A stretch of 42,538 nt of DNA from Geobacteraceae bacterium. Its GTDB lineage: Bacteria > Desulfobacterota > Desulfuromonadia > Geobacterales > Geobacteraceae. The notes under the pieces are model-generated. The model saw only the letters and a program-made list of their open reading frames with translations. It searched no databases and was not told the DNA's origin. Within the stretch, counting starts at the first letter, position 1. The number at the start of each line of letters is the position of its first letter. The stretch is from NCBI GenBank assembly GCA_017861285.1, contig JAGFXO010000006.1, forward strand, positions 1 through 42,538, in the 5' to 3' direction. Position numbers and translations under genes: made by a program. Positions 1-42,538 of this stretch are shown piece after piece.

Positions 1-273
1 TCCCATGGAAAATGCCGAGGCATAGACCATTGATGGCGACCAATGCTGGGCAATGGCCGCTACTGCAAGAACCTTCATCGGTTCGATGGGCATGGGCAGA
101 CGGTAAATGATTCCGGTAGCGATATTGGCAATTCCCATCATAACCAGAAAACCGGCGGGGTTGAGACCACAAACAGTCATATAGCCGATAGCAAAAGGGA
201 TCAGGATGCCGAGGTCGCCCATTGATCCGGCAAGTTCCCGGCGACTGAACTCAAAGGACCTGATATTAACCAT
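1..273 (-). CDS. MOT1-family molybdate/sulfate transporter, N-terminal part (runs off the window)
   Basis: The minus-strand frame opens at ATG 273 and stays open to base 1, giving 91 residues without a stop. Residues 19-26 read GDLGILIP and residues 60-67 read PMPIEPMK. These match the two conserved motifs of the MOT1/SulP-like putative molybdate or sulfate transporters (GDLG..xP near the start, and P-M-P-x-x-P-M-K). Residues about 23-35 and 42-56 are hydrophobic and look like membrane helices. The start overlaps the stop of the upstream minus-strand gene by 8 bases, which suggests translational coupling. The family call is from motif recall. Whether the substrate is molybdate, tungstate or sulfate cannot be told from this fragment. 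Confidence 0.75.
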   Translation of the reverse strand, partial: MVNIRSFEFSRRELAGSMGDLGILIPFAIGYMTVCGLNPAGFLVMMGIANIATGIIYRLPMPIEPMKVLAVAAIAQHWSPSMVYASAFSMG

Positions 274-517
274 CAAGTTCGCCCTTTTCAGGAGCGGTTT
301 TTTGTTTCCTCCCTATGAATATATAAAGAATCGAACCGAGGGGGGGCAGCATGATGATGGTGAGCAGCCAAATGATTTTGTTGTATCCGGTAAATTCGTT
401 TCTGAGCAGATCGACCAGAGTCCAGATTACGAAGGCGATTGACAAAAGTATGACTGTGAAGATAATGATCAGCGGGACAAACAAAACAGTAAAATTATCT
501 GAATAAAAGAACGTCAC
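266..517 (-). CDS. Small two-helix membrane protein with PLDc_N-type domain
   Basis: An 83-residue protein with two strongly hydrophobic stretches (about residues 11-37 and 47-68) joined by a short loop containing a W-x-L-V-D-L-L segment, then a basic/acidic tail. This layout (helix, D-L-L-x-N-x-F, K-x-x-W, helix with P-P-L-G-x-x-x-Y, R-K) is that of the PLDc_N domain (phospholipase D nuclease N-terminal), common as stand-alone small inner-membrane proteins of unknown role. There is no catalytic HKD motif, so no enzyme activity should be assigned. Its stop overlaps the start of the transporter gene by 8 bases, so the two are probably co-transcribed. Confidence 0.7.
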   Translation of the reverse strand: MTFFYSDNFTVLFVPLIIIFTVILLSIAFVIWTLVDLLRNEFTGYNKIIWLLTIIMLPPLGSILYIFIGRKQKTAPEKGELDG

Positions 518-576
518 GACTGACCTCCCGGAGAAATTATCGCATGTATTCGGAAGTATACATCAAAACGGCTTTT

Positions 577-717
577 TCAACAGATGTCGCACTGTACAAA
601 TTTGAATTCGACCTCGGCATGATTCAATCTGCTCAATTCGTCCCTGGTAAGGTGTCTCCACACTGAAAACTGTTTGACCCGGTTGCATTTCGGACATCGG
701 TACATAATGATTTTCAT
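577..717 (-). CDS. 46-residue protein with paired CxxC motifs (zinc-ribbon-like)
   Basis: I place the start at ATG 717 because GAGGG lies five bases upstream. A longer in-frame version back to 843 has no comparable ribosome-binding site and reads as poor protein sequence. The product carries Cys8-x-x-Cys11 at the start and Cys43-x-x-Cys46 at the very end, a spacing that could hold one zinc or iron ion. The middle is a mixed basic/acidic helix-like stretch. No family is recognised. It may be a small metal-binding accessory protein. The two CxxC pairs and the good ribosome-binding site support reality; the small size keeps confidence moderate. Confidence 0.45.
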   Translation of the reverse strand: MKIIMYRCPKCNRVKQFSVWRHLTRDELSRLNHAEVEFKFVQCDIC

Positions 718-860
718 TGTTACCCTCGTGACTGTATGCGGGTTAGGGTGGATTCTGTATAGTATCCGCATATTCACCGTATTGCAAGGATGGAGTCGCA
801 AATCATATGGGCTACTGAATGGTAACAAAATTGCATCATACATAATATCTGCTAAAGTCT

Positions 861-881
861 CCCTTTCAATGGGTGAAAGGG
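861..881 (+). other. Short hairpin preceding a terminator-like hairpin
   Basis: CCCTTTCA (861-868) and TGAAAGGG (874-881) are perfect inverted repeats around a five-base loop. It stands directly before the terminator-like hairpin at 883-926. Tandem hairpins of this kind can belong to a leader or small RNA, but no known riboswitch consensus was recognised. Confidence 0.4.
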
Positions 882-882
882 T

Positions 883-926
883 AAAGGGATAGGTAGGATC
901 CTCCAGACCACCATCCCTTTTTTTTT
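883..926 (+). terminator. Terminator-like hairpin with T run, no clear parent gene
   Basis: AAAGGGAT (883-890) pairs with ATCCCTTT (913-920), with an inner GGT/ACC pairing possible, and a nine-base T run spans 918-926. The shape is that of a rho-independent terminator for plus-strand transcription. The genes to its left lie on the minus strand, so it would end an unannotated plus-strand or antisense transcript, or act as a leader terminator for the phosphorylase gene. Confidence 0.45.
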
Positions 927-1141
927 ACCTCATTTCGGTTGACGTGTGCAAAAAAATGTCAGTCTCAAACAGGAAGTTGCCCAGGTTGTGAAATTCACCT
1001 TTTCTGAAAGAAACAATCTGGCATTACTTGACAGTTTCCCGTGTAACGGTAACACGAATATGGTATGCTTTGAATCATATAATCGGATTTGATGCAGCTA
1101 TGGCATGTTGTTGGTCAAGAGAAATTTCTCCGGGGTACCAC

Positions 1142-2086
1142 ATGGAAGTTGACCCTTTTGTGACTGCCGATCTTCCTATTGTAAAGGGGAGGGTATATCA
1201 CCTTGACCTTGCTCCCGGGGAGATTGCCAGGAATATTATCATCGTCGGGGACCCTGACCGGGTACCATTTTTTGCAGACGAATTCATGGTCGAGTGTGAA
1301 GTCGACCGCTTTCATCGTGGATTTCGAACTATAACCGGGATTGCGAGGGAAACGGGCCAGCGTTTTTCCGTATTAACCTCGGGAATAGGTACCCCTTCGA
1401 TGGAAATCGTTCTCAATGAAATCTGCGCATTGAACGAGATCGATTTCAAAACCCGAAAGAGAAAAAAGCAATTCAAACCGCTGACGGTTATACGGATCGG
1501 CACTTCAGGCGGTTTGCAGCCCGAGACGGAACTCGGAACACTTGTCGTTACGGATTATGTTATCGGCCTGGATAATACAGGCCTTTTCTATGATGCACCC
1601 TGCCCCGACTCCTGCGGCAGGATACTTGAAGTGCGGGCGCGCGAGGCTCTTGCATCTGCAATTGACGTAAATGCGCGTTTCAAGGGAAGGGTTTTCCCCT
1701 ACGTTGCCAGAGCGCATCCAGAGGTGAGAATCGCTTTGGAAAAGGAGGCACTCCGCCTGGGTGTAGGGTGCAGGAAAGGGATTACAGTATCAAGCTCCGG
1801 GTTTTTCGCCAATGAAGGGAGAAAAGTATCCCGGATAGCCCCTACCGCGCCACAACTGGATGCTCTCCTTGCGGCGATGGATTCAGGCATTCCCGGCCTC
1901 AAGGTTGAGAATATTGAGATGGAATCGAGCATTCTGCTGCATTTCATGGGTGGCATAGGTTACAGGGCAGGGGTCATCTGTGCCGTTATCGACAAGCGGT
2001 GTGAAGGGTCATTCATGATGGATTATCAGGAAATAATGCTCGTTGCCGCACGTATTACGCTGAATGTGTTCAGGTCGCTCGAGTAA
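1142..2086 (+). CDS. Nucleoside phosphorylase (uridine phosphorylase/PNP family)
   Basis: This 314-residue protein belongs to the PNP/UDP phosphorylase superfamily, which cleaves nucleosides with phosphate to a base and ribose-1-phosphate in the cytosol. Visible signatures are GDPDR at 36-40 (phosphate loop), G-T-S-G-G at 120-124, and E-N-I-E-M-E at 256-261, where the M-E pair contacts the ribose. The start is placed at ATG 1142, where homologous-looking sequence begins. The frame is open back to 1028 and ATG 1100 is an alternative. The ribosome-binding site (GGGG) is weak. A basic insert K-T-R-K-R-K-K near 103-109 is unusual. The exact substrate (uridine, AMP-like or other) is not determinable. 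It appears monocistronic. Confidence 0.75.
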   Translation: MEVDPFVTADLPIVKGRVYHLDLAPGEIARNIIIVGDPDRVPFFADEFMVECEVDRFHRGFRTITGIARETGQRFSVLTSGIGTPSMEIVLNEICALNEIDFKTRKRKKQFKPLTVIRIGTSGGLQPETELGTLVVTDYVIGLDNTGLFYDAPCPDSCGRILEVRAREALASAIDVNARFKGRVFPYVARAHPEVRIALEKEALRLGVGCRKGITVSSSGFFANEGRKVSRIAPTAPQLDALLAAMDSGIPGLKVENIEMESSILLHFMGGIGYRAGVICAVIDKRCEGSFMMDYQEIMLVAARITLNVFRSLE

Positions 2087-2200
2087 ATCCCGTTCTTTTC
2101 CCAAATATCCGATGCGGAGACGGATTATCTGAATTTTCTCATCTGCAGTGCCGTTTATCGTCATTTTGTTTTCTGTCTGACAATAGTCGAGGTTCACGCG

Positions 2201-2989
2201 ATGAATGTTCAAAATGTTGCTGAAATTCAGAAATGGTTTTCCGACTATTGCAGAGGCTTTGACTCCGATGAGGAGGATTTTCGGAGAAACATGACCTTGA
2301 AGGAAGACCATACCTATCGCGTCCGCTCGAATACTTTCAAGATAGGGCAGGGAGAAGACCTGGCTCCAGAGGACATGCTAATTGCCGAGTCAATTTCCCT
2401 GCTGCACGATGTGGGAAGATTCGAACAGTATCGGCAGTTCAAAACATTCAGAGACAGTGTGTCGGTGAACCATGCTCAACTTGGTGCGAAAATCATAGAA
2501 GATCATGAGGTTCTCTCTTCCCTTTTACCACGGGAGAGATCGATCATTAACCGAGCCGTTGAATCCCATAATGCTTTTTCTGTTCCCGGGGATTTTTCGG
2601 AGGAGACGCAATTTTTCCTGAAACTGATCCGTGATGCCGATAAGCTTGATATTTGGCGGGTCTTTATCGAGTATTTCAGGCAACCGGCACACGAAAGGGC
2701 CTCCGCCGCAGGACTCGATCTCCCGGATAAACCGAAGTGTTCCCCTGGTGTTCTGGAACAGGTGGCAAACGGTGAAATGGTCCGGTTGTCCGCCGTGAAG
2801 ACCTTGAATGATTTCAAACTCATGCAGCTTGCCTGGGTATATGATCTCAATTTTTCGGCGTCTTTCGCCCTTCTTTTGGAGCGGCAATGCATTGAGGAAC
2901 TTGCTGAATCGCTCCCCGCAGAAAGCCTGGTCGTGAAGGCGGTAGAGGCGGTTCTTAGTTTTGCATACGGGAAGGTCCAAAAAGCTTGA
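2201..2989 (+). CDS. HD-domain metal-dependent phosphohydrolase
   Basis: A 262-residue protein with an HD-superfamily pattern: His37, the His69-Asp70 doublet in L-L-H-D-V-G, His91, His123 and Asp146 (D-A-D-K-L-D). These are the residues that bind one or two metal ions in HD phosphohydrolases such as nucleotidases and cyclic-nucleotide phosphodiesterases. The rest of the sequence is helical, as expected. There is no sensor or membrane segment, so it is probably a soluble stand-alone enzyme. Start ATG 2201 has GAGG about nine bases upstream. The gene converges on the minus-strand gene ending at 3029. The substrate is unknown. Confidence 0.75.
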   Translation: MNVQNVAEIQKWFSDYCRGFDSDEEDFRRNMTLKEDHTYRVRSNTFKIGQGEDLAPEDMLIAESISLLHDVGRFEQYRQFKTFRDSVSVNHAQLGAKIIEDHEVLSSLLPRERSIINRAVESHNAFSVPGDFSEETQFFLKLIRDADKLDIWRVFIEYFRQPAHERASAAGLDLPDKPKCSPGVLEQVANGEMVRLSAVKTLNDFKLMQLAWVYDLNFSASFALLLERQCIEELAESLPAESLVVKAVEAVLSFAYGKVQKA

Positions 2990-3028
2990 CCTCGGCTACG
3001 GCACCGGCAACAGAAACAAAAGGCTTTT

Positions 3029-3583
3029 CTATCCTTTGAATTGCATAATCTTTTCCAGACTGTCCAGCAGATATTTCTTTCCAGTTTCATTAAACAAGAT
3101 CATTTCATAGCTGCTTCCATTATTGTTTCTGGTTTCAGATTCAATCCCGAATTCTTGAGACCTGTCGCTCAAAATCGTCCTTGTTTTACCGTCTTCCAGG
3201 CTCTGTTCCTCCAGTATTCCCATTTTTTTCAGTTTTTTATTTATCTCCATACCGGTCAACTTTCTGCTCTTATCCAAATCGATGACGTCGTTTACGCATT
3301 TTGCGAACTGATTAATGCCGATCTTTCCCTTCGGCAGTTCAATTCTCTTCTTTTCCTCATCAGTAATGATAAAATCCGCATTCTTTTTTGAATACGATCG
3401 TAGATCTCCTTCAATCGCTTTTCCCAAAATCTCTTGAATAAAATTCAGGCATCTGATGATTCTTCCATCATGCAAGAAGCTGCTATCCTCGATCTGATCG
3501 TCATTCAATGGATTTATACCTTTGGAGATTTTGTCGATAGTTTCTTTTGCTTTGATAATTCTTTCTTTTTCAGGATTCATCAT
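3029..3583 (-). CDS. Uncharacterised protein with possible C-terminal winged-helix-like region
   Basis: A 184-residue, very Lys/Glu-rich soluble protein that I do not recognise with certainty. The N-terminal half has a helix followed by G-I-N-P-L-x-x-D-x-I, then a patch with R-I-I-R-C-L. A similar GINP...D...RCL arrangement recurs, as far as I recall, in uncharacterised bacterial proteins and at the ends of some DNA-processing proteins. The C-terminal half (about 110-184) has a helix-turn-helix-like layout (I-N-K-K-L-K-K-M-G-I-L) followed by strands, loosely like KilAC-type winged helices. The ribosome-binding site TGGAGG precedes the ATG ATG start, and a promoter-like pair lies upstream. Its AT-rich flanks suggest it may be accessory. 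Confidence 0.6.
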   Translation of the reverse strand: MMNPEKERIIKAKETIDKISKGINPLNDDQIEDSSFLHDGRIIRCLNFIQEILGKAIEGDLRSYSKKNADFIITDEEKKRIELPKGKIGINQFAKCVNDVIDLDKSRKLTGMEINKKLKKMGILEEQSLEDGKTRTILSDRSQEFGIESETRNNNGSSYEMILFNETGKKYLLDSLEKIMQFKG

Positions 3584-3646
3584 ATCACGCCTCCAGATAT
3601 CACCGTTGTCTGCAGAATTGGAAATAATTAATAAAAATAAGTGAAT

Positions 3647-3677
3647 ATTATGTAATATAAAAAAATAACATCGTCAA
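3647..3677 (-). promoter_or_regulatory. Probable sigma-70 promoter of the 184-residue hypothetical gene
   Basis: Read on the minus strand, TTGACG (3677-3672) is followed after 19 bases by CATAAT (3652-3647) in very AT-rich DNA. This is about 60 bases upstream of the ATG at 3583. The -35 box is good and the spacing is slightly long. Confidence 0.4.
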
Positions 3678-3925
3678 GAGAAAATTTTCACTCTCTGCCG
3701 ATTTTATGTTCTCTGGTGATAATATGGCTGTCGAATAGATTGCATCAGAGGTTGATTCGCTGAAGTTTTGAAGAACGGCGTCCGGAGGCTGGAAATACTT
3801 TATAGCAGTGGGAATACGCAGGGCTCTGTTTTTCCGAAAAAATTTTGATTTGGCTCTACTGTGGAAAATATACCCGTGAAATGAGTTCAAGCCAGAAGAT
3901 GAGCTGTATGAGCGCAAAAAATATG

Positions 3926-3954
3926 TAAAAAGGCGGGCTTAAAAACCCGCCTTT
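3926..3954 (-). terminator. Rho-independent terminator of eno
   Basis: On the minus strand, AGGCGGG and CCCGCCT arms enclose a TTTTTAAG-type loop and are followed by five T. It sits just downstream of the eno stop codon at 3982. Confidence 0.85.
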
Positions 3955-3981
3955 CGAGAAACGATCCACATTGAAAAGGGA

Positions 3982-5286
<1,305 letters not shown>

Positions 5287-5330
5287 TTACATTTAGAATT
5301 GCAGGCCGTCGGACCTGAAAAAAAAGAAAT

Positions 5331-5339
5331 TGTATACCA
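5331..5339 (-). promoter_or_regulatory. Probable extended -10 promoter of eno
   Basis: On the minus strand the sequence TGGTATACA fits the extended -10 consensus (TG-n-TATAAT type). It lies about 60 bases before the eno start codon. No strong -35 box was found, which is acceptable for extended -10 promoters. Confidence 0.4.
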
Positions 5340-5416
5340 CACTTTCAATAAAATGAAGATAAAATTAATTTTTCCATGCATGGTGCGAATAGGCCTCATG
5401 TTCCCAACTGTTTACG

Positions 5417-5446
5417 TTGACATCTGCAATAAATCGAAGCTATATT
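5417..5446 (+). promoter_or_regulatory. Sigma-70 promoter driving the pgpH operon
   Basis: TTGACA (5417-5422), an 18-base spacer and TATATT (5441-5446) form a near-consensus promoter. Transcription would begin near 5453, leaving a 5' leader of about 40-90 bases depending on which pgpH start is used. It is divergent from eno. Confidence 0.65.
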
Positions 5447-5540
5447 TAAACACTATACATTTATCCAATGGAAAGAATCTTTCGAGTATCCGGTGCCTTC
5501 AGGCATGGGAATCTTGGTACATAGGGGAAATAGCTGCTCA

Positions 5541-7943
5541 ATGCCTACTGATCAAGGCGATACGGAAAAAAAGGACAGAAAAAAACAGCTCCTTTCACGT
5601 GCAAGGGTTTTGTTTTATAGTTTTCTTGACAGACTAAACGACGGGAAAAACGAGAAGACCGTCCGCATCATCCTTCTATTCATCACTGCCTCGCTGCTGA
5701 CGCTGATGATCGTACCTGACCAGCATTTTGCAACCTCCCGGTTCAATGTGGGAGATATTGCTTCCACCGACATCAAAGCAACGCAGGGTTATCTCCTTGA
5801 AGACCGCCTGCTCACCGAAAAAAAACGTTCTGCTGCGATGGCTTCGGTTCCGTTCCTGTACAATTACTTTACGAACAGGGCTGAAGAGCTGACAACCCGT
5901 TTCGATAAAGTCTTTTCCTTGCTTTCACAGGCCAGGAACAATCAATTGCCGCAAAGCGAGAATCTGCTGAGAAAAATCTCCGAAGTGCTCGGTTGCAGCA
6001 TGTCGAATGCTGAACTGCAGGCACTGGAAGCGAGAAGTGACAGAGATGTCGTTCTTGGTGAAATAAGCAGGATTTACAGAGCTGTTTATGAGAATCACGT
6101 GGTTGCAGATAAGCGCTTGTTTTTCGCCGACAGGAGCCATGGAATCGTGGTTGTTGACTCTGATACCGGCGAAATAACGGATTTCTCCGATTCAATTTCT
6201 CCTACCATAGACGTTGCGGATGCAGGCAAGCTTGTGCGAAGAATGAGGCCGTTCGGCGGTGGAAATCGGCAGGATTCCGAAATTCTGACAGGGTTGCTCA
6301 TCAAGGTGCTGCAACCAAACATTGCTTTCGACCGGGATGCCACGGAGAGAAGAAAACATGAAGTCGGCGAATCCGTGCGGCCAGTTCTTTTCCAGGTAAA
6401 GCGTGGAGAAATGATAGTTCGTGAGGGAGAGAGAATATCTGATGAACAGGCTTTGAAACTGAACAGGATTTTTGAGGCACGCCAGGGAATCAGCAAATTT
6501 TTTTCGGGTATCGGAATTTTTGGACTTGTACTTGTCCTTCTCTATTTCCCCTATCGTTTTGGACGAAAAAACATCAGGAAATTCAACCCTTCGTCCAAAG
6601 ATCTCCTTCTTCTTGCCGTAGTTACCCTCATACTTTTTCTCATGCTGAAAACAGTTAGTACTGTATCGACTGCGATGGGAGCTATTTTCCCTCATATCGA
6701 TATAAATAATTATTTCTATATTTTTCCGTTTGCCGTTGCTCCGATGCTGGTCAGGATAATACTCAACTCCGAAGTTGCTCTGGTTTATTGTGCCGCAAGT
6801 GCACCCCTGCTCGGTATAATGTTCAATAACAGTTTGCCGGTGGGGATTTATGCAATGCTTGGGGGAGTCATCGGCGCTCATGGTGTGCGGCACTGCAAGG
6901 ACAGGGGGACGATTTACACAGCAGGTATGAAGGTAAGCGTGGTAAATCTGGCGATGGCGATACCTTTTGCCGTCCTGAACGACTCCATGCTTTCCATGCA
7001 AGTAGTCTACGTCATAATTTTTGCTTTTGTCGGGGGTATTTTAAACGCTCTGATCGTTTCTGGAATGATACCGGTAATTGAATCCCTTTTTCAGTATACA
7101 ACGGACATAAAACTGCTCGAATTATCGAGCCTCAATTCTCCCATATTGCGTGAGTTGATGATTCGTGCTCCGGGCACCTATCACCACAGTGTCATGGTCG
7201 GCAATCTCGTCGAAGCTGCCGCTGAGGCCATCAATGCAAATCCTCTACTGGCAAGGGTCGCCGCTTATTACCATGATATCGGCAAGGTGAACAAACCGCT
7301 CTATTTCATAGAAAATACGAAGGGCGGAGAAAATAAACACGATAAGCTGACCCCGAACATGAGTGCATTGATTCTTATATCCCATGTGAAAGAGGGTGTT
7401 GAACTGGCAAGGGACAAAAGGCTTGGACGCCCGATTATCGACATAATACGGCAGCACCACGGCACCGCACTCATCAAGTATTTTTACCAGAAGGCCAAAA
7501 CACATGAGATACCGGAGCCTGCTTCTCTGAATGAATTGGATTTCCGCTACCCCGGGCCGAAGCCCCAGACACGGGAAGCGGGCCTTGTCTTGTTGGCGGA
7601 TTGTGTCGAAGCAGCTTCAAAAACCCTCACGGATCCGACTCCTGCACGCATTCAGGGAATGGTGCAGAAAATAATCAATAATATATTCATTGACGGCCAA
7701 CTGGAGGAGTGTGAACTCTCCTTGAAAAGTCTTCACGAAATTGCGAAGAGCTTCAACAGAGTGCTTTCCGGCATCTACCATCAGAGGATAGATTACCCGG
7801 AACCCGTATATAAAGTGAACGAGAGGAAAAAGAACGTTGAAAGTACTGATAGAGAACAGGCAAAGGCGGCATCGGATACCGCTGCGAAAACTGAGAAGGG
7901 CAGCGGAGATGACCTTAAACGCCTTGGGATATCCCGGAAGTGA
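5541..7943 (+). CDS. pgpH: PgpH-type 7TM-HD membrane phosphohydrolase (cyclic-di-AMP phosphodiesterase family)
   Basis: About 800 residues with the classical order: a cytoplasmic basic start, one helix (about 41-58), a large extracytoplasmic domain (7TMR-HDED, about 60-310), a seven-helix membrane block (about 320-510), then a cytoplasmic HD domain. The HD residues are seen as His548 in Y-H-H-S and His578-Asp579 in Y-Y-H-D-I-G-K. PgpH homologues hydrolyse c-di-AMP, controlling turgor and wall stress. I use ATG 5541. GTG 5493 and ATG 5505 are in frame and possible, and none has a strong ribosome-binding site. The acidic, low-complexity tail overlaps ybeY by 107 bases. It heads an operon with ybeY; the phoH gene often found just upstream in other bacteria is not here. 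Confidence 0.88.
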   Translation: MPTDQGDTEKKDRKKQLLSRARVLFYSFLDRLNDGKNEKTVRIILLFITASLLTLMIVPDQHFATSRFNVGDIASTDIKATQGYLLEDRLLTEKKRSAAMASVPFLYNYFTNRAEELTTRFDKVFSLLSQARNNQLPQSENLLRKISEVLGCSMSNAELQALEARSDRDVVLGEISRIYRAVYENHVVADKRLFFADRSHGIVVVDSDTGEITDFSDSISPTIDVADAGKLVRRMRPFGGGNRQDSEILTGLLIKVLQPNIAFDRDATERRKHEVGESVRPVLFQVKRGEMIVREGERISDEQALKLNRIFEARQGISKFFSGIGIFGLVLVLLYFPYRFGRKNIRKFNPSSKDLLLLAVVTLILFLMLKTVSTVSTAMGAIFPHIDINNYFYIFPFAVAPMLVRIILNSEVALVYCAASAPLLGIMFNNSLPVGIYAMLGGVIGAHGVRHCKDRGTIYTAGMKVSVVNLAMAIPFAVLNDSMLSMQVVYVIIFAFVGGILNALIVSGMIPVIESLFQYTTDIKLLELSSLNSPILRELMIRAPGTYHHSVMVGNLVEAAAEAINANPLLARVAAYYHDIGKVNKPLYFIENTKGGENKHDKLTPNMSALILISHVKEGVELARDKRLGRPIIDIIRQHHGTALIKYFYQKAKTHEIPEPASLNELDFRYPGPKPQTREAGLVLLADCVEAASKTLTDPTPARIQGMVQKIINNIFIDGQLEECELSLKSLHEIAKSFNRVLSGIYHQRIDYPEPVYKVNERKKNVESTDREQAKAASDTAAKTEKGSGDDLKRLGISRK

Positions 7944-8289
7944 ACTGTCGGTATCGATTGTAGGCGATAGAAGCATGCGGAGGATAAACAGGGAATATCT
8001 TGGAAAGGACAGGCCGACGAATGTCATTTCCTTCGCCATGAGCGAAGGCGAATTCGGCGAACTGAATCCGGATATTCTTGGAGACGTGGTAATTTCCGCT
8101 GACACAACTCTGCGTGAAGCGGAGGCGGGAGGAATGGAATTTTTTACACGTCTTGTCTTCCTGCTTCTGCATGGTATCCTCCATCTGACGGGATATGATC
8201 ATGAACGGAGTGGAGAATCCGAAGCAAGGAGAATGGAAAAAAAGGAACTGGAGCTATTCGGAATGCTTCAGGAAGAAGAGCTGGTGTAA
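7837..8289 (+). CDS. ybeY: Endoribonuclease YbeY, 16S rRNA maturation and ribosome quality control
   Basis: A 150-residue protein with the YbeY hallmark H-G-x-x-H-L-x-G-Y-D-H (His112, His116, His122 bind zinc), preceded by R-P-T-N-V-I-S-F and L-G-D-V-V-I-S. YbeY processes the 3' end of 16S rRNA and helps remove defective ribosomes. The TTG start at 7837 is chosen because N-R-Q-R-x-H-R-I at the N-terminus matches the family and GAGAGGA lies upstream; the next in-frame ATG would delete the first strand. This start places its first 107 bases inside the end of pgpH in another reading frame. A strong terminator follows directly. Confidence 0.93.
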   Translation: MKVLIENRQRRHRIPLRKLRRAAEMTLNALGYPGSELSVSIVGDRSMRRINREYLGKDRPTNVISFAMSEGEFGELNPDILGDVVISADTTLREAEAGGMEFFTRLVFLLLHGILHLTGYDHERSGESEARRMEKKELELFGMLQEEELV

Positions 8290-8318
8290 GGGCGGGTTGT
8301 GAACCCGCCCATGTTTTT
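8290..8318 (+). terminator. Rho-independent terminator between ybeY and dgkA-PAP2
   Basis: GGGCGGGTT (8290-8298), a GTG loop and AACCCGCCC (8302-8310) form a perfect nine-pair stem, followed by six T at 8313-8318. It overlaps the last base of the ybeY stop codon. Only 18 bases separate the T run from the next start codon, so downstream expression must depend on read-through or on signals inside ybeY. Confidence 0.85.
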
Positions 8319-8336
8319 TCGAACTTTGGACTTTGT

Positions 8337-9044
8337 ATGAAACCGACCAGATTCATAGATTCAATGAATTGCGCAATAGAAGGCATTCTTTATGCTGCAA
8401 AAACGCAAAAGCACATGCGCCATCATTTTCTCATGGCAATTATCCTGCTGCTCGCGCTGCTTGTCATGAAGGTCTCGGCGTTTGAGTTCATCCTCATTGC
8501 GCTCTCAATTTCTTTAGTGCTTTTCGCCGAGTTGATCAACACGGCAATAGAGGTAGTGGTTGACATGATATCTCCCGAATATCACCCGCTTGCAAGAGTT
8601 GCGAAGGATATTGCCGCTGGTGCAGTGCTGATTGCCGCTATCAGTACTACTGTTATGGGGTATGTTATCCTTTCGCGTTATATTTTTCCTGTTTACAAAG
8701 AGGCATTAGGCATGGTAGGAACTCCATCGGAGATTGGAACAATTATCTCCCTTCTGATAGTGATAATTGCCGTTGTTATCCTGAAATCGGTTGCGGGGAA
8801 AGGAAAACCGTTTCAGGGTGGATTGCCGAGCGGTCATTCGGCTGTAGCCTTTTCCATAGCCACCATAGTCTCGCTCTCTACGATGGACCCTGTCAGTTCC
8901 TTGCTGACTCTGGCCCTGGCGGTCATGGTAAGCAATTCCCGGCTTTTGCTGCGGCACCATACCTTGCGGGAAGTGATTTACGGTGCGGGGCTGGGGACTT
9001 CCCTGACCCTTGCGGTATTGTTTTTATTCAAGACCTTTGCATGA
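8337..9044 (+). CDS. Diacylglycerol/undecaprenol kinase fused to PAP2 phosphatase
   Basis: A 235-residue inner-membrane protein made of two enzymes. Residues 1-120 are a DgkA-type kinase with three helices and the E-L-I-N-T-A-I-E-x-x-x-D motif (Glu65, Asn68, Glu72, Asp76), plus A-K-D-x-A-A-G-A-V. Residues about 130-235 are a PAP2 lipid-phosphate phosphatase with G-L-P-S-G-H-S (165-168 being S-G-H-S) and S-R-x5-H-x3-E (Arg202, His208, Glu212). The classical third motif has Asp where Glu212 stands. Such fusions probably act on undecaprenol or diacylglycerol and their phosphates in lipid-carrier recycling. ATG 8337 has only a weak GGA. The stop overlaps the next start. Confidence 0.85.
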   Translation: MKPTRFIDSMNCAIEGILYAAKTQKHMRHHFLMAIILLLALLVMKVSAFEFILIALSISLVLFAELINTAIEVVVDMISPEYHPLARVAKDIAAGAVLIAAISTTVMGYVILSRYIFPVYKEALGMVGTPSEIGTIISLLIVIIAVVILKSVAGKGKPFQGGLPSGHSAVAFSIATIVSLSTMDPVSSLLTLALAVMVSNSRLLLRHHTLREVIYGAGLGTSLTLAVLFLFKTFA

Positions 9045-9973
9045 TATTCGCTTGCGGGGCACTACGGTTCGCAGCTATGAAACCGACACATGATTCGTCA
9101 ATTAACGGAGGATATGCATCGTTGGAAGATGGGCAAAGAAGAAGACCGGGCTTCCTTGAAATATTGAGCCGATTTCTGACCGGCAGGAAGAAAATCACCG
9201 AAGAAGAGATCCAGGAAATGATGGCTGCCGGAGAGGAAGAAGGCCTCATCAACGAAGAGGAAAATGCCATGATTCAGTCAATTCTCCAATTCAGGGATAC
9301 CGTGGTTCGTGAAATCATGGTTCCCCGGACGGAGATTGCCTGTATAAGCAGTGATGCCGCGGTGAGCGACATCATTCGGGAAATCATCGCCTGCGGCCAT
9401 TCCCGCATGCCGGTCTATGAAGATTCAATTGATAACATTATCGGGCTTGTCTATGCGAAGGATCTGCTGAAATACTGGGGTATGGATGCTTCCTCGATAG
9501 AACTGAAAAAGATCATCCGGGTACCGTACTTTGTTCCGGAATCCAAAAACCTCGAGGAACTTCTTCAGGAATTCAAGCGAAAAAGGATGCACATAGCAAT
9601 CGTTATCGACGAGTATGGCGGTACCTCCGGACTCGTTACAATCGAGGATGTTCTTGAGCAGATTGTGGGTGATATCCAGGATGAGTATGATCTGGAAGAA
9701 GAGTGGATTTCCTGTGAACCTGACGGTTCTTTCGTAGTCGATGGCAGATTGCCCGTGGAAGAACTGGAAGACCATGTGGGGATCCAGGTCGAAAGGGAGA
9801 AGTTCGATACGGTAAGCGGTCTAATCTACCACTTGACGGGACGGATTCCGAAAACCGGCGAAGAAATAGATGGTGGACCGATACGTCTGCTGATCATTGA
9901 AGCTGATGAGCGCAAGATAAAAAAAGTCAGGGTCGACAGGAAAATAGAATCCAGCGGGGAGACGGAGGAATAG
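9041..9973 (+). CDS. corC: CorC/HlyC-family CBS-domain protein
   Basis: A 310-residue soluble protein with an acidic helical start (E-E-E-I-Q-E-M-M, then I-N-E-E-E), the V-R-E-I-M-V-P-R-T linker, two CBS domains (about 90-205) containing S-R-M-P-V-Y and [24 protein letters not shown], and a C-terminal CorC_HlyC domain. This is the CorC layout without a DUF21 membrane domain. The family is linked to magnesium/cobalt homeostasis and, in many genomes, sits next to ybeY and lnt, as here. The ATG at 9041 overlaps the previous stop as ATGA. ATG 9077 is an alternative start that fits the CorC N-terminus better. It also overlaps lnt by one base. Confidence 0.9.
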
Positions 9974-11547
9974 TGGACTACTCCAGGTTCGGACTGCCGG
10001 ATTTTGCAGGCTTACGGAAACGTGATTATTTGTTGGCCTTACTTTCGGGGGGGCTTCTTGCCGTCGCTTTTCCGAAACCTGACCTTTCTCTGCTTGCATG
10101 GGTGGCATTCGTTCCGTTACTGCTTGCCGCAGGGCAGAAAAGTGCGTCAAAAGCTTTCAGGCTCGGTTTCGTCTCGGGCCTTGCCGCCTACGGCGCACTT
10201 CTGTACTGGATAAACATCGTTGTTACCACATACGGAAAGTTGCCGCTTGTTGCCAGCATCGTAGTGTTTCTGACCCTGGCTGCATATCTTGCCCTTTATC
10301 CAGCCGTTGTCATGTACCTGGTCCGAAAGGGAGGAGAAAAGGGCATATCGATCATCTTTTCTTTTCCGGTTGTCTGGGTCGGTCTTGAATTTCTGCGTTC
10401 TTTCCTGTTGACGGGCTTCCCGTGGGCCAGCCTCGGTTATTCCCAGTATCGTATGGTGTCGTTGATACAGATTGCCGATATAACCGGCGTATATGGCATC
10501 AGTTTCCTTGTCGCCTTGGCTAATGCCGTTTTGTACCAGGCAATGAAGGGAGTTGTCGCAAAGGAAAAGAAAATTAGACCCGGCCGTGGAATTGTTCTTT
10601 TTCTGGTACTGTTTTCAGCAACCATGGTATACGGTTATCACCGGCTTGGCGTTCCCGAGAGCGGTACCCCAGTGAAAGTAGCCCTTGTACAGGGCAATAT
10701 AGACCAATCCATAAAATGGGATCCCGCCTTTCAAGAGGCAACAGTTACCATCTATGAAAGGCTTACGCGTCAGGCGTCCGCTCGGGGTGCGGATCTTGTT
10801 GTATGGCCGGAAAGTGCAGCCCCCTTCTACTTTCAGGAAGATGTGAAGGACTCTGCGAGGATCAAAAAACTGGCTGCTGATATCGGGGCCTATGTTGTCG
10901 TCGGCAGTCCCGCCTTTGATAATGATGGTGGCAGCATCAAGTACAGAAACAGCGCCTATCTCGTTTCACCGCAAGGGAAAATCGCCGGCAGAAGTGACAA
11001 GGTTCACCTGGTTCCTTTCGGCGAATATGTTCCCCTTGCCGGGCTGTTTCCTTTTGTGCATAAACTCGTTGTCGGTGTGGGTGATTTCTCTCCGGGGGAG
11101 GGAACCTTCCCGCTTTCCATCGGGAAAGGCAACATAGGTGTACTGGTCTGTTTCGAGGGTATCTTCCCGGAATTGTCCCGCGGTTATGTTCAGGCAGGCA
11201 GCCGCTTGCTCGTAAATATCACAAATGATGCCTGGTACGGCAGGTCGTCCGCACCCTATCAGCATCTGTCAATGACCGTTTTCAGGGCCGTTGAAAACAG
11301 GGTCCCGCTTGTCCGCGCGGCCAACACGGGGATCACCGCCATCATTGACGGCAAGGGACAGATACGGAGCCGGACTCTGCTGTTCCAGGAGGCCTATCTG
11401 GAAGGAGAAGTGCGGATGGGAAGCGGGGATACACTATACTGCCGTTACGGCGATGTGTTTGCCAAAATCTGCCTTGCGCTTTCCGCAATTATAGCAATTG
11501 CCGCTTTTGTCGGTAAAAAAAGTAAGAGAGGTGTAGTTCATGTTTAG
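9973..11547 (+). CDS. lnt: Apolipoprotein N-acyltransferase
   Basis: A 524-residue inner-membrane enzyme that adds the third acyl chain to lipoprotein N-termini on the periplasmic face. The N-terminal 220 residues hold about six to seven helices, including F-P-W-A-S-L-G-Y. The remainder is a carbon-nitrogen hydrolase domain with the catalytic triad Glu280 (W-P-E-S), Lys343 ([11 protein letters not shown]) and Cys393 (V-C-F-E). A last helix closes the chain. The GTG start overlaps the corC stop, with GGAGG just upstream. The end overlaps prfB by 8 bases. The lolC/lolD pair further downstream handles the mature lipoproteins. Confidence 0.96.
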
Positions 11548-12659
11548 AGAAGAAGTCGCCAGAATAGAGTCGCTGGAAGAAAGAATAAACAAACTTCGGG
11601 GGTCTCTTTGAAATAGATGCAAAAAGGGAAGATATTCAGGAACTGGATGCGCGCATCGCGTTACCGGGCTTCTGGGATAGAGGAGAAGAGTCCCAGCGTG
11701 CGCTGAAAGAACGGACCGTCCTGGAAAAAATCCTCGGTTCGTGGGATAAACTGCATCGGCAGATGGAGGATATCAAGATTTTTATTGAACTGGGGGCCGA
11801 AGCTGAGGATGAGGAAACCCTCGCGGAGGTTGCGCTTCTGATTGACGAACTGGAGAAGGGTGTCGAGCAGTTGGAATTTCAGAAGATGCTTTCAGGACCT
11901 CATGACAGAAACAATTGTTTCGTATCCATAAATTCCGGCGCCGGCGGGACTGAAGCACAGGACTGGGCGGAAATGCTTCTGAGGATGTATCTGCGTTATT
12001 GTGAGCGCAAGGGATGGCAAACCGAGATTACCGATTACCAGCAGGGTGATGAGGCCGGTGTCAAGAACGTAACCTTTACCGTAAACGGTGAATACAGTTG
12101 CGGATACTTGAATGCGGAAGCGGGCATACACCGGTTGGTTCGCATATCGCCTTTTGATGGAAATGCACGTAGACATACGTCGTTTGCGTCTGTTTTTGTA
12201 TTTCCCGAGATTGAAGACGATATAGAGGTGAAAGTTTCGGATTCCGATCTTCGGATCGACACGTATCGGTCCGGTGGTGCGGGGGGACAACATGTGAATG
12301 TTACCGATTCGGCAGTACGGATTACTCATATCCCGACCGGTATCGTTGTCGCATGTCAGAATGAGCGCAGCCAGCATATGAACAAGGCAACCGCAATGAA
12401 AGTGCTGCGGGCGAAGCTTTACGAGCGGGAGATCGAGGAAAGGGCGGCAAAGGCGGCGGAACTCGGTGGTGAAAAGAAGGAAATAGGCTGGGGAAGCCAG
12501 ATTCGCTCTTATGTTCTCCATCCGTACAGAATGGTCAAAGATCTCCGCACCGGCATTGAAAGCGGAAATCCGGATGCGGTGCTTGACGGTGACCTTGATG
12601 ACTTCATCGTTGCCTTCTTGATGGGAGTGAGAAGGGGAGACAAGGAGATTAACGACTGA
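11540..12659 (+). CDS. prfB: Peptide chain release factor 2, with programmed +1 frameshift
   Basis: RF2 ends translation at UGA and UAA. The gene is split into two frames: 23 codons from ATG 11540, then an in-frame TGA at 11609-11611, then 349 codons in the +1 frame from 11610. The total is 372 residues, close to the usual 365. The shift site carries the classical GGGGG-TCT-CTT-TGA context. Downstream, S-P-F at 203-205 is the RF2 codon-recognition tripeptide and G-G-Q at 248-250 drives peptide release. Calling a simple gene from the internal ATG 11763 would lose about 75 residues. Its start overlaps lnt by 8 bases and its end overlaps the NlpC gene by one. Confidence 0.96.
11598..11612 (+). 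promoter_or_regulatory. prfB autoregulatory +1 frameshift site
   Basis: An internal Shine-Dalgarno-like GGGGG precedes the slippery CTT-TGA by three bases, the same spacing as in E. coli prfB. When RF2 is scarce, ribosomes pause at UGA and slip +1 onto GAA (11610-11612), making full-length RF2. When it is abundant, translation ends after 23 residues. The mechanism is established for the family; here it is read directly from the sequence. Confidence 0.95.
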
Positions 12660-13417
12660 TGAAAATCGTGGTATGTATTATCTCGGCTTTTCTGCTACTC
12701 GGTGCTGCAGGCAGAGTGTTTGCCGAACCGGTTGCAGGCATTACCAGGATCGGATATTCAATACAGATAGGGGCCTTTTCTGAGGTAGGAAATGCCGAGC
12801 GGCTCACTGCCAGGCTTCAGGAAAAAGGCATTGAGGCCTTTTATTTCAAGAAAGAAAACGGGCTGTATGCAGTAAGGTTCGGAGATTTTCGGCGCAGGGA
12901 CGAAGCGCGGAAGACAGCGAAAAAACTTGTTTCAGAGAATGTCATCAGCTGTTATTTTATAGCTCCGCCTCAAATTTCGGCGAAGGAGCAGGTCACGCAG
13001 CCGTCAGACAAACCCGGGCCCCCCGTGAAAACAAAAAAGGCTAATGATATGGGTTATATTGCCGCGAGAACCGCGGAGAGATTTGTCGGCATACCGTATC
13101 GCTGGGGGGGCAACACGGTTGTTGACGGGATGGACTGCAGCGGATTTGCCAGGGCTGTATATAACCTGTGTGGCGTCAATATTCCCCGTACCTCGGGAGA
13201 ACAGTTCCGGATCGGTCAGAAAATCATAAAGGATGAACTGGTGGATGGTGACCTGGTTTTTTTCGGAAATTCTGAATACCAGATCACTCACGTAGGAATT
13301 TATGTGGGGAATAATCGTTTCGTTCATGCTCCGAAAAGGGGTGAGGACATCAAGGTGTCTCCGCTGGATGGCAACGGATTTGCCAAAAGATTTGTTGGCG
13401 GGAGAAGATATTTCTGA
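12659..13417 (+). CDS. SPOR and NlpC/P60 domain peptidoglycan endopeptidase
   Basis: A 252-residue exported protein. Residues 1-22 form a signal peptide ending V-F-A. Residues about 31-102 form a SPOR-like domain (Y-S-I-Q-I-G-A-F-S start), which in other proteins binds glycan strands stripped of peptides. After a Pro/Lys linker comes an NlpC/P60 domain (about 133-252) with catalytic Cys160 in D-C-S-G-F, His211 in T-H-V-G-I-Y and a third residue His223. It should cut peptide stems in the periplasm. Start ATG 12659 is fused to the prfB stop as TGATG, with AAGGAG upstream, so the two are coupled. Confidence 0.88.
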   Translation: MKIVVCIISAFLLLGAAGRVFAEPVAGITRIGYSIQIGAFSEVGNAERLTARLQEKGIEAFYFKKENGLYAVRFGDFRRRDEARKTAKKLVSENVISCYFIAPPQISAKEQVTQPSDKPGPPVKTKKANDMGYIAARTAERFVGIPYRWGGNTVVDGMDCSGFARAVYNLCGVNIPRTSGEQFRIGQKIIKDELVDGDLVFFGNSEYQITHVGIYVGNNRFVHAPKRGEDIKVSPLDGNGFAKRFVGGRRYF

Positions 13418-13490
13418 GCTTCCCGGTCTGCCGCTTCTTTTTTCCCCCAATAATTCAGGCTGTAAATATTGAGTGAAGAGGTTTTTTTAT

Positions 13491-14732
13491 ATGGCTTTTA
13501 TCAAACCGTTCAAAGCGCTGAGGCCCCGGAAAGAGTTTGCCGAGAAGGTTGCAGCTTTACCCTATGATGTGATGAACGTTTCCGAGGCCCGCGAGATGGC
13601 AAAAGGAAATGCTTACTCCTTTCTGCATATTTCGCGTCCGGAAATCGCTTTTCCCGCCGGCATGGATTATTACTCCGCGCCGGTGTATGAAAAAGGCAGG
13701 GAAAATCTGGAACGGTTCATCCGTGAAGGCATTCTGGTAAAGGATACGAGTGATTGCTACTATGTTTACCGGCAAAAAATGGGCGCCGTCGTACAGACAG
13801 GCCTGGTTGTCTGTGCGAGTGTGGAAGACTATCAGGGCGGGGTTATAAAAAAGCACGAACTTACCCGTGCTGACAAGGAAGAAGACAGGTTCAGGCATGT
13901 CGACTATCTTGACGCCAACGATGAGCCGGTCTTCTACACCTATAAGAGCGACCCGGTCATTAATGAAATTGTCGACGACATTACCAGATCTGAACCGGAA
14001 TATGATTTTACTACTGATGACGGCGTAACCCATATTGTATGGCTTGTAAGCGCTAGTGAGAAAATCGAGAAGCTGACCGCTGAGTTTGCCTGTATTCGGA
14101 CATTGTATGTGGCCGATGGTCATCACAGGAGTGCGGCGGCAAGTCGGGTGCGGGAAGTGAGGAAAGAGGGGAATGAGCATCATACCGGCCTGGAGGAATA
14201 CAATTATTTTCTTACGGTAATCTTTCCCGACAATCAGTTGAACATCATGCCCTATAACAGGGTGGTGAAGGACCTCAATGACCGCAGCATTGCCGAATTC
14301 ATGACAAAAGTCTCAGAAAGATTTTCCGTTATGCCGGTACATTCCGCGTACTCTCCTTCCAGGCAGCATCATATGGGAATGTACCTGGAAGGGAAATGGT
14401 ACCAGCTTGTTCCGAAACATGGCTCATTCAACGAAAGTGATACCGTATCCCGTCTTGATGTGTCCATACTTCAGGATAATCTGCTGAGTCCCGTACTCGG
14501 CATACGCAATCCCAGAACTGACCAGAGGATTCAGTTCGTTGGAGGGATCCGGGGTAATGAGGAATTGGAAAGACTTGTCGATAGTGGAAAATACCGGGTA
14601 GCATTTTCCCTGTTTCGTACATCGATCGAAGAGTTGATGGATCTTGCCGATGCCGGAAAGATCATGCCCCCCAAATCGACCTGGTTCGAGCCGAAGTTGC
14701 GGAGCGGGCTTTTTGTCCATGAATTGAAGTGA
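13491..14732 (+). CDS. DUF1015 family protein
   Basis: A 413-residue soluble protein starting M-A-F-I-K-P-F-K-A-L-R-P, the typical start of DUF1015 proteins, followed by the conserved P-Y-D-V motif, N-x-Y-S-F-L-H-I-x-R-P-E, and A-D-G-H-H-R in the middle. The family is widespread, and members often neighbour serine or phosphoglycerate metabolism genes. Its reaction is not firmly established, although kinase-like roles have been suggested. ATG 13491 is chosen over the in-frame GTG 13473 because it matches the family start and has GAGG upstream. It lies 73 bases after the NlpC gene in the same direction. Confidence 0.85.
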   Translation: MAFIKPFKALRPRKEFAEKVAALPYDVMNVSEAREMAKGNAYSFLHISRPEIAFPAGMDYYSAPVYEKGRENLERFIREGILVKDTSDCYYVYRQKMGAVVQTGLVVCASVEDYQGGVIKKHELTRADKEEDRFRHVDYLDANDEPVFYTYKSDPVINEIVDDITRSEPEYDFTTDDGVTHIVWLVSASEKIEKLTAEFACIRTLYVADGHHRSAAASRVREVRKEGNEHHTGLEEYNYFLTVIFPDNQLNIMPYNRVVKDLNDRSIAEFMTKVSERFSVMPVHSAYSPSRQHHMGMYLEGKWYQLVPKHGSFNESDTVSRLDVSILQDNLLSPVLGIRNPRTDQRIQFVGGIRGNEELERLVDSGKYRVAFSLFRTSIEELMDLADAGKIMPPKSTWFEPKLRSGLFVHELK

Positions 14733-14769
14733 GGCCATACCTGGACATGCTGCGTTACCGGGACAACCC

Positions 14770-15288
14770 ATGAGGCATGACCGAAAATTCTGGCTTTTCA
14801 AATCAGAACCGTCATGTTTTTCCTTCGAAGCCCTGCAACGTTCTCCGGGGGGGTGTGCTCACTGGGACGGCGTCAGGAACTATCAGGCTCGAAATTATCT
14901 CAGAGATGATATACAGCCTGGTGACGGGGTGCTTTTTTATCACAGCAGTATCCGCCAGCCGCATGTGGCGGGGATTGCCGGGGTTGTCAAGGGTGGTTAC
15001 CCTGACTGGACGGCGCTTGACCCCGGCAGCGAACACCATGATCCACGATGTAGCGTTGACAATCCTGTCTGGTACATGGTCGATGTCTGTTTTGTGGCCC
15101 CTTTCCCCGTAAAGGTAACACTGGAGGAAATGCGGGGCCAGACTTCTCTTAAGGGAATGCAACTCCTGCGCAAAAGCAGGTTGTCGATCCAGCCTGTTAC
15201 ACGGGAAGAGTGGAAAACAATTCTTCAAATGGGCAGTCTTGCCGCGTCTGTCGTGGAATTGATGCTGGATTCATTAAAGGAGGGTTAA
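14770..15288 (+). CDS. EVE-domain protein
   Basis: A 172-residue protein beginning F-W-L-F-K-S-E-P and containing W-D-G-V-R-N-Y-Q-A-R-N-Y-L and G-D-G-V-L-F-Y-H-S, all hallmarks of the EVE (PUA-like) fold. Such domains are thought to read modified bases in DNA or RNA, but stand-alone housekeeping members have no agreed function. There is no good Shine-Dalgarno before ATG 14770. Its stop overlaps the next start as TAATG. The domain call is secure; the function is not. Confidence 0.85.
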   Translation: MRHDRKFWLFKSEPSCFSFEALQRSPGGCAHWDGVRNYQARNYLRDDIQPGDGVLFYHSSIRQPHVAGIAGVVKGGYPDWTALDPGSEHHDPRCSVDNPVWYMVDVCFVAPFPVKVTLEEMRGQTSLKGMQLLRKSRLSIQPVTREEWKTILQMGSLAASVVELMLDSLKEG

Positions 15289-16319
15289 TGGGTTCCTGTC
15301 TCGCATCGTTTATCATCCTGCTTTTGTTTGCCACCCCGTCCATGGCTACAGTCAAATCCGTGACGTATTATCTTGACGGGGCAAAAGTAGAAACCGTAAA
15401 TTACGCCAAAAACGGGTATCTTGAGGTCATTCTGCCGAACGGGGTTATTGCCGATTCCATTCGGATCAGGCCTGCGGGCAATGCCGTCATAGACCGCGTA
15501 GACATCCATCGGTCAAAACGAGAATCAAAAACAGCCCGCGAGATCATTACCCTCGAAGAGAGGAAAAACCTGCTCAAGGACCGACTGAAGGCACTGGAGA
15601 CACGTGAGGAAATATTCTTGTCAGCAGCCAAATCACAAAGTGCCAGGGCTCCGCGAAAAACGAAAAACAACCCCGAACCAATGGCAAACATTCGCAAAGG
15701 TACTGATTACGCCATTGGTCAACTGGAATCAGTATACACCCTGCGCAGAAAAACTGAAAAAGAGCTTGCGTCGCTGGAAGCGAAGCTGTCTTCCCTGCGG
15801 ACAACCGGGGGTGGCGGATCGGTCTGCAGAGTATGGCTAATAGGGAAAAACGGAATAGTGCATATTTCGTATTTCACCCCGGAATGGCATTGGAAGCCTT
15901 TTTATGACTTCCGGTTGCAGGGAGATGGACGTGTACGGATGACGCTCAGGGCGGTATTGTCCCCCCATGGGAAAAGTTCCTCCATCTTTGTGGTTCCAAC
16001 CAAATTTTCCATTGCTTCCGATACCAGGGTTATTCCTGTGACCGGTTCGAAACAATTTGAAAAAATTGCCGACTATATTTTTATTGCTGAAACCGAGTCA
16101 TTTTCCCATGGTCCCACCGCTTCTCTGGCCTTTACCTTCAACAACATGACTGACCAGCGTTTCCCCTCCGGAGATGCCGCCTGTTACTGGCGCGGCGAAT
16201 ATCTCGGCGTTACCCCTTTTAAAGGGATTGAGACGAAAGGGTTGTCGACTCTCTCTTTCGGGACGGGTGCGGCAGTAGATCCCGTTGCGGAACGCTCCAA
16301 AACAGACAGCGAAACATAG
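15288..16319 (+). CDS. Exported DUF4139/MuiA-like protein with coiled coil
   Basis: A 343-residue protein. The start is ATG 15288 because GGAGGG stands in front and a signal peptide of about 20 residues (ending S-M-A) follows at once. Then comes a small strand-rich domain (V-T-Y-Y-L-D-G-A-K-V-E, like DUF4140), a helical coiled coil rich in Glu/Lys/Arg (about 80-175), and a region with W-H-W-K-P-F-Y-D-F-R typical of DUF4139 of the mucoidy inhibitor A group. It is shorter than usual full-length members (500-600 residues). The role is unknown, but periplasmic location is likely. It ends the operon; no clear terminator follows. Confidence 0.65.
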   Translation: MGSCLASFIILLLFATPSMATVKSVTYYLDGAKVETVNYAKNGYLEVILPNGVIADSIRIRPAGNAVIDRVDIHRSKRESKTAREIITLEERKNLLKDRLKALETREEIFLSAAKSQSARAPRKTKNNPEPMANIRKGTDYAIGQLESVYTLRRKTEKELASLEAKLSSLRTTGGGGSVCRVWLIGKNGIVHISYFTPEWHWKPFYDFRLQGDGRVRMTLRAVLSPHGKSSSIFVVPTKFSIASDTRVIPVTGSKQFEKIADYIFIAETESFSHGPTASLAFTFNNMTDQRFPSGDAACYWRGEYLGVTPFKGIETKGLSTLSFGTGAAVDPVAERSKTDSET

Positions 16320-16360
16320 AAATTCAATAACAAAAACCGTGTTGGTTCCAGTTGTAGACC

Positions 16361-16431
16361 TGTCATCCTGATATCAGTGAGAGATCTTAATTTTTGGGCG
16401 CCCCCATAACATCTCTCTGTTCGATATGACA
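16361..16431. repeat. Imperfect palindromic repeat element (REP/MITE-like)
   Basis: TGTCAT...GAGAGAT at 16361-16385 is mirrored by ATCTCT...ATGACA at 16411-16431, separated by a GC-rich GGGCGCCC centre. TGTCATCCTGA... resembles the TGTCATTCTGAG-type short dispersed palindromes known from many bacterial genomes. Only one copy is in the window, so the repeat status is inferred. Confidence 0.4.
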
Positions 16432-16611
16432 CCCTTCTTTTTCGTATCCCTGCGATATTTGACATAAGTTCAAGGTAATTGGATTTTCATCTGCGGCCCA
16501 TACTCATATATAGTCCAGAATCAAAAAAAGGCTATACATTTCAATCTCTACATCTCTGACGGATCAACTTGTTGGATCGCACCGTCGTTCTGTCTCAGCA
16601 GGCCTTTTTGC

Positions 16612-16640
16612 TTGATAAAAAGAATCAAATGGGGTATTTT
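16612..16640 (+). promoter_or_regulatory. Possible sigma-70 promoter of the lysS-led cluster
   Basis: TTGATA (16612-16617), a 17-base spacer and TATTTT (16635-16640), about 57 bases before the lysS start. This is a reasonable but not strong match. Confidence 0.4.
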
Positions 16641-16696
16641 GCCAGTTTGTTATGCTGGTCGGGTAACGGCCGGTCGGGAAAGGATGGTTTATCGCT

Positions 16697-18175
16697 TTGG
16701 AAGAGATAAGTGAGCTTTTATTGCAGAGAAGAAGAAAAGTTGATGCGCTTTGGGAGCAGGGAATAAACCCCTATCCGAATGACTTCAAGCCGGGCCACAC
16801 TTCGGCCGATGTTTTTGCTGCCTACGGGGATGTCATGGAAATTCCTCAAGACCCTGAAGAATTTGTGGTTGCGGGGCGCATCATGGCGCGCAGATCGTTC
16901 GGCAAGGCTGCCTTTATTCAACTCCAGGACCGCAAGGGGCGCCTGCAGCTTTACATAAAAAAGGACACCATAGGGGAAGACGGTTTTGCCTATTTCGAAA
17001 CGTTCGATATCGGCGATATTATCGGTGCCTCAGGATCTCCTTTCAGGACAAAAACGGGGGAATTGTCGCTGCACGTGAATGAACTCCGTATACTCACGAA
17101 GTCATTCCTGCCGCTTCCGGAAAAATTTCATGGACTTACGGATGTCGAGACGCGATATCGTCAGCGTTATGTGGATCTTATTGTAAACCCGGAGGTGAAG
17201 GAGGTTTTTCTCAAGCGAGCCCGTATCATCAATCTCATCAGAGAGTTTATGATGTCGCATGATTTCCTCGAAGTAGAGACACCCATGATGCAGCAGATAC
17301 CGGGTGGAGCTACCGCGCGTCCTTTTGTCACCCACCATAATGCGCTTGACATGCAGCTTTATCTGAGGATAGCTCCCGAACTGTATTTGAAAAGGCTTGT
17401 AGTCGGCGGTTTCGAAAGGGTTTTCGAGATAAACAGGAATTTCCGCAATGAAGGCATATCTGTTCGTCATAATCCAGAATTTACCATGATGGAATTCTAC
17501 CAGGCGTATGCCACTTATGAAGATCTGATTAATTACACGGAAGAGCTTTTTTGTTATGTCGCGGAGCATCTGGTCGGTTCGCTTGATTTTTCCTATCAGG
17601 GATGTGAAATCAGTTTCCAGCGTCCGTGGAAACGGCTGACCGTCAAGGAAGCCATTCTCGAATATGGCGATATAGATGCCAGGTCGCTGGAAGATCGTGA
17701 CCTCGCCCTCGCATATGCTCAGAAAATCGGCCTTGAACTTCCCGGGGACATCAGCTACGGGAAACTGATCATAGAAATCTTTGAGGAGGTTGCGGAGGAG
17801 AAACTCGTTCAACCGACGTTCATAACCTCGTATCCAACCGAGGTTTCCCCCCTTTCCCGGAGGAGCGACAAGGACCCCGACGTGGTTGACCGTTTCGAAT
17901 TGTTCATAGGCGGCAGGGAGATTGCAAATGCTTTTTCCGAGCTGAATGATCCGGTCGATCAGAAGGAACGTTTTCTGTTACAGGTTGTCGAGAAAGAAAA
18001 GGGGGATGAAGAAGCCCACTATATGGATGAAGATTATATCAGGGCCTTGGAATACGGAATGCCGCCGGCTGCAGGTGAGGGTATCGGCATTGACCGCCTG
18101 GTGATGCTGCTTACAGATTCGCCGTCGATCCGCGATGTTATACTGTTTCCCCAGTTACGGAAAGAAGTAAAGTAA
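16697..18175 (+). CDS. lysS: Lysyl-tRNA synthetase, class II
   Basis: A 492-residue enzyme that charges tRNA-Lys. An N-terminal OB-fold anticodon-binding domain (about 55-150) is followed by the class II core. Motif 2 is seen as F-R-N-E-G-I-S-x-R-H-N-P-E-F-T-M-M-E and motif 3 as G-E-G-I-G-I-D-R-L-V-M. G-G-A-T-A-R-P-F is also typical. The TTG start at 16697 gives the family-like E-E-I-S-E-L-L-L-Q-R-R-R-K; a purine-rich GGAAAGGA lies about 12 bases upstream. The stop overlaps lolC as TAATG. It heads the envelope cluster, an arrangement I recall from related deltaproteobacteria. Confidence 0.96.
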   Translation: MEEISELLLQRRRKVDALWEQGINPYPNDFKPGHTSADVFAAYGDVMEIPQDPEEFVVAGRIMARRSFGKAAFIQLQDRKGRLQLYIKKDTIGEDGFAYFETFDIGDIIGASGSPFRTKTGELSLHVNELRILTKSFLPLPEKFHGLTDVETRYRQRYVDLIVNPEVKEVFLKRARIINLIREFMMSHDFLEVETPMMQQIPGGATARPFVTHHNALDMQLYLRIAPELYLKRLVVGGFERVFEINRNFRNEGISVRHNPEFTMMEFYQAYATYEDLINYTEELFCYVAEHLVGSLDFSYQGCEISFQRPWKRLTVKEAILEYGDIDARSLEDRDLALAYAQKIGLELPGDISYGKLIIEIFEEVAEEKLVQPTFITSYPTEVSPLSRRSDKDPDVVDRFELFIGGREIANAFSELNDPVDQKERFLLQVVEKEKGDEEAHYMDEDYIRALEYGMPPAAGEGIGIDRLVMLLTDSPSIRDVILFPQLRKEVK

Positions 18176-19446
18176 TGAATTATGAACTTTTCATAGGCAT
18201 GCGGTACCTGAAGGCAAAAAGGAAATCAACGTTTGTCTCGATTATTACTTTTATTTCCGTGGCGGGAGTAGCCCTTGGAGTGACTGCACTTATTGTTGTC
18301 CTCTCTGTGATGACCGGCTTTGAGGAAGACCTCAAGGAAAAGATTCTCGGAACCAATGCCCACGTCGTTGTCTTGAAGAGCGGCGGCGAAATTGATGACT
18401 ACCGGGAACTTATGGAAAGATTGAAAGGTTTCTCCGGGGTTTCGGCGGCAACACCGTTTATCTACAGTCAGGTAATGCTGACCAGTGGCTCCAGCGTGTC
18501 CGGTGTGGTGCTGAGAGGAGTTGAGGCAAGGACGGATGCTCAGGTTACCAACCTGTCAAAATCAATCGTACAGGGCAAGCTGTCAAATCTCGAGACTGGA
18601 GTCAAGCCTCCATACGGTGACGGTGAGGTGCTGCCCGGGGTGCTTATAGGCAAGGAGTTGGCGAAGAATCTCAATTTATACGTTGGTGACCCGGTGAATG
18701 TCGTCTCACCGGTAGGCAACATTACTCCGTTCGGAATGATCCCCAGGACTAAGCAGTTTCGTGTGGCGGGAATTTTCGATACCGGCATGTATGAGTATGA
18801 TACGACGCTTGCCTACGTCGGACTGGGAGAGGCGCAGTCGTTCCTGTCCATGGGAAGTTCCGTAACAGGTATACAGTTGAAGGTGGAAGATGTTTATAAA
18901 GCCGCCGCTATAGCCGGGGAGATCAACCGGGGGCTCGGGTTGCAGTATATCGCCCGTGACTGGATGCAGATGAACAAGAATATTCTTTTCGCTTTAAAAA
19001 CGGAAAAAGTGGTTATGTTCATCATTCTCACCCTTATCGTTCTGGTGGCAGCTTTTGGTATTGCGTCTACGCTTTTCATGGTAGTGATGGAAAAAACAAA
19101 AGACATTGCGATATTGAAATCGATGGGTGCAACCTGTCTGAGCATTATGAAAATATTTGTTCTCGAAGGGTTGATCATCGGATTTGCTGGGACAGTCATC
19201 GGGTTGGCAGGTGGGCTGCTCATTTCATTGAACCTGCAGTCGATAGTTGAATTTGTCCAAAAAATGACCGGTTTTGAACTTTTCAGCAAGGATATTTATT
19301 ATCTGAGCCATTTCCCATCGAAAGTCGTACCGTCCGATGTGGCCCTCATCGCCGTGACGGCGATTCTCATATCATTTATTGCTACTCTTTACCCATCCTG
19401 GCAGGGATCACGTTTGCCTCCCGCAGAGGCCCTTCGCTATGAATAA
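18175..19446 (+). CDS. lolC: LolC/LolE-family lipoprotein-releasing ABC permease
   Basis: A 423-residue inner-membrane protein with a helix at about 22-48, a large periplasmic MacB-like domain (about 50-270), and three C-terminal helices (about 275-410). The start [12 protein letters not shown] and [10 protein letters not shown] are family hallmarks. It extracts lipidated proteins from the inner membrane for transfer to LolA. Only one permease gene is present beside lolD, so a homodimeric LolF-type arrangement is likely. The start overlaps lysS and the end overlaps lolD by 8 bases. Confidence 0.92.
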
Positions 19447-20110
19447 TCTGTTTGAAATACTGGATCTGCATAAATCATACGGTTCGGGTCTCAGCAAAGT
19501 TGACGTCTTGAGGGGAGTCAACCTGACAATAAAGTCCGGGGAGACCATAGCGCTTGTCGGTGCCTCTGGAGCCGGAAAGAGTACCCTGTTGCATATCATG
19601 GGTGCTCTTGACAGGCCGACCTCCGGGTCGGTGATGTTCAACGGCAAGGACATATTCAAACTTAATGAACTTTCGATTGCCTCTTTCAGGAATCATTCGA
19701 TAGGTTTCGTATTCCAGTTTCATCATCTGCTCCCCGAATTTTCAGCGCTGGAAAATGTCATGATGCCCGCTCTGATTGGCGGCATGAATCGAGACAAAGC
19801 GGAAAATCTGGCGGCGGGTCTTCTCAGGGAAGTTGGCCTTGGGCACAGACTTTCTCACAAACCGGGTGAACTTTCCGGTGGAGAACAGCAGAGGGTTGCC
19901 ATTGCCCGTGCACTGGTGCTGGACCCCGTAATGCTTTTAGCGGACGAACCGACCGGCAATCTTGACACGAAGACAAGCGATGAGGTTCATGCGCTTCTCT
20001 CTGAAATTCATAAGAAAAAGGGAATCACCCTGGTTATCGTGACCCATAATGAGGCCCTTGCCGCGAGGATGGGGAGAATCGTACGACTTGTTGACGGACA
20101 GTTTAATTAG
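19439..20110 (+). CDS. lolD: LolD lipoprotein-releasing ABC ATPase
   Basis: A 223-residue ABC ATPase with Walker [11 protein letters not shown]-loop [11 protein letters not shown], signature L-S-G-G-E-Q-Q-R, Walker [13 protein letters not shown] and H-loop V-T-H-N. The F-H-H-L-L-P-E-F stretch after the Q-loop is diagnostic of LolD. It powers the LolC-type permease. ATG 19439 lies inside the end of lolC, so translation is coupled; the in-frame TTG-type extension further upstream is not used. Confidence 0.93.
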
Positions 20111-20168
20111 AGGCAAGCACAGTTTTCAACAGCCTATCCATTTCACGGCCATGTAAGGCGGAGGAATC

Positions 20169-22430
20169 TTGTTTAATATAAGAAAGACAATAATCTGCAC
20201 ATTGCTGATTCTTTTGCTCAGTGTGTCCGTCTTTGCCGAAGACAACCGAATTGTTTCGATAACCGTCAAGGGCAATCAGAGAATCGACGCCGCTGCAATC
20301 AGTTTGGTTATCAAGAGTAAAGCAGGGGAACCTCTGTCGCAGGAGAAGGTGAGTCAGGACATAAAAGAAATCTACAAGCTCGGATATTTCGAGGATGTGA
20401 AGGTGGAGTCTGAAAAGTCCGACTCCGGCATCATCCTTTCCTATCTGGTGACGGAAAGGCCTATCGTTCGCGAAATAAGAATTGTCGGTAGCAAGGAGAT
20501 AAAAGATGAAAAAATCCGGGAAGCGATCATTCTGAAGCCGAACAGCGTTTTTTCAACGAAAGACCTGACATCCAGCGAGAAAAAGGTCAAGAAACTCTAC
20601 ACAGATGAGGGTTATTATCTTGCTGAAGTCTCTGCCAAAAGTGAAAAAAGGGGAAAAAACGAGCTAAGGCTCGTCTTCACGGTCAGTGAAGGGAAGAAAA
20701 TCCTGATAAAAACTATCCGCTTTGAAGGCAATAAGGCCTTTTCCGCCAGGAAACTGAGGAAGGCAATGCAGACAAAGGAGAAATGGTTCCTCTCATGGCT
20801 GACCGGTGCGGGAGCGTACAAAGAGGAAGTCCTCAAAAATGACGTCAATTTGATTGCCGACCTGTACTTCAACAAGGGGTATATAAACGCCAAGATTGGA
20901 GATCCCGAGGTCAAGTTGCTGGGCGACAAGAGCGGTCTTGATGTAACGATACGGATTACCGAAGGCGAGCAGTTCAAAAATGGCGATGTTGATTTCAGGG
21001 GAGAACTGATTCTGAGCAAGGAGATCCTGAAAAAACTAATTAAAATGAAGAAAGGCGAAATATTCAGCCGGGCGGTGTTACGGGAGGATGTTGTTGCCCT
21101 GACCGATAAATACACCGATAAAGGGTATGCCTTTGCCAATGTAACCCCTCTTTCGAAAATTGACCCTAATACGAAAACCATTGATATTACTTTTGAATTT
21201 GAAAAAGGTAACATGGTTTTTATTGAGAAGATCAACATAACCGGCAACTCGAAGACCAGGGACAAGGTAATTCGGAGGCAATTCAAGCTTGCCGAGGGGG
21301 ATCTTTACAGTAGCGGTGCACTGAAGAGAACGAAGCAGAACCTCACGAACCTAGGATATTTCGAAGAAGTCAACATTGCGTCCGCAAAAGGGAGCGCGGA
21401 TAACAAATTGAATCTGAATGCGGAAGTGAAGGAAAAATCAACCGGTAAATTCAGTATCGGGGGTGGCTACAGTTCCGCAGACGGGCCGATCGGTCAGGCA
21501 TCGATCCAGCAGGATAACTTCCTCGGCCTGGGGCTCAAGGCAATTCTCTCGGGTTCCATAGGTGGTGAAACCCAGACATATACTCTGGGCCTTACGGATC
21601 CTTATTTCCGTGACACCAAATGGACGTTGGGCGGCGATATTTACCGCACGGAGAGGGAATACACGGATTATGACCGCAGAGTCACCGGTGCCGACATCAA
21701 GGCCGGCTATCCACTCACCGATGATCTGAACACGTTCTGGTTGTACAGATGGGAAAGCAAGGATATCTTCAATCAAACGGAGGCACTGGATTCAGTTGAG
21801 GAAATTACACAAGAGTCGAGCTACACTCTTAGCTCGATTTACGCGAGCCTTTCCCTCAACACCACCGATTTCCGTCTCGATCCTACCAAAGGGACATCGA
21901 CTACCCTTTCAGTCGAATATGCCGGACCGGGTGGGAACGCCCGCTTCGTGCGGTATATCGGTGAATCTGCAGTTTTCTTTCCGTTCAAGTGGAATACGGT
22001 TTTTTCTCTTCGAGGCACCCTGGGATATCTCCAGCGGACCGGGAGAGATATTCCTATCGATGAAAATTTCTACCTTGGCGGGATCAACACCATTCGCGGT
22101 TACGGTACCAGAGAGGTTAGTCCGTACGTCGCGACCCCCGATGGAGTCGCATTTATAGGCGGCAACAAGGAAGTTGTCTTCAATGCCGAATATGTTTTCC
22201 CCATACTCAAGGAAGCAAACATCAAGGGATTGTTCTTCTTCGACACCGGCAATGCGTATGCGCCTGGCCAGCAGATTTTCTCCACAATGAGGTCCAGTTA
22301 CGGTTTCGGAGTGCGCTGGTATTCTCCGATGGGGCCGTTGCGCCTTGAATACGGTATTCCCGTGAACCCGAGACCGGGGATTGACAGTTCGAGCGGAAAG
22401 CTGGAATTTTCTATAGGTGGTTTTTTCTAA
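20169..22430 (+). CDS. bamA: Outer-membrane protein assembly factor BamA
   Basis: A 753-residue Omp85 protein. A signal peptide (about 1-24, ending V-F-A) is followed by five POTRA repeats (about 25-425, each with strand and G-Y-F/G-Y-x motifs) and a C-terminal 16-strand barrel. The conserved lid-lock motif appears as G-G-I-N-T-I-R-G-Y-G, and the chain ends in F-S-I-G-G-F-F with the terminal aromatic expected of outer-membrane barrels. BamA folds and inserts other barrels. The TTG start at 20169 has GGAGG upstream. It stands between lolD and the chaperone ompH, the usual order. Confidence 0.96.
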   Translation: MFNIRKTIICTLLILLLSVSVFAEDNRIVSITVKGNQRIDAAAISLVIKSKAGEPLSQEKVSQDIKEIYKLGYFEDVKVESEKSDSGIILSYLVTERPIVREIRIVGSKEIKDEKIREAIILKPNSVFSTKDLTSSEKKVKKLYTDEGYYLAEVSAKSEKRGKNELRLVFTVSEGKKILIKTIRFEGNKAFSARKLRKAMQTKEKWFLSWLTGAGAYKEEVLKNDVNLIADLYFNKGYINAKIGDPEVKLLGDKSGLDVTIRITEGEQFKNGDVDFRGELILSKEILKKLIKMKKGEIFSRAVLREDVVALTDKYTDKGYAFANVTPLSKIDPNTKTIDITFEFEKGNMVFIEKINITGNSKTRDKVIRRQFKLAEGDLYSSGALKRTKQNLTNLGYFEEVNIASAKGSADNKLNLNAEVKEKSTGKFSIGGGYSSADGPIGQASIQQDNFLGLGLKAILSGSIGGETQTYTLGLTDPYFRDTKWTLGGDIYRTEREYTDYDRRVTGADIKAGYPLTDDLNTFWLYRWESKDIFNQTEALDSVEEITQESSYTLSSIYASLSLNTTDFRLDPTKGTSTTLSVEYAGPGGNARFVRYIGESAVFFPFKWNTVFSLRGTLGYLQRTGRDIPIDENFYLGGINTIRGYGTREVSPYVATPDGVAFIGGNKEVVFNAEYVFPILKEANIKGLFFFDTGNAYAPGQQIFSTMRSSYGFGVRWYSPMGPLRLEYGIPVNPRPGIDSSSGKLEFSIGGFF

Positions 22431-22456
22431 TTATTTTGTCAGAAAAGGAGAAGGTA

Positions 22457-22981
22457 ATGAAAAAGATTATTACGCTCGTGTTTTTTCTTGCCTGTTATGC
22501 AATTTTGCCTTCACAGGTGGCAATTGCAGCTGAAGGCGCAAAAATCGGTTATGTGGATCTTCAGAAAGTACTGAACCTTTCCAAGGCTGGTAAAGCAGCG
22601 AAAGATCAATTGGCTGAAAAGGTAAAGAGATATCAGGATGAAATAAATAAAAAACAGGAAGATCTCAAAAAATTGAAAGACAGTCTTGAAAAACAGAACG
22701 GGGTACTTTCGGATAAATCGAGAAGCGACAAGGAAAAAGATTATCAACAGGGTCTCAAGGAGTTGCAGAGACTGACCAAGGATGCCCAGGATGAATTGCA
22801 GGCGAAGGATGAAGAACTGACACGGCGCATTTTGGGTGATATTGAAAAAGTTGTCCAGGATTTTGGCAAGAAAAATGACTTTACCATGATTTTTATCCGG
22901 AATGAGAGCATGCTGTTTGCAGCCGATAAGGCTGATTTGACTGAAGCCGTATTGAAGATATTTGATTCCGCAAAAAAATGA
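22457..22981 (+). CDS. OmpH/Skp-family periplasmic chaperone
   Basis: A 174-residue protein with a signal peptide (about 1-25), a short strand I-G-Y-V-D-L-Q-K-V-L, a long Lys/Glu/Gln-rich coiled coil (about 40-125) and a final strand/helix region. This is the Skp layout: a trimeric, jellyfish-like holdase that escorts unfolded outer-membrane proteins to BamA. ATG 22457 is chosen because AAGGAGAAGG stands directly ahead and the signal peptide begins here. Confidence 0.9.
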   Translation: MKKIITLVFFLACYAILPSQVAIAAEGAKIGYVDLQKVLNLSKAGKAAKDQLAEKVKRYQDEINKKQEDLKKLKDSLEKQNGVLSDKSRSDKEKDYQQGLKELQRLTKDAQDELQAKDEELTRRILGDIEKVVQDFGKKNDFTMIFIRNESMLFAADKADLTEAVLKIFDSAKK

Positions 22982-22996
22982 CAGGAGAATACGCAC

Positions 22997-24034
22997 GTGG
23001 AAAAGAATCTTAAAGAATTGGCAAGTCTTCTTGGCGGTCGGGTAATAGGAAATGAGAATGCTGTAGTAAGCGGTCTCGGAACACTTGATGAAGCGATGGA
23101 AGGGCAATTGACATTTCTTGCTAACCCGAAATATGCTTCCAAAGTTGAAACTACAAGGGCCACTGCCGTTATCGTCCCACCCGGGGCCGAGCGTTTTGGA
23201 AAAAATGTGATCGAGGTCAAGAATCCCTACCTTGCCTTCGCAAAACTCCTGTCGATGTTCCATGTCAAGCCTGTCGTTCCCAAGGGAGTAATGGATGGGG
23301 CAATGGTTGGCAGCAATGTTGTTTTGGGTGATGATATAACCATTTATCCGGGAGCTTATGTGGCGGATGGTGTCAAAATCGGCAATAGAGTAGTACTGTA
23401 TCCCGGCGCTGTGCTCTACGAAGGGGTGGAAATCGGTGACGATACCGTAATACATGCCAATGTAACGGTACGTGAAGGATGCCGCATCGGGGGCAGGGTA
23501 ATTATACACGGCGGTGTCGTAATCGGGAGCGACGGCTTCGGATACGCCCCGGACGGCAAGGCATACCAGAAAATTCCCCAGATTGGCATTGTCGTCATCG
23601 AGGACGATGTCGAGATCGGATCCAACACCACCGTTGACAGGGCTGCTTTAGGCATAACCTTGATCAGGCGCGGCACCAAAATCGACAACCTTGTCCAGAT
23701 CGCACACAATTGCATTATTGGTGAAAACTGTATTATCGTGTCTCAGACAGGTATTTCAGGAAGCACGAAGCTTGGGGAGCATGTTACGCTGGGAGGGCAG
23801 GTCGGCATTGTCGGGCATCTTGAGTTAGGCGATAATGTCATGATCGGAGCCAAGTCGGGGGTACACAACAGCGTGACTGCCGGACAGATTTTCAGCGGAT
23901 ACCCGGCATTTCCGCATAAGGAATGGCTCAAGTCCGCATCAGTGTTCTCCAAGTTGCCCGAGATGCGCAAGACTGTTAACAACCTGGAGAAGAGAATTCA
24001 GGAACTGGAGTCCCGACTGGAAGATAAACAATAG
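22997..24034 (+). CDS. lpxD: UDP-3-O-(3-hydroxyacyl)glucosamine N-acyltransferase
   Basis: A 345-residue hexapeptide-repeat acyltransferase of lipid A synthesis (third step). The N-terminal uridine-binding domain (about 1-100, with F-L-A-N-P-K-Y) precedes about ten left-handed beta-helix coils and a C-terminal helix. The catalytic His237 stands in [18 protein letters not shown] is also conserved. The GTG start at 22997 has AGGAG upstream. If the gnnAB pair is active, LpxD would act on a 3-amino analogue of its usual substrate. Confidence 0.95.
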
Positions 24035-24068
24035 TGCGATTAATGCAGATATTGGCAAGGAGCGAACA

Positions 24069-24503
24069 ATGCTGGACATTATTGAAATTATGAATATCCT
24101 CCCCCATCGCTATCCGTTTCTCCTGGTTGACAGGGTGGTGGAAATGGAACCGGGGAAAAGGATAGTCGGGATAAAGAATGTAACCATTAATGAACCTTTC
24201 TTCCAGGGGCATTTCCCCGGACATCCGGTCATGCCCGGAGTTCTGATAGTGGAGGCAATGGCGCAAGTAGGGGGAATCTTGGCATATCTATCTTCCGATG
24301 ATGAAATTCGCAAGAAGGTGTGCTATTTCATGTCAATCGACAACGCCCGGTTCAGAAAACCGGTGGTTCCGGGCGATCAATTGCGCCTGGAGTTGGAATC
24401 GACCATGAACCGCCGCGGCATCTTCGGCTTCAATGGAAAGGTGTACGTTAAGGACAAGCTCGTTGCGGATGCCGATCTGAAGGCTACTTTTGCCGATAAA
24501 TAA
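24069..24503 (+). CDS. fabZ: (3R)-hydroxyacyl-ACP dehydratase FabZ
   Basis: A 144-residue hot-dog-fold enzyme with [11 protein letters not shown] at the start and the active-site [11 protein letters not shown] (His48) plus Glu62 in V-E-A-M-A-Q. It dehydrates 3-hydroxyacyl-ACP in fatty acid elongation, competing with LpxA and LpxD for the same precursors, which explains why the gene sits between them in many genomes. The length is normal. Confidence 0.96.
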
Positions 24504-24526
24504 CCTTCATGAATCTGGAGATATTG

Positions 24527-25297
24527 ATGATACACCCCTCAGCCATTGTGCACCCGCGTGCCGAGCTTGATGTCGATGTTGAAATAGGCCCATTTGCCGT
24601 TATCGATGAAAATGTAAAAATAGGACGCGGAACCAAGATCGGCGCCAGTGCCGTAATCCAGGGATGGACTGAAATAGGTGAATACAATGAGATCTTTCAT
24701 CTCTGTTCTGTGGGGGCTATCCCCCAGGATTTGAAGTACAAGGGTGAAAAAACCCGTCTCAGGATCGGCAACCGGAATACGATCCGTGAATTCGCTACGA
24801 TCCATCTGGGGACCGTCACCGGTGACGGAGAAACCACCATAGGCGATTCCAACCTTTTCATGGCATACTGCCACGTAGCCCATGATTGCCACATTGGCAA
24901 CAATGTTGTCATGGCAAACGGAGCCACACTTGCCGGGCATATAACCGTCGAGGACCATGCACGTCTCGGGGGGCTATCCGCTGTCCACCAGTACGTCAGG
25001 ATCGGAGCCCATGTCATGATAGGGGGAGGCGCCATGGTTGGTCAGGATGTTCCGCCTTACACCATTGCAGCCGGGGACAGGGCGACCCTGCATGGACTCA
25101 ATCTCGTGGGATTGAAAAGATCCGGCTTCTCAGAAGAGATTCTCGGAGACTTGAAAAAGGCGTACAAAATTCTGATCCGATCCAATCTGAGGACGGAAGA
25201 GGCTTTGGAAAAAATCAGGAGCGCAATAGCCATGTCGCCGGAAGTGGCTCATTTTGTAGAGTTCGTCGAAAAATCGGAAAGAGGGATATGTCGTTGA
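24527..25297 (+). CDS. lpxA: UDP-GlcNAc (or UDP-GlcNAc3N) acyltransferase
   Basis: A 256-residue left-handed beta-helix trimer that performs the first step of lipid A synthesis. Catalytic His119 lies in H-V-A-H-D, and P-Q-D-L-K-Y holds the Gln (67) that contacts the sugar. Gly167 aligns with E. coli Gly173, the ruler residue associated with a C14 hydroxyacyl chain; the chain-length reading is inference. ATG 24527 is preceded by CTGGAG at ideal spacing; an ATG 18 bases earlier has none. The last 10 bases overlap the gnnA-like gene. With gnnA/gnnB next door, the true acceptor may be the 3-amino sugar. Confidence 0.95.
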   Translation: MIHPSAIVHPRAELDVDVEIGPFAVIDENVKIGRGTKIGASAVIQGWTEIGEYNEIFHLCSVGAIPQDLKYKGEKTRLRIGNRNTIREFATIHLGTVTGDGETTIGDSNLFMAYCHVAHDCHIGNNVVMANGATLAGHITVEDHARLGGLSAVHQYVRIGAHVMIGGGAMVGQDVPPYTIAAGDRATLHGLNLVGLKRSGFSEEILGDLKKAYKILIRSNLRTEEALEKIRSAIAMSPEVAHFVEFVEKSERGICR

Positions 25298-26223
25298 GAA
25301 AATCTAGGGTAGCGGTAATAGGAGTTGGTTATCTGGGGAAGTTTCACGCGGAGAAATACTCCATGTTGCCCAACGCTGAACTGGTTGGAGTTGTCGATAT
25401 CGATCCGGAGAAGGCTGACGAAGTCGCGTCCGCATTAGGTACGACCCCCTTTGCCGATTATCGCGATCTGCTGGACAAGGTTGATGCTGTCAGTATAGCC
25501 GTCCCGACAGTGTGCCATTATCAGGTCGCTCGCGAATTCCTGTCCCATGGCGTGCATATTCTCCTTGAAAAGCCCATAACAAGTACGGTTGAGGAAGCTG
25601 ACGAGCTGATCAGGATTGCACACGAACAGAACGTGGTCTTGCAGGTTGGCCACATAGAGAGGTTCAATCCTGCCATAATGGCACTGGACGGTGTGCTCAA
25701 CGGTCCGCGTTTCATAGAATCGATCCGTATTGCTCCCTTCAAGCCGCGCGGCACCGATGTCAACGTCGTTATTGACCTGATGATCCACGATATCGACATT
25801 ATTCAGAACATTGTTCGCTCACCGGTTCGACAAATTCACTCAATTGGGGCTCCGGTTTTTACCTCGGAAGAAGACATAGCGAATGCACGCATAATTTTCG
25901 AGAATGGCTGCGTTGCCAATGTAACGGCAAGCAGGATAAGCATGAAGAGTGAGCGAAGGATGCGAATTTTCCAGCCTGACGCTTATATAACCCTGGATTT
26001 TCAGCACAAGAAAGTGGCTGTGCTCCGCAAGGGGGACGGAGAGATGTTCCCCGGCGTTCCCAATGTCAAAATAGAAGAAAAAGTGCTCGAGCAGGTCGAT
26101 GCCCTGAAGGAAGAGATAAGTTCTTTCCTGGAGTCGGTCCAATCGGGGAAAACTCCCGTAGTTACCGGAGAGGACGGGAAAAGGGCATTGGAAATCGCAC
26201 TTCTGATTAATACCAAACTTTAA
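25288..26223 (+). CDS. gnnA: Gfo/Idh/MocA oxidoreductase, probable UDP-GlcNAc 3-dehydrogenase (GnnA-like)
   Basis: A 311-residue dehydrogenase with a Rossmann start (V-I-G-V-G-Y-L-G at 10-17), the E-K-P signature (94-96) whose Lys is catalytic in this family, and M-I-H-D-I-D-I-I with the conserved His. GnnA from Acidithiobacillus ferrooxidans oxidises the 3-OH of UDP-GlcNAc so that GnnB can transaminate it. In that organism the pair also lies between lpxA and lpxB, to my recollection. The start ATG 25288 has GAGGG upstream and overlaps lpxA by 10 bases. The family is secure; the specific reaction is inferred from context. A WbpB-like role is the main alternative. Confidence 0.72.
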   Translation: MSLRKSRVAVIGVGYLGKFHAEKYSMLPNAELVGVVDIDPEKADEVASALGTTPFADYRDLLDKVDAVSIAVPTVCHYQVAREFLSHGVHILLEKPITSTVEEADELIRIAHEQNVVLQVGHIERFNPAIMALDGVLNGPRFIESIRIAPFKPRGTDVNVVIDLMIHDIDIIQNIVRSPVRQIHSIGAPVFTSEEDIANARIIFENGCVANVTASRISMKSERRMRIFQPDAYITLDFQHKKVAVLRKGDGEMFPGVPNVKIEEKVLEQVDALKEEISSFLESVQSGKTPVVTGEDGKRALEIALLINTKL

Positions 26224-26288
26224 ATATTTTCCGGATGATCGTGGTCCGGGAAACTCCGGGCTCCGATGCCGATAAAGGATACACAGAC

Positions 26289-27380
26289 ATGATTCCAATG
26301 GTAGATCTGAAAACCCAATACCTTTCGATGAAGGAGGAAATTGATAGGGGGATACTTGAAGCCCTCGAGAAATGTCAGTTCATTCTCGGGCCCAATGTTT
26401 CCGCATTCGAAGAGGAGGCCGCCGCGTATCTCGGTGCTAAAAACGCTGTTTCCGTTGCATCTGGTACGGATGCATTGCACCTCGCGCTTGCTGCTTCGGG
26501 GATTGGGAAAGGTGACGAAGTTATTACAACGCCTTTTACCTTTATTGCCACCGCGGAAGCTATCCGCTATGTCGGAGCCAACCCGGTATTTGTCGATATT
26601 GATCCGTATACATTCAATATTGACCCGGCTAAAATCGAGGAGGCAATCACACCCGCGACTAAGGCGGTTATTCCTGTTCATCTCTTCGGACAACCGGCCG
26701 ACATGGATACCATTGAAAAAGTTTGCAAACGTCACGGCTTGCTAATCATCGAAGACTGTGCCCAATCTTTTGGTGCCCTTGCCGGGAAGTGCATGACGGG
26801 AACAATCGGCAGCATGGGGTGCTTCAGTTTTTTCCCCAGCAAGAATCTGGGTTGTTACGGTGATGGCGGGATGATATCCACGAACTGTCCCGAACTTGCC
26901 GCGAGAATACGTGTGCTAAGAAATCACGGCAGCGAAATTAGATATCACCATTCGACGATCGGATATAACAGCAGACTTGACGAGATCCAGGCAGTCATAC
27001 TCCGGGCAAAGTTGAAGCGCATAACATCTTTCAACGAAGGCCGCAGAAGGGTTGCGGGGTTATACACATCATTGCTTGAAAATACAGGTATTGCATGCCC
27101 GTATGAAGACGGCAAGGGCACCCATGTTTATCATCAATATACGGTCCTGACCGACAAACGCGACAAAATCATGCAGGTGCTTTCTTCAGCCGGGATCGCT
27201 TCGGCTATTTATTACCCGATACCGCTGCACCGGCAGGAAGTTTTTGCCGAGGAATACAAAAGCGTAACGCTGCCGGTAAGTGAAAGAGTGTCTTCACGCT
27301 GCATGTCTCTTCCGGTTTTTCCCGAGATGACCGAGGAGCAGGTACGGGAAGTCGTGGGAGTAATAAAAGAAGCACTTTAG
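26289..27380 (+). CDS. gnnB: DegT/DnrJ/EryC1 aminotransferase, probable GnnB-like
   Basis: A 363-residue PLP-dependent sugar aminotransferase. S-G-T-D-A-L-H-L-A-L (58-67) and E-D-C-A-Q-S-F-G hold the cofactor phosphate and ring (Asp156), and Lys185 in F-F-P-S-K-N-L-G forms the Schiff base. P-L-H-x-Q near the end is typical. In the proposed pathway it uses glutamate to turn UDP-3-keto-GlcNAc into UDP-GlcNAc3N. ATG 26289 starts the family-like M-I-P-M-V-D-L-K-x-Q with AAAGGA upstream. It directly follows the dehydrogenase and precedes lpxB, which favours a lipid A role. WbpE-type function in surface sugar synthesis is the alternative. Confidence 0.72.
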   Translation: MIPMVDLKTQYLSMKEEIDRGILEALEKCQFILGPNVSAFEEEAAAYLGAKNAVSVASGTDALHLALAASGIGKGDEVITTPFTFIATAEAIRYVGANPVFVDIDPYTFNIDPAKIEEAITPATKAVIPVHLFGQPADMDTIEKVCKRHGLLIIEDCAQSFGALAGKCMTGTIGSMGCFSFFPSKNLGCYGDGGMISTNCPELAARIRVLRNHGSEIRYHHSTIGYNSRLDEIQAVILRAKLKRITSFNEGRRRVAGLYTSLLENTGIACPYEDGKGTHVYHQYTVLTDKRDKIMQVLSSAGIASAIYYPIPLHRQEVFAEEYKSVTLPVSERVSSRCMSLPVFPEMTEEQVREVVGVIKEAL

Positions 27381-27459
27381 GTTATTTTACCAATATGGCT
27401 TTGAAATGGGGAGGCGCTCGTAACGGGCGTCTCTGCCGTTTTAGAGACAGGGGTTGATT

Positions 27460-28593
27460 TTGGCCAAACGAATCATGATTATTGCCGGTGAAGCTTCCGG
27501 GGACCTCCATGGAGCCAGTCTCGTGAGGGAGGCGTTAAAGATGGATCCATCCCTTGCTTTTTTTGGGATAGGCGGCTCCAGGATGAGAGAAGCCGGTGTC
27601 GATATCCTGGTTGATGCCGCAGAAATCGCCGTGGTCGGACTGGTCGAGGTGATCTCCCATTTTTCCGTTATTTCGGATGCTTTTTGCCGGATGAAAAAAA
27701 TTTTGAAGTCTGAACCTCCCGACCTGTTGATTCTTATCGATTACCCCGATTTCAACCTCCTTCTCGCGAAGGTTGCCAAGTCAGCAAATGTAAAGATATT
27801 GTATTATATCAGTCCCCAGGTATGGGCATGGAGGGTTGGCCGTGTAAAAAAAATCGGCAGGGTCGTTGATCACATGGCTGTCGTTTTTCCCTTCGAGGTG
27901 CCCTTTTATGAAAAAGAGGGGGTTCCTGTCAGTTTTGTCGGTCACCCGCTTGTCGACTCGGTTTGTCCAACAATGACGCGTACCGAAGCACAGAGGAAAT
28001 TTGCCCTGGACCCGGAGAGGAAAACAGTTGGACTTTTCCCTGGAAGCCGCAAGCAGGAAATCCGAAACCTTTTTCCGGTCATTCTCGAATCGGCGGAGTT
28101 GCTCAGGAAGCAATTTCCGGATGTTCAGTTCATTCTACCGCTCGCAGCGAGCCTTCGCCGAATTGATATCGACGCAATGCTGAGTGCCTCGGGACTGGAC
28201 ATTATTGTGGTAGAGGGTATGGGATATGACGTCATGCAGGTTTGTGACGCAATCGTTACCGTATCGGGCACGGTTACCCTGGAAATTGCCATGATTGGGG
28301 TGCCCATGGTAATAATCTACAAAGTATCTCCGATAAGCTATATGATTGGAAAACGGCTGATAAGGGTTGACCATATCGGGATCTGCAACATCGTTGCAGG
28401 CGAGCGGATCGTACGGGAGTTGATCCAGCACGATGCCATTCCTGAAAAGATCGTGGAAGAACTTGCAAGAATACTTACCGATGGGGAGTATGCAGACAGC
28501 ATCAAGGATAAACTGGGACGGGTCAGACTCAAACTCGGCAAAGGGGGAAGTTCTGCCGCCGTCGCCGAAATTGCATTTACAATGCTTCAATAA
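27460..28593 (+). CDS. lpxB: Lipid-A-disaccharide synthase
   Basis: A 377-residue GT19 enzyme that condenses UDP-2,3-diacylglucosamine with lipid X. It shows I-M-I-I-A-G-E-A-S-G-D-L-H-G at the start, Y-I-S-P-Q-V-W-A-W-R, P-F-E, V-G-H-P-L-V-D, P-G-S-R-x-x-E-I and the C-terminal G-T-V-T-L-E-I. The start is set to TTG 27460: AGGGG at 27449-27453 gives a six-base spacing, while the other in-frame TTG (27454) abuts the ribosome-binding site and cannot be used. A small hairpin (27429-27448) lies just upstream of the ribosome-binding site. Confidence 0.95.
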   Translation: MAKRIMIIAGEASGDLHGASLVREALKMDPSLAFFGIGGSRMREAGVDILVDAAEIAVVGLVEVISHFSVISDAFCRMKKILKSEPPDLLILIDYPDFNLLLAKVAKSANVKILYYISPQVWAWRVGRVKKIGRVVDHMAVVFPFEVPFYEKEGVPVSFVGHPLVDSVCPTMTRTEAQRKFALDPERKTVGLFPGSRKQEIRNLFPVILESAELLRKQFPDVQFILPLAASLRRIDIDAMLSASGLDIIVVEGMGYDVMQVCDAIVTVSGTVTLEIAMIGVPMVIIYKVSPISYMIGKRLIRVDHIGICNIVAGERIVRELIQHDAIPEKIVEELARILTDGEYADSIKDKLGRVRLKLGKGGSSAAVAEIAFTMLQ

Positions 28594-28601
28594 GGGACTA
28601 T

Positions 28602-30317
28602 ATGAATTTGTTTGCGAGGGTTTTACGGTACAGTAAGCCCTACTGGTGGAGAATTACAGTCGCCATAATAGCTACTGTGGGTGTGGCTGGCATGGACGGG
28701 GCTATCGCTTACTTGGTCAAACCGGTTTTGGAAAGGATTTTTTCCGAAAAGGATATGGGGATATTCCTTATCCTTCCGCTGGGCGTGATTGCGGTATTTG
28801 CGTTCCGCAGTGTTTGCCGTTTTGTATATGAATATTTCATTCAAACCGCGGGGCAACTGGCGATACAGGATATAAGGCAGGATCTCTACCGCAAGCACAT
28901 GAGCCTGTCCATGCGTTTTTTCAACAACAACCCGACAGGAAACCTCATGTCGCGAATTTTGAACGATGTCAGCGTCATGCAGGAAGGTGTTGCAAACATC
29001 GTAACCGGCTTGCTTCGGGAGGGCTTTACCGCCTTTGGGCTCCTGGGAGTTATTTTCTACCGTAACTGGCAGCTTGCAATTATCTCCTTCATCGCCATAC
29101 CCGTGACCGTATACCCGGCACAGAAAATAGGCAAGCGTATCAAGAAACTTTCTTCCCAAAGCCTCGGCAAGATGGGGATCATATCCCATATCCTTCAGGA
29201 AACGTTTTCCGGCATAAAGGTTATCAAGGCCTTTGGTCTGGAAGAAAGGGAAGTCGGCAAGTTTGCCAAATTCAACAATGAGTTTTATCACATCATCAGG
29301 AAAACGATCAAATATGCCGCAATGTCGACTCCCGTTATGGAGTTGATAACTTCTTTCGGAATCGCTGCGGTAATTTGGTATGGCGGCAGTCTGGTCATTC
29401 AGGGTAAAATGACAGGTGCGGAATTCTTTTCATTCATGGCTGCAATGGTAATGCTGTATAGCCCTGTGAAAAAACTGCTTGGAACCTATAATGTCATACA
29501 GCGTTCCGTCGGCGCTGCCGAAAGGGTCTTTGCCATCCTTGACGAGAAACCAGAAATCCAGGATGGGCCGCTTTCAAGGGATTTTCTTCGTGCTGCAGGG
29601 GATGTAGAATTCAGAAATGTATCTTTTTGTTATAACGAGGAATATGTAGTAAAGAATGTCAATCTGTCAGCCCGTCCTGGGGAAGTGATTGCCCTCGTCG
29701 GACCTTCGGGCGGGGGGAAGACAACCCTGGTTTCGCTCGTTCCCCGTTTTTATGAGGTGTCTTCAGGGGCTATATACGTCGACGGTCTGGATATCAGGGA
29801 ACTGAAACTTCGGGACTTGATGCAGCAAATTGCGCTGGTCGACCAGGAAACGATCCTCTTTAACGATACGATCGAGAATAATATAAAATATGGAAAGCCG
29901 GATGCAACTCGTGAAGAAGTAGAGGCAGCGGCAAAGGCGGCATTTGCACACGAATTCATCACTGAATTGCCCGAAGGCTACGAAACCAATATCGGTGACC
30001 GGGGTGTCAGGGTTTCCGGTGGCCAGCGGCAGCGAATATGCATCGCCCGAGCCATTCTCAAGAATGCACCGATCCTCATTCTGGATGAAGCGACCAGCGC
30101 TCTCGATACGGAAAGTGAACAAATGGTTCAGAAGGCACTTAATAACCTTATGTCGAACCGCACAACTTTTGTTATTGCCCATCGCCTTTCGACCATTCTC
30201 CATGCGGACAAGATCGCGGTCATAGACAAAGGAGAAATCGTCGAGTCCGGCACTCACCACGAACTGCTGGAAAATGGCGGCCTTTACAGAAAGCTATACG
30301 AAATGCAGTTTGCGTGA
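28602..30317 (+). CDS. msbA: Lipid A export ABC transporter MsbA (fused permease-ATPase)
   Basis: A 571-residue half-transporter with six helices (about 15-310, with the F-F-N-N-N-P-T-G motif) and a nucleotide-binding domain with Walker A G-P-S-G-G-G-K-T-T (from about 367), signature V-S-G-G-Q-R-Q-R, and Walker B I-L-I-L-D-E-A-T-S-A-L-D. It flips lipid A-core across the inner membrane. It begins 8 bases after lpxB and precedes waaA and lpxK, as in many Gram-negatives. AAGGGA serves as ribosome-binding site. Confidence 0.92.
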   Translation: MNLFARVLRYSKPYWWRITVAIIATVGVAGMDGAIAYLVKPVLERIFSEKDMGIFLILPLGVIAVFAFRSVCRFVYEYFIQTAGQLAIQDIRQDLYRKHMSLSMRFFNNNPTGNLMSRILNDVSVMQEGVANIVTGLLREGFTAFGLLGVIFYRNWQLAIISFIAIPVTVYPAQKIGKRIKKLSSQSLGKMGIISHILQETFSGIKVIKAFGLEEREVGKFAKFNNEFYHIIRKTIKYAAMSTPVMELITSFGIAAVIWYGGSLVIQGKMTGAEFFSFMAAMVMLYSPVKKLLGTYNVIQRSVGAAERVFAILDEKPEIQDGPLSRDFLRAAGDVEFRNVSFCYNEEYVVKNVNLSARPGEVIALVGPSGGGKTTLVSLVPRFYEVSSGAIYVDGLDIRELKLRDLMQQIALVDQETILFNDTIENNIKYGKPDATREEVEAAAKAAFAHEFITELPEGYETNIGDRGVRVSGGQRQRICIARAILKNAPILILDEATSALDTESEQMVQKALNNLMSNRTTFVIAHRLSTILHADKIAVIDKGEIVESGTHHELLENGGLYRKLYEMQFA

Positions 30318-30347
30318 ATACTGACGAAATAATATTGAGCGAATTGA

Positions 30348-30373
30348 TTTTAGTAGGGATATCCCTGCTAAAA
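30348..30373. repeat. Near-perfect 13+13 inverted repeat upstream of waaA
   Basis: TTTTAGTAGGGAT (30348-30360) is followed immediately by ATCCCTGCTAAAA (30361-30373), differing from a perfect palindrome at one pair. There is no loop and no T run, so it is more like a protein-binding operator or a transposition remnant than a terminator. It lies in the 142-base gap between msbA and waaA. Confidence 0.5.
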
Positions 30374-30459
30374 CGTGTATTGGTGCTTATGCAAGGGATT
30401 ACCCAGCCTCCATCCATAATGAGGACTGATATAGGGGATTGCCCCCCTTTCTACGAAAT

Positions 30460-31746
30460 ATGATTTATTTCCTTTATGATGTAATTTTGTATCTGGCCTC
30501 GCCTTTTTTGATCGGGTACCATGTTTTCCGCTCCCTGACCAGGGGCCGGCCTTCAAGCCTTGCCGGCCGTTCAGGCAGACTCTCGTCTGAAGAACTGATG
30601 AAGATCGAAGGTCATGAAACAATCTGGGTTCACTCGGTTTCGGTCGGTGAAACCATCGCTGTGAAATCACTCCTGGAGTCAATCAAAAAGCGCTTTCCGC
30701 AAAAAAAAATTGTCCTCTCCAATGGTACCGAAACAGGGAGAAGTATTTCTCTGAAACTGCAGGAAGCCGACCTCTGTATTTATTTCCCCTTCGACTTCGG
30801 CTTTGCCGTGCGCAGGGCAATGAATTCAATTCGCCCGTCACTGATAATTATCGTTGAAACGGAGATATGGCCGAACTTCCTGAGGAGGGCTCGGTTACAG
30901 GGGGTCCCCGTCGTTCTGGTTAACGGGCGAATATCAGATCGGTCCTTCAATAGATACCATGTGCTCAGACGGATATTCCGCATGGTGCTGAAGGATTTTT
31001 CCGCTCTCTGCATGCAGACTGTTGAGGATGCGCGTCGTATCGCTGCCATCGGCGCCGAGCCCTCGAAGGTTCATGTTGCCGGCAATCTCAAATATGACGT
31101 TCCGGTGAAACGGATATCCGATGAAGGCTTTGCCAACCTGAGGGATTCCTATCGCATCCCGCTGTCTGTTTCGGTTTTTACGGCCGGAAGCACCCACCAG
31201 GGAGAAGAAGAACAGGTAATCAGGGCATATCTGAAGCTCAGTCCCGAATCACGGAACCTTTTTCTGGTGTTGGTGCCGCGCCATCCTGAAAGGGTTGCAA
31301 AGGTATGCGAGATCCTTAAGGGGGAGGGGCTATCGTATACCCTTCGTTCCAGACTTGACGGGAGGAATTCCCCATTCAGGTCCGGAGAGGTTCTCGTTGT
31401 GGACACCATTGGAGAGTTGACGAAACTTTATTCGATTTCAGATCTCGTTTTTGTCGGGGGAAGTCTGGTTCCTGTCGGCGGGCATAACGTACTCGAACCG
31501 GTTTCATTTCATGTGCCGGTACTTTTTGGCCCCTATATGCACAATTTCAAGGAGATAGCGTCGCTTGTCCTGAGATTTAAATGCGGGGCTCAGGTGACGG
31601 ATGAAACTGAACTGACTCATGCCATGCGTGGTTTGCTGGGAGATGAAGGGAAAAGGCGGGATATGGGCCGGAACGGCGCTTCCTTGATTGAAGAAAACAG
31701 CGGTTCAATAGAACGTCACCTTGCGGTAATTGCTTCATTCCTGTGA
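30460..31746 (+). CDS. waaA: 3-deoxy-D-manno-octulosonic acid (Kdo) transferase
   Basis: A 428-residue GT30 enzyme adding Kdo to lipid IVA. It begins with a membrane anchor (M-I-Y-F-L-Y-D-V-I-L-Y), then E-T-I-W-V-H-S-V-S-V-G-E, V-E-T-E-I-W-P-N-F, G-N-L-K-Y-D, A-G-S-T-H-x-G-E-E, P-R-H-P-E-R and G-G-S-L-V-P-V-G-G-H-N-V-L-E-P near the end. ATG 30460 is chosen because it matches the family start; it lacks a Shine-Dalgarno. A TTG at 30439 in frame has AGGGG too close. The number of Kdo units added cannot be told. Confidence 0.95.
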   Translation: MIYFLYDVILYLASPFLIGYHVFRSLTRGRPSSLAGRSGRLSSEELMKIEGHETIWVHSVSVGETIAVKSLLESIKKRFPQKKIVLSNGTETGRSISLKLQEADLCIYFPFDFGFAVRRAMNSIRPSLIIIVETEIWPNFLRRARLQGVPVVLVNGRISDRSFNRYHVLRRIFRMVLKDFSALCMQTVEDARRIAAIGAEPSKVHVAGNLKYDVPVKRISDEGFANLRDSYRIPLSVSVFTAGSTHQGEEEQVIRAYLKLSPESRNLFLVLVPRHPERVAKVCEILKGEGLSYTLRSRLDGRNSPFRSGEVLVVDTIGELTKLYSISDLVFVGGSLVPVGGHNVLEPVSFHVPVLFGPYMHNFKEIASLVLRFKCGAQVTDETELTHAMRGLLGDEGKRRDMGRNGASLIEENSGSIERHLAVIASFL

Positions 31747-31860
31747 TTTCTTTAGTTAAGGCACTTGAGAGTGAGTGTCCTTGGGAACTACATCGACGTC
31801 AGGGTGGGGACATCCTTTGTGGGTATCCCTGTTCTGCGATTTATGCTTAAGGCCGGCAGA

Positions 31861-32928
31861 ATGTCTCTGGACCACTATTTCAGAAACCTCGTCGAAGGGA
31901 AACGGAAGGGATTGGATGCCTCAATTCTGCTTTTCCTTCTGAAGGTGTTGTCCGTACCGTACGCTATCATCATGCGCCTTCGGGCACTGGCGTATGAAAA
32001 GGGATTTTTCCGCTCACGGGCCTTGCCGAAACCGGTTGTCTCCGTCGGGAATATTACTGTTGGCGGGACAGGCAAAACCCCGGTGGTTTCCCTCATAGCA
32101 CGGTATTATATTGATCGGGGTAAGCGGGTTGCGGTGCTTTCCCGTGGCTACAGGGGTCAATCCAGGGGGAAAATTTCAATAGTTTCGGACGGCAGGAATG
32201 TTCTGATGACACCCGCTGAAGCAGGTGACGAACCTTGTATGCTGGCTGAAAAAATTCCTGGTCTCATTGTTGCTGTCGGCACTGACCGTTATCAGGCAGG
32301 TCTTCATCTCCTCGGACACCTGAACCCCGACATTTTCATTCTGGATGACGGTTTTCAGCACCAGCGTCTCCATCGCGATCTGAATATACTCCTCCTAGAT
32401 AATAACCGTCCCTTTGGCAACGGTAATGTTTTCCCCGCGGGGTTGCTGCGCGAACCGAAAGACGCTGCCGGGAGAGCCGATCTTATCGTTTATACCCGTT
32501 GCGCCGGAAATAAGCCCGTGGGAAATGCGGAGGGGATTCCGTTCTGCGTCTCCAGCCATGTGCTTGCCGGTTTTGTTACCCTTCCCGGTGGAGTTATGGA
32601 GCCGCTCTCAAGCCTATCCCATTTGCGCGGGGTTGCCTTTGCCGGCATTGCGGAGCCGTCCCCCTTTTTCTCCATGCTTGAGGAGGAAGGGTTGATCATA
32701 GCCAAAAAAATAAGTTTTCCTGACCATTGCAAGTACGGAGAAGATGAAGTGTCGGAGATTGTTTCAACAAGGGAAGCGGTCGAGGCTGATTATGTCATTA
32801 CCACGGAAAAAGATTCAGTCAAATTGTCTCCTTATCTGTCGCGACTTGGCGGGATTCATGCGGCAGTCCTGGATATACGTATCCCCGATATGGCGATTCT
32901 TACTGATAAGCTTGAAAAACTGCTGTAG
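31861..32928 (+). CDS. lpxK: Tetraacyldisaccharide 4'-kinase
   Basis: A 355-residue P-loop kinase that phosphorylates the 4' position of lipid A. It has an N-terminal membrane-associated helix, V-G-N-I-T-V-G-G-T-G-K-T-P (Walker A), S-R-G-Y-R-G, D-D-G-F-Q-H-Q-R-L-H-R-D (metal and ATP site) and a C-terminal lobe with T-T-E-K-D. ATG 31861 (M-S-L-D-H-Y-F) fits the start of related LpxK proteins. The frame is open back to TTG 31765, which would add 32 residues not typical of the family. It is followed by the ycaR-like gene, as in E. coli. Confidence 0.93.
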   Translation: MSLDHYFRNLVEGKRKGLDASILLFLLKVLSVPYAIIMRLRALAYEKGFFRSRALPKPVVSVGNITVGGTGKTPVVSLIARYYIDRGKRVAVLSRGYRGQSRGKISIVSDGRNVLMTPAEAGDEPCMLAEKIPGLIVAVGTDRYQAGLHLLGHLNPDIFILDDGFQHQRLHRDLNILLLDNNRPFGNGNVFPAGLLREPKDAAGRADLIVYTRCAGNKPVGNAEGIPFCVSSHVLAGFVTLPGGVMEPLSSLSHLRGVAFAGIAEPSPFFSMLEEEGLIIAKKISFPDHCKYGEDEVSEIVSTREAVEADYVITTEKDSVKLSPYLSRLGGIHAAVLDIRIPDMAILTDKLEKLL

Positions 32929-32942
32929 AGATAGAGGGTTAT

Positions 32943-33119
32943 ATGTCATTATCAAAAAAGCTTCTAGATATTCTTGTCTGTCCGAAATGCAAGGGTGATG
33001 TTGTTCTTCTTGACGATAATTCCGGGCTGGTATGTCATTACTGCCGACTCCAGTACCCAATCAGGGATGATATCCCGGTTATGCTTGTGGATGAGGCATT
33101 ACAAATCGGTGAGGAGTGA
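32943..33119 (+). CDS. ycaR: Trm112/YcaR-family small zinc protein (UPF0434)
   Basis: A 58-residue protein with L-L-D-I-L-V-C-P-K-C at the start, a second C-x-x-C (Cys31, Cys34) and Y-P-I-R-D-D-I-P-V-M-L near the end. This is the Trm112-like UPF0434 family; four cysteines (13, 16, 31, 34) should bind one zinc. In E. coli ycaR lies directly after lpxK, as here. GAGGG precedes ATG 32943. Eukaryotic Trm112 activates methyltransferases; the bacterial role is open. Confidence 0.92.
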   Translation: MSLSKKLLDILVCPKCKGDVVLLDDNSGLVCHYCRLQYPIRDDIPVMLVDEALQIGEE

Positions 33120-33122
33120 CGA

Positions 33123-34172
33123 GTGAGAAGTAAGGAGAAAAAGCGTCTATTGGTTCTCCGTTACCGTTTTATTGGAGACACCATACTCACAATCCCTTTT
33201 CTGAGGAATCTGCGGAGGGCGGAGCCGCAGGCTCATATAGCCTGGTTGGTTGCCCCCGGTTCCAGTGACATAGTGAAAGGTATTCCGTATGTTGATGAAC
33301 TGATCTATTGGGACCCAGTAACCATTCATGCCGACAGCAGGGGCACTCACCGGTCACTGGCGGACAAGTGGGCCTTTATAAGGGGGTTGCGGTCCATGCG
33401 TTTCGACAAAGCTTATGTGCTCAAACGTTCTCTGTCGAGCGCGATCATTGCATGGCTGTCCGGGGCTTCAGAGCGCATTGGTTTCGATACGGAATGCAGG
33501 GGATTTTTTCTTACGAAGCGGGTTCCCTACCGGCATGACCAGCATGAAGTGCAAAATTTTCTGGATGTGTTGCGGGCTGACAATATTACCATCCGTGATG
33601 ACTATCTCGAAGCCTGGCTTACAGATAGTGAAAGAGCTTTTGCAGACAATTTCCTGATGCAATCGGGTTTTACAGACAAGCAGAAAATTATCGCTCTTCA
33701 TCCGTTTACAGCAAACCCGCCGCGAGCCTGGCATCTGGATAACTTTATCGAACTGGCCAATCGCCTCCAGGAGAAGTATTGCGCGAGGGTTCTCATTTTT
33801 GGCGGGAAAAGGGATTCATCCCACATTGAATATCTGAAGGGAAAGATAAGCCCCGAGCCTGTAATGGTGGTGGGAACGACAACCCTCCGCGAATCGATGG
33901 CGCTTCTTGAACGATGCAGCCTTCTTGTCTGCAATGACAGCGGGATTATGCATCTGGCAGCCGCAATGCAAATTCCACTTGTGGCACTGTTCGGACCGCA
34001 GTCCCCGGTTAAATTCGGACCCTGGGGAGAAAAATGCCGGGTACTCTATAAAGCCTATCCTTGCAGCCCCTGTAAACAGAAATTCTTCAAGGAATGCAAA
34101 CCAACGGATCGGATGTCGCCGGAATGCGTCCAAGATAGCCGACTGCCTCGAGTCGCTGCAGTGGGCAGATGA
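33123..34172 (+). CDS. Heptosyltransferase-family (GT9) protein, C-terminus disrupted
   Basis: A 349-residue GT9 glycosyltransferase (WaaF/heptosyltransferase II-like) for LPS inner core. It shows L-V-L-R-Y-R-F-I-G-D-T-I-L-T near the start, A-L-H-P-F-T near residue 195, C-N-D-S-G-I-M-H-L-A-A-A (nucleotide-sugar site) and a C-S-P-C...C-K-P cysteine cluster near the end. GTG 33123 lies just after ycaR, with GGAG upstream. The last 14 residues or so (after M-S-P-E-C-V) are out of frame with the following glycosyltransferase and look non-native. A deletion seems to have removed the true end, though the core domain is complete. Confidence 0.8.
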   Translation: MRSKEKKRLLVLRYRFIGDTILTIPFLRNLRRAEPQAHIAWLVAPGSSDIVKGIPYVDELIYWDPVTIHADSRGTHRSLADKWAFIRGLRSMRFDKAYVLKRSLSSAIIAWLSGASERIGFDTECRGFFLTKRVPYRHDQHEVQNFLDVLRADNITIRDDYLEAWLTDSERAFADNFLMQSGFTDKQKIIALHPFTANPPRAWHLDNFIELANRLQEKYCARVLIFGGKRDSSHIEYLKGKISPEPVMVVGTTTLRESMALLERCSLLVCNDSGIMHLAAAMQIPLVALFGPQSPVKFGPWGEKCRVLYKAYPCSPCKQKFFKECKPTDRMSPECVQDSRLPRVAAVGR

Positions 34173-34872
34173 AATTGTAGTCGTCGATGATTTCAGTACC
34201 GATTCGACTCCGGAGATTTGCCGCAAGTATGGGGTGAAATTTCAACAGCATAAATTCGAAGGTTTCCAGGAGCAGAAGGTCTACGCCACGTCGCTTGCCG
34301 AATACGATTGGGTTTTGAAAATAGATGCGGACGAGCGAGTCACTGATGAAATGAGACGCAGCATTGAAAGCCTTACGGAAGACGATTTCAGCAGGTATTC
34401 CTGTTTCGAGTTCAAGAGATTGACCTGTTTCTGGGGGAAATGGATACGGCATGCATCATGGTATCCGGACTACAACCCGAGACTCTTCAACAAGCACCAG
34501 GGCGAATGGGGCGGGATAAATCCCCATGACAAGTTTCTGACACGCGGAGTAACAAAAAAGCTTGCGGGGGACATACTTCACTTTCAAAACTGGGACTTGT
34601 TTACCTATGCAAACCGGACAGCCCTGTACTCAAACATTTCGGCCATGGAATACCACCGGAGGGGAGGAAGGGCACGATGGCATCACATTACAATACGTCC
34701 ATTGTATACCTTTTTGTACCGCTATTTTTTCCGGCTTGGTTTCATTGAAGGATTTCACGGCTTCGTGATATCTTTCATGGGGGCAGTTGGTACGTTCCTC
34801 AAGTACAGCAAGCTCTATGAGCTTCAGAATTGCATGAACAAGAACCCCGATTCCCTGGAGAGAATGAGTTAG
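34132..34872 (+). pseudogene. GT2 glycosyltransferase lacking its start (5'-truncated)
   Basis: About 246 residues in good frame, beginning K-I-A-D-C-L-E-S-L and continuing E-I-V-V-V-D-D-F-S-T-D-S-T and K-I-D-A-D-E-R. This is the WaaE/LgtF-like GT2 type found in LPS core loci. The 10-20 residue start that should read like A-V-I-I-T-x-N-E-E is missing. The frame runs back into the heptosyltransferase gene in another phase and offers no start codon near the junction. It may be inactive, or translated only if ribosomes shift from the preceding gene. The rest of the protein, including a C-terminal hydrophobic F-I-S-F-M-G-like stretch, is intact, so the lesion looks recent or is an assembly error. 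Confidence 0.7.
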
Positions 34873-34908
34873 ACAGTCATCTTGTGGTCCCTACGAAATG
34901 GTTAATGA

Positions 34909-35853
34909 ATGGATATGAACAAATCGGTATCGGTGGTGATCCCCTCTTATAATGGAAGGTCTCTGCTGGAAAAAAACCTGCCGGCACTTATGCGTTCGAT
35001 AGCCGCGCACGACGCTCCCGTGGAAATCATTATTGTTGATGATGCCGGGGATGATGATACTGTGGATTTTATTCGGCAAAACTACCCACAGATTATTCTG
35101 CTGGTAAATGACAAGAACTCCGGTTTCGGAGAGACTGTCAACCGCGGGATATCTGCAGCCAGAAACAAGATTGTTCTGGCACTGAATAATGACGTCCTTG
35201 TCGAAGAAGATTTCTTTGCGAAAACCCTGCACTGGTTTGAAGATCCGCAAGTGTTCAGCGTTACCCCGAACATGGTGGACCCGCGCGAAGGGCGCAGCCA
35301 GGCAATTACTCGGCTGAAGCCTGGGATCTGCTGGTTCCGGACCGTCAACCTCCAGCTCTCCGATGTTTGCAGGCAAGGGAGGGAAATACCCCTCTTCTTC
35401 GCCTCCGGAGGTGCAAGTTTGTTCGACCGGGAGAAACTCTTGCTGCTGGGCGGTTTCGACCCGATCTACAGCCCGTTTTATGTGGAGGATATGGATCTCT
35501 CCTACCGTGCCTGGAAGGCGGGATGGAAATGCCTTATGGAGCCCGAGGCAACGGTCTATCACGAGACCAGTTCGACCATTCTGGGGCTCCACACAAAAAG
35601 GAAGATCAAGTTTATCGGGGACCGCAACCGCACCCTGTTTTTGTGGCTCAACATCACCGACTCTTCGCTGATTCTCCGTTATTTCCTGTTTCTACCATTC
35701 TCGTTGCTGTACGATATCGTGGCTTTCCGTAAGTACAAGTTTGTCGGATTTTTCCGGGCTCTCGCATATCTGCCACTGATACCGGAGCTGCGAAGAAAGA
35801 GGAAAGTTTATTTTGCCGTTCGCGACAATGACGTGTTTGATAAAATTTCTTGA
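34909..35853 (+). CDS. GT2 glycosyltransferase (rhamnosyltransferase-like)
   Basis: A 314-residue GT-A fold enzyme: S-V-V-I-P-S-Y-N-G-R-S-L-L at the start, I-I-I-V-D-D-A-G-D-D, N-S-G-F-G-x-x-x-N-R-G, L-N-N-D-V (the DxD-like metal site) and Y-V-E-D-M-D-L-S-Y-R-A-W-K-A-G-W. These features match the wbbL/rhamnosyltransferase-like GT2 group. There is a hydrophobic region near 245-275, suggesting membrane association. ATG 34909 is used; ATG 34915 also fits; the Shine-Dalgarno is poor. The sugar is not certain. Confidence 0.82.
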   Translation: MDMNKSVSVVIPSYNGRSLLEKNLPALMRSIAAHDAPVEIIIVDDAGDDDTVDFIRQNYPQIILLVNDKNSGFGETVNRGISAARNKIVLALNNDVLVEEDFFAKTLHWFEDPQVFSVTPNMVDPREGRSQAITRLKPGICWFRTVNLQLSDVCRQGREIPLFFASGGASLFDREKLLLLGGFDPIYSPFYVEDMDLSYRAWKAGWKCLMEPEATVYHETSSTILGLHTKRKIKFIGDRNRTLFLWLNITDSSLILRYFLFLPFSLLYDIVAFRKYKFVGFFRALAYLPLIPELRRKRKVYFAVRDNDVFDKIS

Positions 35854-36021
35854 GGCTGCGTGGATTTCGCGAAAATTGCTTTGCCTTCTTCCTTCACCCG
35901 GCCATTCTCCTGAAAGTGTCCCTGTGGAAGGTAATGGCAATGCTGGGGAAATGCCGGTAATCAATGTGTTCATAAGCATGTAAAGAACATGTATTGTTGG
36001 AATTCGGAATCTGGAGAAATA

Positions 36022-37119
36022 ATGAAAATTCTGTATGTTACAAATGCCAGGTTATGCAGCGGGGCTGAGGATCACCTGCTGGATGTGTCCCTATGGCTGA
36101 GGGATCGCGATGTTGAACCTGTTTTTATCATAAGGGAAGGAGGTATGTTGAAGGAGAGGCTGGATTCGTATGGTCTCAGATATTTCCAGGCCTTCGTACC
36201 CGGCAGGAGAATCTCGTCGATTTTTCGGATTGCGAGGATTCTTCAGCAGGAATTGCCGGATGTGGTTTCGGTAAACAGGGAATACAATATTCTGCCTTTA
36301 TATATTGCCGAAAGAATGACGTCCCCTTTTATTAAAAAGAGACCAAAAATGGTATCCGTCTTACATACTCCCACTGGAAGATGGTGCCCCGGTATTGGAA
36401 CTTTTGACGGAGTTATTGCCACTTCTGAGTATACTGCGGAGTCGTTCTTCAGGACAAACAGGGGTATCAAAGAAAAAACTTCGTTGATTTATCATGGGAT
36501 AAAACTCCCGGAAACAGACCATGAAGCCAAGTGCCAAAGGAATAGGCTGCGCAGGGTATTCCGTGACAGACAATTCCCTATTATCGGTATGTCCGGAGAG
36601 TTGTGGAAAAATCAGGAAGAACTGGTGGATGTTGCCCGTTTTCTAGTCAAGGTATATCCTGAAATAACAATTGCCATTATAGGCGGTTATGAAGGAGGCA
36701 CCGCACTGCGTGAAAAAATTGATGCTTCCGGGCTCGGGGATAATTTTATCCTTACCGGCAGACTGGACCGGAAGCTGATGCCGGACGTTTTTTACGATCT
36801 GGACCTCTCCGTATCAACACACCGGAATGAAGGTTTTGGTCTTGTGCATATTGAATCCATGGCCGGGTATACGCCGGTTGTCGCATACAACAGCGGAGGT
36901 TTGGTGGAGATACTGCGCAATGGTGGTGGAGTGCTGGTGGATGGAACAACCGAAGACTTCGCCAAAGCCGTTATTGACTTGCTCGGAAATGACGGAAAAC
37001 GTAAAAGTATCGGTCTACAGGGACGGAAAGTCGTAGAAGAGAATTTTTCTATCGATGCTATGGGGAAAAACCATCTGGCATTCTATGAGAAAATGCTTGG
37101 CAAGGACAGGGTTATTTAG
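36022..37119 (+). CDS. GT4 glycosyltransferase
   Basis: A 365-residue GT-B enzyme. N-terminal half: I-L-Y-V-T-N-A-R-L-C-S-G-A-E-D-H. C-terminal half: G-E-L-W-K-N-Q-E-E-L, I-G-G-Y-E-G and E-G-F-G-L-V-H-I-E-S-M-A, where the spaced Glu residues contact the nucleotide-sugar. It is retaining and probably builds LPS core or O-chain. ATG 36022 has GGAG at good spacing; the in-frame ATG 35989 has none. The 168-base gap before it holds nothing recognisable. Confidence 0.83.
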   Translation: MKILYVTNARLCSGAEDHLLDVSLWLRDRDVEPVFIIREGGMLKERLDSYGLRYFQAFVPGRRISSIFRIARILQQELPDVVSVNREYNILPLYIAERMTSPFIKKRPKMVSVLHTPTGRWCPGIGTFDGVIATSEYTAESFFRTNRGIKEKTSLIYHGIKLPETDHEAKCQRNRLRRVFRDRQFPIIGMSGELWKNQEELVDVARFLVKVYPEITIAIIGGYEGGTALREKIDASGLGDNFILTGRLDRKLMPDVFYDLDLSVSTHRNEGFGLVHIESMAGYTPVVAYNSGGLVEILRNGGGVLVDGTTEDFAKAVIDLLGNDGKRKSIGLQGRKVVEENFSIDAMGKNHLAFYEKMLGKDRVI

Positions 37120-37235
37120 CAGGCTGTTGAAAAGGTCTTCAAAGTGGTTAACACGATAACCATCTCGGAAGAAGTAATGCTTGTTATTATTTGCCAATCG
37201 CATATGTAAATATCAAATATCGGGGAATGTTTGAG

Positions 37236-38012
37236 ATGAGGGCAAAATTATCTTTTTATGTTTTAACCTGCAATAGTGAAAAATACCTGGAAGCTGTGCT
37301 GCTTGCAGCCAAAGAAGTAGCTGATGAGATTATTGTTGTTGACTCAGGGAGCAATGATTCTACTGGAAATATATCAAAGAGATATACGGAGCTGTTTTAT
37401 TATAAGAAACTTGAAGATTTTGTAAAACAAAGAAGTTTTGCCCATGAAAAATGTACCCACGATTGGGTTCTGACTTTAGATTCTGACGAAATCCCGGACA
37501 AGGATTTTTTGCAGTCGATATGTTACTTGAAAGAGCGTAATTTCAAGGAATCCGAAAGTGTTGACTCTTACTGGGTCAAGAGGGAATGGTATGTAATGGG
37601 TAAAAAGGTTCATTCCATGTATCCTGCGACCAGTCCGGATTACGTTATTCGATTATACAAAAAATCCAAGGCATCTTTTACTGAGTCTAATAAAGTGCAT
37701 GAGAGCATGGGAGGATTTGAAAAAACCGATGACATAAAAGAAGGTATTCTAAAACACTATACTTTCGAGACTAAAGATGAATTTGAGAGAAAGTTGCATC
37801 ATTATACGTCATTAGCGTCGGAGGATTCACTAAGGCAGAATAAAAAAACATCATATCTTAGGCCATTTGGCAATGCAATCTGTGCTTTCTGCAAGTTTTA
37901 CATAGTAAAAAGAGGGTTCAAGGATGGAAAGGTGGGAATTGCGGCCGGCATTTATGCTTTCAGATATACCTTTTATAAATACAAAAAATTGATGGAGCTT
38001 AATTCCATTTAA
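37236..38012 (+). CDS. GT2 glycosyltransferase (WaaE/LgtF-like)
   Basis: A 258-residue GT2 with L-T-C-N-S-E-K-Y-L, E-I-I-V-V-D-S-G-S-N-D-S-T, L-T-L-D-S-D-E-I-P-D (metal site) and K-V-H-E-S-M-G-G. The pattern is that of core glucosyltransferases such as WaaE or LgtF. The start ATG 37236 is chosen with GGGG upstream; ATG 37227 is possible. The gene is markedly AT-rich (27% GC in the stretch near 37381-37440) compared with its neighbours, a sign of different origin. It lies after a composition break at about 37120. Confidence 0.8.
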   Translation: MRAKLSFYVLTCNSEKYLEAVLLAAKEVADEIIVVDSGSNDSTGNISKRYTELFYYKKLEDFVKQRSFAHEKCTHDWVLTLDSDEIPDKDFLQSICYLKERNFKESESVDSYWVKREWYVMGKKVHSMYPATSPDYVIRLYKKSKASFTESNKVHESMGGFEKTDDIKEGILKHYTFETKDEFERKLHHYTSLASEDSLRQNKKTSYLRPFGNAICAFCKFYIVKRGFKDGKVGIAAGIYAFRYTFYKYKKLMELNSI

Positions 38013-38070
38013 GATGCATTGCTGTAATTGCTGAAGAGGCATTGACCTGTTTAATCACCGGAGAAATAAT

Positions 38071-38739
38071 ATGGGGAAGAACGATAAATTATATCTATTT
38101 GTAATGGCAATAATCGTATTAGGAATGATTTCCTTGTTTGTCGGAACTGAATTAGTTGATGAAGGTACAAGGACGTTTATTGCCGGTGAAAACGGACCGA
38201 TCGAAACAGCCTCTGCTATCGGGTATATGGCTGTTCTAATTATAATGTTAGTGCAGGGAGGGTGGGGCTACCTTAAAAGCCACGCCTATATATTCGCCCT
38301 AGTGGCCGCCCTGGGACTTAGGGAACTGGATTTCGATAAGAGATTCACGAAAATGGGCATCCTTAAAAGCAAGTTCTATGTCAGCCCTGAGGTTCCCTAT
38401 ACAGAAAAAATAATTGGATTTCTTGTCATTCTCATCCTTCTCTATTGTGTCATTTTGTTGCTCAGAAGATATTTACGTTCTTTCCTGGCACGTTGCCTTA
38501 AAGAAGTTGTCCCGATGAGCGCAGGAATTTCACTGTTCTTTATCATACTATCGAAAAGTATCGATGGATTGTCTAGAAAATTGGGAAGCCTGGGGATAAA
38601 CATATCACATCGGATTTCTGCATCTGCCGAGAGCATTGAGGAGATTGTTGAACTTGGCATACCTCTTATGCTGCTGGTTTCAGCGATTGCTTTTTTTAAC
38701 AGCACCAATAAAAGCACCCAGTACGACGAAAGGGTGTAA
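38071..38739 (+). CDS. Uncharacterised multi-pass membrane protein
   Basis: A 222-residue protein with six apparent hydrophobic helices (about 7-26, 45-62, 70-84, 112-131, 148-162 and 190-208). Between the first two lies G-E-N-G-P-I-E-T-A-S-A, and between the third and fourth a polar loop with L-R-E-L-D-F-D-K-R-F-T-K-M-G and K-S-K-F-Y. I recall similar uncharacterised proteins with the same loop elsewhere, but no function. GGAG precedes ATG 38071. It sits amid LPS glycosyltransferases, so a role in envelope sugar metabolism or in sensing is possible. No function is assigned. Confidence 0.7.
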   Translation: MGKNDKLYLFVMAIIVLGMISLFVGTELVDEGTRTFIAGENGPIETASAIGYMAVLIIMLVQGGWGYLKSHAYIFALVAALGLRELDFDKRFTKMGILKSKFYVSPEVPYTEKIIGFLVILILLYCVILLLRRYLRSFLARCLKEVVPMSAGISLFFIILSKSIDGLSRKLGSLGINISHRISASAESIEEIVELGIPLMLLVSAIAFFNSTNKSTQYDERV

Positions 38740-38858
38740 ATTCCCGGTTATCAGGCCTGAAACATTACGGCAGTTATCATATGCGTTTGCGAATATATCG
38801 ATAATGCATTGTTTGAATTTTCAGAACCGATAGAATTACAGAGGGAGCATTTATTCTC

Positions 38859-39902
38859 ATGAGAGTACTGATTGTAAAACTTTCCGCCCTTGGCGACATC
38901 ATTCACGCCCTGCCGGTGCTCGACTACCTTCATAGAGTGTCGCCTGGGATTGAGGTCGACTGGGTTGTTGAAGAGCCTTTTCTGAATATTCTTGAAGGGA
39001 ATCCGCTGATCAGTCGTCTTCACGTGGTTCGGACGAAGGTGTGGAGAAAACAGCCATTCTCCGCAGTTACCAGGCGCGAGGCCGGCAATGTGATGCGTGC
39101 GCTTCGGGAGCGGAATTACGACATGGTGTTCGATATTCAGGGGAATATAAAGAGCGGGATCGTCACGGCACTTTCCGGGGTTAAGAAGCGGTATGGATTT
39201 GATCGTCCCGGAGTGAGGGAACTCCCTAATCTTCTCTTTACCACGAATCATGTACCATTGCGCCGGAACGATATTCATATTTCCGCAAGGTCCCTGAGAG
39301 TGGTCAGCGTCCCGTTCGGTAAGGATTACCAGGGAATGCCCCTGAAGTCAGATATTCCCACTGATCCGGCGAGCGATTATGCCGCTGAAGCTTTTCTTGC
39401 GACACTATCTGATGGGCTGGTATTCCTCTTTCATCCCGGAACAACGTGGGATACCAAGCTATGGCATGAGCCAGGGTGGATCGAATTGGGGAAAGAGGTC
39501 CTCGAAAGATTCCCGGATGCAACGATTCTGCTTTCGGCAGGTAATGAACAGGAACGTTTGGCGGTCGAGCGGATCAGTGCAGGAATCGGAACCAATGCGA
39601 GGCCCTTGCCCAAGACTTCCATAAGCGGTTTCGCATCGTTTCTGAAAAAGGTCGATCTTGTGGTCGGGGGTGATACGGGACCCATTCATATGGCGGCGGC
39701 TGTGGGAACACCGACGGTCTCCTTTTATCGCGCCACTGATGCCAAGCGAAACGGGCCTTTGGGTGAAAATCATGTCACCGTTCAGGCACCAATGCATTGT
39801 CGTGCATGCTTGCGCAAGGAATGCGACAAGGATGCAGCATGCAGGGAAAGCATCAAGGTTGAGTATATCCTGAAAGGGATAGAAAAGATCTTAGAACGCT
39901 GA
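38859..39902 (+). CDS. waaC: Lipopolysaccharide heptosyltransferase I
   Basis: A 347-residue GT9 enzyme that adds the first L-glycero-D-manno-heptose to Kdo. It starts V-L-I-V-K-L-S-A-L-G-D-I-I-H-A-L-P-V-L, the WaaC hallmark. D-I-Q-G-N-I-K-S-G, H-P-G-T-T-W-D-T-K-L-W and G-G-D-T-G-P-I-H-M-A-A-A (donor site) follow. GAGGGAG lies upstream at a long spacing. Its composition fits the rest of the chromosome, unlike the AT-rich genes on both sides. Confidence 0.92.
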   Translation: MRVLIVKLSALGDIIHALPVLDYLHRVSPGIEVDWVVEEPFLNILEGNPLISRLHVVRTKVWRKQPFSAVTRREAGNVMRALRERNYDMVFDIQGNIKSGIVTALSGVKKRYGFDRPGVRELPNLLFTTNHVPLRRNDIHISARSLRVVSVPFGKDYQGMPLKSDIPTDPASDYAAEAFLATLSDGLVFLFHPGTTWDTKLWHEPGWIELGKEVLERFPDATILLSAGNEQERLAVERISAGIGTNARPLPKTSISGFASFLKKVDLVVGGDTGPIHMAAAVGTPTVSFYRATDAKRNGPLGENHVTVQAPMHCRACLRKECDKDAACRESIKVEYILKGIEKILER

Positions 39903-39981
39903 GTTAACGACCTCTTGGTTTTTAATGATCCCTTTTTGACCGGGTAAACACTTCCATTAAAATGCGTTAATCGGAGATCAA

Positions 39982-40953
39982 GTGAAACAGCCGGCAGTTA
40001 GTATTTGTATTCCAACCTATAATTACGGCAAATATATCGGTGAGGCAATCGAATCTGTACTCTCACAGACATTCGATGATTTTGAGCTTGTAATCATTGA
40101 TGATTGTTCTGATGATCAGACAGATAGTGTCATTAACAAATATAATGTTATCGATAAATCCATCAGGTACTATAGAAATAAAAACAATATAGGGATGGTA
40201 AATAACTGGAACCTGTGCTTGAGAGAAGCTAGAGGGAAATACGTAAAATTTTTGTTTGCAGATGACAAATTTGTCGATAATGATGCTGTAAAGATCATGT
40301 ATGAAAGTCTTGAGGTAAACAAATCAGCTATAATGGCTTGTTCTGCAAGGCTTGTAATTGATGAAAGATCCAATGCGATAAATGCCTGGTCTTGCTTTAC
40401 AAATGATTCTTTAATTGATGGGCGTGAAATGATCAAACAATGCATCCTGGAGCAGCGAAACATTATTGGCGAGCCGACAGCAGTCATGTACAGAAGGGAA
40501 ATTGGCACGAGAGGGTTCGATCCATCTTTTCGGCAGTTGGTAGACTTGGAAATGTGGCTTCATTTGCTTTCCCATGGGGATCTCGTCTATTTTAACAAGC
40601 CCCTTGTAGCTTTCAGGCAGCATTCCAAACAGCAGTCATATATAAACAGCCAGACTACTGTTTGTCTGCATGAAATGGCAACGCTGTCAAAAAGTTATTT
40701 CAGTAATCCTTCTGGAGTTGAGAAAAGAATCAGTAAATCAATCATTAATTATAGTTATCGTCATAAAATATGGAAATCGTACCGAAACGGAATAATGTCA
40801 AAGATCGAAGCTCACAACATTATTGGCAGCCTAATACAAAGGGGACTATTTTATTTAAATATGCCTCTCTATAAGGTTCTAAATCCTCTTTTTAAATACG
40901 CGATTAAATCAAGACGAACTAAGTTGTCAAGCAGAAAACTGGAAGTGAAGTGA
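39982..40953 (+). CDS. GT2 glycosyltransferase
   Basis: A 323-residue GT2 with S-I-C-I-P-T-Y-N-Y-G-K-Y-I, I-I-D-D-C-S-D-D-Q-T, N-I-G-M-V-x-N-W-N and L-F-A-D-D-K-F (metal site; Asp-Asp in place of D-x-D). D-L-E-M-W-L-H-L follows. The GTG start at 39982 has GGAG at good spacing. It is AT-rich and typical of O-antigen or capsule genes. It is followed after 23 bases by the RgpF-methyltransferase gene, probably in one operon. The sugar is unknown. Confidence 0.82.
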   Translation: MKQPAVSICIPTYNYGKYIGEAIESVLSQTFDDFELVIIDDCSDDQTDSVINKYNVIDKSIRYYRNKNNIGMVNNWNLCLREARGKYVKFLFADDKFVDNDAVKIMYESLEVNKSAIMACSARLVIDERSNAINAWSCFTNDSLIDGREMIKQCILEQRNIIGEPTAVMYRREIGTRGFDPSFRQLVDLEMWLHLLSHGDLVYFNKPLVAFRQHSKQQSYINSQTTVCLHEMATLSKSYFSNPSGVEKRISKSIINYSYRHKIWKSYRNGIMSKIEAHNIIGSLIQRGLFYLNMPLYKVLNPLFKYAIKSRRTKLSSRKLEVK

Positions 40954-40976
40954 TTGTCCAGAGGGAGATATTGTTA

Positions 40977-42538
40977 GTGAAATTAATGATATATGCGCAT
41001 TATGACGCTGATAACAAAATCAAACCGTATGTTGTTTATATGTTGAACAAGCTTAAGAACCACTATGATGATATCATCTTTGTGACGAATTCTCAGCTTG
41101 AAGATGCAGAGTTAAATAAAATAAGGGCATTAGTCGTCAGCATCCATCAGAAAGATAATGTTGGCTACGATTTTGGCATGTGGAAACTTGCGATAGAAAA
41201 AACAGATATCAATTTGTACGATGAACTAACGCTGGTTAATTCAAGCATTTACGGACCAGTCTATTCCATGCATGAAGTTTATTCTCATATGGATAAGGTT
41301 GATTGTGATTTCTGGGGTATAACTGAAAGTTACGAGCTTGATAGGCACTTACAGACCTATTTTCTGGTCTTTAAGCGGAACGTTATACAGTCTGATGCGT
41401 TTAAATCATTTTGGAGTGGCGTCCTAGAATACAGCAACAAGTTACAAACCATTCGAAGTTACGAAATTGGATTGACGCAATGGTTGTTGCAGCACGGATT
41501 CAAACCCGGTGTATATTGTTCTTGGCAAAGACTTGTCAAGCGCTGCAGACATGAAAAAGTTAAGAAATTAAGAAAGCCGATGAATCCTACTATAGCTTAT
41601 GGATTACAGTTGCTGAAACTCGAATCGCCTTTTGTGAAGCTTGAACTATTAAGGGATAATCCTTACAAGGTAAATCTCAATGAGGTTAGAAAACTGATTG
41701 TTGATGCGCATTATCCCGTTAGCTTTCTTCTTTCAGGAAAAGAAACTTGTAGTAACAATGTAAGTTCCGGAAATGAGGATCATTGTCCTCTTTGCGGTAG
41801 CGACGGTAAGCAAGCACACAAGAATTTGAGGGACAGGCTTGCACCCTACAGTCCTGAGAAATGGCGTATCTGGCGATGCAAGGGCCGAAAGTGCGGTATT
41901 TCGTGGCTTAAACCCATACCGACTCAAAATGAGTTGGAAGAAGCTTTCCAGGCAAATTCTATCCACGGAGAAAGTTTTGACGATGATTATTTTGCTCCTC
42001 AATATTCATTTGCAGGTTGGCTACTCTTGTCTGCTTGTAGAATTATGCAAAAAGTAATGAGGATTGAAAAGAAAAGGGAAAATTTCTATTTGCACGCTCT
42101 GATTGATGAAAAACCTGGCAGGTTGTTGGAAGTTGGATGCGGTTGCGGTGACAGGTTGGTCGCCCTAAGAAATTTAGGATGGGATGTTGAGAGGCAGGAG
42201 GTCGATCCTGTTGCAGTGAACTACTGTGTGGAGAAACAAGGCCTTCTTGTCTCTATAGACAGGTTCGAAGAACTGAAAGCAAATCATGAGTTATACGATA
42301 TCATATTGATGTCCCATTTCTTGGAGTGTGTTCAGGAACCCATGACTTTATTGAAAGATTGCTTGCGTTTACTAAAACCTGGTGGGAAATTGCTGCTGAC
42401 TACACCCAATAACAAGAGCCTGGGGCATTTCGTATATAAAAAATATTGGTTTTCACTGAATCCGCCCAGGCATTCGCTGATTTACACATCCTCTGCTTTA
42501 AAGAAACTTCTGTTTGAAGCGGGGTTTGATAAGGTAAA
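40977..42538 (+). CDS. RgpF-type rhamnan synthesis domain fused to zinc ribbon and SAM methyltransferase (runs off the window)
   Basis: The frame from GTG 40977 has no stop up to the window end, over 520 residues. Residues 1-260 match the RgpF/rhamnan synthesis F family: N-V-G-Y-D-F-G-M-W-K (near 61-70), L-V-N-S-S-I-Y-G-P-V, D-F-W-G-I-T, L-Q-T-Y-F-L-V-F and S-Y-E-I-G-L-T. Residues 270-306 form a zinc ribbon (Cys270, Cys273, Cys301, Cys306). Residues about 380-520 are a class I methyltransferase with L-L-E-V-G-C-G-C-G (motif I, near 383-391), D-I-I-L-M-S-H-F-L-E and L-K-P-G-G-K-L-L-L-T-T-P. GAGGGAG precedes the start; TTG 40971 is also possible. The methyltransferase may cap or modify the chain; this is inferred. 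The C-terminus is missing. Confidence 0.82.
   Translation, partial: MKLMIYAHYDADNKIKPYVVYMLNKLKNHYDDIIFVTNSQLEDAELNKIRALVVSIHQKDNVGYDFGMWKLAIEKTDINLYDELTLVNSSIYGPVYSMHEVYSHMDKVDCDFWGITESYELDRHLQTYFLVFKRNVIQSDAFKSFWSGVLEYSNKLQTIRSYEIGLTQWLLQHGFKPGVYCSWQRLVKRCRHEKVKKLRKPMNPTIAYGLQLLKLESPFVKLELLRDNPYKVNLNEVRKLIVDAHYPVSFLLSGKETCSNNVSSGNEDHCPLCGSDGKQAHKNLRDRLAPYSPEKWRIWRCKGRKCGISWLKPIPTQNELEEAFQANSIHGESFDDDYFAPQYSFAGWLLLSACRIMQKVMRIEKKRENFYLHALIDEKPGRLLEVGCGCGDRLVALRNLGWDVERQEVDPVAVNYCVEKQGLLVSIDRFEELKANHELYDIILMSHFLECVQEPMTLLKDCLRLLKPGGKLLLTTPNNKSLGHFVYKKYWFSLNPPRHSLIYTSSALKKLLFEAGFDKV

Follow-up and report, generated by a model that had tools for sequence, protein, structure and literature searches.

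The window, by which we mean the whole 42,538-nucleotide stretch of DNA analysed here, ends within an open reading frame that joins an RgpF-type module, a four-cysteine ribbon and a class I SAM-dependent methyltransferase in a single protein. With a probability that we put at roughly 55%, this protein is a bifunctional enzyme, a GT-A glycosyltransferase and an O-methyltransferase in one, by which a sugar of the lipopolysaccharide (LPS) core is added and methylated. In this reading we infer both activities, the acceptor, and the placing of the methyl group on the sugar that has just been added.

Extent and domain order of the fusion gene

The gene and the neighbours discussed below are made up of the following features.

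28602-32928, + strand: msbA, waaA (Kdo transferase) and lpxK, lipid A/inner-core genes
38859-39902, + strand: GT9 heptosyltransferase-family gene (Pfam)
39982-40953, + strand: GT2 glycosyltransferase, directly upstream of the fusion and overlapping its open frame
40977-42538, + strand: fusion gene, GTG start, 520 codons in the window, remainder on contig C29
40977-41700, + strand: RgpF-type module at the N-terminus, matching the N half of PF05045; predicted glycosyltransferase of GT-A fold (Pfam, own profile, AF2)
41784-41894, + strand: four-cysteine ribbon C-x2-C...C-x4-C, presumed zinc site (sequence and alignments)
42015-42074, + strand: amphipathic helix with a basic end, before the methyltransferase (hydrophobic-moment scan)
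42099-42533, + strand: class I SAM-dependent methyltransferase, Methyltransf_23 (Pfam)
42123-42158, + strand: SAM-binding motif I LLEVGCGCGDRL (E-x-G-x-G-x-G), intact in the window
Contig C29 (L085), from 43875 downwards: 3' end of the fusion, last 63 codons and the stop, in matching frame

The frame runs from 40950 to the end of the window without a stop, and it is open there because the window is the whole of one contig (C26) of a 225-contig draft genome. The GTG at 40977, which is also the start given by an earlier note on this DNA, aligns with the MKRLxxYAH start of the homologues and has AGGGAG about 9 bases upstream. The missing end was found by searching the same draft genome with the last 134 residues of the homologue in genome G053, which matched both the window end and the tip of contig C29 (E 1e-9 and 44% identity for the tip), with the stop lying 194 bases from the tip. 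The 63 residues from C29 align to residues 515-574 of the G053 protein (E 3e-14) and the window aligns up to residue 508, so about 6-7 residues are lost at the break. While we infer the C26/C29 junction itself, the true stop, for which the earlier note had suggested looking to the right of the window, is located, and the complete protein would have about 590 amino acids and no further domain.

The earlier note had read three parts in one open frame, and these are confirmed by Pfam and by the sequence. The methyltransferase matches Methyltransf_23 (PF13489) at E=6e-20, with 72 bits against a cut-off of 27, and its sequence relatives in the PDB are SAM methyltransferases. Between it and the RgpF module lies the ribbon, C-P-L-C ... 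C-K-G-R-K-C in the window, all four cysteines of which are invariant across the six fusions described below. The amphipathic helix corresponds to DSSP helix 354-373, in a low-confidence region of the AF2 model, and is a possible site of membrane contact. A complete 599-residue homologue has the same domain order (39% identity over residues 8-528), and with four further complete homologues, five in all, it bears out the consistent reading phase that had been claimed; together with the tail on C29, these homologues rule out a chance frame, a frameshift or a misassembly.

The RgpF-type module and its predicted fold

The match of the N-module to PF05045 is strong (E=4e-38; 131.8 bits against a gathering score of 25; 41073-41576), and our own profile of the module matches 40980-41750. 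The fusion resembles the RgpF family over model positions 1-171 of 503 (1-236 in relatives) but lacks the C-terminal half of the model, at about 258-503. The claim that the first 260 or so residues are RgpF-like therefore holds for the N half of the model, and to call the protein "rhamnan synthesis protein F" is to claim more than is known. In a sample of the phylum Desulfobacterota, some proteins match only about positions 1-236 and others only about 258-503, the C half being found in separate, larger proteins. The two halves are matched by different sets of proteins, L057-L074 as against L001 and L024-L027, and a profile comparison of the two halves as a duplicated module gave E 0.008 and a probability of 4.7%.

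A search by sequence found no solved-structure relative of the N-module. An AF2 model, in which pLDDT mostly exceeded 70 for about residues 11-180, matched mannosylglycerate synthase (2y4j; Z 11.4, 3.8 A over 186 residues) and heparosan synthase 2 (Z 11.3), with GlmU-type nucleotidyltransferases scoring similarly, and Foldseek returned GtrB, TarS and chondroitin polymerase. Nucleotidyltransferases, which share the GT-A fold, top the fold-match lists, and the module is predicted to have this shared fold. A conserved N-[SD]-S stands at the expected DxD position, after strand 92-97; some GT-A enzymes are without DxD. In the structure prediction, a check that the earlier note had proposed, the ribbon and methyltransferase part was modelled with low confidence because there were no alignment rows for it. 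Modelling the N-module by itself gave a worse result than the first model.

Recurrence and genomic setting

How often the fusion occurs, a question raised by the earlier note, was surveyed in 141 genomes of the order. PF05045 was matched in seven, and six of these carry the fusion (the window genome, G053, G106, G107, G115 and G130), with three families represented among them. In the remaining genome, G051, it is the other half of the model alone that matches, in a 975-residue frame. A search of 277 genomes of the class with our own profile gave no further match, no fusion was found in viral contigs, plasmids or phages, and a single viral scan with the methyltransferase half gave no match. Relatives of the N-module in a 395-genome sample of the phylum are frames of 330-370 residues without a methyltransferase, with the exception of one in G381 that runs into a contig end, and a relative from Marinimicrobia, 284 residues long, truly stands alone. 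Stand-alone ribbon methyltransferases of about 320-363 residues are common.

In a tree built from the ribbon and methyltransferase, the six fused methyltransferases form one clade (support 96/92), the sister group of which is the stand-alone Methyltransf_23 proteins L005, L006 and L007. These have the same methyltransferase and the same rarer Cx2C...Cx4C ribbon, but they have no RgpF module and sit in other polysaccharide clusters. The simplest reading of the tree is a single fusion event in the order, which would have joined two parts that each occur alone elsewhere, the N-module and a ribbon methyltransferase of the Cx4C type. The patchy presence of the gene fits an accessory outer-core cassette.

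Several related arrangements were encountered in the course of these searches. L069 (G496:C36) is a fusion in the reverse order, with Methyltransf_23, the C half of PF05045 and GT2 domains in a 1369-residue frame. On plasmid p5 of Azospirillum brasilense (L056, 975-3870), an RgpF-family gene follows a class I methyltransferase gene at a distance of 25 bases, an unfused equivalent of the pairing that speaks for the bifunctional reading. RgpF N-module genes also occur in two viral-labelled IMG/VR contigs (L041 and L042), beside a small gene (MMDVFRGR...) that is methyltransferase- or hydroxylase-like by eye.

That both halves occur alone could mean that two independent enzymes were fused only for co-expression, with the methyltransferase acting on another core sugar or on a nucleotide sugar. 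Conservation of the linker is poor (12-52% identity for all pairs except the near-identical G106 and G107), and in a sister species (G001), where there is no RgpF gene, the same locus has a ribbon methyltransferase standing alone just behind the first GT9 gene, an arrangement that fits the bifunctional reading as well. However, the fusion has been kept over three families, which is more than operon membership needs, and the methyltransferase half persists in one family (f4; G106, G107, G115 and G130) despite decay of its active site. We regard co-expression as the sole purpose of the fusion as unlikely.

The gene order in the window is lysS, lolC/D-like, bamA, ompH, lpxD, fabZ, lpxA, two sugar-amination genes, lpxB, msbA, waaA, lpxK, GT9, several GT2 genes, GT4, GT9, GT2 and the fusion, and the presence of msbA, waaA and lpxK marks an LPS-core biosynthesis locus. 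In the other five genomes, homologues of msbA, waaA or lpxK lie near the fusion where the examined stretch reaches, and GT9 and GT2 genes neighbour it at six of six loci; the fusion thus sits in a lipid A/LPS-core locus in all six genomes. In G381 the N-module relative, too, comes after a homologue of the GT2 gene that lies directly upstream of the fusion in the window (42% identity).

Three further observations concern these loci. Between lpxA and lpxB, the two sugar-amination genes (24886-27380) encode a Gfo/Idh oxidoreductase and a DegT aminotransferase, which we take to be the GnnA/GnnB arrangement and to imply a diamino-sugar lipid A with amide-linked chains. For a 222-residue frame at 38071-38739, NCBIfam gave no match and Pfam none over its cut-off. 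Immediately next to the f4 fusions (L024, 284-1378; L025; L027) is a conserved gene whose product has a GDSFS motif and looks like a sugar O-acetylation (AlgJ/SGNH-type) protein.

The earlier note had proposed that a rhamnose chain is built by the RgpF part and capped by the methyltransferase, perhaps setting the chain length. It is well established that WbdD-type enzymes set methyl-terminated chains (PMC3482155), in Klebsiella pneumoniae O7 a methyltransferase-kinase and rhamnosyltransferase modules are joined (PMC11231755), and rmlD is present in the draft genome that contains the window. Like the fusion, WbdD and the O7 terminator ORF6 have a methyltransferase in a polysaccharide enzyme, joined in O7 to glycosyltransferase modules, but they come with a kinase (O9a and O7), a coiled-coil ruler and an ABC-transporter O-antigen context, none of which was seen for the fusion. 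The linker of the fusion, about 37 residues long and rich in Asn and Ser, is not heptad-like as judged from its sequence, and no coiled-coil ruler is apparent. The scanned locus genes include no ABC exporter for O-antigen (Wzm/Wzt) and hold lipid A/core genes and MsbA instead, half of RgpF is missing, the draft genome has no rmlC match, and the methyltransferase has eroded, with loss of SAM-binding residues, in four of the six fusions. Chain extension with terminal methylation is therefore highly improbable, and this part of the earlier proposal was not upheld. Because of where the fusion lies, decoration of the core oligosaccharide, and not rhamnan building, is the reading we prefer.

Beyond the break, C29 encodes a GT2 protein, an 832-residue protein for which Pfam gave no match, and the products of rfbF, rfbG and rfbH, each of which scores above its NCBIfam cut-off; an epimerase and an acetolactate-synthase-like TPP enzyme follow. 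By their family assignments, the rfbFGH genes (ddhABC-type) would make a CDP-3,6-dideoxyhexose, and the set including the epimerase and the TPP enzyme suggests a 3,6-dideoxyhexose with a branched carbon, presumably yersiniose-like. As the locus in G001 and G002, neither of which has a PF05045 match, likewise terminates in rfbFGH, and as the fusion loci examined in families f3 and f4 gave no strong match to this set, rfbFGH is probably not tied to the fusion, and CDP-3,6-dideoxyhexose is not favoured as the donor.

State of the methyltransferase and proposed function

The methyltransferase looks intact in the window protein and in G053, where the full E-x-G-x-G-x-G and the acidic residue after strand 2 are kept and the two halves are about equally conserved between the proteins (40% identity for the RgpF half, 43% for the methyltransferase). 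In all four f4 genomes, strict motif I is absent, the altered sequences being IGGDRG, IGCDRG, QIGTGNE and LIVGADF, the acidic residue is lost, and the amphipathic helix before the methyltransferase is deleted. With the near-identical G106/G107 pair set apart, pairwise identity within f4 is 21-36% for the methyltransferase against 58-72% for the RgpF half. The alignments thus indicate loss of the SAM site from the methyltransferase half in f4 alongside conservation of the glycosyltransferase half, so methylation would not be a fixed part of the protein's job. From the residues it retains, the G130 fusion is very unlikely to bind SAM, and the G106 and G107 methyltransferases could conceivably still be active.

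The f4 fusions keep the ribbon cysteines, the YW...P stretch and the C-terminal tail, and the ribbon is identical between G106 and G107. Taken with the alteration of motif I and the acidic residue in G106, G107, G115 and G130 (erased in G130), this could mean that the methyltransferase fold is a non-catalytic part for acceptor binding or docking, in which catalysis was dispensable from early on. Such an account is improbable given that the window protein and G053 keep both the full motif and equal conservation of the halves, and the fast divergence in f4 also fits plain decay. A further possibility, less likely than not, is that the methyltransferase was captured once by a glycosyltransferase and was kept in one family as a pseudo-methyltransferase, serving as an LPS-core acceptor clamp or a membrane dock. 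If true, this would make the fusions a natural series from an active to a dead fused methyltransferase.

In the bifunctional reading that we prefer, the fusion would be a cytoplasmic LPS-core enzyme of about 590 residues and its gene an accessory outer-core cassette. The RgpF-type GT-A module would transfer one sugar onto the growing lipid A-core, and the ribbon-type SAM methyltransferase, held near the product by the fusion, would O-methylate that sugar or its neighbour before the molecule is exported by MsbA. Some LPS cores of related anaerobes carry O-methyl sugars; our literature search for LPS structures of related organisms returned nothing usable. A glycosyltransferase joined to a methyltransferase, the part of the earlier proposal that stands once rhamnan chain building is set aside, is the best functional reading. 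Functionally, the nearest described protein is Clostridioides difficile GT2 (CDR20291_0242) of flagellin type B glycosylation, which likewise has a glycosyltransferase and a class I methyltransferase in one protein; mutant mass spectrometry data assign two rhamnoses to it, and its authors propose rhamnose methylation as well (PMC5207246). It differs from the fusion in its PF00535 glycosyltransferase, in having no ribbon described and in its flagellin target. The literature search found no description of RgpF and a methyltransferase in the present order, which is weak evidence of absence. Bifunctional glycosyltransferase-methyltransferases being already known, the fusion is a new domain combination of known parts.

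The conserved fusion ties half of the widely annotated and structurally uncharacterised RgpF/PF05045 label to the building of the LPS core, and where only half of the model matches, the label "rhamnan synthesis F" should not be taken to mean that rhamnan is made. The preferred reading predicts a methylated core sugar, which could be sought by mass spectrometry, and the series of fusions from intact to eroded methyltransferases allows a test of whether it is methylation or the fold itself that has been retained.
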